Assembly: GCA_016935195.1 (NCBI GenBank)
Contig: JAFGRL010000089.1
Span: forward strand, 1 to 64,000
Direction of reading: 5' to 3'
DNA: 64,000 nt
Origin: Sedimentisphaerales bacterium
GTDB taxonomy: Bacteria > Planctomycetota > Phycisphaerae > Sedimentisphaerales > Anaerobacaceae
The translations under genes were made by a program, and so were the position numbers. The notes under the pieces are model-generated. The model did no database searches and was not told where the DNA came from. It was given only the letters and a program-made list of their open reading frames with translations. Shown piece after piece: positions 1 to 64,000 of this stretch (within the stretch, counting starts at the first letter, position 1; each line of letters begins with the position of its first letter).

Positions 1-929
1 TCCCGACTTGTCGGGACGAAGTGGAGAAATCTTTTAGAATAGATATCTCGACTCGCTATGCTCGCTCGATACGACAACGCAAAATATGAAACTTATTTTT
101 TAGAAACGGCCCTAGATGGCATTGCCATCTACTAAACACCTGCAAAATTTATGCCTTAGGCATCCCCGACTACTAATCTTTTCCCCGAAATACGATATAC
201 ACAATACGCAATACGAGATACGATTCACGACCCTTGATCCCTGAACCCTATCCGCTATCCGCTGTACGCTATCAGCTGTCCGCCATTTCCCATCCCCAAC
301 TTCTCTTAGTTCTCTCCCTCCTATATAATCACCCACACACCCCTGTCGTGCAATTACCTATCCACTTTTACTTATAATGTGTATTTCGTATCCTAAAAGA
401 CTATTCTTTGAATTTTCAAACAGCCATTCTCGTATCAAAACCCCCGTAATGGCTTTACGCTGACCCCTGTCCCCTGATCCCTATCCCTTATCCCAAAGCC
501 ACGAGCCACGAACCGCTATCCACACCCCCTGCGCTTTTGATCGATCAAAAGCGCAGGTACCTAAAAAAAGTTGTACAAAAAACGTTCATCTTTGCTCAAA
601 ACACGTCCATTTTTTGTATCTTTTTTGCAATTTTTGTAACTTTTCGCACCTTTTTTTGCTCGTTTTTTCGACATGCAGCGTTTTTGATTGACACTTTTGT
701 ACGTTTTTAGCCTGCAAATCCACTTCACCCCCTAAATCCCCGGCCAAATTTCCCCCCAAATCAGTAGTTTTTTCCCAAAATTTTTTCCCAAAACCCCTGC
801 GCGTTTGATTTATTTGCAAAGTCTTAAATGTCGCTGTAGCATTAATATCAGAGTTTTTATCCCTGTCAATTCTTCTGTCCTGTAATACTAAGGCTTGACT
901 TTACGGCTTGTTATCCTCATCTTATCTTT
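1..929. other. Gene-free repeat-rich left end
   Basis: I see no credible gene here; the two minus-strand open frames are repeat shadows. It opens with a 7-bp hairpin (1-16) and has an 8-bp stem with a 3-base loop at 113-131. From about 205 to 310 and 455 to 525 the sequence is built of degenerate short phrases of the type 'ctatccgctatccgct' and 'aatacgagatacg'. These recur in other intergenic regions of the window (about 3040-3085, 27499-27527, 30360-30410). A roughly 300-bp dispersed element, listed separately, fills 526-823. No promoter or SD sequence is obvious ahead of the gene starting at 930. Confidence 0.7.
526..823. repeat. ~300-bp dispersed element, copy A
   Basis: It begins with a perfect 30-nt palindrome at 528-557 (core TTTTGATCGATCAAAA), followed by about 240 bp of T-rich sequence with recurring 'tttttgctc' and 'gcgtttttgattgac' phrases. 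It ends at 796-820 with a degenerate copy of the same CCTGCGC-TTTGAT motif. The same element recurs at 30412-30720 in the same orientation. Substitutions between copies fall in all codon positions, and copy B has stops in the frame that is open in copy A, so it is very probably non-coding. No target-site duplication or transposase is visible. Confidence 0.85.
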
Positions 930-1352
930 ATGAATACTCCAAGCTGGCAGCATTACTCACATCCGGCCGATATGGGAATTCGTGGCCTCGGACGAACAAA
1001 AAACGAAGCTTTTGCCCAGGCAGCCCTGGCACTGACAGCTATCATAACCGACCCTGCCAAAATCAGCCCCACCGAGCAGATAGATATTTGCTGTGAGGCT
1101 CAGGAGCAGGAAACACTTTTTGTTGACTGGCTAAATGCTATAATATACGAAATGGCAACTCGCCAAATGCTCTTTAACAGCTTTACCGTCAAAATAAAAG
1201 TTAACAGTCTTACCGCCAAAGCCCTCGGCGAGAAGATAGACGTTAAAAAGCACCAGCCGGCGGTTGAAGTTAAAGCAGCAACATATATGGACCTTAAAGT
1301 TCAACAGACCGAGGATGGAAAATGGGTCGCACAATGTATCGTTGACGTGTAA
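930..1352 (+). CDS. Archease (RtcB activator)
   Basis: This 140-residue protein has the archease pattern: an N-terminal H-x-A-D motif (H11, D14) followed by GIRG and an AALAL helix, and a C-terminal CIVDV whose Asp139 matches the family's third metal-binding acid. Archease is a small metal-binding protein that speeds guanylylation and turnover of the RNA ligase RtcB. The rtcB gene follows 28 bp downstream on the same strand, which supports the call strongly. The ATG at 930 has no good Shine-Dalgarno sequence, but it places the HPAD motif at the usual distance from the N-terminus. The C-terminus is complete and the length is normal for the family. Confidence 0.88.
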   Translation: MNTPSWQHYSHPADMGIRGLGRTKNEAFAQAALALTAIITDPAKISPTEQIDICCEAQEQETLFVDWLNAIIYEMATRQMLFNSFTVKIKVNSLTAKALGEKIDVKKHQPAVEVKAATYMDLKVQQTEDGKWVAQCIVDV

Positions 1353-1380
1353 AAAAAAACTTTGTTTTCAGACGAAACTA

Positions 1381-2811
1381 ATGTATGTAGAGAAAGTAAC
1401 AAAATGCTCCGATTATCAATGGTGTATCGAGCCTTTCGAGGCTATGCGCGTACCTGTGGTGATTTTTGGAGATGAACAAATAATACGCCAGCTCGATGAC
1501 GATGTCTATCGACAGGCGGTTAATGTTGCTGCACTTCCTGGAATCGTTAAGGCGTCAATGGCTATGCCCGACGCACACTTGGGATACGGTTTTCCAATAG
1601 GAGGTGTCGCAGCTTTCGACCCAGAAAACGCCGGCATAATCTCAGCAGGTGGTGTCGGATTTGATATTTCCTGCGGCGTCCGTGCTGTGCATACAAACCT
1701 TACGTTGGATGACATTGAACCGCTCAAAGTCAAACTTGCCGATGAACTGGCTCGGCATATACCGGCCGGCCTCGGAAGTAGCGGAAAACTTAAACTCTCT
1801 CGATCAGAGATGGATGAAATGCTCCAGGCTGGTGCCGCATGGGCGGTAGAAAAGGGCTATGGCAAAAAAGATGACCTACAGCGAACAGAAGAAAACGGCA
1901 CAATGCCCGGCGCAAAACCCCGGTACGTTTCCGACCGCGCAAAAGAAAGACAAACGAAACAGGTTGGCACACTCGGCTCCGGCAACCATTACCTCGAGGT
2001 CCAAAAGGTTGCTGCAATCTTCGATTCAGGCGCAGCTGAAACCTTCGGCCTGCACCTAAACGACATAGTAGTCAGTATACATTGCGGCTCAAGAGGCCTC
2101 GGCCACCAGATCGGAACCGATTTTCTGCCCAGGATGGCAAAGGTTGCGCATGAAACCGGAATAAGACTGCCTGAAAGAGAGCTTGTCTGCGCACCAATAG
2201 ACTCTCCAATAGGCCGGCAATATTTTGGTGCGATGAACTGCGGCATAAACTGTGCTCTGGCAAACCGACAGGTCCTCACACACCTGACCAGACAGGTATT
2301 CGCAGATGTTTTACCAAAGTCAGAATTAAAGCTCATCTACGATGTCTCTCACAATACCTGCAAAGTCGAAGAACACAATATCAATGGCAGCACAAAAAAA
2401 CTCTATGTACACCGCAAAGGTGCTACCCGTGCTTTTGGTCCCGGCCATCCCTCCTTGCCGCCGGATATCTCAAATGCAGGCCAGCCCGTTCTGATTGGCG
2501 GAACTATGGGCACTGCCTCATATATCCTTGCCGGAACAAAAGAAGGTATGTCGCTTTCTTTCGGCTCGGCCTGCCACGGTGCCGGAAGAGCAATGAGCAG
2601 AACAAAGGCAACAAAAAAATGGAACGGCAAAGATATTGTCAGACAATTAGCACAGAGAGATATTATTATCCGGGGCAAATCTTTCCGCGGCCTTGCCGAA
2701 GAAGCACCCGAAGCCTACAAGGATGTTAACATTATCGTTGACGCAACTGAAAAAGCAGGATTAGCCAAAAAGGTAACCAGGTTAGTGCCCCTGATATGTG
2801 TCAAAGGCTGA
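1381..2811 (+). CDS. rtcB: tRNA-splicing ligase RtcB (RNA repair ligase)
   Basis: RtcB joins RNA 2',3'-cyclic phosphate or 3'-phosphate ends to 5'-OH ends using GTP and Mn2+. Using the ATG at 1381 the protein has 476 residues, and the metal and guanylylation residues fall in place: MPDAHLGYG (62-70), Cys98 in GFDISCGVR, His203 in GSGNHYLE, His234 in IHCGSRGLGHQ, His324 in DVSHN, and His399 in CHGAGR, the expected GMP-linked histidine. The open frame extends upstream to 1264, but that part overlaps archease in another frame and is not family sequence. It forms a two-gene unit with archease. No rtcA or rtcR-type regulator is nearby, so whether it serves tRNA splicing or damage repair cannot be told from sequence. 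Confidence 0.95.
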   Translation: MYVEKVTKCSDYQWCIEPFEAMRVPVVIFGDEQIIRQLDDDVYRQAVNVAALPGIVKASMAMPDAHLGYGFPIGGVAAFDPENAGIISAGGVGFDISCGVRAVHTNLTLDDIEPLKVKLADELARHIPAGLGSSGKLKLSRSEMDEMLQAGAAWAVEKGYGKKDDLQRTEENGTMPGAKPRYVSDRAKERQTKQVGTLGSGNHYLEVQKVAAIFDSGAAETFGLHLNDIVVSIHCGSRGLGHQIGTDFLPRMAKVAHETGIRLPERELVCAPIDSPIGRQYFGAMNCGINCALANRQVLTHLTRQVFADVLPKSELKLIYDVSHNTCKVEEHNINGSTKKLYVHRKGATRAFGPGHPSLPPDISNAGQPVLIGGTMGTASYILAGTKEGMSLSFGSACHGAGRAMSRTKATKKWNGKDIVRQLAQRDIIIRGKSFRGLAEEAPEAYKDVNIIVDATEKAGLAKKVTRLVPLICVKG

Positions 2812-3175
2812 CCGCCTTTTTATTAGCAATTTTTTGCCCGTGCTTTCGGCAAATCAATCATACGCACAGGAATATCGAGGCTCATGTCTTGTGTTTCGTA
2901 TTTTGCAGGAGCGAAAAAATTGAAATTTTATCATATGACGCGAGGTGTGTTGCGCAGGTAAATGTGGATAGAGAGTTGCGGGAGACAGTTATACAGGCAG
3001 TGGTATAAAAGTGAGGAGGCGGGAGAATGTAGAGGGGCAAAGATAGCGTACAGCGTAGAGCGTGTAGCGGGTAGCGGATAGTCGTTAGTATGCTTCGATT
3101 ACACTCAGAGCCTGCCCTCCGTCAGGAGTCCTCCGTAAAAAGTCCCAAGGACTTAGGACGGCAATTTTGCATTTT

Positions 3176-3198
3176 ACCCCCTATGGGGGTTAATTTTT
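3176..3198 (+). terminator. Possible terminator hairpin downstream of rtcB
   Basis: A perfect 6-bp stem ACCCCC/GGGGGT with a TAT loop (3176-3190) is followed by TAATTTTTG. It has the shape of a weak intrinsic terminator. However, it is 365 bp beyond the rtcB stop and lies inside repeat-like sequence, so it may equally be part of a repeat. Confidence 0.35.
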
Positions 3199-3210
3199 GA
3201 TTTTTGCCTT

Positions 3211-3266
3211 CTCAAACTTGCAACCTGCTGCGAGCGAGCGCAGCACGGCGTGTTGGTCAGTTTGAG
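3211..3266. repeat. Nested stem-loop
   Basis: The outer stem is CTCAAAC (3211-3217) with GTTTGAG (3260-3266). An inner stem, GCTGCG (3227-3232) with CGCAGC (3239-3244), closes on AGCGAG. It lies between convergent genes, so it is not a 5' leader; a repeat or a small structured RNA is possible. Confidence 0.5.
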
Positions 3267-3367
3267 TAAATAGGGTGTTGTATGTTAACAAGACCTGCTG
3301 AAGATAGTGCTCTGTTGTTCCTAGTTTGAGGAATTGACATTGACAGCAGTCCTCCACTACACTGTCG

Positions 3368-3430
3368 ATAAACTCCGCAGCGAAGCAATCTCGCCATTTC
3401 GATGGGCGGAGACCGCTTCGCGGAGTTTAT
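3368..3430. repeat. Long stem-loop with TTCG loop, REP-like
   Basis: ATAAACTCCG (3368-3377) pairs with CGGAGTTTAT (3421-3430). After a 3-nt bulge, CGAAGC (3381-3386) pairs with GCTTCG (3415-3420). Inside, CGCCAT closes on a TTCG tetraloop with ATGG(G)CG. The 63-nt structure contains the phrase 'aagcaatctc', which also occurs in the stem-loop near 20103-20132 and, in variant form, near 23965. It looks like a palindromic interspersed repeat. Confidence 0.6.
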
Positions 3431-3488
3431 ACTTCAGCAAGGCGAAGTACTTGCAACAACATCCATCAGTTTAGCTGCGACGGGGTAC

Positions 3489-3890
3489 TCATTTTGAGCC
3501 TACAAGGTCAGACAGCTTGGTTTTGTCGTATACATTTCTTGCCTGATCCAGACCTTTTTTGTAAGCCTGCTCGGCTCGAGAGGAGAATTTTTCCTTGCGT
3601 GCCAGCTCTATAAGGTTCAATTGGCTGATCATAGGGCCATCTACTGCTTCGATGACCTGCAACATTGTGATTTTCTTGGTAGGCTTGGCAAGGGAAAAAC
3701 CACCTCGGGGGCCTCTTTTGCTTCGCAGTATGTTAGCACGCACCAATTGCTGCATTATCTTGAGCAAGTACTCCAACGGAATTTTGTACTTCTTGGAGAT
3801 GGTTTGCGAGAGAATTATTCCCTCTTCCTTGTGCTTGGCGATATAACCGACCGCCAACATTGCGTACCCTGTCGATCTACTGATTCTCAT
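3489..3890 (-). CDS. Rrf2-family transcriptional regulator lacking Fe-S cysteines
   Basis: This 133-residue protein has a winged helix typical of Rrf2: an N-terminal RISRSTGYAML helix, IPLEYLLKIMQQL as the recognition region, and RGPRGGFSLAKP as the wing. IscR- and NsrR-type members carry three cysteines after the wing; none is present here, so an Fe-S cofactor is unlikely. The start at 3890 is preferred over the ATG two codons upstream because the AAGGAG sequence then sits 9 nt away rather than 3. The gene is divergent from the STAS gene. A 7-bp inverted repeat at 3984-4000 overlaps its likely -35 region and may be its own operator. The ligand is unknown. Confidence 0.85.
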   Translation of the reverse strand: MRISRSTGYAMLAVGYIAKHKEEGIILSQTISKKYKIPLEYLLKIMQQLVRANILRSKRGPRGGFSLAKPTKKITMLQVIEAVDGPMISQLNLIELARKEKFSSRAEQAYKKGLDQARNVYDKTKLSDLVGSK

Positions 3891-3956
3891 TTTCATAATC
3901 TCCTTAAATTAAAAAAAAGTTACGATTTTAAATAGATTTCCAATTACTTTTGACAT

Positions 3957-4000
3957 ATTATACACTTATAGCTGTAGATGTATATCAGGACATTCCTGAT
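3957..4000 (-). promoter_or_regulatory. Rrf2 gene promoter with candidate operator
   Basis: On the minus strand a TATAAT box is at 3962-3957. Upstream of it is a 17-nt palindrome, ATCAGGA-CAT-TCCTGAT (3984-4000), in the position of the -35 element. That placement is typical for an autorepressed promoter. Assigning it to the Rrf2 protein is inference from position only. Confidence 0.45.
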
Positions 4001-4115
4001 TTTAGCCGTAGAAGTACCTGATTGCAAGATTTTCCTGGAATTTTTTTACTTTTTCTCTTATTAGCGGTTTGGATACCATAGAGTCGGTAAAATCGCAGGG
4101 CTAACTTTAAAAAAC

Positions 4116-4144
4116 TTGACATCTTTTAAATTGGTACATAGTAT
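4116..4144 (+). promoter_or_regulatory. Sigma-70-type promoter for the STAS gene
   Basis: TTGACA (4116-4121), a 17-nt spacer and TAGTAT (4139-4144) form a near-consensus housekeeping promoter. It ends 32 bp before the ATG at 4177, which has GGGAG as its ribosome binding site. Confidence 0.6.
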
Positions 4145-4176
4145 ACCACCTTGTTTTAAGCTTTTGGGAGATAGTT

Positions 4177-4545
4177 ATGGAACCGATTAACCCAAGAATA
4201 AGTGTTCGGTATACGCAAGGGGCAACCATAGTTGCTTTCACAGATGAGAAAATCCTCGAAGAAAGCGATATCCGTGCTCTCCAGGAATCTCTTGTCTCTG
4301 TTATCGCCCAGGCAGAGCCGATGAATATTATTCTGGACTTTCAAAGTGTACGCTTTTTATCTTCAGCCGTTCTGGGCCTTTTAATAAGAATCAGCAAGAG
4401 GATATACGAACGTAAAGGAAGACTGAAGCTCTGCAACATCGATGCGAAGATTTATGAAATATTCAAAATAACGCGTCTGACACAAGTATTTGATATCTGC
4501 CAGGACATTGAAGCTGCGGTTCGGGAATTATCACAGGCTCATTAA
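4177..4545 (+). CDS. STAS-domain anti-sigma factor antagonist
   Basis: The protein is 122 residues, a single STAS domain of the SpoIIAA/RsbV class. The phosphorylation loop is visible as LDFQSVRFLSSAVLG, with Ser62 or Ser63 the probable phosphoacceptor. Such proteins release a sigma factor or output protein by binding the anti-sigma kinase when unphosphorylated. A candidate kinase is encoded 130 bp downstream, but no sigma factor or PP2C phosphatase lies in the window, so the controlled output is unknown. A good promoter at 4116-4144 and a GGGAG site support the start. Confidence 0.85.
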   Translation: MEPINPRISVRYTQGATIVAFTDEKILEESDIRALQESLVSVIAQAEPMNIILDFQSVRFLSSAVLGLLIRISKRIYERKGRLKLCNIDAKIYEIFKITRLTQVFDICQDIEAAVRELSQAH

Positions 4546-4675
4546 GTTCGGTTTAGAGACCTGTTGCATCCGGTGCCATGATATTTTATCTGCTCATCTC
4601 TGGCAGTTAAGGGCTTGAACTTAAAGGAAAGTTTGTTTGTCTGCTGATATGCTTTTTTGACGGATAAGAGGATAA

Positions 4676-5101
4676 ATGACATCAAAACCTGCTGTTAGCT
4701 GCTCTGTTGTGCTTGCCAGCAAGACATCTGCGATAGAGGGGTGCTGTGACAGTATTTTATCGAAACTAAAAAGCAGCGATTTTAGCCAGGACGACATTTT
4801 TGCTGTTCATTTAGCCTTGCAGGAAGCATTTATTAACGCTCTCAAGCATGGTAATAAGATGGATCCCCGCAAACAAATAAAGGTGGATTACAGCGTCAAT
4901 GCAAAAAAAATCGAGGTTTTCCTGACAGACGAAGGTGATGGATTCAATCCTGCTTCTATCGCCGACCCGCGGTGTGGTGAAAACCTTTATAAGTCCTATG
5001 GCAGAGGGTTGTTTCTTATACGCTCTTATATGGATGTTGTTGAGTTTAGCCGGCGCGGCAACTCCGTACATATGGTGAAGTACAAAAAACAGGGTCAATG
5101 A
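4676..5101 (+). CDS. RsbW/SpoIIAB-like serine kinase (HATPase_c)
   Basis: The protein has 141 residues and the GHKL ATPase boxes: the N-box AVHLALQEAFINALKHGNK, the G1 box DEGDGFNP and the G2 segment GRGLFLIRSYMD. There are no other domains, which is typical of stand-alone anti-sigma kinases that phosphorylate a STAS antagonist. It follows the STAS gene on the same strand after a 130-bp gap and has its own AGAGG ribosome binding site. The two probably form a partner-switching pair; the target is not encoded nearby. Confidence 0.85.
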   Translation: MTSKPAVSCSVVLASKTSAIEGCCDSILSKLKSSDFSQDDIFAVHLALQEAFINALKHGNKMDPRKQIKVDYSVNAKKIEVFLTDEGDGFNPASIADPRCGENLYKSYGRGLFLIRSYMDVVEFSRRGNSVHMVKYKKQGQ

Positions 5102-5164
5102 TTGATTGGATGTCGATAGGGCCGTGATAGTAAATTTTGTCAAAAGTTTCCCGCAGGAGTAAAA

Positions 5165-5848
5165 ATGTGTATTAGAAAGAATTGGCTGGTTTTGAGAAAA
5201 CTCATTGGCGATGTCCTTATAGGTCTTATATTGGCCGTTTCCGGCTGCATTGGTTATGATGAGGCAATGCCGGAGATTGTTGCTGATTATAGTCATTCTG
5301 AGCACAGAATTGTTCATCCATCGAAAACCGAGACTGCGGGCAGGACAATAAACTTGCAAGGCGGTGTTCCTAACAACTGGGTGCCACCGGCACATCTCGA
5401 GAGGAATTGGACAGCAATAGTGATACATCATTCGGCAACTGAGAACGGCAACGCTGCCATATTCGGCAAGTGGCATAGAGAGGTAAGGCACTGGGAGGGC
5501 ATCGGCTATGATTTTGTAATAGGCAATGGCAATGACAGCGGTGATGGGGAAGTTGAAGTTACATTCCGCTGGCTTAATCAAATGACAGGAGCCCATTGCG
5601 GCCGGACACCCGGAAACTGGGCTAATAAGGAAGCTGTTGGAATCTGCCTCGTCGGAGACTTTAACCGAAATATACCTACCAGGCGGCAGATGCAGTCGCT
5701 TGTCAGATTGGTTCGGTTCCTGCAAAAACGTTACAGAATTCCCAAGAGCCGGATATACGGGCATAAAACTACTCCTGGAGCATCGGTAACAGATTGCCCG
5801 GGGAGGAACTTTCCAATGGCACGGCTGAAATCTATGCTTGATTTTTGA
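5165..5848 (+). CDS. N-acetylmuramoyl-L-alanine amidase lipoprotein (Amidase_2/PGRP fold)
   Basis: This 227-residue protein starts with a long signal sequence ending in a lipobox (AVSGC, Cys28), so it is probably membrane anchored outside the cytoplasm. The Amidase_2 domain spans about 82-215. Candidate zinc ligands are a His in VIHHSA (88/89), His200 in IYGHKTTPG and Cys211 in VTDCPG; the conserved GDFN is also present. This family cleaves the amide bond between N-acetylmuramate and L-alanine in peptidoglycan. AGGAG sits 5 nt before the ATG. The gene is monocistronic as far as can be seen. Confidence 0.88.
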   Translation: MCIRKNWLVLRKLIGDVLIGLILAVSGCIGYDEAMPEIVADYSHSEHRIVHPSKTETAGRTINLQGGVPNNWVPPAHLERNWTAIVIHHSATENGNAAIFGKWHREVRHWEGIGYDFVIGNGNDSGDGEVEVTFRWLNQMTGAHCGRTPGNWANKEAVGICLVGDFNRNIPTRRQMQSLVRLVRFLQKRYRIPKSRIYGHKTTPGASVTDCPGRNFPMARLKSMLDF

Positions 5849-6078
5849 CCGTCTATACTGCCTTTACTGATTTTTCCCGGGCTGGGCTCGACTCCATTTT
5901 GTCAAAACCAGGTTTTCTGGTTGCAGGATATATCTTATCCTTACCAGGGGTGTACGATGTTCCCAGGCCATCCCAAATTTGTGCATATAAAATTATTGAC
6001 TTATCCAGCCTGTGTTGAAATAATGGCATTTTGTTACAAAAAATTTGTTAAAGTATGAGTTTTAAAGGGATGCTAATT

Positions 6079-7311
6079 ATGAAAACGAAAAGTTATCTAG
6101 CTGCTATGGCCTGTTTGGTAGTTTTTGGTTTGGTTGTTATTTCCGGCTGTGAGTCTGAATCTACGACAGGGCCTCAGGAAACAGCCGTACAAGCTTCTGC
6201 TGTGCAGGCCGAAGCTGAAACTCAACAGAAAGTTACCGAAATTACCGCCGAGAAAATGCCGTCAGCACCTGTTACTGAAGAGCCAAGACCTCAGGAACAA
6301 AAGGCGCCAACTGAGGCTCAAGTCAAGGTTGCCGAGCCCGGTGCAGCTTTGGTAGAGATGCCGGAGTCCTCCGAACAAATTGCCCCGTCCGCAAAACCCG
6401 GCGTAGCCGTAACCGTTAATGGGATAGATATTATGGAAAGCGAGGTTGCCGAACGCATCAAACCACAGATTGAGCGATTAAAAGCACGCTCTCCTAATTC
6501 TTCACCGAAAGTTGTTGAGCAGTTCGAAGAAAGGCTCCAAAAGGACACATTGGATAGAATGATAACCGAGGTGCTGTTAGAGCAGAAGGTAAAACAGGCT
6601 AACATAGTTGTCAGCGAAGAAGATGTGGACAATTACATCGTGGAAATAGCTGGTCAACAGGGAATGTCCCTCACAGAGTTCAAGGATATGATTGAAAAAA
6701 GAGGGCAGGATTTTGAGCAGTGGAAGGGCCAGGTTCGCAAGGGTCTGCCATACCAAAGACTTATGGAGGCCGAATTAGGCCCGCAGATAGAAGTTACTGA
6801 AGAAGAAGCCAGCAAGTACTATGATGAAAATCAACAACAGTTCCAGTCGCCCGAACAGGTCAGGGCAAGCCATATACTCATCAAAACCGACGTATTATCC
6901 GAGCCCAATAGCGACCCCAATGAGACTAAAGCCAAAGCCAAGGCCGAGGAACTGCTCAAGCAGATCAAACAGGGCGCAGATTTTGCTGAACTGGCCAAGG
7001 CCAATTCCGACTGTCCCTCTGCTAAACGTGGAGGGGATCTGGGTCTTTTTGCAAGGGGTAGAATGGTACCGGCGTTTGAAAAGACCGCATTCGAATTAGA
7101 AATCGGCCAGGTAAGTGATATAGTGGAGACCCAGTTCGGCTATCATATAATAAAGGTAACCGACCGCAAAGAGGCCTCTGCTGAAAGTTTTGAACAGGCC
7201 AAAGACAATATCATAGAAAGATTAACCCGTACAAAGCGCCGTGAAGCTTCAATGCAATATGTAGAATCCTTAAAGGAAGATGCAGATATAGTTTACCCGG
7301 CCGGCCGGTAG
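6079..7311 (+). CDS. SurA/PrsA-like peptidyl-prolyl isomerase lipoprotein
   Basis: The product has 410 residues from the ATG at 6079, chosen because it gives a compact signal peptide ending in the lipobox ISGC (Cys24) with GGG 9 nt upstream. The frame also has earlier ATGs at 6055 and 6070. A Glu/Ala/Pro-rich linker (25-110) precedes a SurA-N-like helical segment (about 112-245) and one parvulin rotamase domain (about 260-360: RASHILIK, FAELAKANSDCPSAKRGGDLG, GYHIIKVTDR). It is likely a periplasmic folding factor for exported proteins. Only one parvulin domain is present, as in PrsA, against two in E. coli SurA. Confidence 0.9.
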   Translation: MKTKSYLAAMACLVVFGLVVISGCESESTTGPQETAVQASAVQAEAETQQKVTEITAEKMPSAPVTEEPRPQEQKAPTEAQVKVAEPGAALVEMPESSEQIAPSAKPGVAVTVNGIDIMESEVAERIKPQIERLKARSPNSSPKVVEQFEERLQKDTLDRMITEVLLEQKVKQANIVVSEEDVDNYIVEIAGQQGMSLTEFKDMIEKRGQDFEQWKGQVRKGLPYQRLMEAELGPQIEVTEEEASKYYDENQQQFQSPEQVRASHILIKTDVLSEPNSDPNETKAKAKAEELLKQIKQGADFAELAKANSDCPSAKRGGDLGLFARGRMVPAFEKTAFELEIGQVSDIVETQFGYHIIKVTDRKEASAESFEQAKDNIIERLTRTKRREASMQYVESLKEDADIVYPAGR

Positions 7312-7368
7312 GCTAACTGGTCAACTGGTTCTTACAGCAGTGCCCGGGACAGTGCGAAACTGCCTAAG

Positions 7369-8184
7369 TCAGGATTTCAACAGTGTGGCAGGGTCAAGAT
7401 TAGCTGATTCTATATCTTTGAAATACTTTGCCGTGCCGACTTTGAGTTCGACCGCAGCTTCTTCATCACAGACGATAATTCCCTGCGGATGCATCTGAAG
7501 TGCACTTATCGTCCACATATGATTGATACCTTCTTCAATCGCATGCCGCAGCGCCCGAGCCTTGTTGTGACCATTGACAATAATCAGCACCTGTTCGGCA
7601 TCCATGACTGTTTTGACACCTACGGTTAAAGCCCTCTTTGGAACCTTGTTGACATCACCATCGAAGAATCGCGAATTTGCCACTATGGTATCGTAGGTAA
7701 GTGTCTTGACACGTGTCCTGGACGATAGCGATGACCCGGGTTCGTTAAATGCTATGTGCCCGTCCGGGCCAATGCCGCCGACAAACAAATCAATACCGCC
7801 TACCTTTTTTATCTTTTCCTCGTAGCTGGTACATTCGGCCTTAAGATCCGGGGCATTGCCGTTAAGAATATTGACGTTTTCTTTAGGAATATCTATATGC
7901 CCGAAGAAGTTATCCCACATAAAGCGGTGGTAACTTTGGGGATGGTCTTCAGGCAGATTGATATATTCGTCCATATTAAAGGTTATGACATTCTTAAATG
8001 ATACCTTTTTAGCCTTATAAAGTTCTATAAGCTCCTTGTACATACCCAGAGGTGACGACCCTGTTGGCAGCCCCAGAACAAAAAGTTTGGATTCACTGGC
8101 GCCGGAGGATGTTATCCGACTTGCCACAAAATTGGCTGACCATTTTGATGCCGTCTCGTAATCCGGTTCGATAATCACTCTCAT
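7369..8184 (-). CDS. nagB: Glucosamine-6-phosphate deaminase
   Basis: The protein has 271 residues of the NagB family, converting glucosamine 6-phosphate to fructose 6-phosphate and ammonia. Visible signatures are the phosphate loop [12 protein letters not shown] (38-49), catalytic Asp72 in FNMDEY, and [14 protein letters not shown] with Asp141 and His143. Length and motifs match E. coli NagB closely. It lies 30 bp downstream of the DUF4954 gene on the same strand, so the two are probably cotranscribed, which hints at amino-sugar or sugar-nucleotide metabolism for the partner. Confidence 0.95.
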
Positions 8185-8214
8185 GAAATTCTCCTTCTTA
8201 AAACGCAGTCAACA

Positions 8215-10341
8215 TTAAAGCAATTTTTCCATTCTGGTAACAAGCTCATCTGCGAGCCTGGTTTTTGTAATTATATGCTGCCTGATTTCACTGACAAATC
8301 TGTTATCATCAAATCTGCCCCTGACCTGCTCAAAGTCAGCTTGTTTGCTTTCTCTGTCGCCATCGAGACCGTAGCCGATTCTGGCCGTAGCAGTGAATTC
8401 CTTTCTGGAATCGGCAAAAAGCTTTTCGTCAAGCTCAACCACCGATTCTTTCCACTTATTTATCAAATTAATAATATCTTTGCCTGTTATCCCGTCGGCT
8501 GCCTTACCAAGCTGCTGCTCCAGAATGTGCCGGGCCCATGCCCATTCGAATTTCGGATAGCTTTCGTGCATTGATTTGAAAGCTTCATCTACTTGTCGCA
8601 ATGCGTTGATGGCACCGGTTTCGATATCGTTAAGCATTTTATGTACCGCCTCTTCCGGTGCAAACAGACCGGCCAAATCCACCCATTTACCTCTGCCGAG
8701 TTCAGTTTGGGGCCGAAGATCTTCGACAAGCTCGTCTATATTTTTGAGCTGTTTGTCTTCTAACCGCTTAATAAGGCAGTTGCCAAGAAACTTGTAAATG
8801 CCTAACTGGTATAATTTGATACCCTCCTCTAATGATGAGTTCTTAATTTTTACACTATGATACGTGTAGTAATCGCTTGTTTCGCCTGATGTGGCTCTAA
8901 GCTCCTCGAGCAATCGTTGGCCGTTGAGCATTTTCTGAATTGTGTACGGGCTCAGGAGTTTGAAGTTAATATAATCAAGCTTTGTCGGATTCTTCCTCCT
9001 GTCGCGTCTGGGCCACTTTCTCGCATCTCGAACCGTACCAACGCTCCGGAGGTTTACTGCGGGAACAAGAATGCTTTCATCTTCATGCTCAATCAGATAC
9101 GAAAACGGCAAATCAGATGTATCTGAATTTCTATAGTGCCGGCCCATCACAACGGTAAAAGCTCCCACTTTAGCAGGCCAGAGAATATATGAATCACTAG
9201 CCGTTTTGGAACCTCTTTCGACAACACCCTGATGAACCGGGCCGAGCTTATACATATGATTGCTCTGATTCGAGCCGCTGCCGGCATTTAAGAACGAGAA
9301 AAGGCCCGCAATCAGCAATGTGGACTTATGATGCGTCACAGTATATGGGCCGGCAAATACCGAGCAGGCCTCCCCGTGAAAACCGCCGCAATTGGCAAAA
9401 TATATGGAATTCTCCGCAGAATAATGTTTGGCTAATACCGTTCCCTGGCCGACGAAGCATTTACATATAATCGTGCCGTCAGTTACCTTTGAGCCGCTGC
9501 AGCAGATGAAATCCTCGGCAATGACACTTGGCCCGATGTAAACAGGATCCTCCGGGCAGCTATTGACTGAACCATTCTCAAGCCTGTCAATCCCTTCAAT
9601 ATGGCATGCCGGACCAAGCTTGACATTCTTTATTGTCCTGCAGTTTATAAGCCTTGCCCGTTGGCCAACCAGGCCCACAGATGAAGTTACTGACTTAGTG
9701 TACTCAGCTATCATCTTCTTTAGATTGTCAATTACCCGGGGCCTGTTGCGATAACAGGCTATTATGTAAGCAGTGTGGGATGAGAGATTGTCGTATATAG
9801 GTATCTCTCTGCCGCCGGCTTCGTTAAGAACAGCGACTTCCGTGCCGTTGCCGAATGAACTTTCACCACCGACAGCTAACATATCCACGTTGTCAATAAC
9901 CACGTCATCTTCAATTGTGTAATTAGCTATGTAATTTTTAACCTCGTTGATATAGACATTGTTGCCAATCGTACAGTTATGTAATGATGCGTTACTTATG
10001 CCGGCAGGCTTCTTAACACCGCCGAAGAACTCGACCTGTTTTTTGAACACGCCAAGCCTGATATCACCCGAAAAGTACGTTGCACAAATCCAGGCCGGGT
10101 CAAAGCCTTCTGCCACCTCCACCTTCGACCAGTCATCACATCTGCAGCCCTGGTCAATTAACCTCGAAACCTCCCCAGCCGATAGTGAGCGAAAGCCGGC
10201 TTTATTTGGATTGTCTTGTAATATCACTTTTTTCTCTAAGCTCCGGGTTGCCTGAATACTTCGATTCTTTCTATTCCTACCCAAATTACTGGCTGACTCT
10301 TTAACAGGCTCGTCCCGTTTAGTCAATCTTTTTTGTTCCAT
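8215..10341 (-). CDS. DUF4954-family protein with left-handed beta-helix repeats
   Basis: The product is 708 residues from the second Met at 10341 (a Met six codons upstream is also possible; neither has a clear SD). The N-terminal segment LIDQGCRCDDWSKVEV followed by an isoleucine/valine-spaced hexapeptide-like region (CTIGNNVYINEV, YTIEDDVVID, YIGPSVIAED) resembles acyl- or nucleotidyl-transferase beta-helices. The C-terminal 250 residues look helical. The family (DUF4954) has no assigned function that I know of. Cotranscription with nagB suggests a role in hexosamine or UDP-sugar metabolism, which is inference. Confidence 0.8.
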   Translation of the reverse strand: MEQKRLTKRDEPVKESASNLGRNRKNRSIQATRSLEKKVILQDNPNKAGFRSLSAGEVSRLIDQGCRCDDWSKVEVAEGFDPAWICATYFSGDIRLGVFKKQVEFFGGVKKPAGISNASLHNCTIGNNVYINEVKNYIANYTIEDDVVIDNVDMLAVGGESSFGNGTEVAVLNEAGGREIPIYDNLSSHTAYIIACYRNRPRVIDNLKKMIAEYTKSVTSSVGLVGQRARLINCRTIKNVKLGPACHIEGIDRLENGSVNSCPEDPVYIGPSVIAEDFICCSGSKVTDGTIICKCFVGQGTVLAKHYSAENSIYFANCGGFHGEACSVFAGPYTVTHHKSTLLIAGLFSFLNAGSGSNQSNHMYKLGPVHQGVVERGSKTASDSYILWPAKVGAFTVVMGRHYRNSDTSDLPFSYLIEHEDESILVPAVNLRSVGTVRDARKWPRRDRRKNPTKLDYINFKLLSPYTIQKMLNGQRLLEELRATSGETSDYYTYHSVKIKNSSLEEGIKLYQLGIYKFLGNCLIKRLEDKQLKNIDELVEDLRPQTELGRGKWVDLAGLFAPEEAVHKMLNDIETGAINALRQVDEAFKSMHESYPKFEWAWARHILEQQLGKAADGITGKDIINLINKWKESVVELDEKLFADSRKEFTATARIGYGLDGDRESKQADFEQVRGRFDDNRFVSEIRQHIITKTRLADELVTRMEKLL

Positions 10342-10434
10342 ACCAAAACAATTTATCAAAACTTTTTTGAAATTTCAGGTCATTACGGTAAAATTCACCT
10401 GAAACAAGTGCTTTTAAAATGGCAGTTTAGTTAT

Positions 10435-10887
10435 ATGAATGTGCGAAAAGCTACAGTCGGAGATGTCAGGGCCATTTATGCCCTGATTAGCTCCCATGCC
10501 GAACTCGAGAGGATGTTGTTTCGCTCGATGGCCGATATTTACGAGAACCTTCAAAGCTTTGCTGTTGTCGAGCGCGACAACAGAGTACTCGGCTGTTGTG
10601 CCCTGCAGGTTATCTGGTCCGATCTGGCGGAAATAAAATCGTTGGCGGTTAATCAGGCAGATATCGGCTCGGGGATTGGCAAAATGTTAATTGCCCAGGC
10701 GCTCGAGCAGGCTCGTCAGCTCGGCATTAACAGAGTCTTCGCACTTACTTTAGAGCCCGAATTCTTTGAGAAACTGGGATTTGACGTAATCGATAAGTCC
10801 ACGCTGCCTATGAAGGTCTGGAGCGACTGTGCCCGCTGCCCAAAACAACAGCACTGTGACGAAATAGCAGTTGCACGCAATATTTGA
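10435..10887 (+). CDS. ArgA-like GNAT N-acetyltransferase (probable N-acetylglutamate synthase)
   Basis: Using the ATG at 10435 the protein has 150 residues; the frame upstream to 10333 overlaps the divergent gene and is not family sequence. The GNAT fold is visible: VRKATVGDVRAIYALI at the N-terminus, EIKSLAVNQADIGSGIGKML as the acetyl-CoA loop, and a C-terminal KVWSDCARCPKQQHCDEIAV. That last segment is typical of short stand-alone N-acetylglutamate synthases in arginine synthesis. No other arg gene is in the window, so substrate assignment rests on that tail motif. The four cysteines there could bind a metal. Confidence 0.72.
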   Translation: MNVRKATVGDVRAIYALISSHAELERMLFRSMADIYENLQSFAVVERDNRVLGCCALQVIWSDLAEIKSLAVNQADIGSGIGKMLIAQALEQARQLGINRVFALTLEPEFFEKLGFDVIDKSTLPMKVWSDCARCPKQQHCDEIAVARNI

Positions 10888-10945
10888 CTATTCGAACCAC
10901 AAAAATCGTGCAGCCAAACCCATCTTCCATTATAATATTGTTATT

Positions 10946-11527
10946 ATGAAGTTGCCTGAGCTAAGCGACAGCAGTAAATATGTCGGCCTGTATGTGATTG
11001 ATTTTGGCGATCACTGTGCGGTTGGTTTTACTGCACAGGAGGTTGCCGAACTTACCGAAAGCGAGAAATACAAGGACTGTAAAGTCTATAAGATACACAG
11101 GGCATACCCCGACGGCAGATTGGAATTAAAGGGCATAAGGGCCGAGATTTTCCGGCTTGAGGCAGGCATGTTTTTCTATTCCACAACTCTCGCTGCAGCC
11201 CGAAAAAACTTTGAAAACCTGACATCCTTAGCAGGCAAATCCCTTCCCCCTTGCCGTGCGAAGCTGCATTTAGCAAGATACGAAGACGATAATTTTGCTG
11301 TCGCTCTCATTTATCCTGCTGAGTATGATGATGAAATAAGTCGATGGCTTTCTGACATCCAGTACAAGACCAACGGCGCTGCTCAAGGGGGCATTCAGGC
11401 TGTGCAAAGATACTACGATGCGAAATTGACTATCCTCGAGAGACATCAATTATTTGCCAAAACCGGATTACAGAGCAGAACCGGCCGAAAACTATTTGAT
11501 GGCTTAAAATCAGCCGTGCAACGATAA
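10946..11527 (+). CDS. Conserved hypothetical protein
   Basis: This 193-residue cytoplasmic protein has no family I can name. The ATG at 10946 is chosen because the longer frame (from 10871) overlaps the end of the acetyltransferase gene. It begins YVGLYVIDFGDHCAVGFTAQEVAEL, has a mixed alpha/beta middle (CKVYKIHRAYPDGRLELKG, HLARYEDDNFAVALIYP) and a helical end. No signal peptide or membrane segment is seen. Base and codon use match the neighbours. It lies 58 bp after the acetyltransferase and may be cotranscribed. Confidence 0.7.
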   Translation: MKLPELSDSSKYVGLYVIDFGDHCAVGFTAQEVAELTESEKYKDCKVYKIHRAYPDGRLELKGIRAEIFRLEAGMFFYSTTLAAARKNFENLTSLAGKSLPPCRAKLHLARYEDDNFAVALIYPAEYDDEISRWLSDIQYKTNGAAQGGIQAVQRYYDAKLTILERHQLFAKTGLQSRTGRKLFDGLKSAVQR

Positions 11528-11563
11528 TTAGTCGCAGGGAACTTTACTTGATAAGTCATAACA

Positions 11564-11764
11564 ATGTCTTTTCGTAAAAAGCTTAACACATTTTTTGGGT
11601 TAATAGCAGGTTTATTGCTTGCTGTATTCGGCAAATCGCCAGCCAAGCCGACCGGCAAGGATTTCAGGGATGCTGACTTTAGAACCAGTACACAGCATTT
11701 GGGCTTGAGATTTACCGAGCGAATTCGCAACATCTTCAGGCTAAGGTGGATAAGGAAAAGTTAG
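11564..11764 (+). CDS. Small single-span membrane protein
   Basis: The 66-residue protein has one hydrophobic helix, FFGLIAGLLLAVFG (10-23), then a polar section (KDFRDADFRTSTQHLGLRF) and a basic C-terminus. It lies 36 bp after one gene and 35 bp before the ribonucleotide reductase gene on the same strand. I recognise no family. The clear transmembrane-plus-basic-tail design and tight spacing favour a real gene over a chance frame, although its SD is weak. Confidence 0.55.
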   Translation: MSFRKKLNTFFGLIAGLLLAVFGKSPAKPTGKDFRDADFRTSTQHLGLRFTERIRNIFRLRWIRKS

Positions 11765-11799
11765 TTTTGATAATACTTTTTTGGTTGTGAAAATTACTT

Positions 11800-13650
11800 A
11801 TGGAGCAATTTAGCCCAACATCGCCGCCAGGTAAGCCTCCGGCGCTGACTGAAAATGCCTTGACTGTGCTCAAAAGCCGGTACCTGGTCAAGGATCAGCA
11901 GGGCAAATGTATTGAAACACCAGCAGAGCTTTTTGCCAGAGTGGCTCTGGCGGCTGCCCAGGCCGAAACAAAATACGGTACCGGCGCCGGTGAAGTGAAC
12001 ACCTGGCACAGCAGGTACTACGAGCTAATGGCCTCGCTTCGGTTTTTGCCAAATTCTCCTGCCCTTATGAACGCTAACCGGCCGGGCAGTATGCTCAGTG
12101 CCTGCTTCGTACTGCCGATTGATGACAGCATCGAGGACATCTTCGAAACCATTAAACAGACTGCGCTAATTCAAAAAGCCGGCGGCGGAACGGGTTTTTC
12201 CTTTGATAAGCTGCGCCCGACAGGCGACCGCGTTGCCTCCAGCGGAGGAACAACCTCCGGACCAATCAGCTTCTGGAAAGTCTTCTCACAGACTACCGAT
12301 GCAATCCAGCAGGGTGCATTCAGAAGAGGTGCAAATATGGGTATGATGGGTGTCGAGCATCCTGATATCCTTAAATTCTTACATGCAAAACAAGACCTCA
12401 AGGCCTTTACTAACTTCAATATTTCCGTCAAGATTACTGACGATTGGATGAAACAGCTTATAAAGTCCGGCCAATCCCTGCACGTCGTAAAAAATCCACG
12501 CACCGGCCAAAGATACCTGCTGCCTCGCAATATTGACATTGGCGGCTACACTATAAATGACCTTTACGCGATAAAGGGTAAATCCAAACCACCGTCGGGA
12601 CAGCACCGACAATTTTATAAAGTCGTAGACATCTGGAAAATGATTGTCAGTTGCGCCCACAAAACCGGTGAGCCTGGTGTCGTATTCATCGACCGAATCA
12701 ACCGAGACAACCCTACACCTTCTTTAGGAATGATAGAAGCGACAAATCCCTGTGGTGAGCAGCCTTTGCTGGCCTTTGAGGCCTGCACGCTCGGCAGTAT
12801 AAACCTCGCAAAATTTGTCACCGGCACAGAAGGACAACGCGATATTGACTGGCCTGAACTGGCTAAAACAGTCAAACTCGCCGTTCGTTTCCTGGATAAT
12901 ATCATCGACCTCTGTAGTTATCCTGTCATAGATACTACCCGGCTGGCACTGGCCAATCGCAAAATCGGCTTAGGAATTATGGGCTTTGCAGATTGTCTCT
13001 TTATGCTCGGCAACCCTTACGATTCACAAAAGGGTGTCGAATTTGGCAGTGCCGTTATGGAGTTCATTAACAAAAACGCACGCAATGCAAGCAGCGAGCT
13101 TGCCGACCTTAGGGGCCCGTTCCCAAACTGGAGCCAGAGCACCTGGCGCACCGAAAGAAACAAAAGGGTACGAAATGCATCTATAACCTGCGTCGCTCCA
13201 ACCGGAACCATCAGCATAATAGCAGATTGCTCCTGTGGTATCGAGCCGGTGTTTTCCCCCGTATTTGTACGCCAGGTCCTAAATGGTGCGAAGATGCTGG
13301 AGGTTAACCCGATTTTCAGGCAAATTGCACAAAAGGCAGGCTTGTACAATCAAGCCCTTGAAAAGCGGATTCTCCGAGCCGGCAGCATTCAAAAAATTGC
13401 GAAGATACCCTCCGGAATACGAAAAATCTTCAAATCCGCTTACGATATCTCACCCAACTGGCACATCAGGATGCAGGCAGCCTTTCAGCAGCACTGTGAT
13501 GCAGCGGTCAGCAAAACCATAAATTTTCCGACCAAAGCAACACTTTCAGCCGTCGATAAGGCCTATCGCCTGGCTTACGAGCTTGGCTGCAAAGGTATAA
13601 CCATTTATCGCAAAAACAGCCGTGCCCAGGAACCTATGAGCCTGGATTAA
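11800..13650 (+). CDS. nrdJ: Adenosylcobalamin-dependent ribonucleotide reductase (class II), short form
   Basis: The protein has 616 residues and reduces ribonucleotides to deoxyribonucleotides by a B12-derived radical. The catalytic set is present: Cys102 (MLSACFVLP) and Cys329 (EACTLGSIN) as the active-site disulfide pair, and Cys318 in NPCGEQPL as the thiyl cysteine, with the 11-residue spacing known from Lactobacillus NrdJ. The signature KAGGGTGFSFDKLRP is also present. The protein ends a few residues after ITIYRKNSR and lacks the C-terminal CxxC tail that many class II enzymes use to regenerate the active-site disulfide. No continuation exists in other frames. A hairpin terminator follows at 13823. 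Confidence 0.93.
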   Translation: MEQFSPTSPPGKPPALTENALTVLKSRYLVKDQQGKCIETPAELFARVALAAAQAETKYGTGAGEVNTWHSRYYELMASLRFLPNSPALMNANRPGSMLSACFVLPIDDSIEDIFETIKQTALIQKAGGGTGFSFDKLRPTGDRVASSGGTTSGPISFWKVFSQTTDAIQQGAFRRGANMGMMGVEHPDILKFLHAKQDLKAFTNFNISVKITDDWMKQLIKSGQSLHVVKNPRTGQRYLLPRNIDIGGYTINDLYAIKGKSKPPSGQHRQFYKVVDIWKMIVSCAHKTGEPGVVFIDRINRDNPTPSLGMIEATNPCGEQPLLAFEACTLGSINLAKFVTGTEGQRDIDWPELAKTVKLAVRFLDNIIDLCSYPVIDTTRLALANRKIGLGIMGFADCLFMLGNPYDSQKGVEFGSAVMEFINKNARNASSELADLRGPFPNWSQSTWRTERNKRVRNASITCVAPTGTISIIADCSCGIEPVFSPVFVRQVLNGAKMLEVNPIFRQIAQKAGLYNQALEKRILRAGSIQKIAKIPSGIRKIFKSAYDISPNWHIRMQAAFQQHCDAAVSKTINFPTKATLSAVDKAYRLAYELGCKGITIYRKNSRAQEPMSLD

Positions 13651-13822
13651 CAAACAGCCCGGCCCTAAGGTTCAAATCCGCCTGGGGTCAAAAAAAGAAC
13701 ATTTCCTCAACCAAAGCGTATATTTTAACAGAAGCGGTAAAATGGCAACTTTAGCTAAAGCTATCGAGAGATTGTGCCGATAATAAAAAAAATTCTGACA
13801 GTTTTTCTCCCCTCCGGAAAAT

Positions 13823-13857
13823 ATCGGGCAACCCAAAATTGCCCGATGTTTTCTTTT
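13823..13857 (+). terminator. Bidirectional intrinsic terminator
   Basis: A perfect 9-bp stem ATCGGGCAA/TTGCCCGAT (13823-13831 and 13839-13847) with a 7-nt loop is followed by GTTTTCTTTT. It lies 170 bp after nrdJ and overlaps the stop codon of the convergent minus-strand gene, whose transcript would also meet a short T run, so it can serve both directions. Confidence 0.8.
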
Positions 13858-14299
13858 ATGCCAGATTGGTACTTTTTTTTATAACCGCTTTACATTTTGC
13901 CTTACCACATTGGCTCAAATCAATATCATAATCAAATCCTAGAGGCTCAAACGCTCTTCTATAAAGTGTGTCACAATGTTCACAATAGAATTCATAAGGC
14001 TCGATGTGCTTTTCTTTCAGCAATCTGCCCATACTTGGGCAATATCGCATTTCTATTGATAAAACGCTATTATCTTCATCAAGTTCCATACGGAAATCAG
14101 CAGCTTCTTCGTTATGGGTATGGTTAAAATACTCAAAACAACCTGCCAAACCTTTTTTTGCTGCCAAATGACGAAGATTATTCAAACAGGCGTCTGATAC
14201 GTTTTCCCAGAATTTTACAACAGCTTTTTTGCCGCCTTTTTTGTCAAGGAATTTAAATAATTCGTTATATGCAGGTATAAATTCAGTGCAAGATATCAT
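13856..14299 (-). CDS. Cysteine-rich small protein, paralog of its upstream neighbour
   Basis: The protein has 147 residues from the ATG at 14299, preferred because AAGGAG lies 5 nt upstream and the ATGA overlaps the upstream stop (the frame also reaches 14329). Cysteines cluster in RYCPSMGRL, FYCEHCDTLY and LSQCGKAKCK. It aligns by eye with the adjacent 167-residue protein over the CP..L, (F)C, GYD/GFD and C-terminal C positions, so the pair arose by duplication. The pattern recalls L-2-amino-thiazoline-4-carboxylic acid hydrolase-like proteins (PF14196), a low-confidence guess. It is the last gene of a three-gene operon headed by a DapA-like aldolase. Confidence 0.75.
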   Translation of the reverse strand: MISCTEFIPAYNELFKFLDKKGGKKAVVKFWENVSDACLNNLRHLAAKKGLAGCFEYFNHTHNEEAADFRMELDEDNSVLSIEMRYCPSMGRLLKEKHIEPYEFYCEHCDTLYRRAFEPLGFDYDIDLSQCGKAKCKAVIKKSTNLA

Positions 14300-14799
14300 T
14301 TTTGCTCCTTCCAGAACTTTTGAATGCATTTGCCTTTGCCTGGTTTATATTCACAGCTACAATCATACCCTGCTGGCTGACAAATCGTCTTATTGACAAC
14401 CTTGGTCGTCAGACAAAATTTATCTGTAAAAAACATATCCCTGGTTTTCAGGTGTGCGATGGCTGGGCATTGTTTGACTACCAGAACCAGCTTATCATCT
14501 TCATAGCTAATATTGAATTTACCATCTTCTCTGGTAAAAACTTCCCGCCAATGGTTTTCTAAGGCCTTTAAGCCTTCACTTTTAAGCTTTTGGGTTAGCG
14601 GCAAAAAATATGTCTTTGCTACCTGTTGAAGATATTGCTCAACAGAACCAAGCCCATAATTATCTTCAAGGTATTTTATTACGTAACACAAAGTACCATG
14701 AAAATCTTTGTGCATATATTCATTTTCTGAAGCTTTGCGGTCTATTACTTTTATCTTTTCTGATTTGTTTTTCATTTTCAATCTAAAGGCATCTGTCAC
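14296..14799 (-). CDS. Cysteine-rich protein, possible ATC-hydrolase-like family
   Basis: The 167-residue protein starts at a GTG (14799) that overlaps the stop of the aldolase gene; an internal ATG at 14775 is the alternative, and neither has a strong SD. A helical N-terminal part (DFHGTLCYVIKYLEDNYG) leads to VKQCPAIAHL and a cysteine-rich end (KFCLTTKVV, ICQPAGYDCSCEY, GKGKCIQKFW). It overlaps by 4 bp both the upstream aldolase gene and its own downstream paralog, indicating translational coupling. I cannot assign a reaction. The conserved cysteines suggest metal binding or cysteine catalysis. Confidence 0.75.
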   Translation of the reverse strand: MTDAFRLKMKNKSEKIKVIDRKASENEYMHKDFHGTLCYVIKYLEDNYGLGSVEQYLQQVAKTYFLPLTQKLKSEGLKALENHWREVFTREDGKFNISYEDDKLVLVVKQCPAIAHLKTRDMFFTDKFCLTTKVVNKTICQPAGYDCSCEYKPGKGKCIQKFWKEQK

Positions 14800-15731
14800 G
14801 GAAACAAGGTATCTTTTTCTTTCTCGATCATCACATCAATTTTCTTTTTTGTCGTCTCTGATAACGGATAGTTTAGATAACCGGTTGTCGTACTAAAGAT
14901 ACCCATCTTGACCAGAGTATATTTTAAACCTGTAAGCCAGCTTGTTATTTTTTTACCACCATAGACAGTATAGTTTATTTTGTCACAATGCTTCTGGAGT
15001 TTTTCGAGTTTTGCCCAATCTCTCTGTTTTGCTGTTTCAATCATTTGATTTGTAAGATGGCCTATCACAATTCCACCTCCAGCCAAAATACCTGTATAGC
15101 CTGTCTTAAGAGCCGGGACCATACCAAGCTCAACACCTGTCATAATAGTAAGGTCATTGCGTTTTTTGGCTGCCGACAAAGCTATCTGCATTATTTGTTC
15201 ATTGGCGGAAGAGTCCTTGAACATGCAAACATTAGGATGAGTGAGTATCCGCTTATAAAACTTTACAGGCACCTGCTTAGCACCTCTGCAATAAATACAT
15301 ACAGGAAGCTTAGATTTCTCAATCGATTCCATATAATACTTAAGCATATCATCTTGCTGGCCTATACAATTGATAAACCACGGTTCTGCTATAACTGCAA
15401 TGTCTGCTCCGAGTGATTCAATTGCCTTGATATTTTCCAGCACCTTAGCATACGAATTATCTGTAACCTGCACAGCAACAGCCATTTTGCTGTTATTGCT
15501 TTTTACAACTGTCTGAACTAAAAGACCAAGATCATCTTTAGGTAAAAAAGGCCCTTCACCACAAGTACCGCCGATAAAGATACCTTTCTGTCCAAGGCGA
15601 ATATGGTGCATGACCATCCTTCTAACAGAGGTTCTGTCTATCTTAAATTTTTTTGTCAACGGAGTAGGAGATGCCGACCATGCTCCGGATAGATTGTTTT
15701 GAATTTTTTTCATTAATAGCAATTCTTTCAT
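14796..15731 (-). CDS. Dihydrodipicolinate synthase-family aldolase/lyase (DapA-like)
   Basis: The protein has 311 residues of the class I aldolase DapA/NanA family. The Schiff-base lysine is Lys172 in CMFKDSS and the catalytic tyrosine is Tyr147 in VCIYCRG. The usual GGTCGEGPFL phosphate-loop equivalent is at 54-63. True DapA carries GTTGE and IYNVP-type motifs; the departures and the gene partners suggest a different keto-acid substrate. A start at Met7 (15713) is also possible. Two paralogous cysteine-rich genes follow with 4-bp overlaps, so the three products probably act in one pathway. Confidence 0.85.
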   Translation of the reverse strand: MKELLLMKKIQNNLSGAWSASPTPLTKKFKIDRTSVRRMVMHHIRLGQKGIFIGGTCGEGPFLPKDDLGLLVQTVVKSNNSKMAVAVQVTDNSYAKVLENIKAIESLGADIAVIAEPWFINCIGQQDDMLKYYMESIEKSKLPVCIYCRGAKQVPVKFYKRILTHPNVCMFKDSSANEQIMQIALSAAKKRNDLTIMTGVELGMVPALKTGYTGILAGGGIVIGHLTNQMIETAKQRDWAKLEKLQKHCDKINYTVYGGKKITSWLTGLKYTLVKMGIFSTTTGYLNYPLSETTKKKIDVMIEKEKDTLFP

Positions 15732-15966
15732 TTACTATAGTGTAAAGTCAGCTCTACCCATACTATTTCCAGTTTTTTCACATCAATCGTAGAATCCGTT
15801 ATGTTGTCTCGTCAATTTGGCACATAAATATATCTCACAGCTTAAGAACTTGTACAAGGCGAAATGCTCACTGTCGCTTCTGTGTCAGCTAAAACATCCA
15901 GCGGAATCTGCCAGACCTAAATCAAAGGATACTCGCTCTCTGTCAATTTCGAATCTCTGGTTAAGA

Positions 15967-17295
15967 TTAGAAGATGTCCAGGTAAGTATCAATCTCCCAC
16001 TTGGTAACCTGCTTCTTGAACTGGCTCCATTCCTTGGTTTTTACATCTATGTAAACCTCGAGCAGGTGTTTTCCGAGCACACTTTGGATTAGCTTGTCTT
16101 TTTTCAGCTCATCCATAGCCTCACGAAGAGAGCTCGGCAGCATGTCAATGCTTTTACTGAGCCGACTTTCATCATCGAGACTGTATACGTTTTCTTCAAC
16201 TGGCTCCGGCGGCTGCAGATTCTCTGTTATGCCGTTAAGGCCTGCCCGCAGCATAACCGCAAATGCCAAATAGGGATTGCAGGCTGGATCTGAGCATCGA
16301 AGCTCTATTCTTGCAGCTTCCTGTTTTGCCTTGAACCATTTTGGAACCCGCAGCAGCGCCGAGCGGTTCATTGCTGCCCAGGTTATGTAAACCGGCGCCT
16401 CAAATCCTGAAATCAATCTTTTGTACGAGTTTACCGTGGGGCAAATTACAGCACACATAGCTTTTATGTGTTTCATTTGGCCGGCGATAAAGCTATAAGC
16501 GGTTTTGGATAAGTTGTATTTGTGCTCTTTATCGTAAAAGGCATTAGTTTTCGATTTTGTGTCGAACAGGCTTTGGTGGACGTGCATGCCGGAGCCGGCC
16601 GCATCCATTATCGGCTTTGGCATAAAAGTTGCGTGAAGACCTGACATCTGAGCGATTTTCTTCGCACAATATTTCAGTGTCAAAACCTTGTCAGCTATAT
16701 CGAGACAACCACCGTAGTTAAAGTCTATTTCGTATTGGCCGAAACCAACTTCGTGATGGGATGCTTCAACTTTTATGCCGAAATATCCCAGTGCACCGAC
16801 AATTTTTTTGATTACCTGATAACCTTCGTGGGAGGAAAGATCGAAGTAGCTGCCGTAATCCAGTGGTGTGGTTCTTTTATCATTGGCGGCTCTAAAGAGA
16901 TAAAATTCCGGCTCAGGACCAACTTTATACTCAAATCCTTTTTTCTTCGCTTCGGTAATCGCCTGCTTTAAGATGAACCTCGGATCCCCCTCGAAGGGTT
17001 TACCATCAGGTCGGTAGATATCGCAGATAAATCTCGCTGTTTTGCCGTCTTCGGTAAGCCAGGGAATTGGAGCATATGTCGTCATATCCGGCTTTAGGAA
17101 TAAATCGCTTTCCTGAATCCTGGCAAAACCCTCGATTGAAGAGCCGTCGAACCAGACCCCGTTGACAGATGCATCCTCCAGGTCTTCAGCCGGTATGATG
17201 ATTTCCTTTGTAACACCCAATAGATCGGTGAATTGCAGCGTTATAAACTTAATTAGATCTTTTCTCACCTGCTCTAATACTTTTTTGACTTCCAT
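15967..17295 (-). CDS. glnA: Glutamine synthetase, type I
   Basis: The protein has 442 residues and catalyses ATP-dependent synthesis of glutamine from glutamate and ammonia. Type I signatures are visible: WFDGSSIEGF near the N-terminus, the metal-binding VGPEPEFYLF, AGSGMHVHQSLF and the glutamate-binding NRSALLRVP. The segment equivalent to the E. coli adenylylation loop reads ENVYSLDDES rather than the NLYDLP type. This fits the shorter GSI form that is usually controlled by feedback rather than adenylylation (inference). It has its own region; the flanking minus-strand genes are 235 and 169 bp away. Confidence 0.95.
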   Translation of the reverse strand: MEVKKVLEQVRKDLIKFITLQFTDLLGVTKEIIIPAEDLEDASVNGVWFDGSSIEGFARIQESDLFLKPDMTTYAPIPWLTEDGKTARFICDIYRPDGKPFEGDPRFILKQAITEAKKKGFEYKVGPEPEFYLFRAANDKRTTPLDYGSYFDLSSHEGYQVIKKIVGALGYFGIKVEASHHEVGFGQYEIDFNYGGCLDIADKVLTLKYCAKKIAQMSGLHATFMPKPIMDAAGSGMHVHQSLFDTKSKTNAFYDKEHKYNLSKTAYSFIAGQMKHIKAMCAVICPTVNSYKRLISGFEAPVYITWAAMNRSALLRVPKWFKAKQEAARIELRCSDPACNPYLAFAVMLRAGLNGITENLQPPEPVEENVYSLDDESRLSKSIDMLPSSLREAMDELKKDKLIQSVLGKHLLEVYIDVKTKEWSQFKKQVTKWEIDTYLDIF

Positions 17296-17464
17296 TTCTC
17301 AAATCCCTTATAACCAACTCTTCAATTTATCAATCCCAATGACCAGATTTTCTAATCATTTTGTTATCTGCGACGAAATCCGCAAGACAATTTTAGGAAA
17401 ATAAATTACATAGCGATAAAGATGATAAGGCTCGATATGTAAAAAGACCCATTGCAGTGATATT

Positions 17465-20044
17465 TCAAGCCTTTGTAAAGGTGAAACGGCGGCCTGCGGC
17501 GTCTATTTTTATAGAATCACCTTCGGAGAATTTTCCCGACAACAGTTCGGTAGCGAGCTTGTTCTCCAGTCTCTGCTGGATTGTCCTCTTCAGAGGTCTT
17601 GCGCCAAAGACGGGGTCATATCCTTCATCCATAATCTGTTCCCGGGCACTGTCGCTAAACTCAAGCTTGATATTGCGCCCGTGCAGACGCTGGCGCAGAT
17701 AATCAAGTTGAATATCGACAATCTTCCGCAAATCTTCTTTTGTCAGGGTGTGGAAAACAATTACTTCATCGACACGGTTTAAAAACTCCGGCTTGAAATG
17801 TTTCCTCAGGGCATCCTTTACGTGTGCTTCAATCTCCCAGTCTGCGCCGGATTCTTCGCTAAGGGCCTGAATCTGCTGACTTGCGATGTTGCTTGTCATA
17901 ATTATTACCGTGTTCTTAAAGTCAACGGTCCTGCCTTTGCCGTCCGTCAAGCGACCATCGTCAAAAACCTGCAGCAGCACATTGAAAACATCCGGATGTG
18001 CCTTTTCTATCTCATCTAACAATATCACCGAATACGGTTTTCGCCGAATCGCTTCAGTCAGCCGACCGCCTTCTTCATAGCCGATGTATCCCGGCGGTGA
18101 ACCAATCAGCCGGGCTACCGAATGCTGCTCCATAAACTCGCTCATATCAATCCGAACCATAGCATTGGGGTCGTTGAACATAAAATCAGCCAGTGCTTTG
18201 GATAACTCGGTTTTACCTACACCTGTTGGGCCGAGAAACAGAAAAGTGCCTATCGGGCGGTTCGGATCGCCGAGGCCTGCTCGATTCCTTCTGACAGCGT
18301 TGCACAGGGCGCCGACTGCCTCATCCTGGCCAACAACGCGAGCTCTTATCGCTTCTTCCATTTTCATAAGTCTGGCTCGCTCGCCGCTTAGCAATCTGGA
18401 TACAGGGACACCTGTCCATTTGGAGACAACAGAGGCAATGTGATCTTCTGTAACTTCGTTTTGAATTATACTCCTGTCGGAGTGCGAAAAGCTTTCCTCT
18501 TTTTCGGCAAGCTCCTTTTTAAGCTCTGCAATCGTTCCGTATTTCAGACGTGCAGCGGATTCAAGTTCGCCCTTGCGCTGAGCATTTTCGAACTGCGTTT
18601 GAGCATCCTCAATTTTTTGCCTGAGTTGTTTTATCTGGTCAATCTGGCCTTTTTCCTTTTCCCATTGTTGTGAAAGTTTTTTGTCCTGCTCTTCGAGTTC
18701 AGATAACTGTTTGTCGGTTTTCTTCAGATTATCTTTACTTGCCTTGTCAGTTTCCTTTTTGAGAGCCTCGCGTTCTATTTGAAGCTGAACAATCTTTCTG
18801 CGGATTCCATCAAGCTCGGCTGGCAGCGAATCATTCTCGATTCGAAGTTTCGAGGCTGACTCGTCGATTAAGTCAATTGCCTTATCGGGCAGCCATCTGT
18901 CGGATATGTAGCGGTTCGACAAAGTTGCGGCCGCAACAAGAGCTGAGTCGGTAATACGAACCCCATGGTGAGTGTCGTACCGGTCTTTCAATCCTCTGAG
19001 AATTGCTATTGTCTCTTCAACAGTTGGCGGGTCAACCAATATCGGCTGAAACCGTCTCTCAAGGGCAGCGTCCTTTTCGACATGTTTTCGGTACTCATCT
19101 ATAGTAGTGGCACCGATGCACCTGAGTTCTCCTCGTGCAAGGGAAGGTTTGAGCAGATTGCCGGCGTCAACGGCACCGTCGGCCTTGCCGGCACCGACAA
19201 CCGTATGCAGCTCGTCTATAAACAGAATTATTCTGCCTTGAGCAGTTATTACTTCCTTTAATACGGCCTTGAGACGGTCTTCGAATTCACCCCTGAATTT
19301 CGTCCCCGCAATGAGCGAGCCCATATCCAGGGCGATTATTCTTTTGTCCTTTAGACCAGTCGGGACATCTCCTGCAACGATTCTCTGGGCGAGTCCTTCG
19401 ACAATAGCGGTTTTACCTACGCCGGGCTCACCAATCAGCACAGGATTATTTTTTGTCCGGCGATTAAGAACCTGCATACACCGGCGTATCTCTTCATCTC
19501 TGCCTATAACCGGATCAAGCTTACCTTCCTTAGCCATCTCCAGCAGGTCTATTCCGTAGCGATCCAGAGCCTTGTATTTATCCTCCGGATTTTGGTCTAT
19601 TATCTTTGCTCCGCCGCGAATCTCCTTCAGGGCGCCCTCGATTTGCTCTGGTGTAATGGAGTTAAGGTGCAGGATTTGGCTTGCATCGCTCTGTATGGCG
19701 GCAAGCGAAATAAAAAGGTGCTCAACGCTGAGATACTCATCGGCCATAGAATCAGCTCTGTTTTGAGCATCTAAAATGATCTGATTAAGCACCGGCTCAG
19801 GCGTGAGAATATTGCCGCCCTGACCCTGTGGGAGACGAGAAAGCTCGCTTTCTGTCATTTCCTTTATGCGGAAAACATTTGCCCCGATTTTTTTCAAAAT
19901 CATAACTGCAATGCCTTCATCATCGCTGCAGAGGGCACTTAGAAGATGCAGCGGCGACAGCACCGTATGCGATTTAGCCATTGCAATCTGCTGTGCCGTA
20001 GCCAGTGCTTCCTGGGCTTTTAATGTAAACTTGTCGAATTTCAT
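17465..20044 (-). CDS. clpB: ATP-dependent disaggregase ClpB
   Basis: The protein has 859 residues, a standard full-length ClpB. In order: the N-terminal Clp repeat domain (1-145), the first AAA module with [13 protein letters not shown] and [13 protein letters not shown], the M-domain coiled coil (about 400-530, rich in Gln/Lys/Glu), and the second AAA module with [14 protein letters not shown] and [16 protein letters not shown]. The C-terminal domain is present ([12 protein letters not shown]). ClpB extracts polypeptides from aggregates together with DnaK, which is not in this window. I found no CIRCE element upstream. Confidence 0.96.
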
Positions 20045-20102
20045 CCTGGTTTCCCTTCAAATATCGTAACCGTTCAGGGTGCTAAAAGGGCGTTTTTATT
20101 TC

Positions 20103-20129
20103 ATTGCGAGGCCTTTAGGCCTAAGCAAT
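20103..20129. repeat. REP-like stem-loop
   Basis: ATTGC (20103-20107) pairs with GCAAT (20125-20129), and inside it AGGCC (20109-20113) pairs with GGCCT (20118-20122) around a TTTA loop. It is followed by 'ctc', completing the phrase 'aagcaatctc' also seen in the 3368-3430 structure. It lies between divergent clpB and a lipoprotein gene. It looks like an interspersed palindromic repeat rather than a heat-shock operator. Confidence 0.55.
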
Positions 20130-20299
20130 CTCAAATTCTCGCAGCAAAGAGATAAACTAAGAACCAGAAGGCTCACAACGGATAAGTATATCAGATTTGA
20201 CATCGATATCCAGTATCAATATGGTTCTTGTCATCAGAGCTTAGCACAGTAAAATCATCTATATAAATCGAGACATTAAATTTCTTTGGAGGCCGGAAA

Positions 20300-20941
20300 A
20301 TGAATGTAAAAAGATTCCTCTTATGTATGGGTTGTATTCTGATGGCTGCTATCGCCGGTTGCATAAAATCGCTGCACCCGCTTTTTACCGAAAAAGAGGC
20401 GGTCTTCCTTGAAGAATTGGTTGGTCAGTGGCTGGATGACAACGGCCAGAGCTGGGACTTTAAGAGATACAGCCCTAACGAAAGTGATGTGAGGTACAAA
20501 CTGGTTTATACCGATCCTGACGGCAAAAAGGGATACTTCCGCGTTGTACTTGGAGAGCTTGATAGCATGCTGTTTATGGATTTGTATCCTGAAGAGCCCA
20601 AACTGGACGCAAGTGATTTTTATCAAATGCACCTTTTAGGTGTACACTCTTTTATAAAGATAGAGCAAATTCAGCCAACACTTAAGATGCGAATGATAGA
20701 TCCCGACAAGCTGCAGCAGATGTTTAAGAACGACCCCAATATTCTAAAACACGAAATTCTTGAAGAGTCAGATTCTGAAATTGTTTTGACCGCCTCAACG
20801 AAAGAGCTCCAGGATTTTATGATACAATACGGTAACGACCCCAATCTTTTCGGTGATGTTGGAGAATTTGAAAGGCTGTTGCCCCCTGATGCAAACGAGC
20901 CCAATTCCATAGACCCTAATAAAATAGAAACCAGCAATTAG
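20300..20941 (+). CDS. Hypothetical lipoprotein
   Basis: The 213-residue protein has a signal peptide with lipobox AIAGC (Cys21) directly followed by KSLHPLFTEKEAVFLEELVGQW, a pattern I associate with small bacterial lipoproteins that bear a lipocalin-like beta sheet. The body alternates short beta segments (YKLVYTDPDGKKGYFRVVLG, MLFMDLYPEEP); the C-terminus is Asn/Pro/Asp-rich. GGAGG lies 10 nt before the ATG. It ends 2 bp before bioD, so the two genes are cotranscribed, but no functional link to biotin is apparent. Confidence 0.8.
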   Translation: MNVKRFLLCMGCILMAAIAGCIKSLHPLFTEKEAVFLEELVGQWLDDNGQSWDFKRYSPNESDVRYKLVYTDPDGKKGYFRVVLGELDSMLFMDLYPEEPKLDASDFYQMHLLGVHSFIKIEQIQPTLKMRMIDPDKLQQMFKNDPNILKHEILEESDSEIVLTASTKELQDFMIQYGNDPNLFGDVGEFERLLPPDANEPNSIDPNKIETSN

Positions 20942-20943
20942 TT

Positions 20944-21684
20944 ATGCCGATTGATTTGGATTTAACGAAAAAACCAGGCCTTTTTATAGCTGGAACCGAC
21001 ATTGGTGTTGGTAAGACATTAATTGCCGGAGCAATTGCGCGAATCCTTGCCGAGCAGAATTTAAGAGTCGGCGTGTTCAAGCCAATTGCCGTTGGCTGTC
21101 AGCGTCAATGGGAAGGCATGGTCAGCGATGAAGCGGAATTTTTGTGCTGCTGTGCGAACAGCGACCTGTCTCTTTCAACGGTAACACCTGTTGGTTATAC
21201 CAGCGAGGATGCTCCTTTTATTTGTGCTTTGCAGGAAAAAAGGCCGATAGACTTTGACAAAATTGCGTCCGCCTATGAGCAAATATGTCAAAATTGCGAT
21301 ATAGTGGTTGTCGAGGGAACCGGTGGAGTACGGGTGCCTTTAACAGAAGAGTATGACCTGCTTGACCTGGCGGCAGTGTTGAAGTTGCCCGTAGTAATAG
21401 TTGCGAAGGTAAAACCGTCTGTTATAAACCATACACTTATGACTATAGACTGCGTCCGTGCGGCGCAACTGAAAATCGCAGGCGTAGTAATAAACGGTCT
21501 GGATGCAACCAGGACGACACAAACCAGCGAAACTTATCGTGAGCTCATAAAGCATTTCTCAGCAGTGGATGTAATGGCAGTGTTACCTTACGACGAGACG
21601 GTTGATAAAGATGAGCTAAGTCTGGGGGAGTTAATCGTTCCGGTTCTTTCCGAATGTAATTGGGCGAAATTAGCTCATGAATAA
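20944..21684 (+). CDS. bioD: Dethiobiotin synthetase
   Basis: The protein has 246 residues and catalyses ATP-dependent closure of the ureido ring on 7,8-diaminopelargonate in biotin synthesis. The variant P-loop GTDIGVGKT (17-25), FKPIAVGC and VVEGTGGVRVPL match the family. It starts 2 bp after the stop of the upstream lipoprotein gene. No other bio genes are in the window, so the pathway must be scattered or completed elsewhere. Confidence 0.92.
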   Translation: MPIDLDLTKKPGLFIAGTDIGVGKTLIAGAIARILAEQNLRVGVFKPIAVGCQRQWEGMVSDEAEFLCCCANSDLSLSTVTPVGYTSEDAPFICALQEKRPIDFDKIASAYEQICQNCDIVVVEGTGGVRVPLTEEYDLLDLAAVLKLPVVIVAKVKPSVINHTLMTIDCVRAAQLKIAGVVINGLDATRTTQTSETYRELIKHFSAVDVMAVLPYDETVDKDELSLGELIVPVLSECNWAKLAHE

Positions 21685-21785
21685 ACTTGTCGGTATTTTG
21701 TGGACATCGTTTCTCTGCTGAGTTATCGTGATGTCAGAAACAGAATCAAATTAAGTATATAAAACGGCATATTTGCTGATTTCCT

Positions 21786-23399
21786 ATGACAAGTGAGCCG
21801 GATTTTAGAAGATACCTGACAGGCATTGACAGTCCCTCAACGCATCAGTTGTTTGTCGATTGTGTGATTGTCGGAGCCGGTATTGCGGGACTGCGAGCTG
21901 CAGTGGAACTCCCGGAAAATTGCAGCGTAATTGTTCTCTGCAAAGGTTTTCTGGCCGACAGCAACACATGGCAGGCCCAGGGCGGGATTGCATCGGCACT
22001 CGACAAAGCAGATACTTTCGAATCACACATAGCCGACACGCTTAAGACCGGCTGTGGCCTCAGTGAGCTAAGCACAGTTGAGATGGTGGTTCGGCAGGGA
22101 CCGGAACTCGTCAAGCAGTTGCTGGCCTGGGGTACCCAGTTTGACATGGTCAACGGCCGAATCGCCACCACATTAGAAGGTGGCCACAGCCATCCACGTA
22201 TCGCACATGCACACGGCGATGAGACAGGACGAACAATAGCATCTGTTCTTATTCGCAAAGTCAGAGAAAAAACGAATGTGAGGGTTTTGGAAAACTTCTT
22301 TGTCATCGATTTGCTTACTGATAAAGAGAATAACTGTATCGGGATAATCGGACAGGACAAAAGAGGCCTGCAGATAATATGGGCTGAAAACACGATTCTG
22401 GCGGCCGGCGGCTTAGGGCAGTTATATCGGGAAACCACCAACCCCAGCATCGCAACCGGCGACGGAATCGCTATGGCATACAGAGCCGGTGCTGTCCTGC
22501 AGGACCTTGAGTTCATCCAGTTTCACCCTACGACACTCTACATTGCCGGAGCATCACGTGCCCTTATTACTGAGACTCTCCGTGGTGAAGGTGCGGTGCT
22601 GCTGGATAGCAATGGCTATCGCTTTATGAAAGAATATGATGAGGCTGGTGAACTTGCGCCCCGTGACATTGTAAGCAGAGCTATTCTTGCCCATATGCTT
22701 AAGACAAAGTCAACCCACGTTTATCTCGATGTAAGAGACTTCGACAAAAAACATTTTGCAAAGAGATTCCCTCTGATAAGCGAGCTATGTGAGAGCTTCG
22801 ACATAGATGTAAGTAGCGACTTAATTCCTGTCAGGCCCAGCGCACATTATATGATTGGCGGCTTAAAGACCGACAGCAGCGCCGGAACAAGTATCGACAG
22901 TCTTTATGCATGTGGTGAAGTTGCAGCAACGGGGCTGCACGGTGCAAACAGATTGGGCAGCAATTCTCTTCTCGAAGGACTCGTATTCGGCAAAATTGCC
23001 GGTCGCTCGGTCTGTGAGAAGCTGAAGGAAAACACCCACGGCAGACATCCGAAAATTTCTTATAAAGTACCGCAATCAGCCAGGACCCGGCTGGATGCCG
23101 CCGACGTTAGAAACTCCCTCAGGGCACTTATGTGGCGAAATGTCGGCATCACCAGGAAAGCTCAGCCATTAAAGGAAGCTCAGGATATCATCAGATTCTG
23201 GCAGAGGTATGTGATGGATAAAGTTTTTGATTCAAACCAGGGCTGGGAATGCCAGAATATGCTCACCGTCAGTCTGCTTATGGCCAGGGCAGCTTTGAAT
23301 CGCACCGAAAGCAGAGGAGTGCACTACAGGACCGATTTTCCCAACATCGATGATTCAAACTTCAAGAAACATATTGAAATAAAACGAACAGGGATTTGA
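21786..23399 (+). CDS. nadB: L-aspartate oxidase
   Basis: The protein has 537 residues and is the flavoenzyme that oxidises L-aspartate to iminoaspartate in de novo NAD synthesis. Visible features are the dinucleotide-binding VIVGAGIAGLRAA, the substrate/FAD signature AQGGIASAL, the EGGHSHPRIAHAHGDETGR catalytic region and LEFIQFHPT. The capping and C-terminal helical domains are complete. nadA and nadC are not in the window. It is transcribed toward rnpB; the 87 bp between them contains a likely rnpB promoter. Confidence 0.94.
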   Translation: MTSEPDFRRYLTGIDSPSTHQLFVDCVIVGAGIAGLRAAVELPENCSVIVLCKGFLADSNTWQAQGGIASALDKADTFESHIADTLKTGCGLSELSTVEMVVRQGPELVKQLLAWGTQFDMVNGRIATTLEGGHSHPRIAHAHGDETGRTIASVLIRKVREKTNVRVLENFFVIDLLTDKENNCIGIIGQDKRGLQIIWAENTILAAGGLGQLYRETTNPSIATGDGIAMAYRAGAVLQDLEFIQFHPTTLYIAGASRALITETLRGEGAVLLDSNGYRFMKEYDEAGELAPRDIVSRAILAHMLKTKSTHVYLDVRDFDKKHFAKRFPLISELCESFDIDVSSDLIPVRPSAHYMIGGLKTDSSAGTSIDSLYACGEVAATGLHGANRLGSNSLLEGLVFGKIAGRSVCEKLKENTHGRHPKISYKVPQSARTRLDAADVRNSLRALMWRNVGITRKAQPLKEAQDIIRFWQRYVMDKVFDSNQGWECQNMLTVSLLMARAALNRTESRGVHYRTDFPNIDDSNFKKHIEIKRTGI

Positions 23400-23425
23400 A
23401 CAACACGGCCTTTTTCTGGTATAAT
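23396..23425 (+). promoter_or_regulatory. Possible rnpB promoter
   Basis: TTGAAC (23396-23401), an 18-nt spacer and TATAAT (23420-23425) overlap the nadB stop codon. Transcription would begin about 55 nt ahead of the mature RNase P RNA 5' end, so 5' processing would be needed. Confidence 0.4.
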
Positions 23426-23487
23426 GAATATTGCAGGAATGTAAGTTATACTTTTTAGGAAAACCACAGCATTTATTTGTCAAGTTA

Positions 23488-23900
23488 AGAGAGTGGGTCG
23501 GACGGCCGCTTCGTACCTGATAGGTGCGGGGAGGAAAGTCCGAGCAGGACAGGGCACGGTGATGGCTAACAGCCACCGAGGGCAACCTCCGGGATAGTGC
23601 CACAGAAAATACACAGCCGATGACCCGTACCTTTATTAACTAAAGGCTACGAGTACAGGCAATGGTGAAATGGTGTGGTAAGAGCGCACCGCATCGTCGG
23701 CAACGGCGACGGCACGGCAAACCCCACCGCCTGCAAGACCAAGTATGCTGTTGCTCGGCCCGGGCAATAACAGCGGGTAGGTCGCTTGCCGCACCTATTT
23801 GGTGCGGCAGAGCCAACTGGTAACAGTTGGTCGAGATAAATGGCCGTCATCCTGTAACATTTTGCAGGAAACAGAACTCGGCTTACAGACCCACTCTCTT
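23488..23900 (+). ncRNA. rnpB: RNase P RNA, bacterial class A
   Basis: This is the catalytic RNA that removes tRNA 5' leaders. The terminal P1 stem pairs 23487-23499 with 23888-23900. The universal cores are all present: GAGGAAAGTCCGAGC near the 5' end, CACAGAAAATA, GGTAAGAGCGCACCG in the middle, AGATAAATGGCCGTC, and ACAGAACTCGGCTTACAG near the 3' end. A run of six T after the P1 stem acts as terminator. The length, about 413 nt, is normal. A diverged second copy of its last 60 bases lies 1,600 bp downstream. Confidence 0.96.
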
Positions 23901-23906
23901 TTTTAA
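23844..23906 (+). repeat. Direct repeat, copy 1 (3' end of rnpB)
   Basis: This 63-bp segment ends just past the T run of rnpB and is repeated at 25444-25506 with 56 of 63 bases identical. All seven differences are transitions. The layout, with a gene's 3' end duplicated around a foreign-looking segment, resembles attL/attR of an element integrated at a small RNA gene. This copy completes the functional RNA. Confidence 0.75.
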
Positions 23907-24319
23907 CTGCTCTGTTGAAAAGATGTCATTTCGACCAAACCTGTCCTGAGCAAAGTCGAAGGCGGAAGCAATCTAACACCCTTATAGACACATTTAAACC
24001 AGACTATTCACGAGCACCCACCAAGATTCATAGCCATTAAAGAAGCAAGTGTTATAGGTCTGATGCCTGATGTAAAAAGAGCTATTAATAATTATCTGTT
24101 ACTTGGCAAAGCCTGCCAGCCTTATAAAGCTTAAAAAACCTTCTATATCTTTTGCCGATTGAACCAAACCATCAAGAGCTTGGTTTTTCTCAGTAGCAGG
24201 GTAAGGACAGGTATTATATCCAAAAGAGTATTTGCTCTTGATACTTTAAAGTCCAAAGAGTCTTTCTTTATCTGCTCAACGTCTCTGTTCCAACAGACTC
24301 ACTTTTTCTCTAATCGCAC
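23907..24319. other. Gene-free stretch after rnpB
   Basis: No intact gene is seen. At about 23930-23975 there is a 'catttcgacc...gtcctgagcaaagtcgaagg...aagcaatct' phrase of REP type. A plus-strand open frame of 47 codons without a start (about 23978-24132, ending CQPYKA) could be the tail of a decayed gene, and a start-less minus-strand frame lies at about 24155-24300. Neither is convincing. Confidence 0.4.
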
Positions 24320-25318
24320 TTAATCTAGAATAGACCACTCCAAAAACGGCGGGGAGATTTCAGTAATTATATCTTCTGGTCTGAACTTCTTACCATCATC
24401 TATCGGCTTAAATTGAACATCCACTTTTATGTATGGACATTCCTTATAAACATATCGTCTATTTGTCCTCGTACACACCCCACCTTCAGTAGTAAAAAGT
24501 TCAAGAAGGTCGGCGCGCGTAGCTCCCGGCTTGATTGATTGGCTGCGTCTGAGACATTCGCTCACCCATTCAGTATGATTGACAACAGAGGGTTTTATCT
24601 CACTCAGGTTACGATTGTCGATTATCGGTGTATCGGCAGGCAAATTAATACGATTTAAATCTACAATCTTCCCATCGACCACAAGCTCGATATCAGTTCG
24701 TGCACGATACATAAATCCTTTTGGTTTCTTTGCTTCAACTGGCATCCAAGGGTCACCATCCGACATCCAAGGGTCACCATCTACCGATATGGTTATATAT
24801 TCAGGCCATTGACCATATACCGGTACCCAAGCCATACCATCTTCCGAAATTGTTACATATTCGGGTAACTCTCCAGTTGATGACTTGATTGAATCCGGCC
24901 AGGGTGGTACCGGTATGAGCACCTTGCCGCCGGGCCGACTAGTGCCATGAGCGGGCCATACATGGCTGTATATCCGGACCACGGGTCTTTCATTATTGAA
25001 TAGCCTGCCTTTTTTGAAGGGCTTTTCAATGCTGCGAAGTCTTATTGGTGCCCCTTTATCTTTTAGTTTCAAAACTATTGGCCAAATCCTCTCAAAATCT
25101 TCGCGGTTCCCGAAATCTATTTCATATACGCTTTCTTGATTACCCATAGCCAGCTCAATCGTTCGTGCCTTTTGTCGATATGATTCAAGCCCTTCCGGCC
25201 AACTCTCAGGCCATCTTCCTTCTTCGTGTGTAATAACCAATCCTGAACCTGCTTTGGGAAAAAGAAGAACAGTAATGATGAATAAAATAAAGAACGTTTT
25301 GTATAATCGCGCAACCAT
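24320..25318 (-). CDS. Secreted hypothetical protein
   Basis: The 332-residue protein has an N-terminal signal peptide (hydrophobic FFILFIITVLLFP). The middle is Trp/Pro-rich with an internal duplication of DGDPWM, caused by a 21-bp tandem repeat at about 24742-24783. The last 90 residues carry IKPGATRADLLELFTTEGG and YVYKECPYIKVDVQF, a small domain recalling outer-membrane assembly proteins of the SmpA/OmlA fold (guess). It is the only intact gene between the two copies of the rnpB 3' end, so it may be cargo of an integrated element. No partner gene is adjacent. Confidence 0.75.
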   Translation of the reverse strand: MVARLYKTFFILFIITVLLFPKAGSGLVITHEEGRWPESWPEGLESYRQKARTIELAMGNQESVYEIDFGNREDFERIWPIVLKLKDKGAPIRLRSIEKPFKKGRLFNNERPVVRIYSHVWPAHGTSRPGGKVLIPVPPWPDSIKSSTGELPEYVTISEDGMAWVPVYGQWPEYITISVDGDPWMSDGDPWMPVEAKKPKGFMYRARTDIELVVDGKIVDLNRINLPADTPIIDNRNLSEIKPSVVNHTEWVSECLRRSQSIKPGATRADLLELFTTEGGVCTRTNRRYVYKECPYIKVDVQFKPIDDGKKFRPEDIITEISPPFLEWSILD

Positions 25319-25443
25319 ATTTTACCCCCTTAATGTAGCCCGGAATTTCCCATATCAGCGCTTAAAAAACACAATTTTGACCTTTCACCATATATTCAGA
25401 CGCTGTAAAACGCATAACATTACAACAATTACTCGTTTTTTCA

Positions 25444-25506
25444 CCGTCATCCTATAATATTTCACAGGAAACAGAACCCGGCTTACAGGCCCACCCTCTT
25501 TTTTAA
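25444..25506 (+). pseudogene. Duplicate of the rnpB 3' end (copy 2)
   Basis: This 63-bp segment matches the rnpB 3' end at 23844-23906 (56/63 identical, transitions only), including CAGGAAACAGAACCCGGCTT and the terminal-stem and T-run region. Nothing upstream of 25444 resembles the rest of RNase P RNA, so it cannot be a functional gene. It is best explained as the displaced original 3' end after an insertion, or as a segmental duplication. Confidence 0.8.
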
Positions 25507-25547
25507 TCCAAGTGCAGCTCTGACAATCAATATAAAAGAATCGGTTC

Positions 25548-26300
25548 CTAAAGTTGGGCTTGTTCCTGGCGCTTTTGGAAGTACCTGACAAATGAGCCTA
25601 ACATCACTTTGACTTTGACGGAGCCATTCTCAAGGAGCATTTGAATTCTGCCTTTATCAAGGCTGATATGCTCAAATTCGAGCCCCTCCGGATTGCTCAA
25701 ACGCTCTGCCTGTGCAGGAGAGACTTCAAGTTTGACTATGACAGCCTCGATGGCCTGATTTATCATCATTCCGCCGACGCCGAGCATTTTGTTGTCCGGG
25801 CTTACTTGGTCGATATCTTTGCGAACATTTTCAAGCACTTGCTTAAGTATCGCAATGCGACGGGCATTTTCACCTGCAAAAGGTTTTTCAAGTAATTCCT
25901 TCTCCAGAAGCATCCGACAGTCATAGGTAACACCTTCCCATGGTTCTGCAAGTAAAATTTTCGGCTTTTCATTTACGATAAGCAAATGTTTACGGCTGGC
26001 CGTGAGCAGGTTCTCATCAAAAGCGACGAGTATAAACCAGGTATGGTATGTTTGCCTTTTCTGACCTAAAGAGGCAATGACGCTTTTACTTTGACTAATA
26101 AGCTCATCTTCGGAGGTTTTGATGACAGCGAGAACATCTGCGCTGGTACTGTCGTTTAGCTTTATGTTGTTATAATTTTCCCAAAGCTGTCGGTAATAAG
26201 GACGTTTGTCTGGCATAGCAAAGTCAACCACTGCGCAGCCGGTTAGTACGCAAACAAGGACCGAAGATAAAATTATCGACCGGTAGAATTGAATTAACAT
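25548..26300 (-). CDS. Hypothetical lipoprotein
   Basis: The 250-residue protein has a signal peptide and the lipobox VLTGC (Cys22). The rest is predicted mixed alpha/beta with a long helical stretch (about 130-180). It has no motif I recognise: it includes AEPWEGVTYDCRMLLEKELL and a C-terminal KVKVMLGSFVRYFQKRQEQ. It lies 40 bp downstream of ilvC on the same strand and could be cotranscribed, though a functional link is not evident. Confidence 0.75.
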   Translation of the reverse strand: MLIQFYRSIILSSVLVCVLTGCAVVDFAMPDKRPYYRQLWENYNNIKLNDSTSADVLAVIKTSEDELISQSKSVIASLGQKRQTYHTWFILVAFDENLLTASRKHLLIVNEKPKILLAEPWEGVTYDCRMLLEKELLEKPFAGENARRIAILKQVLENVRKDIDQVSPDNKMLGVGGMMINQAIEAVIVKLEVSPAQAERLSNPEGLEFEHISLDKGRIQMLLENGSVKVKVMLGSFVRYFQKRQEQAQL

Positions 26301-26340
26301 TTTTCAACATCCCAAAAATTACATTTGAAACTGATTTTTA

Positions 26341-27345
26341 TCAGACTTCTTTTGTCTCTATCCACTTCATCATCTTACGCAATTTTTTGCCGACCTGCTC
26401 GAGCTGACAGTTATGGTCTTTTTCGTAGAGTTGATTAAACTTTTTCAGGCCGGTTTTATATTCCTGCATCCACTCTTTGGCAAATTCGCCTGAGGTAATT
26501 TCGGCCAGTATCTTTTTCATCTCGGCTTTTGTCTGCTCATTAATGATTCTCGGCCCACGCGTAAGGTCGCCGTATTCGGCAGTGTTCGATATGCTGTACC
26601 TCATATAGCTCATCCCACCCTGGTACATAAGGTCGACTATTAATTTGACCTCGTGCATGCACTCGAAGTACGCTATTTCAGGTTGGTATCCAGCCTCAAC
26701 CAATGTTTCGAAACCTGCCTTAATAAGTGACGTAAGTCCGCCGCAAAGGACACACTGCTCGCCGAACAGGTCAGTCTCAGTTTCCTCTTTGAAGGTCGTT
26801 TCTATAACACCTGCTCTGGCGCCGCCAATACCGTTGGCCCAGGCAAGGGCAATTGATTTGGCATCGCCGGTTGCATCCCTTTGCACGGCCACAAGACAAG
26901 GTATGCCGCCCCCTTTTTCGAACTCACTGCGAAGGAGATGTCCCGGTCCTTTGGGTGCTATCATCACAACGTTAATATCATCAGGCGGAACAATGTATTT
27001 GAAATGGATATTAAAGCCGTGACAAAAGCCGAGAGCCTGGCCTGCCTTTAGACTGGAACTAATTTCATCCTGATAAATCTTAGCTGCGATTTCATCTGGT
27101 AGCGTAACAATAACGAGACTTGCATCTTCACAGGCACTTTTAATGCTGCCTGGTGAAAAGCCGTGTTCCTTCGCCAGTTTATAATTGTCGGTGCCCTCCA
27201 GCTCTGCGACAGCGACATTAATTCCGCTATCGCGGAGATTGAGACTGTGGGCATGACCTTGACTGCCATAGCCGATTACGGCTACTTTCCTGCCCTTGAG
27301 AGGCTCTATCGGGGCATCTTTTTCATAATACATTTTCAGTTCCAT
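26341..27345 (-). CDS. ilvC: Ketol-acid reductoisomerase (class I, NADP)
   Basis: The protein has 334 residues and catalyses the second step of valine/isoleucine synthesis: Mg-dependent alkyl shift and reduction of acetolactate or acetohydroxybutyrate. The Rossmann motif GYGSQGHAHSLNLRDSG, metal-binding DLFGEQCVLCGG and EAGYQPEIAYFECMHE are visible. The length is typical of the short class I enzyme. AGGAGG precedes the start. ilvB, ilvN and leuA are not nearby, which is unusual for bacteria where they cluster. Confidence 0.95.
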   Translation of the reverse strand: MELKMYYEKDAPIEPLKGRKVAVIGYGSQGHAHSLNLRDSGINVAVAELEGTDNYKLAKEHGFSPGSIKSACEDASLVIVTLPDEIAAKIYQDEISSSLKAGQALGFCHGFNIHFKYIVPPDDINVVMIAPKGPGHLLRSEFEKGGGIPCLVAVQRDATGDAKSIALAWANGIGGARAGVIETTFKEETETDLFGEQCVLCGGLTSLIKAGFETLVEAGYQPEIAYFECMHEVKLIVDLMYQGGMSYMRYSISNTAEYGDLTRGPRIINEQTKAEMKKILAEITSGEFAKEWMQEYKTGLKKFNQLYEKDHNCQLEQVGKKLRKMMKWIETKEV

Positions 27346-27803
27346 AGCTGTAATCCTCCTATAAAAATAATTAAAGTTGTAAACGCCTTTCTATTCAACC
27401 AGAAAAACTAATACTACAGCACCATTTAAGATTTTGCAAATAAATATATTATCTCGGCTTCGTCGATTCAAATCAATTATATCCGCAGGTACTTTGACTC
27501 GTGAATCGTGAAGCGTATCTCGTATTTGGTCGGTAGTGTGGGGGCTTTTACCCCACCAAATTACTGGCAATACGGGGAAAACAGGCAGCAGTCTATTTTT
27601 GTTATTATCAACATTTTACTGTAATTTCTCTTGATTTCCTATCATATAGCCGTATAATGGGATTGTATTTTAGGCTTTACCTAATATACCGAAAAAGAGA
27701 CGGAGAAGATGAAGAACAGGGCCATGCCTGTATATTCTGCTTTTAGTTCCAACTGTGCAGTTGGAGTATGCGCATAGAAACAATTTTTTGAGGAGGTAGT
27801 GTG
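27346..27803. other. Intergenic region upstream of the PEP-CTERM gene
   Basis: It lies between divergent ilvC and the PEP-CTERM gene. It contains a reverse-oriented copy of the 'aatacgagatacg' phrase (27499-27527), a small GTGGGG/CCCCAC hairpin (about 27538-27556) and an 8-bp inverted repeat close to the PEP-CTERM start. No gene is seen. Confidence 0.5.
27748..27765 (+). promoter_or_regulatory. Inverted repeat before the PEP-CTERM gene
   Basis: TCCAACTG-TG-CAGTTGGA is an 8-bp perfect inverted repeat ending 38 bp before the ATG at 27804. It could be an operator or a 5' UTR hairpin. I saw no sigma-54 element of the TGGCAC-TTGC type nearby. Confidence 0.4.
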
Positions 27804-28550
27804 ATGAGAAGTAGAAGTTTAACAATTTGGGTGATGGTAGTTTTGTTTATTGTTACTTGTCCGACTATAGTAGAGGCAGTACCAGACTGGGTCAATCCGA
27901 ACTGGGATATTTTGGACGAGACTTACGGCAATGGAGCGGGGCAAGTCTCGTTTGTTGGTTCTTATACCGCCATGCAAGGCCAGATGTTCACTGAGGTTCT
28001 GTATGACGGATATGCAACTCTAAGCAGTGATAGCTTAATATGTGCGGGGAAAACCGTTTTGCCAAATATGCCTGCGGGGGATAGTGATATAACAATCGAG
28101 TACAAAGTTAGGGATGTCTGCGGTAATGGTATTGCTGCCTTTTTTTCACAAACAAACGATGTTTCCACAACTTTATGGCAGCACGTTCCTTTAATAAATT
28201 ACGCTGGCCAAGATAGTATAAGCGATTATTACGGTGATGACGACTACAGCAACACCAACATTGCGCCTGTAGGATTTGATGGCTCCGCAACTCATAATTA
28301 TCGGCTTGTTAGGCAAAACCATCATTCATACTTTTACTTGTTTGACAATGAGACCCCTGTTTTTATTTGCGAATTAGGAGACGGCAGGAGCAATACAAAT
28401 ACTTATGTCGAATTTGCCACCCCAGGAAATAATATCACAATAGACTTTTATCATGCAAAGGTAGCCAATGGAGCTTATATCCCCGAACCGGCAACGCTCG
28501 TACTTCTCGGCCTCGGCGTGTTGATTTTGAGAAGAAAACATAAAGCATAA
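27804..28550 (+). CDS. PEP-CTERM sorting-domain protein
   Basis: The 248-residue secreted protein has a signal peptide (MRSRSLTIWVMVVLFIVTC) and the tripartite C-terminal sorting signal: IPEPATLVLLGLG, a hydrophobic helix and a basic RRKHKA end. It is probably cut and anchored by an exosortase/EpsH enzyme not encoded here. The body looks like a beta-sandwich of the kind seen in carbohydrate-binding or envelope proteins. AGGAGG lies 7 nt before this ATG, preferred over the GTG one codon upstream. Nothing around it shares a role, so it is probably one of many dispersed PEP-CTERM proteins. Confidence 0.88.
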   Translation: MRSRSLTIWVMVVLFIVTCPTIVEAVPDWVNPNWDILDETYGNGAGQVSFVGSYTAMQGQMFTEVLYDGYATLSSDSLICAGKTVLPNMPAGDSDITIEYKVRDVCGNGIAAFFSQTNDVSTTLWQHVPLINYAGQDSISDYYGDDDYSNTNIAPVGFDGSATHNYRLVRQNHHSYFYLFDNETPVFICELGDGRSNTNTYVEFATPGNNITIDFYHAKVANGAYIPEPATLVLLGLGVLILRRKHKA

Positions 28551-28700
28551 ATATCGTATTGCATGGAAACTAAAAGCGAAAACCAAAAGTTGAAAGGCAA
28601 AGTGTAAAATTCAAAATCTGAAGGCAAATGTTGGACGTTTGGTGCCCGACATCGTTTCAGAAATAAATACCGCCGTTTGGTAAGCCTCCTACCTGACTGA

Positions 28701-28766
28701 TTAACGTTTAGCTTCTTTCTTCTCTGTCCCAAATTTAACGTTTAGCTTCTTTCTTCTCTCCCAAAA
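28701..28766. repeat. Tandem ~32-bp direct repeat at the 3' end of the FRG gene
   Basis: TTAACGTTTAGCTTCTTTCT begins a 32-bp unit at 28701-28732 that is repeated with small changes at 28735-28766. The second unit includes the stop codon and last residues (GREERS) of the minus-strand FRG-domain gene, so the unit duplicated from or into the gene end. Confidence 0.7.
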
Positions 28767-29737
28767 TTTTCGGGATATGCTAATTTACTTGCCAGCGATT
28801 CCGCGAACCCTTGCAGCCCCGGGAAAAGAGTGGCGTTGTTAATGTTCATGCTGTTAAGTTTTTTCAAGGTGTCGTTCCTTTGGACTATATCTATGTCGAT
28901 CACAATTCTATGCAGGTTTGTATCCGAGTTTTGAAACCCTTGTATCCCTTTGAGGTTTTCGTCGAACGTCTCATTAATATCTCCTTGAACGAGGAAAGTC
29001 CCTTGTTGAGCAATCAATCTTTCGTTTAATCTGAATGAATTCAAAACAAATATCTGCTTCTCAGGATTTTCGAAAATTCTATTGAGAATGCCATTATGTA
29101 AATCATCCATTTTAGTCGAATCTTTTTTCCTGAGTTTTGCTGCCTTTTTTAGAGCACGATACTTTCTACAAAACTTTTCTTCTGCGCCTCTTATGGGTTT
29201 TGAATTGGCAACCCAGACTTCCGCATATTCTTTGTCGCAATCCAACCTCGCGAGAGCGAAAAAGAGAGCAACATAAAACGAGTAAGTCCAATCAAGTATA
29301 CGCGTAGGGCCCTCGTAATGTTGCATCAAGGTAAGCCATTCAATTATATTATCTGGTTTAGGGACATGCTTAAGATAGTGATGTGCCTTACGCTGAAACT
29401 CCCAAAGCAAATTCTTTTCCAGATCCTGCTTGGTATAATGTTTACCTTCTTTATCATCCTTGTGGGGCTTGAAATGATCAAATGCTTTCTCAAGTGAGGT
29501 TTTAAAGTAACTATTCTCTAGCTCATATTTCTCTGAATTAGAAAGATCCTTGTGATTAGATTTCTTGCGTCTCTTTTCTGCTCTGAATATCCAAAGTGTT
29601 TCTTTGTCGCGCTTATCAAACTTATTATCCTCGTACACCTTTTGTAACCCGTCCCAATTTTCCGTAGGGTGGGATTCGCACCGCAAGTCCGCTAGTTTTT
29701 TGTTATTGTTTTCCATGTTATCTTCATAAGCCGACAT
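28742..29737 (-). CDS. FRG-domain protein
   Basis: The protein has 331 residues. The FRG domain (PF08867, named for its Phe-Arg-Gly motif) is recognisable from WIFRAEKRR, LLWEFQRKAHHYL, LMQHYEGPTRILDWTYSF, FALARLD, ERLIAQQGTFLV and NINNATLFPGLQGFAESL. The family's biochemical activity is unsettled; members are often found near defence or mobile genes. Here it is isolated, with repeat-rich DNA on both sides and no toxin-antitoxin partner. It is Lys/Asn-rich and AT-richer than its neighbours, which fits horizontal acquisition (inference). Confidence 0.82.
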   Translation of the reverse strand: MSAYEDNMENNNKKLADLRCESHPTENWDGLQKVYEDNKFDKRDKETLWIFRAEKRRKKSNHKDLSNSEKYELENSYFKTSLEKAFDHFKPHKDDKEGKHYTKQDLEKNLLWEFQRKAHHYLKHVPKPDNIIEWLTLMQHYEGPTRILDWTYSFYVALFFALARLDCDKEYAEVWVANSKPIRGAEEKFCRKYRALKKAAKLRKKDSTKMDDLHNGILNRIFENPEKQIFVLNSFRLNERLIAQQGTFLVQGDINETFDENLKGIQGFQNSDTNLHRIVIDIDIVQRNDTLKKLNSMNINNATLFPGLQGFAESLASKLAYPENFGREERS

Positions 29738-30411
29738 TACTTTAGGCTTTTCTATTTCATTATATTATTACATCTGTCCCCTCTGTGACTAAACAAAGCT
29801 TTCTATTTTTTCTGTGCAGATTATACGAGTTTGTGGATAAAACCGCAAGGATTGATTTTAGCAAACGTCCAGCGTAAAGCTGAGGACTAAATATTTTGGA
29901 TTTCTGCTAGCTGCTTGCTCAGTCTTGTTCTTTTCACGTTGAATCGCTCCTGCCTCGCCGTGGCTTTGGCACGGCGGGTCGGATTCTCTCCAGAGTTTCC
30001 ATCCATAGGATGCCTGCACAGCATACCCCACAACGGCATTACCGATACAATCAGACTTGTCATCTCTGAAAGCGTGCCCCTAAGGGGCATAGCAATCTCA
30101 AAACATCAGTCGGCCAGTGTCAGTTGTAATCTGAGATATATTTTGTGAATGTGTTCACATTCACAATATCCTTAAGTTAAAAACGCATTTCATTACAAAT
30201 AAGCACCAACCCCCCACACATATCACCAAATCACCAATCGAAAACTTTATATCCCGCCATGGCTCAAAACTCTCCGCAAGGAGTCCCAAGTCCGTAAGTC
30301 CATAAGGACTCCTTACGGAGGACTCCCAAGGAGGACAACACTATTTTTCTGCCTCCTCCACGCTACCCACTATCCGCATCACGCAATACGAGATACACAT
30401 CACGCATCAGC
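29738..30411. other. Repeat-rich intergenic region
   Basis: No credible gene. Overlapping open frames on both strands at 29887-30148 are antisense to each other, and the sequence has the look of a dispersed non-coding repeat ('gtgcccctaaggggcatagcaatctc'). At 30270-30335 there is a cluster of inverted words made of tccgtaag/cttacgga and aggagt/actcct. At 30356-30410 the 'ctatccgc...aatacgagatac' text of the left end recurs immediately before the dispersed element. Confidence 0.55.
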
Positions 30412-30720
30412 CCCCTGCGCTTTTGATCGATCAAAAGCGCAGGTACCTGAAAAAAGTGGTACAAAAAACGCTCATTTTTGCTCAAAACGCGCTCATTTCT
30501 TGTATCTTTTTTGCAATTTTTGTCACTTTTCGCACCCTTTTTTGCTCGTTTTTTCGACGTGCAGCGTTTTTGATTGACTCTTTTGCTCGTTTACAGTCTC
30601 CAAATCCACTTCACCAGTAAAATCTGTGTTCAAATTACCCCCCAAATCCCATATTTTTTTCAAAATCCATCCCCCAACTACCTGCGCATTTGATTGATTT
30701 CAATCAATCAAATGTGTAGG
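30412..30720. repeat. ~300-bp dispersed element, copy B
   Basis: This is the second copy of the element at 526-823. It opens with the identical 30-nt perfect palindrome (30414-30443) and closes with a 40-nt hairpin (30681-30720) whose arms CCTGCGCATTTGATTGA / TCAATCAAATGTGTAGG are a variant of the opening one. It therefore has matching palindromes at both ends, like a small non-autonomous mobile or structured repeat. A 65-codon open frame inside (30423-30620) is not conserved in copy A. The 180 bp up to the next gene at 30900 hold nothing recognisable. Confidence 0.85.
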
Positions 30721-30899
30721 CCGGGCGGGGGTTTTTTGGGCGGTTTAGTTTGCTCAGTAATGTTCCATTTAATATCCAAAGGTCAATAATATTCCCATGC
30801 TCGCTGCAAAAATAATGGTTTGCGTTTTTGGCCCGGCAAAGGCTTGAAACTACACAAGCTAATTATCTGCTTTGTTGATATCATGATTCTCAAAACTAC

Positions 30900-31940
30900 T
30901 TACTTAACTTGCCAGCAAACCTGTCCAGCGCGGTCTATGCCGAAAGGCAAAACCAAGCCTCCCAAATCTTTGCAAACTTGCTCCAGCGCATGTCTGTAAC
31001 CGTCTTTGGTCAAAAACAACACACACCCTCCACCACCCGCTCCACAGGTCTTGCCCCCTATAATATAATCAGAAGACGCACGATAAAATCTTTCCAGACT
31101 CTCGCTGGTACAGCTTTCGTGCAGCCTTTTGTGATGCTCCCAATTCTCATTGAGGAGTTTTCCGAACCTGTTAACTTGACCATTTTCCAAAGCCTGTGCA
31201 CTTTCGGTGGCAACCCGAGCAAGATTCTTCATCGCATCGACTGTCGGACTGTTCGGGAGAGAATAACTTTCTCTTATGTCCTTATGGATCGAACCTGAAA
31301 GATGAACCTCGCCTGTATAAACCAGCAGGCACCTGCGCTCAAGCTCAAACCAGGTATCAGGCGCAATATCAAGCTGGCGATTCGATACACTTTCGCCTTT
31401 ATGATAGGTGATTAGGTTAATCCCGCCAAAAGCAGCCCCGTAGCTGTCCTGACTTCCACCTGCCATACCTAAATCCTTGCGTTCGATTGAATTAGCAAGC
31501 TCGGCTGTCTCTTGGTTGTCACGTTTAAGACCCATCGCATTATCGAACGCACCCACACAGGCAACTCCAACTGCACCGGATGAGCCAAGGCCGCTGCCGG
31601 GACGAACATCTGCTCGAACTGTCAGGTTAAATCCCCACTTGGGCTGCATATGTCTGGCAATACCCTTTAACAGGTCGAGCTGACCATCCGTTTCCAAAGA
31701 CTTCAAAGAGTTGGCCCGAATCAGTGTATTAAAATCCTCACTTTTTATAGTTACCTGGTGTGATTTTGGCAGAATTTCCAGACGTGCATACACATAATGC
31801 GTAATTCCAAAATTCAGGACTGCTCCACCATACTCAACGCTAAACGGCGGACAATCCGTTCCGCCTCCTGCCGGGTCGACTCGTACAGGAGCACGCGACA
31901 CATATATTTCATTGCTCACTTTGAAGCACTCCGCTGTCAA
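30900..31940 (-). CDS. GHMP-family sugar kinase (HddA-like)
   Basis: The 346-residue protein phosphorylates a small molecule with ATP. The GHMP pattern is clear: VSRAPVRVDPAGGGTDCPPF at the N-terminus, the phosphate loop PGSGLGSSGAVGVA, and the C-terminal KTCGAGGGGCVLFL. The sequence is closest in style to the D-glycero-D-manno-heptose 7-phosphate kinase / L-fucokinase-type group; the true sugar is unknown. The start is a TTG (31940) overlapping the stop of the upstream URO-D-family gene (TTGA), with an alternative GTG at 31919. Translational coupling to a URO-D protein is uncommon and suggests a shared substrate pathway. Confidence 0.85.
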   Translation of the reverse strand: MTAECFKVSNEIYVSRAPVRVDPAGGGTDCPPFSVEYGGAVLNFGITHYVYARLEILPKSHQVTIKSEDFNTLIRANSLKSLETDGQLDLLKGIARHMQPKWGFNLTVRADVRPGSGLGSSGAVGVACVGAFDNAMGLKRDNQETAELANSIERKDLGMAGGSQDSYGAAFGGINLITYHKGESVSNRQLDIAPDTWFELERRCLLVYTGEVHLSGSIHKDIRESYSLPNSPTVDAMKNLARVATESAQALENGQVNRFGKLLNENWEHHKRLHESCTSESLERFYRASSDYIIGGKTCGAGGGGCVLFLTKDGYRHALEQVCKDLGGLVLPFGIDRAGQVCWQVK

Positions 31941-33106
31941 CTTGATTTAGCATGCTCGTATACACAATTTGTCATCTCTTTGACATTCTCAACCGGCGCA
32001 GCAGGGGGAATGCTGCAGGCTGTGCTCATGATGTATTGGCCACCTTTACTGCCAACAGCATACACCGCTTCTATGTCCCTGCGAGCTTCGGCAGCAGTTT
32101 TATTCAGGATTGTATTGACAGGGTCAACGTTGCCTTTGATAAACAGCCGATTCTTTAGTTGGCATTTGGCCTGGGCCAATTCAACCGTCCCCAACGGCGG
32201 TGGATCCAAAGTCTCTATACCGTCTATTTTTGTTTCTGCCATCAGGTCCAACCTGTCACCTATCGCCCCACAGGTATGGGTGTAAACAAAAGCCCCTTCA
32301 GCACGAACTGCCTCGGCAATCCTTCTCTCATAGGGTACTATCCACTGCTCGTACTGCTTTGGCGAAATGAAACCTGCCCCCGCATAAGGGGAGGATATCT
32401 TGATGGCGTCACAGCCCCTTCGCACCTGTGCTATTGCCCAGACAACGGACATTTTTGTAAAAGTCTCCATAAGCCTGTGAGTATTGTCAGGACAGACCAT
32501 CAATGCCATCAACCCTTCCTCCATTCCCGCAATATTTAGCAGGTGGTCGAAAGGCGAGCGCACCTCTCCGTGAACAGAATACTTTTCTCCGACAGCCTCT
32601 AAGATGATGTCTATACAGCGGTACCAGTGTTCCGGAATCTGGTCAATATCCAGATAAAAAGCCGTGCCCTTGTGCCGGCTCCAGCGAACGAAAGAATCAG
32701 GAGCCCAGGATAGCGGCTGGTCGGGGTTTATATTCTCGAGCTTTGGCAGATCAAATCCTTCGGCAAACCGATAGTGCGGGTCGTCATTTTTTGTGCACTC
32801 GATTCTTGAGCCGTCGGTAAGAAAAATAGTTGGAGGCTCCATATCCCGGTCGATGGAACTGACTATCTCAGTAAAAGACGGTTCGCGTCCGGGCTTGTGA
32901 ATCAGCACACCGTCAAAATTGTAAAGCTCCCGCATCTTTAACAGGCCGTCAGCGTAGGCATCGTTGGAGAGAAAATAATCAACAGAATCCAAACCGCTTT
33001 TTAGCAGCGTATGGCCTATCGCAAACTGACACATCACCGGTACCCTCTCGGGCATTGCCAGTGACATCGCCTCTTTCATCAATTGCTTTGGAGACTTCGA
33101 TGACAT
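31937..33106 (-). CDS. URO-D-family protein (methyltransferase-like)
   Basis: The protein has 389 residues from the Met at 33106; the frame continues upstream to 33193 but that part is not family-like. The fold is that of uroporphyrinogen decarboxylase and MtaA/CmuA-type corrinoid methyltransferases. The zinc-type ligands of the methyltransferase branch are visible: VYTHTCGAIGD (His-x-Cys) and a later Cys in TACSIPPAAPVENV. True HemE lacks these, so a methyl transfer role is more likely than haem synthesis (inference). It is coupled to the GHMP kinase and divergent from the glycosidase-like operon. Confidence 0.82.
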   Translation of the reverse strand: MSSKSPKQLMKEAMSLAMPERVPVMCQFAIGHTLLKSGLDSVDYFLSNDAYADGLLKMRELYNFDGVLIHKPGREPSFTEIVSSIDRDMEPPTIFLTDGSRIECTKNDDPHYRFAEGFDLPKLENINPDQPLSWAPDSFVRWSRHKGTAFYLDIDQIPEHWYRCIDIILEAVGEKYSVHGEVRSPFDHLLNIAGMEEGLMALMVCPDNTHRLMETFTKMSVVWAIAQVRRGCDAIKISSPYAGAGFISPKQYEQWIVPYERRIAEAVRAEGAFVYTHTCGAIGDRLDLMAETKIDGIETLDPPPLGTVELAQAKCQLKNRLFIKGNVDPVNTILNKTAAEARRDIEAVYAVGSKGGQYIMSTACSIPPAAPVENVKEMTNCVYEHAKSS

Positions 33107-33287
33107 CACAAGGTTAAAAACCACAATACATTTATCGTAAAACATCCTCTCGACTGTTTTGCAGAATTGTAACAGATACATACTGCTGGTCAAATATCAA
33201 CTTGCTTTAAATGTCGGTTTGCCATAGAGGCAAAAGTTGCAGCTGATTACTTCATTGTTTTGATTTCTGGAATTTCTGAAAACAAAC

Positions 33288-33316
33288 TTGACACCTGAGT
33301 GTTTTGCAAATAATAC
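33288..33316 (+). promoter_or_regulatory. Strong sigma-70-type promoter
   Basis: TTGACA (33288-33293), an exact 17-nt spacer and TAATAC (33311-33316) lie 43 bp before the gene at 33360. It should drive the four-gene run to 40270. The region is shared with the divergent URO-D/kinase pair. Confidence 0.65.
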
Positions 33317-33359
33317 TATTGAGAACAATACCACATCAAAAATCTAAAAGGAGGCTGAA

Positions 33360-34562
33360 ATGAGATCAATGTTTGTAAAATGTTTGTTTGCAATAATGCT
33401 TCTCACTGTCGCTGCCTACTCCATACAAGAAGAAAAAGGAGATTTCCCAAAGCCGTGCAGCCCTGAAAGCTGGGTAAAACATGGTATTGCCCTTGAACCA
33501 ACAGAAGCCTGGGAGGGGAACATTGTTTCCATCGGTTTCGCCTCGCCTCCGGAACCGTTAGGCGATGGCCGGTGGAGAATCTGGTACAGGGTAGTGAATC
33601 CAGAGTACACCATTGCAGTAGCTGAAGGTATTCCCGGCGGCAAAATGATAAAGCATAAAGCTGTCCTGACTGCAGGAGAGCCTGCTGATGCACCTTTAGC
33701 GATAGGGAACCTGCCTAAAGGCTGGATGCCGGCTCAGCCGGTGCATATTAAACTCAAGGATGGCCGGGACCGTTTGTATTTTTGGGTTCATTCGTCTAAG
33801 CACCATGTAGTTCGTTATCTTGCAGCAGATAGCAATGATGGTCGGCGTTACCGTGTGATTGACCCGCATCAGGCTTGTATCTATCACTTTCATGATCGTG
33901 CTGTAGAGTTTGTTGGCACTACCACTTCGGGTTTGAAGCTAAAAGCCAAGTCCAAATCCTACCTGCCTGCCAATGAACCGGCAGCAACGCCGGAATTAAT
34001 TACAAACGATGCAACCACGGTCTATCAGCTGCCGGATGGTTCCTTTGAACTGTATACAGCGACAATGGTTTCTTTAGGGCCTGGCGATCCTCGCTGGGCA
34101 AATAATGACAACTGCCCGGGAATGATACGCGTGATTGACCGCCTGATTAGCAAAGATGGTCTGCATTGGTCGGGACGCCAGCGGGTTCTGGAGCCGGATG
34201 CAAATGACCCGATAGACCAGCAGTTTTACTATCTTAGTGTAACCCATACACCCAAAGGCAGGGTCGGTATGTTAGGCCACTATAGATTATATGCTCAGAC
34301 TATGGACTTGGAATGGTGCTTTTCAAAGGACGGTGTCAACTGGGTCAGGCCGTTCCGCAAGCCCTGGCTCGAACGAAGCCAGCCATACGAAAGTGTTGAT
34401 TCATTTAGTATATACCCTTCGGGCTCGCTTGTCTTTGACAACGATAAATGGTGGCTGTTCTATACCGGCGGCAATAGAGCTCACAACGGAAAGTGCAGCT
34501 ATGGCAAGCCGACAGGCGCGGTTATGCTGGCAACGACAGAATCGATTTGGAAAGAACCGTAA
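33360..34562 (+). CDS. Secreted five-bladed-propeller glycosidase-like protein
   Basis: The 400-residue protein has an N-terminal signal peptide (CLFAIMLLTVAAYS). Repeated blade-like segments such as GDGRWRIWYRVV, LKDGRDRLYFWVHSS, QLPDGSFELYTATMVS, SKDGLHWSG, SKDGVNWVRP and NDKWWLFYTGG are typical of GH43/GH32/GH130-like propellers. I cannot pick the catalytic acids with confidence. AAAGGAGG sits upstream of the ATG, and a strong promoter is at 33288. The first of four genes in one operon, it is followed after 25 bp by two barrel-HEAT proteins, so it probably acts on a polysaccharide outside the cytoplasm. Confidence 0.75.
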   Translation: MRSMFVKCLFAIMLLTVAAYSIQEEKGDFPKPCSPESWVKHGIALEPTEAWEGNIVSIGFASPPEPLGDGRWRIWYRVVNPEYTIAVAEGIPGGKMIKHKAVLTAGEPADAPLAIGNLPKGWMPAQPVHIKLKDGRDRLYFWVHSSKHHVVRYLAADSNDGRRYRVIDPHQACIYHFHDRAVEFVGTTTSGLKLKAKSKSYLPANEPAATPELITNDATTVYQLPDGSFELYTATMVSLGPGDPRWANNDNCPGMIRVIDRLISKDGLHWSGRQRVLEPDANDPIDQQFYYLSVTHTPKGRVGMLGHYRLYAQTMDLEWCFSKDGVNWVRPFRKPWLERSQPYESVDSFSIYPSGSLVFDNDKWWLFYTGGNRAHNGKCSYGKPTGAVMLATTESIWKEP

Positions 34563-34587
34563 ATCAATTTTTAGGAAAGGGTGTATT

Positions 34588-36801
34588 ATGAACAGTTTTA
34601 AAAATAAACGCAGTTTTGCCTCAATAAGCCTGGCTTTTGTGATATTAGTTTGCCTTTCGATTTCACAATGTGCGTTGGCAGAAGCTTCGGATGATACGAA
34701 GCTGAGCATATTTATCAGTAATGGTGACAACCACTGGCTGGCACAACGGATGGCTGTTGACTCCAAAGAATCTATCGAAGCAGCTTTTGAGTTTATGAAA
34801 GACGTAGGTGTAAAGCGAGTGTACTGGCGGGGGATAGAAGAAATAGCCTGGATTGAGTATCAGAAAGAGCGCAGAGAAAGTGTTCAGTATTATCCATTCT
34901 GGCAGTGGATACGTCAGATTTATAAAACCATTGACCCTGATAAAATCGCTGTTGATGCTGCTCATAAGAACGGCATAGAAATCTGGGGTGTCGCCAACAT
35001 TATGGACTGGGGTGTCAGTGCTGATTTTGGCTGTGGTGATTTCTATCCGCATCAGGCAGAAGCGGTATTTCGCGTAGAGCATCCCGAATGGGTGCCGGTT
35101 GATAAGTATGGTGTTCGCAAACAGGGCGGGCCAATTGAATTGGCTTATCCTGAGGCGAGGAAGATGCTGGTTGATATGCACGTAAAATACGCCAAAGCCT
35201 CAGGCTATGACGGTATGACTACTCTTACTTATACAGAGCAATTCAGTATGCGAAATGAAGATGAGTTTGGCTTCAATGAACCTATCGTTAAGGAGTACAG
35301 GCGCAGGTACGGTGTCGATATTTGCAAAGAACCTTTTCATAAATACTACTGGCATCGTTTGCGTGGCGAGTATTTGACGGAATTTTTCAGGGATGTAAGG
35401 CAGAAGCTAAATAAAGCGGGCATAAAGCTCGGCGTATTTATTAATCCTTTTGATAAGCACTATACCCAGAAGTGGCCTCACGGCGGAGAGTATCGGTTTA
35501 ACACAGCAGGGCCGATTTTTATGGATATTGAAACGTGGATTGATGAAGGTATTTTTGACGAGTTCGAGGTTTGGGGTGCTTCCGGCAGGCAATTAGCAAC
35601 GGTTGATGAATTGCTTTATATGACGGAAGGTACTCCGATTGAGGTGATTCCATTTACCTCTCAACCCCGCAGCCAAATATGGAGTTCGGCGCGTAAACGC
35701 GGCTTTCATATTATGCAGTCACAGGCAGAGGAGTATAGGATGCTTGATAACTGCCTGGACGATCAACCCTTGTCGGCTTTGAAGGGTCAGGAAAAGGTAA
35801 TGCAGATGAAGGTCCTCTCCCAGATCATTTTAGGCAAAACCAGCGCAAAGTTTGAAGATGTTGCACCTCTTGCCAAGCACGATAATCTGATAATGCGAAG
35901 ATTGGCATTGGGAGCGCTTGCCAAGATTGGTGACGTCAATGCAGTACCTATTATAGAGGAAGCTCTGTTCGATTCGGAAAACGGCGTCCGCTGTGCTGCG
36001 GCAATGGCCTTGAAAGAAGTTCACGGCCCGGACAGTGCTGCCAGGATATTCGAAGCGGTTGACAGATGTAAATACGGCATCCACCCGTTGGCAGAAGCTG
36101 CCCATCTCGGCCTTTCGACTATGGTACAGGCGAAAAAGGGGCTTATTATAAAGACGGTAAAGAGCCATCCTAATCCGACAGTACGCAAGGTCGCGATAAG
36201 ACTTGCCGTCGGCAATGTTATTGATGATGTGGGAATATGGGCTTATGGAAACATTACCGACAAGGACATGATAGAGATGCTAAAGGACGCTGTTTTAAAT
36301 GACTCATCGCCTGATGTTGGCAAGTATGCAGCATTCGGCCTTGGGTATGTAGAAAATGATTCTGAAGTTGTTGAGGTTTTAATAAAGGCAACAGAAAAAG
36401 AAAATCCGATGGTCTCCGACACCGCAGCCAGGGCACTTGGTATGATAGCGGCCCGCAATGAAGAATCAATAAATCCGCTTAGGCCGAAGATGTTGGCTGC
36501 TTTGGAAAAACTCTTTGCTAAACTCGGCGATGGCTGCAAGCGGGCCGATGCCGAGTGGGGTTACCGGCCTGTTGGAAATGCCCTGGTTGCAATGGGTGAA
36601 GAAGGCCAAGCAATTCTTAAAAAGTTTATGAATCAAAAGGAAGACTTCAAACTTGCTGAACAGGCCTGGAAGAGCCTCTATATCCGTCAAAGACCACATC
36701 CATTCTGGCCGGTTACCGAAGAAGAAAACGCCGAAGCGTTTAAGAAACGTCCCGAATGGGTCAGGAAGGTTCACGAGCAAAGGCAGTTCAAGTTGGACTA
36801 A
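34588..36801 (+). CDS. Secreted glycosidase-like barrel plus HEAT-repeat protein, paralog 1
   Basis: The 737-residue protein starts at 34588 (AGGAAAGGG upstream; the frame extends to 34291 but overlaps the previous gene). After a signal peptide ending near CALAEA, residues 30-380 resemble hypothetical glycosyl-hydrolase TIM barrels: KRVYWRGIEEIAW, GIEIWGVANIMDWG, GYDGMTTLTYTEQFS, GPIFMDIETWIDEG. Conserved acids in TYTEQF and MDIETW are candidate catalytic residues. Residues 390-700 are HEAT/PBS-lyase-type repeats (HDNLIMRRLALGALAKIG, AVPIIEEALFDSENGVRCAAAMAL). It is a close paralog of the next gene. Confidence 0.78.
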   Translation: MNSFKNKRSFASISLAFVILVCLSISQCALAEASDDTKLSIFISNGDNHWLAQRMAVDSKESIEAAFEFMKDVGVKRVYWRGIEEIAWIEYQKERRESVQYYPFWQWIRQIYKTIDPDKIAVDAAHKNGIEIWGVANIMDWGVSADFGCGDFYPHQAEAVFRVEHPEWVPVDKYGVRKQGGPIELAYPEARKMLVDMHVKYAKASGYDGMTTLTYTEQFSMRNEDEFGFNEPIVKEYRRRYGVDICKEPFHKYYWHRLRGEYLTEFFRDVRQKLNKAGIKLGVFINPFDKHYTQKWPHGGEYRFNTAGPIFMDIETWIDEGIFDEFEVWGASGRQLATVDELLYMTEGTPIEVIPFTSQPRSQIWSSARKRGFHIMQSQAEEYRMLDNCLDDQPLSALKGQEKVMQMKVLSQIILGKTSAKFEDVAPLAKHDNLIMRRLALGALAKIGDVNAVPIIEEALFDSENGVRCAAAMALKEVHGPDSAARIFEAVDRCKYGIHPLAEAAHLGLSTMVQAKKGLIIKTVKSHPNPTVRKVAIRLAVGNVIDDVGIWAYGNITDKDMIEMLKDAVLNDSSPDVGKYAAFGLGYVENDSEVVEVLIKATEKENPMVSDTAARALGMIAARNEESINPLRPKMLAALEKLFAKLGDGCKRADAEWGYRPVGNALVAMGEEGQAILKKFMNQKEDFKLAEQAWKSLYIRQRPHPFWPVTEEENAEAFKKRPEWVRKVHEQRQFKLD

Positions 36802-36852
36802 GCGCTGTAATTGTAAGTAACAACAGATGTCTTAGTTGAAGGGCTAAGAGGT

Positions 36853-39087
36853 ATGGAAAATCAAAAGGAATCAAAAGTAGTATCAGTTTACAAAATACGA
36901 TGTATACGGTTTCTGATTATTCTTCTTGCGGTGTTATGTTTATTGCCGGGGCGGGGCAATACATCAAACTCTAAAAAGAAGAGTAATTTGTCAAAACCCA
37001 TTATCGATTGTTATATCAGTACCGGTGACCACAATTGGATGGGACAATCGCTTCCGATTGATTCGGCGGCATCTATCGAAGCTTCATTTGATATGCTCAA
37101 GGCATTAGGGATCCAGCGGATATATTGGCGGGGTCTGCAGGAAGCAACCTGGCTGGAAGGTATGCATGAGCGTCGGGAGAATCCATACTACTATAGCTTT
37201 TGGCAGTGGGACCGGCAGTTATATAAACAGATTGACCAAGATAAACTGGCGGTAGAAGCTGCTCACAAACGTGGAATGGAGATATGGGGTGTAGGGTCAT
37301 TGGCTGATTTTGGCGGTCAGGCTGACTCGCCGGGTTTTAATGATTACCCATTTAATTCTGAAGATAAACTTCGACTGGAGCATCCTGAATGGGTTCCCGT
37401 TGACAAATATGGCGTTATAAAACAAAACGGCCCCGTTGAGTTTGCCTACCCAGAAGCAAGAAAGGCTGTCATTGACCTCAATGTAAAGCACATCAAATAT
37501 GCCAGCTACGATGGAGTAACATTTCTCACGTATAACGAGAATTTCAGCACTCGTTTTCAGGATGAGTTTGGTTACAATGAGCCTATAGTCCGGGAATTTA
37601 AAAAACGCTATGGCATTGACATCCGTTTTGAACCATTCAACCGAGGTGCAAGCCGATTTGACTGGTACCGCCTTAGAGGTGAGTATGTAACAAAATTTCT
37701 TACAGAATTGAAAACTCAGCTCAATCCTCTTGGTATCAAAGTTGGTGTATTCATCAGCTCTTTTGAGCCTCATTATTCCCAGCCATGGAATGTGTCGGAC
37801 ATAATGCTTACGTGGGGTCACATGTATATGGACCTTGAAACCTGGGTGCAGAAAGGTATTGTCGATGAGCTTGAGGCTTATGGTTATTGCAGTGCAACCG
37901 GCCAATTAAAAACTGTAGAAGACCTGCTCTGGATGAGTCGCCAAACAAAAACAAACGTTTCACTCCTTACATCCTCGCCGCATGCACCACTATGGAAAGA
38001 AGTTCAGCGTAACACACGAACCATTTTCTCGGTAGCAGGAGATGAGATGTGGATAGACTATTTTAATATTCCCAATCAGCCGGTATCAGCTCTCAAGGAT
38101 AACAATGTTCTAATGCAGATGAAGGTTCTGTCTCAGATTATCTATGGCAAGACCAAAGTTGCAGTTGAGGACATCGCGCCATTGGCTAAACACAACAATA
38201 TCATTATGCGTCGATTGGCCTTAAATGCGCTGGGCAAGACAAAAGACTCAAATGCTGTGCCGATTATTGAGCGTGGTCTTGAAGATCCTGAAAATGCTGT
38301 GCGGTATATTGCCGCAGCGGCACTTAAGGATGTAAGTGGCCCTCAAAGTGCTGCAAAACTTCTGGCAGCAGTAGATAAGTATGCTACTCACCCGTTATGT
38401 GAGATTGCAGTTCAGACTCTGCCAAGTTTCCGCCCATTCCCTCAAACTGAATTGGTTGAGACAGTCAAGACCAGCACCAATCCTTGGGTTCGAACTGTTG
38501 CCATGCGGGCTTTGGCAGCTATGGCCAATGCCGATTTGATTGAAACATTTTCTACCGGTCTGAAAGATTCCGAACGATATGTTAGATATGCAGCGGCAAT
38601 GGGATTAGGTAATATTAGAAAGAGTCCTGAAGCAGTTAAAGTGCTTCTTGAAGCTACCACGCATGATGACCCGGTGGTATCTGACAGAGCCGCAGTGTCA
38701 CTTGGTGAGATTGCATCGAGGAACCAAAAGGAAATTGTCCGTAAGGACTCCACAGGAGAATCACTTAGGCCGCAGATGATTGCTGCCCTGGAGACATTAT
38801 TCGGCAAGCTCGGAGATGGCTGCAAAAGAGTTGATGCTGAATGGGGCTATCGTTCGGTCGGCAATGCACTTCTGGCTATGGGCAAAGATGGTGAAGCTGT
38901 GCTGCAGAAATTTATGAATCAGACCGGCGACCGCCGGCTGGCAGAAGACGCCTGGAAAGTCCTGTATATCCGCCAGAACCAAGATACTTTTTCAGAAGTT
39001 AGCGAAAAGGAAAATGACGAGGCCTTCAGCAAGCGCCCTGACTGGCTAAAAAAATTCCATTCAGAAAGACAGTTCAAGCTGAATTGA
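36853..39087 (+). CDS. Secreted glycosidase-like barrel plus HEAT-repeat protein, paralog 2
   Basis: The 744-residue protein has the same architecture as its upstream neighbour: an N-terminal hydrophobic signal (FLIILLAVLCLLPG), a barrel with QRIYWRGLQEATWLE, GMEIWGVGSLADFGG, VTFLTYNENFSTR and MYMDLETWVQKG, then HEAT repeats (HNNIIMRRLALNALGKTK, ERYVRYAAAMGLGNIRK). The WRG, HPEWVPVDKYG, TYxExFS, DLETW/DIETW and C-terminal GDGCKR(V/A)DAEWGYR(S/P)VGNAL blocks are conserved between paralogs, marking likely functional sites. There is no exact match to a characterised GH family that I know. Cotranscription with a propeller protein and a URO-D protein suggests one pathway. Confidence 0.78.
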   Translation: MENQKESKVVSVYKIRCIRFLIILLAVLCLLPGRGNTSNSKKKSNLSKPIIDCYISTGDHNWMGQSLPIDSAASIEASFDMLKALGIQRIYWRGLQEATWLEGMHERRENPYYYSFWQWDRQLYKQIDQDKLAVEAAHKRGMEIWGVGSLADFGGQADSPGFNDYPFNSEDKLRLEHPEWVPVDKYGVIKQNGPVEFAYPEARKAVIDLNVKHIKYASYDGVTFLTYNENFSTRFQDEFGYNEPIVREFKKRYGIDIRFEPFNRGASRFDWYRLRGEYVTKFLTELKTQLNPLGIKVGVFISSFEPHYSQPWNVSDIMLTWGHMYMDLETWVQKGIVDELEAYGYCSATGQLKTVEDLLWMSRQTKTNVSLLTSSPHAPLWKEVQRNTRTIFSVAGDEMWIDYFNIPNQPVSALKDNNVLMQMKVLSQIIYGKTKVAVEDIAPLAKHNNIIMRRLALNALGKTKDSNAVPIIERGLEDPENAVRYIAAAALKDVSGPQSAAKLLAAVDKYATHPLCEIAVQTLPSFRPFPQTELVETVKTSTNPWVRTVAMRALAAMANADLIETFSTGLKDSERYVRYAAAMGLGNIRKSPEAVKVLLEATTHDDPVVSDRAAVSLGEIASRNQKEIVRKDSTGESLRPQMIAALETLFGKLGDGCKRVDAEWGYRSVGNALLAMGKDGEAVLQKFMNQTGDRRLAEDAWKVLYIRQNQDTFSEVSEKENDEAFSKRPDWLKKFHSERQFKLN

Positions 39088-39124
39088 TAGCCGGCAACTT
39101 AACTTACAAAAAGGGCTATTGAGT

Positions 39125-40270
39125 ATGCACAAAACAAGCGGCATCTTCGGCAATGTGGAGCTTACGCCTGCCTGGTTTCAAGCGACTTATGGTTTGCAGG
39201 AGCCGAACCCATTTGAAACTGATATTGATGAGCTGGTTGAGCACACAATAAAAAAAAACAAACTGCTTTACGAGCGATTTCCTGAGCTGCCTTTAGGAGA
39301 ACGTGAACCACAACCTTCTTGTCCTATCCTTCTCTATGACCGTAGAATCGTAATAGCAGCGGCGTATGGCGAATCTGCATTTGTCTGGAACGCCCAGACC
39401 GCAAGTTTTTGGGTAGATAAGAATTTTGGCCCTTGGAAAGGCTTTAACGACGTCTCAAGTGTTCTCAAAGTTGAAGTTCCCGACTGGGAAAATGTCGGTC
39501 TGGTTCAGGAAATGTTGGCAAAATGGGAGCAGGTCCGAGAAAAGACTGACGATTCGATTTATGATAACGCAATAGAATGGCTTGATTTTGATTGGCAAAA
39601 TCCCTATACGGGGCGTAAATACCGTTTCAGTGATGATGCAAGTTTTATTGATTTGGGGCTGTTTTTGTGCGGCAGTACCGAGTTCTTTACAATTTTAGCC
39701 GCGGGCCCACAACTGGCTCAGGCAATGCTTGAAAAGTGTTTTGAGCTTAGTACGAGCTACAGCAGTTTTTTGAGAGGTGTCTTTAATCGACAAAAGGTAA
39801 CGGCATTTTCAAGCCTTGGCGGTGATAATTCCTGCAATCTTTCTGGACAGATGTACAGACAATATGCTATGGCATATGATGCAATGCGGGTAAAAAGGTA
39901 CGGCAATCTGCCTTGTAATTTACATTCCTGTGGTCCTTCTTCGCATCTTTACGAAGTCTGGTCGACATATCCCAATAGAGATAATATTGTGTTAATGCAG
40001 ACCCGCGGAATCCCTGGTCAACTGCATAAGCTCAAAAAAGCTCTGCCCAATACCTTTCTGCAGATAACCATCCATCAGCCCCAGTTTGATTTTGAAAATG
40101 AGAGTCCCGAGAACATACAGAAGATTGTGGAGCATTATGCCAAAGAGGCCGGTTATCAAAACCTTGAGCTTGTAGTAGTGGTCAACCAGGCTACTGAGAA
40201 GGTTGATCGAAATATCCGGTCCTTTTATGAAGTTATAGGACAGATAAACTCTCAACTGTTACAGAGCTGA
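39125..40270 (+). CDS. URO-D-family protein, second type
   Basis: The 381-residue protein starts at the ATG at 39125 (AAAAAGGG upstream; a TTG two codons earlier is the other option). The URO-D fold is suggested by SDDASFIDLGLFLCGSTEFF, SSLGGDNSCNLSG and the ligand motif NLHSCGPSSHL (His-x-Cys-Gly); a third ligand would come from TIHQPQFDFENESPENI. It is diverged from the URO-D protein at 31937. It is the last gene of the glycosidase-like operon, only 37 bp after the HEAT paralog. There is no signal peptide, so it acts in the cytoplasm, unlike its operon partners. Confidence 0.75.
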   Translation: MHKTSGIFGNVELTPAWFQATYGLQEPNPFETDIDELVEHTIKKNKLLYERFPELPLGEREPQPSCPILLYDRRIVIAAAYGESAFVWNAQTASFWVDKNFGPWKGFNDVSSVLKVEVPDWENVGLVQEMLAKWEQVREKTDDSIYDNAIEWLDFDWQNPYTGRKYRFSDDASFIDLGLFLCGSTEFFTILAAGPQLAQAMLEKCFELSTSYSSFLRGVFNRQKVTAFSSLGGDNSCNLSGQMYRQYAMAYDAMRVKRYGNLPCNLHSCGPSSHLYEVWSTYPNRDNIVLMQTRGIPGQLHKLKKALPNTFLQITIHQPQFDFENESPENIQKIVEHYAKEAGYQNLELVVVVNQATEKVDRNIRSFYEVIGQINSQLLQS

Positions 40271-40403
40271 AACTTTCCCTGTATATTTTCCCAAGTTTTT
40301 TAATGCTGCTGCCACTGTGCATCTTATCATGCTAAGTATTGTACGCAATTCATTGTCCACCTTATAAAGGCCAAGTAGTATAAATAAAAAATATATTTTT
40401 CCC

Positions 40404-40431
40404 TTGCTATATGTGCAAATGACCATATAAT
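40404..40431 (+). promoter_or_regulatory. lexA promoter with candidate LexA operator
   Basis: TTGCTA (40404-40409), a 16-nt spacer and TATAAT (40426-40431) form a promoter 27 bp before the lexA ATG. An inverted repeat TATATG (40408-40413) / CATATA (40424-40429), spaced by 10 nt, fills the space between the -35 and -10 boxes. That is where an SOS operator would block polymerase. It does not match the E. coli CTGT-N8-ACAG or Bacillus GAAC-N4-GTTC boxes. Confidence 0.5.
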
Positions 40432-40458
40432 GGTTTATAGCTATTTATGAGGTGAAAA

Positions 40459-41073
40459 ATGCAGCCTCTTACGGAAAAACAGCAGAAGGTATTCAAATTT
40501 ACTAAAAACAGGCTTCTAAACAACAATCCGCCCAGCCAGAGGGAAATCGCAGAACATTTTGGCTTAGCTCAGAACTCAATCTATCAGATTATCTGTTATT
40601 TGCGGGGGAAAGGATATTTGTCAGATGTAGCCGGTCATCGAGGGCTTCGGCTGTCCAAAGAATATATCAGAAACACTCGACACGCCGACGGTGTTCCTAT
40701 TGCAGGACAAGTGGCCGCAGGTGAGCCCATTTTGGCTGAGGAGAACATAGAGTGTTATGTAAATGTAAAGAAATTGCTTGGCTTGGAAGATGACGTATTT
40801 TTTCTGAGGGTTTCCGGCGACAGTATGGTTGATGAAGGGATTATGGATGGCGACCTGGTTAGTGTCAAGCCTGAGACGAACATTTATAACGGCCAAATTG
40901 CAGTGGTTTTGCTCGATGATGAAGCAACAGTCAAGCGAGTATATATTCAAAAGAACCGAATCGCCCTGAAGCCTTCCAACAAGGCAGCGGGCTACCAGAC
41001 CAAATATGTAAAACGTACTGACAAGGATATTCGTATAATAGGTAAGGTTACTGGCTGCCTGAGGGCAATATAA
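40459..41073 (+). CDS. lexA: LexA repressor
   Basis: The protein has 204 residues and is the SOS repressor. The N-terminal winged helix has PPSQREIAEHFGLAQNSIYQ as the DNA-reading part. The cleavage site is Ala87-Gly88 in QVAAGEP, and the serine/lysine dyad is Ser122 (SGDSM) and Lys159 (ATVKRV). It heads an operon with a DUF72 gene, umuD and umuC. DNA damage should therefore induce its own operon through RecA-stimulated self-cleavage. The recognition helix differs from E. coli LexA, consistent with a different operator. Confidence 0.94.
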   Translation: MQPLTEKQQKVFKFTKNRLLNNNPPSQREIAEHFGLAQNSIYQIICYLRGKGYLSDVAGHRGLRLSKEYIRNTRHADGVPIAGQVAAGEPILAEENIECYVNVKKLLGLEDDVFFLRVSGDSMVDEGIMDGDLVSVKPETNIYNGQIAVVLLDDEATVKRVYIQKNRIALKPSNKAAGYQTKYVKRTDKDIRIIGKVTGCLRAI

Positions 41074-41091
41074 GTGAGGTCCAGAGCAAAA

Positions 41092-41952
41092 ATGATTTGT
41101 CCGATCAATATTGGCATAGCAGGTTGGTCCTATCCGGATTGGAATGGGATTGTTTATACTAATTCGAAGGCCGACCAACTTGAATTTATCAGTAATTTCG
41201 TGGATTGTATCGAAATTAACAGCACCTTTTACCGCCCGCCCTTTGAAAAGACAACGAAATCATGGCTGGAGAGAACCTCGAAACATCCGGAGTTTTTCTT
41301 CACCGCCAAGCTGCACAAGCGATTTACTCACGAAGGCCGGATTGACCCCGAGATAGTAAAGTATTTCCATAAAGGTTTCGAGCCTCTTTTACAAGCAGGT
41401 AAGCTCAAAAGCCTGCTTGTGCAATTTAGGTATGACTATTCTGATACCAGGGGTAATCGTCAGCACTTATCAAATATAGTGAAGAATTTCTCCGATACCT
41501 TTAATCTGGCCGTAGAGTTAAGACATAAATCGTGGGAGAAAGCGGATGCGATGGGCTTTTTGCAGGAACTCGGCGTTTCAGTCTGTAATCTTGATTATCC
41601 GACAACCTTTAATTCATTTGATATGCAGCAGTGCACCGTAGGCAGAGCAGGATATTTCAGGATGCACGGCAGAAATGCAGAAAAATGGTTCAGTAAGGCG
41701 GGCAGGGACCAGACTTACAATTACTACTATGACAACAAGGAACTTTCCCAGATAAAATCGAGGCTTGAAAAATTAGCCCAGGCGTTTGAGACTTTAACGG
41801 TAATCGCTAACAATCATTATAAAGGAGCTGAACTTGCCAACGCCCTTGAGTTAAAATATCTGTTAACAGACCAAAAGCAGGTCGTCCCAGAGGGTCTTTT
41901 ACGGACATATCCAAAGCTGGCGCAGATTTCCTCGAACAGACAGCTTTTCTGA
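41092..41952 (+). CDS. DUF72 (YecE-like) protein in the SOS operon
   Basis: The 286-residue protein is predicted to be a TIM-barrel-like DUF72 protein: IGIAGWSYPDWNGIVY at the N-terminus, CIEINSTFYRPP, FFFTAKLHKRFTHEG, AVELRHKSWE, YFRMHGRNAEKWF. The ATG at 41092 starts 18 bp after the lexA stop, with GAGGT upstream. The family's activity is not established to my knowledge; a nuclease or hydrolase role has been suggested from fold only. Its place between lexA and umuDC points to a role in the DNA-damage response in this organism (inference). Confidence 0.88.
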   Translation: MICPINIGIAGWSYPDWNGIVYTNSKADQLEFISNFVDCIEINSTFYRPPFEKTTKSWLERTSKHPEFFFTAKLHKRFTHEGRIDPEIVKYFHKGFEPLLQAGKLKSLLVQFRYDYSDTRGNRQHLSNIVKNFSDTFNLAVELRHKSWEKADAMGFLQELGVSVCNLDYPTTFNSFDMQQCTVGRAGYFRMHGRNAEKWFSKAGRDQTYNYYYDNKELSQIKSRLEKLAQAFETLTVIANNHYKGAELANALELKYLLTDQKQVVPEGLLRTYPKLAQISSNRQLF

Positions 41953-41983
41953 GCTTTTTCAACAGTTTGGAGATAATCAGTTT

Positions 41984-42415
41984 GTGAAAACTACAGGTGA
42001 AATAGTTTATAGGCCGGATTCGTCAACGCAATATCTGCAATCTTTTTTTGATGTGGGTGTATCGGCGGGATTCCCTTCCCCGGCTGCCGACTATGAAGAG
42101 GGCAAACTCGACTTAAACAGGCATTTAATTAGAAACCCTGCAGCTACCTTTTTCGTTAAAGCGAATGGTGATTCAATGATCGGTGCTGGGATACATTCAG
42201 GAGATATTCTGATTGTTGACCGCAGCCTTGAGCCAAAGGATAAAAGCGTTGTTATTGCAGTTATAAACGGCGAGTTGACGGTCAAAAAAATCAGAATTCG
42301 GAACAGGAAAATTATCTTAGAGCCGGAAAATCACAATTACCCAGTACAAGAGATAACCCCTGATACTGACTTTGAAGTTTGGGGAGTGGTGACCAGCGTT
42401 ATCCACAGGCTATGA
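41984..42415 (+). CDS. umuD: UmuD, S24-family self-cleaving subunit of polymerase V
   Basis: The 143-residue protein closely resembles E. coli Umu[49 protein letters not shown]. The cleavage site is Ala28-Gly29 (Cys-Gly in E. coli), with dyad Ser64 and Lys101. RecA-stimulated cleavage yields UmuD', which partners UmuC in error-prone translesion synthesis. The start is a GTG with GGAG 11 nt upstream. Its stop overlaps the umuC ATG (ATGA), giving coupled translation. Confidence 0.93.
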
Positions 42416-43668
42416 AAGAGCTATTTGCACTTGTTGATTGCAATAACTTCTATGTTTCCTGTGAGCGGGTTTTTAACCCGGAACTGGCACACAGGCCGGT
42501 AGTGGTATTATCCAATAATGACGGGTGTGTTATTGCCCGCTCGAACGAAGCAAAAGCCCTTGGTATCAGCATGGGCGTTCCCGCCTTTAAAGTTAAGAAT
42601 ATAATCGATAGAAATGCTGTTAAGGTTTTTTCATCAAACTATGCACTTTACGCTGATATGTCCAGCCGGGTTATGGAGACGCTGTCAACTTTTAGCCCTG
42701 AGATAGAAATCTATTCAATTGATGAAGCGTTTGTCGATATTGCTGGTTTCAATTGCTCACTGACAGATTACGGTCGAAACATACAAAGAACCGTCAGGCA
42801 ATGGACAGGAATACCGGTATCGGTGGGTATAGCCCAAACCAAAACGCTTGCAAAGATAGCCAACAGGATTGCCAAAACATCAGCAAAGGCCGATAGCGTG
42901 CTGGATTTGACTCATTCTCCGTATCTAAACAAGGCGTTGGATAAAACTCCGATTGAAAAAGTCTGGGGGGTTGGACTAAAAACGGCTCTTAAACTAAAAA
43001 GGGCTGGTATTGAAACGGCTCTGGCCCTGAGAGATGTGGATATAAGCTGGATCAGGCAGAAATTTGGCGTTGTGGGAGCAAGGACGGTCTATGAGTTAAG
43101 AGGCGTCAGCTGTTATGCATTAGAGCAAAATCCGCCGGCCAAGAAATCGATCTCCGTTACACGGACGTTCGGCAGAGAAGTGGACTCGGTCGAACAGTTA
43201 AAAGAAGCCATTGCCAGTTATATTTCAATAGCAGCAGAAAAATTAAGGCAGCAGCATTTAGCAGCCTGTGTAATGACTGTGTTTGTAGCGACCAGCCGAT
43301 TCATCAAAAACAGATATTCCAACTTCTATACTATGGAATTTCCGGTTGCAACTAATGACACTGTCGAGTTGATTCGCCGCGGGCTGGTTTGCACTGATAA
43401 TTTATATCGGAAAGGATACCGGTTTAAAAAGTGCGGCCTCACCCTTAACAGCCTAGTGCCGGAAGGACAAATTCAAGGAAGTTTGTTTGATAGTACTGAC
43501 AGAGATAAATCCGGGCGATTGATGCAGGCCGTTGATGCTGTAAATGCCAGAGTGAGCTGTCCGCTTCATTGGGCAGCAGAGGGCTTGAATCAAAGCTGGG
43601 CGGTGAAGTTCAATCGGCGATCGCACAGATATACTACCCGGTGGGATGAACTGCCTGTAGTGGCATAA
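42412..43668 (+). CDS. umuC: UmuC, Y-family DNA polymerase V catalytic subunit
   Basis: The 418-residue protein starts at the ATG overlapping the umuD stop. Catalytic acids are Asp9 in [16 protein letters not shown] and Asp104/Glu105 in YSIDEAFVD. The helix-hairpin-helix region ([16 protein letters not shown]) and little-finger domain are present, followed by the UmuC-type C-terminal segment ([36 protein letters not shown]). It copies damaged DNA with low fidelity. Last gene of the lexA-DUF72-umuD-umuC operon. Confidence 0.95.
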
Positions 43669-44040
43669 CTGGAAGGACTTGACAGCTCTGGTTATTTGGC
43701 TTTGAATGAGTAAGAGAAAAATCGGATATCGAATTCGGTTGCTTGCTCTCGGTCAGTCGGGTCACAACTGTTAAGCCTGACAGGTTTACGGTTTGTTTGA
43801 AGGTCAACGGCTAATTCTGTCATCTTGCAATTCACATCTGCTCCAACTATAATTTGTACTTACCAAGGATGTGGGTCCTGATCGACATCTGATAGAACAA
43901 GGCCGTGACAATGTGGAGCAGATGGCGACTTTCCTGAAAAAAACTGCCACTGCTGGTATGTTGACGTTTGATTACGGCAGGAACTTTACTGTGAAAAACC
44001 TGAAGAAGTTGCGGATACAATCGTAATTACGGAGACAATT
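43669..44040. other. Intergenic region with a possible decayed reading frame
   Basis: There is no complete gene. A plus-strand frame of 57 codons (43853-44026) reads like protein (GRDNVEQMATFLKKTATAGM, FDYGRNFTVKNLKKLRIQS) but lacks a start that fits and is cut by a stop at 43850. It may be the tail of a disrupted gene. GGAG near the end is the ribosome binding site of the HD-domain gene. Confidence 0.35.
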
Positions 44041-44628
44041 ATGAGTTCAAGAGTACCGAGCCGCCAGGAAGCATTTAGCCTGTTGACTGAATACAACAAG
44101 AATCAAGGATTGATCAAACACGCCTTGGCTGTCGAAGCTGTCATGCGTTACTGTGCCGGCAAGCGAGGCCAGGACGAGGAAAAGTGGGGCATTATAGGCT
44201 TGATTCACGACCTGGATTACGAGCAGTTTCCAGACCAGCACTGCCGCAAAACGCAGGAGATTCTTCAAGAGCACGGCTGGCCGGCCGAATACATTCGAGC
44301 TGCTATCTCCCACGGTTGGGGCATATGCAACGATGTTAAGCCAGAGACAGAGCTTGAGAAAACTCTTTTCGCCGTTGATGTGTTAACCGGCCTGGTTGTT
44401 GCCACAGCTTTGGTTAGGCCATCGAAAAGTGTGTTGGACCTGACTGCCAGGTCGGTCAAAAAGAAGTGGAAAGACAAGGCCTTTGCCGCCGGTGTCGATC
44501 GCTCCATCATCCAGAAGGGAGCTGAGATGTTGGGCGTAGAACTAAGTGAACTTATAACTGATGTTATCATAGGAATGCGCGATGTAGCTGAGGAGATTGG
44601 CCTGAAAGGTCAAGGCACAGATGCATAG
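44041..44628 (+). CDS. HD-domain phosphohydrolase
   Basis: The 195-residue protein contains a compact HD domain: His27 in LIKHALAVEAVM, the His56-Asp57 pair in GLIHDLDYEQFP, a later His in AAISHGWG, and Asp in FAVDVLTGLV. Such proteins are metal-dependent phosphohydrolases acting on nucleotides or similar substrates; the substrate cannot be read from sequence. GGAG lies 6 nt upstream of the ATG. It is transcribed toward the minus-strand folP operon and has no partner. Confidence 0.85.
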   Translation: MSSRVPSRQEAFSLLTEYNKNQGLIKHALAVEAVMRYCAGKRGQDEEKWGIIGLIHDLDYEQFPDQHCRKTQEILQEHGWPAEYIRAAISHGWGICNDVKPETELEKTLFAVDVLTGLVVATALVRPSKSVLDLTARSVKKKWKDKAFAAGVDRSIIQKGAEMLGVELSELITDVIIGMRDVAEEIGLKGQGTDA

Positions 44629-44730
44629 AATACTGACTAGAGTCTTGAAGATGACTCAAAAAAGCAAAAACGCGGCAAAATAATGCAGGCGGTTGGCTAT
44701 ATTTTCTAAAAATTTGGATTCCCGGCTGAT

Positions 44731-45579
44731 TCAGTGAATTGCATTTACCACACTTATCACATCAACCATTTCAGCTACGTCGTGAACCCGCACTACCGAC
44801 ACCCCTGATGTAATGGACAGGCAGACTGTGGCGGCGGTGCCGAATATTCGGTCAGCGGGATTTTCTTTACCGGTGAGTTTGCCTAAGAAGCTTTTTCTGC
44901 TGGTACCCACTAAAACGCGGTAGCTGGTTGCAACAAACTTATTGATATTTTTCAAAAGCTCGAGGTTGTGCTCCAGAGTTTTGCCAAATCCTATTCCGGG
45001 ATCGATAAAAATATTCTTGCTGTCTATGCCAAGCTGCTCAGCTTGCTTTGCCCGTTCTAATAGAAAGCCCAAGACCTCGCCCACCACATCGTTATATTTT
45101 GGCTCGGCCTGCATAGTTTTAGGCGTCCCCTGCATATGCATCAAGACAACAGGAATATCTTTTTCTGCTGCTAATTTGCCCAGGCGTTCATCGCTTAAAG
45201 CTGTAATATCATTTATCATAGTTGCCCCGGCCTCTAAAGCGGCTTTTGCAACCTTATGATTGTATGTATCGATACTAACAGGCACATTTGTCTTTTCGCA
45301 AAGTGCTTTTATTATCGGGGCCGCTCGTTGTATCTGCTCCTCTGCTGCAACCGGTCTTGCTCCCGGCCGGGTCGATTCGGCTCCGACATCAATGATTGCT
45401 GCGCCATCGGCAGCCATTTTTAAGGCCTGTTTGACCGCCTTGTCTGTATCAAGAAACAGCCCGCCATCGCTAAAAGAGTCGGGTGTAACATTCAAAATTC
45501 CCATTACTAAGCAGCCTGTCGAGAAATCCAGCCTGCCCCCCGGCCATTCGAGAACATTTGACCTGATTTTTCTGTCCAT
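44731..45579 (-). CDS. folP: Dihydropteroate synthase
   Basis: The protein has 282 residues and condenses para-aminobenzoate with dihydropterin pyrophosphate in folate synthesis; it is the sulfonamide target. Both family signatures are present: MGILNVTPDSFSDGG and IDVGAESTRPGA, followed by VSIDTYNHKVAKAALEAGA and IFIDPGIGFGKTLEHN. It is the last gene of a minus-strand operon, 32 bp after pdxB. No other folate gene is nearby. Confidence 0.94.
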   Translation of the reverse strand: MDRKIRSNVLEWPGGRLDFSTGCLVMGILNVTPDSFSDGGLFLDTDKAVKQALKMAADGAAIIDVGAESTRPGARPVAAEEQIQRAAPIIKALCEKTNVPVSIDTYNHKVAKAALEAGATMINDITALSDERLGKLAAEKDIPVVLMHMQGTPKTMQAEPKYNDVVGEVLGFLLERAKQAEQLGIDSKNIFIDPGIGFGKTLEHNLELLKNINKFVATSYRVLVGTSRKSFLGKLTGKENPADRIFGTAATVCLSITSGVSVVRVHDVAEMVDVISVVNAIH

Positions 45580-45611
45580 CGCCTATTCCTGAACTTCCAT
45601 TCGCTCCTGAC

Positions 45612-46760
45612 TTACTTATCAACTAAAAATCCTATACCCTCTAATTTTTTTGCCAATTTCGCATCGGTCTTTTCGATTTTTATTCTCGTATTTTTGAATT
45701 CCCTTCTGGCCGGGTAGTTTTTACGAAGTTGATCGAAAAACGCTCCTCTTTTGCCTTGAGTCTTATCACATATCCACCTTAGGTTCGAATCATCTTGGCA
45801 AATATTGTAAATCTTTTTTATAATTTCGCAGACCACATTCTCCCTGTGTTTGCCCTGTAATGTTACTTTCAACTGAGGTACCTTTGGTTTGCCCAACAGG
45901 TTCCCTGCCTCAAAACCGGTCTCAAGGCCAAAGTATTCACACATCACTTTGTACAACGTAATCGTGCCTGCAACTTTGCCGTCAAGAGAGTAGCCGGCAA
46001 TGTGAGGCGTACCAATATCAACCATCTGAAGCAATTCTATATCGATGTTCGGCTCATTTTCCCAGACATCGAGCACAACTGCCCTTAATCTGCCGGACTT
46101 AATTGCACTTTTTAACGCAGCGCTATCAACAACTCGGCCTCGGGATGTATTTAGAAAGATGCATTTGTTCTTTAATGTATTAAAGAACGTTCTGTCGGCT
46201 AAATGAAACGTTTTGTCAATGCCTTCGAAGGTTAAGGGCGTATGCAGGGTAATAAAATCGCAGTCGTAGAGCTGCTCTATTGGGCGGTACTTCATATCAC
46301 GTGTTTCTCTCTCTAAGGGTGGGTCGTTAAGACAAACTTTCATCTCCAGAGCAGTGCACTTATCAGCAACTTTGTTGCCGATATTACCGGCGCCGATAAT
46401 CCCAATGGATTTGCCGGCCAGTTTGGTCTTATGTACTTTCGCTACGGCCAGCAGTGCTGCCACAATATACTCAGCCACAGAGTTTGCATTTGCTCCTGAT
46501 GCCGATGCAAAACCGATGCCGCTTCTTCGCAGAAATTCGACATCGATGTGCTCAGTGCCGGCCGTAGCGGTTCCCACAAAGCGAACCTTACTGTCCTTGA
46601 GCAAATGCGAATCTACGGGGGTAACACTGCGAACAAGTAATACGTCAGCATCTGTAACTGTATCAGATGTTATTTTCCTGCCTGGGAAAAGCTCGACTCT
46701 GCCGAGAGAAGAAAAACACTCTTTGACGTATGGAATGTTTTCATCAGCAATTATCTTCAT
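45612..46760 (-). CDS. pdxB: Erythronate-4-phosphate dehydrogenase
   Basis: The protein has 382 residues of the D-2-hydroxyacid dehydrogenase superfamily, PdxB branch: MKIIADENIPYVKECFSSLG at the N-terminus, VGTATAGTEHID, the Rossmann loop GIIGAGNIGNKVADKC, FLNTSRGRVVD, VWENEPNID and HIAGYSLDGK with the catalytic His. It makes the second step of DXP-dependent vitamin B6 synthesis. Its ATG overlaps the amrS stop by 4 bp. The C-terminal dimerisation extension (about 300-382) is present, separating it from SerA. Confidence 0.9.
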   Translation of the reverse strand: MKIIADENIPYVKECFSSLGRVELFPGRKITSDTVTDADVLLVRSVTPVDSHLLKDSKVRFVGTATAGTEHIDVEFLRRSGIGFASASGANANSVAEYIVAALLAVAKVHKTKLAGKSIGIIGAGNIGNKVADKCTALEMKVCLNDPPLERETRDMKYRPIEQLYDCDFITLHTPLTFEGIDKTFHLADRTFFNTLKNKCIFLNTSRGRVVDSAALKSAIKSGRLRAVVLDVWENEPNIDIELLQMVDIGTPHIAGYSLDGKVAGTITLYKVMCEYFGLETGFEAGNLLGKPKVPQLKVTLQGKHRENVVCEIIKKIYNICQDDSNLRWICDKTQGKRGAFFDQLRKNYPARREFKNTRIKIEKTDAKLAKKLEGIGFLVDK

Positions 46761-47809
46761 TGATTTGTGTTTGACATTTCGTATCCAGCAATGTCAGTTC
46801 CGCAATAAGGGCATTTATCCTGGTTTATAATGTTTTCTCTTATGGTATATCCGGTGCGTTTTATCAGTACCTTCTTGCAGTTATAGCAGAAGGTGCTCTC
46901 GGTCTTTGTGCCCGGCACATTGCCGAGGTACACATAATGCAAACCGGCATTTATACCAATGTTATATGCTTTCTCAAGGGTCTCCATCGGAGTTGGTACT
47001 GAATCCGTGTATTTATATTGCGGTACAAACCGGCTGATATGCCAGGGGACATCAGGCCCGGCTTTATTGACGATAAAATCAGCAAGCTGTTTTAGCTCCT
47101 GCTCACTATCATTTTCCCCCGGAACCAGCAGTGTTGTAATCTCCATCCATATATCTGTTTCATTTGCGATATAGCGAATTGTATCGAGCACCGGATGTAA
47201 ACTCGCTTTGCACAGCCGCTTGTAATAATTCTCACTGAAAGATTTGAGGTCGATGTTTATCCCGTCCAGCCAATCCTTCGCAAAATCAATTGCCTCAGTG
47301 GTTTCATACCCGTTACTGACAAAAACGTTCGTCAAGCCTCTTTCTTTTGCCAGCCTTCCGCAGTCGTTGCACAATTCCATAAAAATAGTTGGTTCGGTAT
47401 AGGTATAAGCGATGCTTTTGCAATTGCTTTGGACAGCGGCGACAACTATTTGCTCGGGACTTATTGCCTGGCCGTCAATTTGACCGTCTTCAATAGCTGC
47501 CTGACTTATCTGCCAGTTCTGACAGAACACGCACTGGAAGTTGCAGCCCATCGTCGCTATTGAAAAACTGCGTGAGCCGGGCTGAAAGTGAAATAAGGGC
47601 TTTTTCTCAATCGGGTCGGCATTAGCCGAACAAACCTTATCATAATTTAGCGAATACAGTACCCCGCCTATATTCTTGCGGACAGCACAGATGCCTGTTT
47701 TACCCTCATCGAGCAGACATCGCCAGTTGCAGAGCTTGCACCTGACCTTCTGTCCATCTTGAGGTTCCCACAATACCGCACGTTTTAAGTTTTCCTTATT
47801 GTTTGGCAT
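46757..47809 (-). CDS. amrS: AmmeMemoRadiSam-system radical SAM protein AmrS
   Basis: The 350-residue radical SAM protein has the cluster motif CNFQCVFCQNW and an N-terminal cysteine set (VRCKLCNWRCLL, GICAVRKN) typical of AmrS/PflA-like members. A C-terminal CPYCGTD and CYNCKK add a probable zinc ribbon. In many genomes it accompanies Memo and AMMECR1 proteins; neither is in this window. It sits between a ROK kinase gene and pdxB, overlapping the latter by 4 bp. The natural substrate is not known. Confidence 0.9.
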   Translation of the reverse strand: MPNNKENLKRAVLWEPQDGQKVRCKLCNWRCLLDEGKTGICAVRKNIGGVLYSLNYDKVCSANADPIEKKPLFHFQPGSRSFSIATMGCNFQCVFCQNWQISQAAIEDGQIDGQAISPEQIVVAAVQSNCKSIAYTYTEPTIFMELCNDCGRLAKERGLTNVFVSNGYETTEAIDFAKDWLDGINIDLKSFSENYYKRLCKASLHPVLDTIRYIANETDIWMEITTLLVPGENDSEQELKQLADFIVNKAGPDVPWHISRFVPQYKYTDSVPTPMETLEKAYNIGINAGLHYVYLGNVPGTKTESTFCYNCKKVLIKRTGYTIRENIINQDKCPYCGTDIAGYEMSNTNQ

Positions 47810-47820
47810 AACAGAGTGTA

Positions 47821-48786
47821 TTACTGCGGATGGTAGTGCCTTGCCAGTGCGGCTGCACCTACTATTCCCGCATCTTCACCAAGGGTAGCAAAGCATATCT
47901 CCAAAGGCTCTTTTTTCAACGTCCAGATATGCCTGCCGAAGTAATACCTTATTCGCTCCAGCAAGATATCTCCTGCTGCAATCATTCCTCCGGCGAAGAC
48001 TATACGCCTGGGTTCTGTTACGTGAAGCATGTTGACACATAGAATTGCCAGAGCTTGTGCGGTTTCATCTGTTACTCGCCTGGCCAAATCATCTCCGGCG
48101 GCAAGGTGTTCATAGACATCTTTGCTGGTTATCTGTCCTTTTTCCTTCAAAACCTGCTCAAGGCTTGATTTTTCTGATGCCTCTATGGCTTCTGTTGCTC
48201 TTTTGGCGGTTGAGTTTGCTGATGCGTATGCTTCAACGCAGCCGCGTTGGCCGCAATTGCAGCTTCTGCCGCCCGGTCGGTAAATGATATGGCCGAGCTC
48301 TGCACCATTTCCATCCCAGCCGCGAACAAGCTCACCATCGCATATAATGCCGCCGCCGATACCGCTGCCTAATGTGAAGAAAACCATATCCTTGACGCCT
48401 TTGCCAGCCCCGACCACGTATTCGCCCCAGCAGGCAACATTTGCGTCATTATCCAAGACAACGGGTTTGCCAAGTTTTTCACCAAGAATCCGGCAGATGG
48501 AAACATTTCTGAATTTCGGCATATTGGTCGAAGCTATGATGATGCCGTCGCGGTATTTCGCCGGGCCGGGGCTTCCCATACCTACAGCAATAACATTATC
48601 CAGTGAAAAAGATTTTTCGGATATCAACTCTCGAACCGTTTGGTCCATCCTGTTGATGACGGCCTCAGGGCCCATATCTGCATTGGTGGGAACGGATGTT
48701 TTGCCAAGCAGCTCCATTTCACCGTTGAAACAACCAAATTTAATGTTCGTTGCACCTAAGTCAATTCCGACAAAAATCCTGTTCAT
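47821..48786 (-). CDS. ROK-family sugar kinase (probable glucokinase)
   Basis: The 321-residue protein starts at the ATG at 48786, 4 bp after galE; the longer frame to 48846 overlaps galE and is not family sequence. It has the ATP-binding FVGIDLGATNIKFG, catalytic DNDANVACWGE, TLGSGIGGGII and the ROK zinc motif CNCGQRGCVEAYAS. Glucokinase is the most likely role given its coupling to galE, which would feed glucose 6-phosphate and UDP-sugars; N-acetylhexosamine or another hexose remains possible. Confidence 0.88.
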   Translation of the reverse strand: MNRIFVGIDLGATNIKFGCFNGEMELLGKTSVPTNADMGPEAVINRMDQTVRELISEKSFSLDNVIAVGMGSPGPAKYRDGIIIASTNMPKFRNVSICRILGEKLGKPVVLDNDANVACWGEYVVGAGKGVKDMVFFTLGSGIGGGIICDGELVRGWDGNGAELGHIIYRPGGRSCNCGQRGCVEAYASANSTAKRATEAIEASEKSSLEQVLKEKGQITSKDVYEHLAAGDDLARRVTDETAQALAILCVNMLHVTEPRRIVFAGGMIAAGDILLERIRYYFGRHIWTLKKEPLEICFATLGEDAGIVGAAALARHYHPQ

Positions 48787-48790
48787 TTTA

Positions 48791-49789
48791 CTAATCCTCG
48801 TAGCCTTTAGGGTGTTGGTTGTGCCACTGCCAGGCACTTTCGACAATCTGCTCTAATTTTGGAAATTTTATATCCCAGCCAAGCTCCGTTTTTGCTTTAG
48901 AAGCATCTGAGGTTAAAACCGGCGGATCGCCTGGGCGACGTTGGACAGGCAGTACCTGGAAATCCTTGCCGCTTATCTGCCTGACTGTCTCGATGACTTC
49001 TTTTACGGAATATCCTTTTCCGTTGCCGAGGTTGTATATCAATTCGCTGCTTTTGTTTTTATTGGAGCCGGCCAATTTCTCCAGGGCCAGTAAGTGAGCG
49101 GTGCACAAATCATCTACGTGAATGTAATCACGAATACAGGTGCCGTCGGGTGTCGGATAATCCGTACCGAAGATTTGTATGTCTCTTCGTTTTCCCATGG
49201 CGGCGGCAATCGTCAGAGGAATCAGGTGAGATTCGGGCCTGTGGTCTTCTCCTAAGGTTGCATCACTGCCGGCACCGGCAGCGTTGAAGTATCTTAATGC
49301 TGCATATCGCAGTCTGCCTGTTTGGCTTTGATAGTAACACATTTGCTCGACAGCCAATTTGGTTGAGCCATAAGGGTTTATTGGCCTTTTGGGTGCGTTT
49401 TCATTTATAGGCGTTTTTTCCAGAATCCCGTAGACTGCAGCACTGCTGCTGAAAATGAAAATCTGCACATCGGCTTGTTCCATAGCCCAGAGCAGATTCT
49501 GTGTGTTAGATAGATTATTACGATAATACTTCAATGGCAGTTGAACGGATTCGCCAACCTCAATAAAAGCGGCGAAGTGAAAAACAGCCTGAATCCTATA
49601 ATCCCGGAGGGTTTTCAACAATAGTTGATAGTCATTCAAATCACCTTTGACAAATTCGGCATCTTTGACAGCTAAGTGGTGTCCTGTGCTGAGATTATCG
49701 TAAACAACCGGCTCATAACCGGCAGAGGTCAGGACAGAGGCCATATTGCTGCCGATGTAACCTGCTCCACCACATACCAATACTCTCAT
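48791..49789 (-). CDS. galE: UDP-glucose 4-epimerase
   Basis: The protein has 332 residues, an extended short-chain dehydrogenase: NAD-binding GGAGYIGSNMASVL, the substrate segment YDNLSTGH, SSSAAVYG, the catalytic YGSTK pair, ALRYFNAAGA and CIRDYIHVDDL. It interconverts UDP-glucose and UDP-galactose (or the N-acetyl forms) for surface polysaccharides. It lies 7 bp after a lipoprotein gene and 4 bp before the ROK kinase in one operon. Confidence 0.94.
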   Translation of the reverse strand: MRVLVCGGAGYIGSNMASVLTSAGYEPVVYDNLSTGHHLAVKDAEFVKGDLNDYQLLLKTLRDYRIQAVFHFAAFIEVGESVQLPLKYYRNNLSNTQNLLWAMEQADVQIFIFSSSAAVYGILEKTPINENAPKRPINPYGSTKLAVEQMCYYQSQTGRLRYAALRYFNAAGAGSDATLGEDHRPESHLIPLTIAAAMGKRRDIQIFGTDYPTPDGTCIRDYIHVDDLCTAHLLALEKLAGSNKNKSSELIYNLGNGKGYSVKEVIETVRQISGKDFQVLPVQRRPGDPPVLTSDASKAKTELGWDIKFPKLEQIVESAWQWHNQHPKGYED

Positions 49790-49796
49790 ATCGCTG

Positions 49797-50387
49797 CTAC
49801 CTGCAAGTACTGTATTTCAATTCTTTTTGCCTTAGCTTGTTTTCGAGCCGATTAAGAATCTCTGTGCACAATCCAGCATCCTTACCCAGATAAACCCAGC
49901 GCATACCCTTTGTTTGTTCGGGGGTCAGTTTGAATTTTTGGAGCATAGGCTCGCTCTTTGAGAACATCCGATATGCCTGTGCACTGCTGCTAACTTCGCG
50001 CTCGGGCAGGTTTAACCTATATATCTGGACAGAGCACTCTATGCAGAACTTGCCATTTTTCGGCCTTACATTGAGCTCTGCTGTTCGTCTGATTGTATGA
50101 AGGTTTGCTTCGAGGGTGTTAAAGGAACCGATACTGTCGCTTCGCCAGAACTCGAATAATTGAGGAGCCCTCAGGGGATTTGTCTTTACATACCCTGTCG
50201 CAATATCAGATTTATCAATGCTAAAATACATCTCGCCCAGAACATCTTCGGCAGCGGCAATTATTTTAGCTTTTCCAACACCCTCGATGTCGACTGAAGT
50301 GCGCTGTTTTTGAACTTTATTTCCGGCACAACCTCCTATCACGAGGACCAAGGCAATATGCCAGAGCAAAGATGTTATCTTAGCCAT
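49797..50387 (-). CDS. Hypothetical lipoprotein heading the galE operon
   Basis: With the Met at 50387 the protein has 196 residues and a compact signal peptide ending in the lipobox VIGGC (Cys20); the frame also reaches ATGs at 50426 and 50444. The mature part (GVGKAKIIAAAEDVLGEMYF, YVKTNPLRAPQLFEFWRSD, ELNVRPKNGKFCIECSVQIY) looks like a small alpha/beta periplasmic domain without a family I can name. It ends 7 bp before galE, so it is probably cotranscribed with galE. Confidence 0.75.
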   Translation of the reverse strand: MAKITSLLWHIALVLVIGGCAGNKVQKQRTSVDIEGVGKAKIIAAAEDVLGEMYFSIDKSDIATGYVKTNPLRAPQLFEFWRSDSIGSFNTLEANLHTIRRTAELNVRPKNGKFCIECSVQIYRLNLPEREVSSSAQAYRMFSKSEPMLQKFKLTPEQTKGMRWVYLGKDAGLCTEILNRLENKLRQKELKYSTCR

Positions 50388-50626
50388 TTTAATTGAAAGT
50401 TCGCCTTTTTTGTGAAAATTCATCCGCAGCCGTCTTTTCAACAAAACTATAAAACAAGCCTAAGAGCTTATACGGTTAGACCAAGGGATTATAACCGTCG
50501 GTTCGATTGCTCTCAAGCTAATTTCCAGGAGCCTATTTGGTAAATTATACCTTTAAAGTTGCTGCGATTTTAATACCGATATTGATAATATAGCTTCGGC
50601 GATTATTTTTTTGTATTGGTTTATAA

Positions 50627-51565
50627 ATGCTCTCAAGACAGATCAAATCCCTCGAGCAGAAACTGCTGCCCGTGCCTGTGGGCAGAAATGTCAAGGACTT
50701 CCTTGACTACCTTTCATTTGAGGCAGGCCTTAGCAACAACACTATCCTTGGATACGGAAGAGACCTAAAGGGCTTCTTAGGCTACTGCAAATCCAAACAA
50801 ATAAAGTCATTACAACAGATCAAGCCAGATATTATTCGGGATTACCTGTGCTTTATTGCCTCTGGGCAGCAAAGCGAAAATTCGATGAAACGCTGTGTTG
50901 CTGCTATAAGAATGTTTTTGAGATTTGCTAAAATTACGAATCTTGTAGAGGATGATTTTACCACGATACTTGAAGGGCCGAAGGTTTGGCAAAGGCTCCC
51001 AGCCATTTGCAGCAAAGAGAAGGTTTTAGAACTTCTTAATGTCCCCTCGCCGAAAGAGCCTTATTTCTTGCGCGACAGAGCTATTCTGGAGATGCTTTAT
51101 GCAACTGGGCTTCGGGCTGGGGAAATGGCTGGACTGAAGCTGAACGATTTAAATCTTGATATTGGGTACTTGCGTTGTCTGGGCAAAGGAAACAGAGAAC
51201 GTGTAATACCGATAGGTAATTCTGCCATTGCGGCAGTAGCGGATTATATAAGGTTGTTACGGCCAAAACTTATCAAGCCCTTCAGCGGCGATTTTTTATT
51301 GCTTTCTCGAACAGGCCGACCTATCAGCCGTATTGAAATCTGGAGATTGGTCAAGAAATATGCCCTTCGTGCGGGAATGCCGAAGAATGTGACAGCTCAT
51401 ACACTAAGGCACTGTTTTGCAACGCACCTTTTAAGCGGTGGTGCCGATTTGCGAAGCATTCAGGAGATGCTTGGCCATGTGGATATAGGTACTACTCAGA
51501 TATACACCCACGTAGATCAGCAGCGCTTGCGAAAAATACATAAGAAGTTTCATCCCAGACCATAA
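50627..51565 (+). CDS. Tyrosine recombinase XerC/XerD-like
   Basis: The 312-residue protein has the full catalytic set of chromosomal Xer recombinases: Arg163 (TGLRAGE), Lys187 (GKGNRE), His258 and Arg261 (HTLRHCFATHLL), His284 (LGHVDIGTTQIYTHV) and the nucleophile Tyr293. The N-terminal SAM-like domain is complete. The length and lack of neighbouring mobile genes favour a housekeeping dimer-resolving enzyme over a phage integrase. XerD is slightly more likely than XerC, but I cannot decide from sequence alone. Confidence 0.9.
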   Translation: MLSRQIKSLEQKLLPVPVGRNVKDFLDYLSFEAGLSNNTILGYGRDLKGFLGYCKSKQIKSLQQIKPDIIRDYLCFIASGQQSENSMKRCVAAIRMFLRFAKITNLVEDDFTTILEGPKVWQRLPAICSKEKVLELLNVPSPKEPYFLRDRAILEMLYATGLRAGEMAGLKLNDLNLDIGYLRCLGKGNRERVIPIGNSAIAAVADYIRLLRPKLIKPFSGDFLLLSRTGRPISRIEIWRLVKKYALRAGMPKNVTAHTLRHCFATHLLSGGADLRSIQEMLGHVDIGTTQIYTHVDQQRLRKIHKKFHPRP

Positions 51566-51680
51566 AATAGTTAAAAGTGTTTCGTTGATTAGATGAGCTG
51601 AAAAAACTTGTGTTGACCAGACCGGTGGTTTAGATGTAGGATAAGTTATCGTGGTAAAGATTGTATTTTAGGTTAGGCAA

Positions 51681-53999
51681 ATGCGAAACAAAATCTGTGT
51701 AGCCGAAGCAAGAATTCTGTTGGTCTGTGTTCTGCTGTTTTTGATGTCGGCCTGCTGGCACAGGCCTGCCCTTTTTGTGGCAACGGCCGATACGCAACAG
51801 ACCAATGCAGCAAAGGGCGGAGTTATCGAAGATAAAGAACTTTCTCCTCAGTTAAAGATAAATCGAGACACTTTACTGCATGGCGAACAAGATAAAATTC
51901 GCATCGATGCTGCGGAATTGATGCTTCTAAGTGACGAGCCGCAGGCAAGAGCTGTTCTGCTCGATTTGATGCGCCAGCCAGCCAATGCCCCTGCTCGTTC
52001 TGCTATCTGCAAAGCAATAGCTAATACAAAGGCGTCAGGGAAACCTATAGCGCAAAAGGAAGATTTCATAGAGCCATTGTTTTCGATTTTCACTGCAGAA
52101 AAAGATATTGGTACTGCAAAGTCTGCTGCTGAAGCAACATCAATTTTCGATTATGAACAGATAGCAGAGCCATTGGAAAGGTTATCCACGGATAAGTTAT
52201 TACCTGTTGAAGCCAGGCTGAATGTGGTTTATGCCCTGCAGCTTCAGCCTGATATGCGAGCGATTATCAAGCTCATAAACCTCCTTGATGACCCTGAAAA
52301 GCAAGTTTCCGGCGCAGCAGCCGAGGCCCTTGGCTCTCTGGGTATACCTTTGGGTGAAGACAAAGAAAGTCGCGGGCAAATTATCGAGGAACTCAAGCGC
52401 AAAGGAAGAGTGGAATTCCTTCGGGACTGGCAGATTCGTCAGAACCAGCAGCAGCGGATTCGTGAATTGCAGGACGAATTGCAATGGTGGCAACAGAAGC
52501 ATTTGGGCTTGCTTGAAAAGGTCTATGAAAGTATAGAGCAGGACCAACAAAAGGGGGAATTTCTGGCCAAGTATCTGGCTTCTTCCAATCCGTCTGTTCT
52601 GAAAGTATGGGCTCTGGAGAAGGTTTACCAAGGTCGTGTAGGTACCACGTCAAAGCTGCCGATTGCAGGAGGGCTTGAGTCTGTTCTTATTAGTCTGATT
52701 TCAGATGAAAATCGTGATGTACGGCACAAAATTGCCAAGCTGCTGGCTTTGATGGGAGAACTCAACGCAGCAGAGCCATTGCTCAATCAGTTGAAGGTTG
52801 AGCGAGATGAACAAGTCAGGTTGGAACTGTTTATCGCCCTTGGTGTGGCTTGCCACTATAGCCTTTCAACAGATTCCGGAGTCAAGATAACATCGGATAT
52901 AAAGAAGGAGACTTTGGAATTGGCGGAGGGATATCTCGAGGAGCCGGAGCTGCGAAGAGCCGAAAGCGGCGCTGAGGTGATAAGAAAACTTCTTGAGCAG
53001 AAAGGAATAGATTCAGAACAAGCAGATTACTATATCGGATTGCTTGCCGAGAGGTATAAGCAGGAGAAGGGCAAGGCAGATGGTTCTCTCCGTGGGGAAC
53101 TGTTAAAAAAAATGGCTAGTTTGTGTGTCCAAAGCGCTTACAAAGGAGCGTCGATTCGGGTTTTTAGGCCTCTTTTTGAGCAGGCACTTCGTGATGAGAC
53201 GAACCTGGTCAGGGAAGCTGCTGTGGATGGCCTTATCCATATAGATAAAAGTGAAGCTCTTAAAATGTTTATAATGAGAGGCCTTGCCAATGACATCAGC
53301 TCCACGATAAGGCAAAAGGTAATTGCACTTGCAGGCCAGGTAGGAAGCAATGAAGATCTTGTTTGGTTGGGGGAAAAGATAGGCTCGACGGCCGAGAGTG
53401 ACCTGGCCTGGCAGGCAATGCTCAAGATATTTGAAAGACCGGGATGTGACTTTAACGTTTTGCAGAAATGGTTTAACAACTTGGTTGGCCAACAAAGCAG
53501 CTCCGCGCAGTTGTCTGATGAGCAGGCAATATCCTTTCTCGAGATAACCGAGAAAAAAGTCGATGCTCAAGAACATCTGTCTATGCTCAGCAGGGTAAAA
53601 AACGAGTTAGCTGAGCTTTATACTAAAACTGGCCTGTTTGATGAAGCAGTAGAGCGTTTGGCGTTCCTGTACAAATATGCTCAAACACAGCAGCAAAAGC
53701 AGCAGATACTCGGTAGATTAGTTAGTGTTCATTTAAGTCAGCCAAACTTAAATAGTGTTAAGAATTTGATAGAGAATTGTGTGCTGGAGAAAGATTTTGA
53801 ACCTAATAATGTTGTCTTAGAGGTGATAAATTCATATTTTAACAATCCGTTTGGTCGAGCTGAGCCAAATGATGTCTTGAATACGATGCAGGCGGTAAAA
53901 ATTGACCAGGACAGACCAAACTGGCAGCAGCGCCTTAGGGATTGGGCCGAGATGATTCAGTCAAGACGAGGTAATAAGCCGGAGCCTGAGAATAATTGA
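51681..53999 (+). CDS. HEAT-repeat lipoprotein
   Basis: The 772-residue protein starts with a signal peptide and lipobox LMSAC (Cys25). HEAT-like helical repeats run through most of the chain (LMLLSDEPQARAVLLDLMR, LLDDPEKQVSGAAAEALGSLG, ISDENRDVRHKIAKLLALMG, LRDETNLVREAAVDGLIHI). A Gln/Glu-rich coiled coil lies at about 245-300 and TPR-like helices near the C-terminus (GLFDEAVERLAFLYKYAQTQ). It is probably a scaffold at the outer face of a membrane. Partner unknown. It is unrelated in its N-terminus to the barrel-HEAT proteins at 34.6-39.1 kb. Confidence 0.8.
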   Translation: MRNKICVAEARILLVCVLLFLMSACWHRPALFVATADTQQTNAAKGGVIEDKELSPQLKINRDTLLHGEQDKIRIDAAELMLLSDEPQARAVLLDLMRQPANAPARSAICKAIANTKASGKPIAQKEDFIEPLFSIFTAEKDIGTAKSAAEATSIFDYEQIAEPLERLSTDKLLPVEARLNVVYALQLQPDMRAIIKLINLLDDPEKQVSGAAAEALGSLGIPLGEDKESRGQIIEELKRKGRVEFLRDWQIRQNQQQRIRELQDELQWWQQKHLGLLEKVYESIEQDQQKGEFLAKYLASSNPSVLKVWALEKVYQGRVGTTSKLPIAGGLESVLISLISDENRDVRHKIAKLLALMGELNAAEPLLNQLKVERDEQVRLELFIALGVACHYSLSTDSGVKITSDIKKETLELAEGYLEEPELRRAESGAEVIRKLLEQKGIDSEQADYYIGLLAERYKQEKGKADGSLRGELLKKMASLCVQSAYKGASIRVFRPLFEQALRDETNLVREAAVDGLIHIDKSEALKMFIMRGLANDISSTIRQKVIALAGQVGSNEDLVWLGEKIGSTAESDLAWQAMLKIFERPGCDFNVLQKWFNNLVGQQSSSAQLSDEQAISFLEITEKKVDAQEHLSMLSRVKNELAELYTKTGLFDEAVERLAFLYKYAQTQQQKQQILGRLVSVHLSQPNLNSVKNLIENCVLEKDFEPNNVVLEVINSYFNNPFGRAEPNDVLNTMQAVKIDQDRPNWQQRLRDWAEMIQSRRGNKPEPENN

Positions 54000-54270
54000 G
54001 AAAACACCGGTTTGCCAAAAAAAACAAGATTTTTGCAAAAAAGTGAATTTTTTTTCTTTTTTTTCTTTCAGCATTCCCCTGCTCGATGTAAACTGCGTGT
54101 TTTGAGGCAAGAAGTTTAAATAGCATTAGTGGGATATTGAGAGTCTCGTAAAGGTTACTGTCAACAATATCAGTAAAAAGGGTGGGGTATCTGTTAATAA
54201 TTATCTTTGTTAATAGACAGGGAGATTCTTTTATTCACTGCTGTATTTGTGAGTATGTAAGTCTTGGGAA

Positions 54271-54342
<72 letters not shown>

Positions 54343-54488
54343 AAAACAGTAAAGGCGGCAGTTGCGGCCTGTTTTGGTGTGTTAACTAAGTCTGAGCAAT
54401 TGAAAGTTGTCGCACAGGAGTTTTTGATAAGGTTGAATTGAAGTATCATTTAGAAAATTAATATAGCGCAATGGAGGTTTAAATTAAA

Positions 54489-55703
54489 ATGGCTAAGGCG
54501 GTATTCGAGAGGACAAAACCACATATAAATATCGGGACGATTGGTCATATCGACCACGGCAAGACCACGCTGACCGCTGCAATTACGATGAGATTGGCCT
54601 ACAAAGCCGGTAAAGGTAACGTAAAAAAGTTTGATGACATAGATAATGCTCCTGAGGAAAAAGAGCGTGGTATAACCATCAATACAGCGCATGTCGAGTA
54701 CGAAACTGAGAAGCGTCACTATGCACACGTTGACTGTCCCGGCCATGCCGACTATGTCAAGAACATGATTACCGGAGCAGCACAGATGGATGGGACTGTT
54801 TTGGTGGTGGCTGCTAATGATGGGCCAATGCCCCAGACCCGCGAGCACATACTTTTGGCTCGTCAGGTCAATGTCCCGAGAGTTGTAGTTTTCCTCAATA
54901 AGGTTGATATGGTTGATGACCCCGAGCTTCTGGATTTGGTTGAACTCGAGACAAGAGAACTCTTGAGCAAATATGAGTTTCCAGGTGACGATATACCCAT
55001 CATCAGAGGTTCTGCCTTGGCAGCTATGGAAAGCGAGGGCAAGGATGACCAGGCCTGCAAGTGTATTGATGAACTGATGGCGGCTATCGATGATTACATT
55101 CCGGTACCTGAGAGAGATGTGGACAAGCCGTTTTTGATGCCGATAGAGGATGTTTTCAGCATCAAGGGGCGTGGAACAGTAGGAACCGGCAGGATTGATC
55201 GCGGCAGGATTCGTGTTGGCGAGGAAGTTGAGATAGTTGGTCTTGCAAGAGAAATCCGCAAGACCACCTGCACCGGCGTCGAGATGTTCAATAAAACCCT
55301 GGATGAAGGACAGGCCGGTGACAACATAGGGGTACTCTTACGCGGTGTGGAAAAGAAAGATCTTGAACGTGGTCATGTTGTCGCAGCACCTGGCTCGATT
55401 ACCCCACACACGAATTTTCATGCGGAAGTATATGTACTAACTAAAGAGGAAGGAGGTCGCCACACACCGTTCTTCGCAGGTTACAAGCCCCAGTTTTATT
55501 TCAGAACAACTGATGTTACCGGAGGAGTTAAGGCCTTGATGGACCGCGATGGCAAAAGTGCCGAAATGTGTATGCCCGGCGATAATATAGCTATGGAGGT
55601 GGAGATTATTTCTCCTATTGCTATGGAAGAAGGTCTGCGTTTCGCCATTCGTGAAGGCGGTAGAACAGTTGGTGCCGGTGTAGTGACGAAAATACTTACA
55701 TAA
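54489..55703 (+). CDS. tuf: Elongation factor Tu
   Basis: The 404-residue GTPase delivers aminoacyl-tRNA to the ribosome. G motifs are visible: GHIDHGKTT (Ile in place of the usual Val), [31 protein letters not shown] and GSAL. Domains II and III are complete, including EGGRHTPFF and [17 protein letters not shown] precedes the start. It heads the tuf-rpmG-secE-nusG-rpl-rpo block, as in many bacteria. Confidence 0.98.
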
Positions 55704-55905
55704 GGCTATTATTGGCTGTTAGTGATAACAATCATTGCCAAGGGCGCAAACACTTCGAGCTTATTCCCAAGCTGGGGCTGTTAGGAGCTTAGTGAAGGAT
55801 AAAGTTGGTTTTTTAAAGGATTTGGCGTTTAATTGCTGAGTAAGTGCTAATTCGGGGGCGGCACTGTATGTAGTTTTGTTCTGTTAGATATTAATATCAG
55901 AGTTT

Positions 55906-56076
55906 ATGGCCAAGAAAAAAAGCAAGAGGGAATACGTTTGGTTTGAATGTAAGCAGTGTGGTGCAAGGAACTATCGCACAAGTGTCAGCTTTGCAGAGGG
56001 TACTCCGAAGTTGGAGCTGAGAAAGTTTTGCAAGATAGAGCGCACTCACACTGTCCACAAGATCCGACGAAAGTGA
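55906..56076 (+). CDS. rpmG: 50S ribosomal protein L33
   Basis: The 56-residue protein reads MAKKKSKREYVWFECKQCG at the N-terminus, then RNYRTSVSF and KLELRKFCKIERTHTVHK, a clear L33. The N-terminal CxxC is present, but the second zinc pair has only one Cys (KFCKIERTH in place of the usual CPxC), so any zinc site is altered. It sits between tuf and tRNA-Trp, the usual place of rpmG before secE. Confidence 0.93.
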   Translation: MAKKKSKREYVWFECKQCGARNYRTSVSFAEGTPKLELRKFCKIERTHTVHKIRRK

Positions 56077-56116
56077 CAATGAAGTTAGATATTACATTGA
56101 CCGGTGTTTTTGAAAC

Positions 56117-56189
56117 AGGCCAGTAGCTCAATTGGCAGAGCGTCGGTCTCCAAAACCGAAGGTTGGGGGTTCGATTCCCTCCTGGCCTG
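56117..56189 (+). tRNA. tRNA-Trp (anticodon CCA)
   Basis: A 73-nt cloverleaf: acceptor AGGCCAG/CTGGCCT with discriminator G, D-arm AGCTCAATTGGCAGAGC, anticodon loop CTCCAAA closed by CGGT/ACCG, and T-arm GGGGTTCGATTCCCT. The CCA end is not encoded. Its position between rpmG and secE is common in bacteria. Confidence 0.97.
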
Positions 56190-56264
56190 CTTTGAGTTAC
56201 AAACAAGAGATAGCAATATTTACATCTGATAGGCTTAAAAGCTTTGTCGTCATAAGGAGCCTAT

Positions 56265-56672
56265 ATGGCATTTAAGATATATAAACGTGGTCAGGGTAAA
56301 TATACAAGGCTCGGCAGTGCCTTTGGTGCAGGTGTAATTGTGGCATTGGGCTGTTTGAGGCTCTATGCCAAATTGCGTGCTGCTGAATTCGGTCTGAGTA
56401 CCAAGAGCACGTTATGGCTGGCCACTATGGTTCCAGCCGGTCTGTTCGTGACTTTGTGCTTTTTGATTTTCTGGTTAGTGAACAAGGCTGTAGTTGCTGA
56501 TTTTATGATCGCCGCCGAAGGTGAGATGAAAAAGGTCAGCTGGTCAAGCAGAAAAGAGATAGCCGTTTCCACATTTGTTGTTATTGCTGTTGTGATTTCT
56601 TTGGCTATGCTTTTAGGAATTACTGATTTCAGTTTCCAGGTTTTTTTTGACTGGCTTCTTCATAAAGGATAA
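56265..56672 (+). CDS. secE: Preprotein translocase subunit SecE
   Basis: The 135-residue membrane protein has three hydrophobic spans (about 20-36, 50-72 and 103-125) and the conserved cytoplasmic segment EMKKVSWSSRKEIAVST before the last one, which is the essential SecE core. Single-span SecE proteins are about 60-70 residues; the two extra N-terminal spans resemble the E. coli form. It stabilises SecY in the translocon. It lies 23 bp before nusG. Confidence 0.93.
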   Translation: MAFKIYKRGQGKYTRLGSAFGAGVIVALGCLRLYAKLRAAEFGLSTKSTLWLATMVPAGLFVTLCFLIFWLVNKAVVADFMIAAEGEMKKVSWSSRKEIAVSTFVVIAVVISLAMLLGITDFSFQVFFDWLLHKG

Positions 56673-56695
56673 GGTCTTTTAAGCGAAAGATTGAA

Positions 56696-57238
56696 ATGCA
56701 GTGGTATGTTTTACGAGTTGCAGCTAATAAGGAAGGGCGTGTTAAAGACGCTCTGCTGCGAAAGGTTGAGACTGATGATTTAGGTGATATTATCGGCAGA
56801 ATAGAAGTTCCTGTCGAGCAGGTCAAGCGAATCCGTAGCGGCAGACAAACGGTTCATGGGCGAAAGCTCTATCCTGGTTATGTTTTTGTGGAAATGGAGC
56901 TTTCTGAGGATGGTCGGGTGCCGGAGAAAGCCTGGTTTATCATAAAAAGCACATCAGGCGTAGGAGATTTCATTGGTACCGAGAGAATACCCACCCCGAT
57001 GCGAGATACCGATGTTGCGAAAATGCTTTCAGAGGCAGAGAAGCCAAAGGAAGCACCAACTATAAAGGTCGAGTTCAGTAAAGGTGACCTTATCAAGGTC
57101 CGAGAAGGTGCGTTTGAGAATTTCGAGGGAGTAGTTGATTCAATCGACCCCGAGCGAGGTCTTGTCAAGGTCAATGTCACAATATTCGGACGAAGTACAC
57201 CGCTGGATATAGAATATTGGCAGATTGAGAAACTCTAA
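56696..57238 (+). CDS. nusG: Transcription termination/antitermination factor NusG
   Basis: The 180-residue protein has the NGN domain ([33 protein letters not shown]) and the C-terminal KOW domain ([21 protein letters not shown]). It binds RNA polymerase and links it to Rho or to the ribosome. An insertion between the two (about 100-122, [20 protein letters not shown]) is of ordinary length. It is part of the secE-nusG-rplK run. Confidence 0.97.
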
Positions 57239-57270
57239 AACCGGTGTTTGTTGAAAAAAGGGCATCGATT

Positions 57271-57705
57271 ATGGCCAAAGAAGTGATAGTTAAGATCAAG
57301 CTTCAGGCAAAGGGCGGACAGGCAACGCCGGCGCCGCCGGTAGGCCCTGCATTAGGTCAGCACGGGGTTAACATAGGGCAATTTGTCTCGCAGTTCAATG
57401 AGCGGACAAAACAGCTCAATGGGACGATTGTGCCGGTTGTTATCACAGTCTATAGGGACAAGAGCTTCACATTTGAAGTTAAAAGTCCTCCGGCCTCAGT
57501 GTTGCTGAAACAAGCGGCAGAAATAGCCAAGGGAAGCGGTGTGCCTAACAAAGAGAAGGTTGGAAATGTTACTGCTGAGCAGATTCGCAAGATTGCAGAA
57601 ACAAAGTTCAAAGACCTCAACGCACATAGTCTGGAGCAGGCTGAGAAAATTATATCAGGCACGGCACGGAGTATGGGGATAGATATCGCCAGTGGGCAGT
57701 TGTAG
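57271..57705 (+). CDS. rplK: 50S ribosomal protein L11
   Basis: The 144-residue protein starts at the ATG at 57271 ([12 protein letters not shown]); nine extra upstream codons in the frame are not L11-like. It has the conserved [19 protein letters not shown] and the C-terminal RNA-binding [10 protein letters not shown]. It forms the GTPase-associated centre with L10 and L12. Confidence 0.97.
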
Positions 57706-57750
57706 AAACCATCCGGCGTCGGAGATATTAAAAGCAGTGAGACATTAACG

Positions 57751-58428
57751 ATGGCAAAGCGAAGCAAAAGATACAGAACTGAGGCAGAGCAGTTAGCGAA
57801 AAAGGCGATGAGTCTGGCTGAAGCAGTAGAGAAGGTCAAATCATTCGACTCTGTGAAGTTCGACCAAAGTGTTGAATGTGTGTTACAGCTGGGCATTGAT
57901 CCGAAGCAGGCCGATCAATTGGTTCGTAGTTCGATTTCTCTTCCGCACGGAATAGGCAGAAGTAAAAAGGTTGTTGTCTTCTGTGAGGAGCAGGATATTG
58001 AAACGGCAAAGGATGCCGGTGCTGTTGAAGCGGGTTCCGACGAGTTGATCAAGAAAATTGAGCAGGGATGGTCGGATTTTGATGTGGCGATTGCATCTGC
58101 CAAAATGATGAGCAAAGTTAGTAAGCTCGGGCGTATCCTTGGGCCGCAAGGCAAGATGCCTTCACCGAAAAACGGCACTGTTACTAACAATATTGCCACT
58201 GCGGTAACTGAATTTGCTGCAGGTAAGATTGAATTCAGGAATGATGCCGGCGGTAATGTACATGTAGTTGTCGGAAAACAAAGTTTCGAAGCGAAGAAGT
58301 TGGTGGATAACATTGATGCTTTTGTTTCTTATATAAAGAAGATCAAGCCGGCGACTGTAAAAGGCACTTTTATTAAAAAAATGTGCATATCTGCAGCGAT
58401 GAGCCCGGCAATAATGGTGAGCATTTGA
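57751..58428 (+). CDS. rplA: 50S ribosomal protein L1
   Basis: The 225-residue protein carries the L1 signature LGRILGPQGKMPSPKNGTV, LPHGIGRSKKVVVF near the N-terminal third, and KGTFIKKMCISAAMSPAI at the end. It binds 23S rRNA at the L1 stalk and, in many bacteria, represses its own rplK-rplA transcript. The gene order is standard. Confidence 0.97.
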   Translation: MAKRSKRYRTEAEQLAKKAMSLAEAVEKVKSFDSVKFDQSVECVLQLGIDPKQADQLVRSSISLPHGIGRSKKVVVFCEEQDIETAKDAGAVEAGSDELIKKIEQGWSDFDVAIASAKMMSKVSKLGRILGPQGKMPSPKNGTVTNNIATAVTEFAAGKIEFRNDAGGNVHVVVGKQSFEAKKLVDNIDAFVSYIKKIKPATVKGTFIKKMCISAAMSPAIMVSI

Positions 58429-58499
58429 ATAGTAAGGACGGGTGATAAAAATAAAACGCATTTAGAACTGTCTGAATAAAGACTTCCAAGGGTACTAAA

Positions 58500-59039
58500 A
58501 TGAGTAAATATGTAAAAGGATTGTTGCAGACGGAGCTTGAAAGGAAAGTTGCCGAGAAGGCGATTAAGGACTTTCTGGTAGTTAGTTTAAAAGGTGTCAA
58601 CGGCGTTGATGGTAATTTAATGCGGGGCGAATTGAAGGATAAAGGCATTTATACTTTAGTGGTAAAAAATTCATTATTTGCAAGAGCCCTGAACAAATGC
58701 CAGTTGCAACAGGCAGTGAGTCTGTTCTATGGTCCCTGTGCAATTGCGTATGCCACCGGTGATGTTGATATAGTCAGCATTGCCAAAGAATTTGCAGCTT
58801 GGCAGAAGAAAATACCGGCAATCGAGGTCAAGGGGGCCTTTGTTGAGAATTCAGCACTGGATACCGAAGAGGCTAAGAAACTTTCAAGAATGCCAACGAG
58901 AAAGCAAATGCAAGGTCAGATTCTGACTTTGACACAGTCACCAGCGAGCACATTGCTTTATACGATTTCAAGTGCTGCACAGCTTGTTGCAGGTTATATA
59001 AAAGCCGTTGCACAAGAGGCTCAAAAGCAGGCGGCATAA
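58500..59039 (+). CDS. rplJ: 50S ribosomal protein L10
   Basis: The 179-residue protein has the N-terminal rRNA-binding domain (DFLVVSLKGVNGVDGN, YTLVVKNSLFARAL) and C-terminal L12-binding helices (LYTISSAAQLVAGYIKAVAQ). The 71-nt gap before it is short for a classical L10 leader and I see no obvious L10 binding motif there. Confidence 0.95.
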   Translation: MSKYVKGLLQTELERKVAEKAIKDFLVVSLKGVNGVDGNLMRGELKDKGIYTLVVKNSLFARALNKCQLQQAVSLFYGPCAIAYATGDVDIVSIAKEFAAWQKKIPAIEVKGAFVENSALDTEEAKKLSRMPTRKQMQGQILTLTQSPASTLLYTISSAAQLVAGYIKAVAQEAQKQAA

Positions 59040-59164
59040 GCTCTAAGTTATCATAGGTGAACAGGATTATTTATTGTCTTTACGGTTGTCCCTGATGATT
59101 TGGGTTAAACGAAACGGTGGAGTTTCGGCTACCGTGAGGCGTTGAACAATAGGAGTTGTTGGAA

Positions 59165-59644
59165 ATGACTGAACAAAGCAAGTCAAATGAAACAAAGCAG
59201 GAGAAGACATCACCACAAGCAAAGAAGTCTGAGCAGGACAAAGAGAGTGCGAAGAGCTGGAGCAGCAACATTAAAAAGCTTGGCGACCAGATAGTTAAGC
59301 TGACTTTAATGCAGGCTAAGGAGCTGGGTGATTATCTCAAAACCGAATACGACATCGAACCTGCCGGTGCTGTAGCAGTTGCGGCTCCGGGTGGTTTTGC
59401 TGAGGGCGGCGCAGGCGAGCAGCCGGAGGAAAAGACTACCTTTGATGTGATCCTGAAAGAATTTGGCGATAAGAAGATTCAGGTTATTAAGGAAGTCAGA
59501 GCTCTGACAGGACTTGGACTGAAGGAAGCCAAGGATTTGGTGGACAATGTTCCCAGGCCGGTAAAAGAGAGTTTGAACAAAGAAGAGGCTGAATCGGTGC
59601 AGAAGCAACTTGAAGCTGCTGGAGCTGTCGTTGAACTCAAATAG
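59165..59644 (+). CDS. rplL: 50S ribosomal protein L7/L12 with extended N-terminus
   Basis: The 159-residue protein starts at the ATG at 59165 (AGGAG upstream). The usual N-terminal dimerisation domain starts only at about residue 33 ([17 protein letters not shown]), preceded by a Lys/Glu/Ser/Gln-rich extension. The Ala/Gly hinge ([17 protein letters not shown]) and C-terminal factor-binding domain ([34 protein letters not shown]) are normal. Most L7/L12 proteins have 120-130 residues. Confidence 0.95.
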
Positions 59645-59726
59645 TTTAGTTCTTATAAGCTGGATTGGCTAATACCTTTGAAGTTTATTGCGATATGTAA
59701 GATTTCAAGTGCGTATGGCAGAAGTT

Positions 59727-59766
59727 GCAGAGGCGCAGCTTTTAAGCTAAAGCTCAGTGCGTCTGC
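59727..59766 (+). promoter_or_regulatory. Hairpin in the rplL-rpoB gap
   Basis: GCAGA pairs with TCTGC, CGC with GCG, and AGCTTT with AAAGCT around a TAAGCT loop (5' bulge GG, 3' bulge CAGT), giving 14 bp in a 40-nt element 46 bp before rpoB. There is no T run, so it is not a simple terminator. The position matches the attenuation and RNase III processing region between rplL and rpoB in E. coli. Confidence 0.55.
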
Positions 59767-59811
59767 TCATATCATATCTTAAAAGATAAGCCTTGAGTTT
59801 AGGAGTAACAA

Positions 59812-62800
59812 ATGACTTCTAAAACTAAAGAAACGGTTCGTAATTTTGGCAGAATCCAGGATTCTATTGAGATTCCTGACCTGGTCAAAATCCAGAGGCG
59901 AAGTTACGATGATTTCCTTCAGAAGGATGTTCCACCGACGAAGAGGGCTGATAGTGGACTTGAGGGACTGTTTAGAGAAACCTTTCCGATAGAAAGCTAT
60001 GATAAGTCTTTGCGGCTTGAATATCTCTACTATGAGATGGAAAAGCCCAGGTATTCACCCCTGGAGTGTCGTCAACTGCGTCTGACATACGGATACCCAC
60101 TGAAGGTTTGCTGCCGGCTAAAAAGTCAGGATGGTAACGATTTGTCAGAGCAGTCAATATACCTTTGTGAGATGCCGGTTATGATAGGCGGAGGTGAATT
60201 TATCATAAATGGTGCCGAGCGAGTGATTGTTAACCAGTTGCATCGCAGCCCCGGAGTTGATTTTCTTATTGAAAGCAAAAAGGGAGACCGGGTCCTGCAC
60301 GGGTGCAGAATAATACCTGAAAGAGGCAGCTGGATAGAAATCAGCGTTACACAAAAGGATGTTCTGGTGATAAAAATAGACCAATCCAGCAAAATACCTG
60401 CAACCGTGTTTTTGCGGGCAATGGCGCCGGAGTATGGATCTGCCGAGGATATTGTGCGTTTGTTTTATCCGACAAAGTCAGTATCTGCAAATAAACTTTC
60501 ACCCCAGATGTGGTCGGTAGGTTCGGTGGTCGACGAAAAGACTGGTGAGGTTCTTGTCAAGGCCGGTGCGCAGATTGGGGATAAGGCAGGTTTTATACAG
60601 CAGGCAGGTATAAAAAAGATTGAGGTTGTTGAACAGACAAAGGACACACTGATATTTAACACGCTTGCCGAAGATGACTGCCAGGGCCACGAAAAGGCAC
60701 TGCTGAGGTTTTATATAAAGTTAAGGCCCGGCAACCCGCCGAGTGAGGAAAAGGCTAAAACTTTTTTCAAAGAGAAGTTCTTTGACTCAAAACGTTATCG
60801 GTTGGGCAAAGTTGGTCGGTTTAGACTAAATCGGAAGTTTGGCCAGGCGGTAGACGAAAACGAGATGACACTTCGGCCGCAGGATTTTCTAAACTCAATG
60901 AAATATATATTGGCACTGCGAAATAATGAGGGAGAGATTGACGATATTGACAACCTTGGTAATAGAAGGCTGCGCACGATTGATGAGCTTGCCAGCGATG
61001 AAATCAGAAAGGGTTTGTTGAAATTGCGCAAAACTGTTCAGGAGCGAATGAGCACAAAAAAATATGTTGACGAGCCGGCAAAGATTGCAGACCTGGTTAA
61101 TTCCAAAAGTGTCTCGAGCAGCATAAACTATTTTTTTGGTCGCGGCGAGCTTAGTCAGATAGTTGACCAAACCAACGCACTGAGCCAGTTGACGCATGAG
61201 AGACGTTTATCTGCTCTTGGGCCGGGAGGTCTAAACAGGCGGCGGGCAGGCTTCGAAGTTCGCGATGTGCACATCAGCCATTACGGTAAGATCTGTCCGA
61301 TAGAAACCCCTGAAGGGACAAATATCGGTCTGATTTCTTCGTTGGCAATCTTTGCGACCATTGACGAATATGGCTTTCTCCTTACACCTTACCGGAAGGT
61401 AAAAAAGGGCAAAGTGACTGATAAGGTTGATTATCTGCGTGCTGATGAAGATATGAAAGCTGTCATTGCAGCACCAGGGACCGTAGATCAGCAGAGCGGA
61501 CGGATTCGGCAGGGAATGGTGCTGGCAATGAAGGACGGAGAGCTGGCAAGAGTTTCAAGTGACGAGGTTGACTATGTTGACATCTCGACCAAACAAATCG
61601 CTGGTGTTTCTGCCTCTTTAATTCCTTTTCTGGAACACGACGATGCTAATCGGGCCTTGATGGGCTCAAATATGCAGCGTCAGGCAGTTCCATTGTTAAG
61701 AAGGGAAGCACCTTTGGTTGGAACCGGTATGGAGCATGTAGTTGCCCTCAATTCAAGTATGGTTGTACGGGCAAAAAGTTCAGGTATTGTTACTGCAGCC
61801 GACAGTACCAGGATTGTGATTGACCATACGGATGAGTACAAACTTTCTAAATTTGTCGGATTAAACGAAAGGACATGTCTTAATCAGAAACCCACAGTAA
61901 GATTGGGCGATAAAATCAAGCGAGGTCAGATCATTGCAGATGGGGGCGGCACAGACAATGGTGTATTGGCGCTGGGTAAAAATGTACTTGTAGGCTTTAT
62001 CTCTTTTGACGGTTTTAATTTTGAGGATGCAATTGTAGTCAGTGAAAAACTCGTCAAGAACGATGCCTTGACAAGCATTCATATTGATGAATTTACGACA
62101 GAGGTTCGTGAGACCAGGCTTGGTAAGGAGGAGTTTACCCGTGACATTCCCAACGTTAGCGAGAGGGCTCTTCGAAACCTTAATGAAGATGGAATTGTTC
62201 GGGAAGGGAGCCGAGTTTGTCCGGGCGATATTCTTGTAGGAAAGATTGTTCCTAAGAGTAAAACTGAATTAACACCTGAGGAAAAGCTCCTTCATGCTAT
62301 ATTTGGCAGGGCTGGAGAAGATGTTAAAAATGACTCTCTTGAGCTTCCCAGCGGCTATGAGGGTATGGTCATAAAGACGGAAAAATTTGCCCGGCGCGGA
62401 GCTTCAGAAGAGCAAAAGAAAGCTCTGACAGAACAGATAAAACAGTACGAAAAGCAGATGAAATCCAAGGAATGTGCTGTTTTCAGGCAGATGGTAAAAG
62501 CTGTGCTTAAGAAATTTGATGTCAGTATTGTCGATCCTTCTACGCGGCAGAAAGTTGGTGCAAGCGTTGATGATGAAGTTGTTTACGAGCAAATCGAGAA
62601 CTTCAACATAAAGTGGGTCAAACCGGCTGCGCATCGGAAGGATGTCCAAAAAGTAATTGACCAGTTTTGGTTAAAAATTGAGCAGTTTGAGCAGGAGAAG
62701 AAACGGAAGATTGGAACTATGAAACACGGCGACGAGCTGCCCAGCGGTGTTTTAGAAATGGTGAAGATTTATATAGCAGTTAAGAGGATCCTTTCGATTG

Positions 62801-63576
62801 GTGATAAGATAGCCGGCCGGCACGGCAATAAAGGAGTCATTGCCAAGATCGTACCTGAAGAAAACATGCCGTTTCTGGAAGATGGAACACCTTTGGACAT
62901 ACTGTTAAATCCGCTTGGTGTGCCAAGCCGGATGAATGTAGGACAGATCCTTGAAACACATCTGGGATGGGTGGCTAAGGTTTTAGGATTTCATGCTGTA
63001 ACTCCTGTTTTTGATGGTGCCACTGAGAGCGACATTCACAAATTGACCGAAGAAGCAAATGAATTTATGACTGAGCGGAAATGCGAATTGAGTGCAAATA
63101 AGCAAGCGCCTCCGGCTGGCGAATTTTTTGTGAATGTGCCGTCGAATCTCAAGACGCAATTGTATGACGGTAGAACAGGCGAGCCGTTTGACCAGGGAGT
63201 AACGATAGGGTACATCTATATGTTGAAGCTGCACCATCTTGTCGACGACAAGATTCATGCCCGTTCGACCGGACCTTACAGCCTCATTACTCAACAGCCG
63301 CTCGGAGGTAAAGCCAGAACAGGTGGGCAAAGATTCGGCGAAATGGAAGTATGGGCCTTAGAAGGTTACGGAGCGGCTTACGCACTTCAGGAGATGTTGA
63401 CGGTTAAAAGTGATGACGTCGAGGGTAGAACTAAAATCTATGAATCAATGGTCAAGGGGCAAAATAAACTTGAGGCGGGCACGCCTTTGTCCTTCGATGT
63501 ATTATGTAATGAAATAAGAGGCTTGGGATTAAATATCCAGCTTGAGAAGAAAAGACTCGGTAGTTCGGCACTGTAG
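59812..63576 (+). CDS. rpoB: RNA polymerase beta subunit
   Basis: The 1,254-residue protein is a full RpoB: an N-terminal lobe ([19 protein letters not shown]), [19 protein letters not shown], the rifampicin region [32 protein letters not shown] and the flap, and the C-terminal [17 protein letters not shown] and [13 protein letters not shown] that contact RpoC. A moderate insertion at about 870-970 ([19 protein letters not shown]) includes a coiled coil. It is followed 93 bp later by rpoC. Confidence 0.98.
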
Positions 63577-63669
63577 TTTTGAGCTATTGATAATTCCTCC
63601 ATAGTTTTAGTGGTTCGTTTGTATAAGTGAAGCACTTTATTGGTTATTATAGTGAGGAGCCAGAGCTAA

Positions 63670-64000
<331 letters not shown>

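Follow-up and report, generated by a model that had tools for sequence, protein, structure and literature searches.

The window described here, a 64,000-nt stretch from a planctomycete genome of 2.86 Mb, raises the question of how the 3' end of rnpB, the gene for RNase P RNA, came to stand a second time downstream of the gene, with some 1.5 kb of other DNA between the two copies. The copies form a direct repeat with identity at 56 of 63 positions (89%) and an offset of 1,600 bp, and all seven mismatches are transitions, a pattern that is mildly unusual (p ~0.06) given the share of transitions among the relatives. The initial annotation had reported the coordinates, length, offset, identity and all-transition pattern of this repeat, and each was reproduced, as was its statement that the downstream copy has no rnpB body, Rfam finding a single RNase P RNA in the window, at 23490-23901, and none at 25444-25506. 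A chance repeat is ruled out, the next best ungapped 63-mer match elsewhere in the window being 35/63. So is a widespread repeat unrelated to rnpB, which the same annotation had raised as an argument against insertion, as the only high-scoring sites for the rnpB 3' end in the genome are the two copies themselves. An assembly artefact is unlikely because the copies differ at seven of their 63 positions.

The state of the two copies indicates which one belongs to the working gene (Table 1). The folding energy of the short hairpin within the repeat is -6.5 kcal/mol in copy 1 versus 0 in copy 2, and this hairpin is a possible recombinase-binding dyad. The P1 helix is fully formed in copy 1, whereas in copy 2 one of its pairs would be broken and another a wobble. 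This decay fits a fragment that has been without function since its displacement, and derivation of copy 2 from another functional rnpB is unlikely because its changes break pairs rather than compensate for one another. The segment that would have been the target, from ACAGAACYCGGCTTAYAG through the end of the gene, ranks among the most conserved parts of rnpB.

Table 1. Features of the rnpB locus in the window (positions are those of the 64,000-nt stretch).
Feature	Position	Strand	Remarks
rnpB, RNase P RNA class A, complete; 3' end is the proposed target	23490..23901	+	Rfam RF00010, 277 bits, full model 1-367
Repeat copy 1, functional rnpB 3' end and T run, putative attL	23844..23906	+	No difference from sister genome G004 over the last 36 nt
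7-bp hairpin CCTGTAA-CATT-TTGCAGG in the repeat	23851..23868	+	Paired in copy 1, lost in copy 2
Inserted DNA between the repeats, ~1.54 kb, absent at this site in relatives	23907..25443	.	Gap comparison with 34 relatives
REP-like dispersed repeat in the insert	23924..23990	+	85% to a site elsewhere in this genome
Second short dispersed repeat in the insert, TAATTATCTGTTACTTGGCAAAGCYTGYCNGCCTTATAA	24089..24128	+	Two further genome copies, 91-93%
332-aa predicted exported protein, planctomycete family; cargo or hitch-hiker	24320..25318	-	Single open frame of the insert
Repeat copy 2, displaced and decayed rnpB 3' end, putative attR	25444..25506	+	Lipoprotein stop codon ~42 bp away
Conserved lipoprotein gene, native right neighbour of rnpB in the family	25548..26300	-	
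ilvC, ketol-acid reductoisomerase, next native neighbour	26341..27345	-	

Comparison with related genomes shows that the insert is a gain at the site between rnpB and the lipoprotein gene. Gene order in the family to which the window belongs is nadB, rnpB and then, convergent to these, the lipoprotein gene and ilvC, and the distance from the end of rnpB to the lipoprotein stop codon is 11-253 bp in 28 of 34 family relatives, with a median of 106 bp over all 34 and a value of 78 bp in the sister genome G004. In the window this gap is 1,647 bp, which without the 1,600-bp unit would be 47 bp; the downstream copy, which abuts the native right flank, therefore stands where the end of rnpB formerly lay. 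The initial annotation had proposed that insertion would be favoured by an empty site carrying the unit once and directly adjoining the lipoprotein and ilvC side, and that a 1.6-kb interval kept by all relatives would speak against it; it is the empty site that the relatives display. Five family members (G048, G050, G021, G014 and G051) have insertions downstream of rnpB that lack any repeat, so this spot also accepts DNA by other routes. Two variations of the locus elsewhere in the family may be mentioned separately. In genome G042 (L080) the orientation of rnpB relative to the lipoprotein/ilvC block is reversed, and the 5' end of rnpB adjoins the lipoprotein gene. Several members have an rnpB of 500-710 bp (L076 in G003, L095 in G043, L102 in G010, L100 in G035, L085 in G040 and L101 in G015), and at least five (G003, G043, G010, G035 and G040) carry a long unrelated sequence just 5' of the conserved rnpB 3' end.

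The content of the insert is modest, and here too the initial annotation, which had described one gene and REP-like sequence inside the repeat pair and no integrase, is borne out. Searches with Pfam and PHROGs detected neither an integrase nor an excisionase nor any phage gene in the insert, and an integrase remnant sought in 23907-24330 was not found. The 332-aa protein matches no Pfam, PHROGs or NCBIfam family and has no known domain. Its relatives occur only in related planctomycetes, in some of the family at other loci, with none in the sister genome G004; the nearest named ones are on contigs labelled Planctomycetota and Phycisphaerales, and with this distribution a role as a mobile-element gene is unsupported. 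Because the insert holds two dispersed repeats of its own genome, it is either a long-standing resident or came from a close relative. The TAATTATCTGTTACTTGGCAAAGCYTGYCNGCCTTATAA repeat has at least three genomic copies, at window positions 24089-24128, at L169 ~1525-1565 and at L170 ~1573-1608. The genome yields 24 tyrosine-recombinase matches, any of which could act in trans. In the window itself, 26 kb from the insert, a tyrosine recombinase domain scoring 145 bits against PF00589 occupies 51014-51523 on the + strand.

The explanation towards which we lean, with modest confidence, is a gene-restoring integration at rnpB by an element of the tyrosine-recombinase type that has since eroded. 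tRNA and tmRNA genes are well-known integrase targets, and the reuse of an essential RNA gene obliges an integrase to reconstitute it without error. At this locus, the element would have integrated into the rnpB 3' end, bringing its own copy of that end and so keeping the essential RNase P RNA intact, and the last 62 bases of the host's own rnpB would have ended up beyond the insert, where, having no further role, they would have decayed. Recombination would most likely have been by a tyrosine integrase acting at the rnpB 3' end as others do in tRNA and tmRNA genes, and the element would later have been eroded to ~1.5 kb with one exported-protein gene. That an integrase acted here and has since disappeared, and where exactly the crossover fell, are points that we infer; the 11% decay suggests an old event, which may fit the loss of the integrase.

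We scanned IMG/VR contigs for the conserved core of the rnpB 3' end, and these provide examples of integrases at the same gene end. The fullest is the 41.7-kb contig IMGVR_UViG_3300035388_000034 (G516). One of its ends truncates rnpB, leaving the 3' part (147 bits), and 31 bp from this lies an integrase of 399 aa, called by eye from its catalytic motifs rather than by a Pfam scan; on the strand of rnpB, at a distance of 39.5 kb, the 3' end recurs with 39 matches over 40 bases. On sequence, the contig is arranged like an integrated prophage whose target is rnpB. Seven further contigs show the adjacency alone, and their integrases were scanned with Pfam, those of L124 and L129 falling below the cut-off. 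In L189 the integrase lies 30 bp from the 3' end of a complete rnpB, with phage genes behind it, and L155 starts inside the 3' part of rnpB with the integrase 58 bp away; the L155 integrase has relatives in L189 and in L179, the latter relative lying beside a core that lacks the rnpB body. Similar body-less cores are found 142-154 bp from a tyrosine integrase in L124 and L129 (with lysis-type genes on the other side in L124), at ~120 bp in L160, and beside a tyrosine integrase in L123. In the INPHARED phage records, matches to the L124 core never extended beyond 17 bp. Together these contigs show that phage integrases elsewhere use the rnpB 3' end as an attachment site. The initial annotation had suggested that rnpB is an integration target in the manner of tRNA and tmRNA genes, and this general idea is supported by the viral contigs that have integrases at rnpB 3' ends, including the two copies in G516. 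The second planctomycete case described below speaks, with the empty site, for insertion. An integrase for the window insertion itself is proposed rather than demonstrated, as neither planctomycete insert holds an integrase or phage gene. With its two copies and no integrase, the window falls outside the group of prophages that target rnpB.

The second case is that of genome G024. A sequence model of the rnpB end applied to 89 family genomes recovers two copies only in the window's genome and in G024, and an order-wide search finds a second copy in the same two of the 128 genomes with a match; no intact island borne by rnpB was found in the family, and neither of these two cases is one. In G024, rnpB occupies L081 3233-3618 and the second copy of its 3' end, 36 bp of identical sequence, lies at 4575-4610. 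The 0.95-kb insert differs from that in the window, has a DUF1559/pseudopilin-like gene (a Pfam match below the cut-off), and is without integrase, excisionase or phage gene. The left arm of the second copy mismatches G024's own rnpB and, together with the start of the core, is a 27-bp exact match to rnpB of G014, a member of another genus; this foreign arm points to transferred DNA rather than to a local duplication. A search for the donor did not find one. A further 1.36 kb separates the second copy from the lipoprotein gene, which implies more than one event at this locus, and the region of an ATPase/DUF4325 regulator gene with a PHROG match, at L081 4894-5928 (+), is probably a second insertion. 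The G024 case is independent of that in the window.

Several other models are to be weighed against integrase-mediated integration. The main rival is a Campbell-type insertion, in which a circle or other transferred DNA carrying the rnpB 3' end of a relative recombines with the chromosomal gene through RecA or illegitimately, with no integrase involved. The host-type genes of both inserts and their lack of integrases agree with this, as does the foreign left arm in G024, and the 62-bp repeat in the window takes in more of rnpB than do the phage cores of 26-40 bp. However, 62 bp at most is little homology for RecA, the same gene's 3' end has been struck in two lineages, as integrases do, and phage integrases use the rnpB 3' end elsewhere, so that we regard a Campbell-type event as possible but rather unlikely. 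A model in which the rnpB end was duplicated locally, as a segment, and unrelated DNA entered between the copies on a separate occasion would explain why copy 2 is closest to its own genome's rnpB, including the variable hairpin, and draws on a spot that takes insertions in several relatives, but it needs two events that leave a copy exactly at the native right flank and does not account for the foreign left arm in G024; we consider it improbable. The initial annotation had named a simple duplication of this kind as its alternative. Most doubtful of all is a small non-autonomous cassette mobilised by an integrase in trans, with the 1.5-kb unit and its rnpB-like end being the complete element. 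Both inserts are indeed small (0.95 and 1.54 kb) with one gene each, convergent to rnpB, and the genome does not want for tyrosine recombinases, yet no gene family is common to the two inserts, and the order yielded no other unit of this sort with an rnpB end.

Integration at rnpB by an integrase, to which we return, is argued for by the empty site, the position and decay of the displaced copy, the G024 case and the phage contigs, and on these we hold it to be somewhat the more probable account of the locus. Against it stand the lack of an integrase, excisionase or phage gene in both planctomycete inserts, the restriction of second copies to two of 128 genomes in the order, neither of them with an intact island, the small size of both inserts and their host-type genes, unlike phage cargo, and the evidence for more than one event in G024 and for repeat-free insertions at rnpB in the family. 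The window has the 3'-end direct repeat, the intact regenerated gene with P1 paired and the empty site that characterise integrative elements at stable RNA genes; since the integrase is missing, we file the insert as a probable remnant rather than as a member of that class.

The footprint is of a known kind, and the unusual part is the target gene. rnpB is a near-universal ribozyme gene and offers a target conserved in most bacteria. As a target it is a new place to seek islands and prophages missed by finders restricted to tRNA and tmRNA genes, and a source of new integrase/attachment-site pairs, and the decay of displaced rnpB ends offers a means of estimating how old an insertion is. When an island integrates at an RNA gene, as described for Islander (PMC4383910), it makes the interrupted gene whole again and its far end is marked by the fragment that was displaced, and the window shares with such islands and prophages the use of a stable RNA gene 3' end as target and the regenerated gene and displaced fragment at the two ends. 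It differs in that Islander covers only tRNA and tmRNA genes, whereas the target here is rnpB and the insert is ~1.5 kb without an integrase. The TIGER/Islander database (PMC12424338) maps island ends precisely against reference genomes, requires an integrase, excludes elements below 2 kb, and recognises tRNA/tmRNA, protein-coding and intergenic site classes; under the integrase and size rules, a scar such as that in the window would go unlisted. The prophage in G516 resembles the window in that rnpB and a copy of its 3' end bracket the intervening DNA, but has 39.5 kb between the copies and a tyrosine integrase close to rnpB. The literature that we searched, which did not extend to the 2020 integration-site survey (PMC7192596), nowhere described rnpB as an attachment site, and rnpB is likely to be a newly recognised integration target.

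Two further observations concern the viral contigs. Four of them, of 31-190 kb (L122, L125, L126 and L128), combine tRNA gene arrays with an rnpB core, which in L122, L125 and L126 is part of a full RNase P RNA gene and in L128 has no Rfam match; contigs of this type suggest phage-encoded RNase P RNA. Many predicted proviral contigs (L142, L144, L145, L146, L151, L154, L157 and L158) have an end that lies no more than ~200 bp from one and the same rnpB gene, which suggests that one host group has a shared prophage or island boundary close to rnpB.
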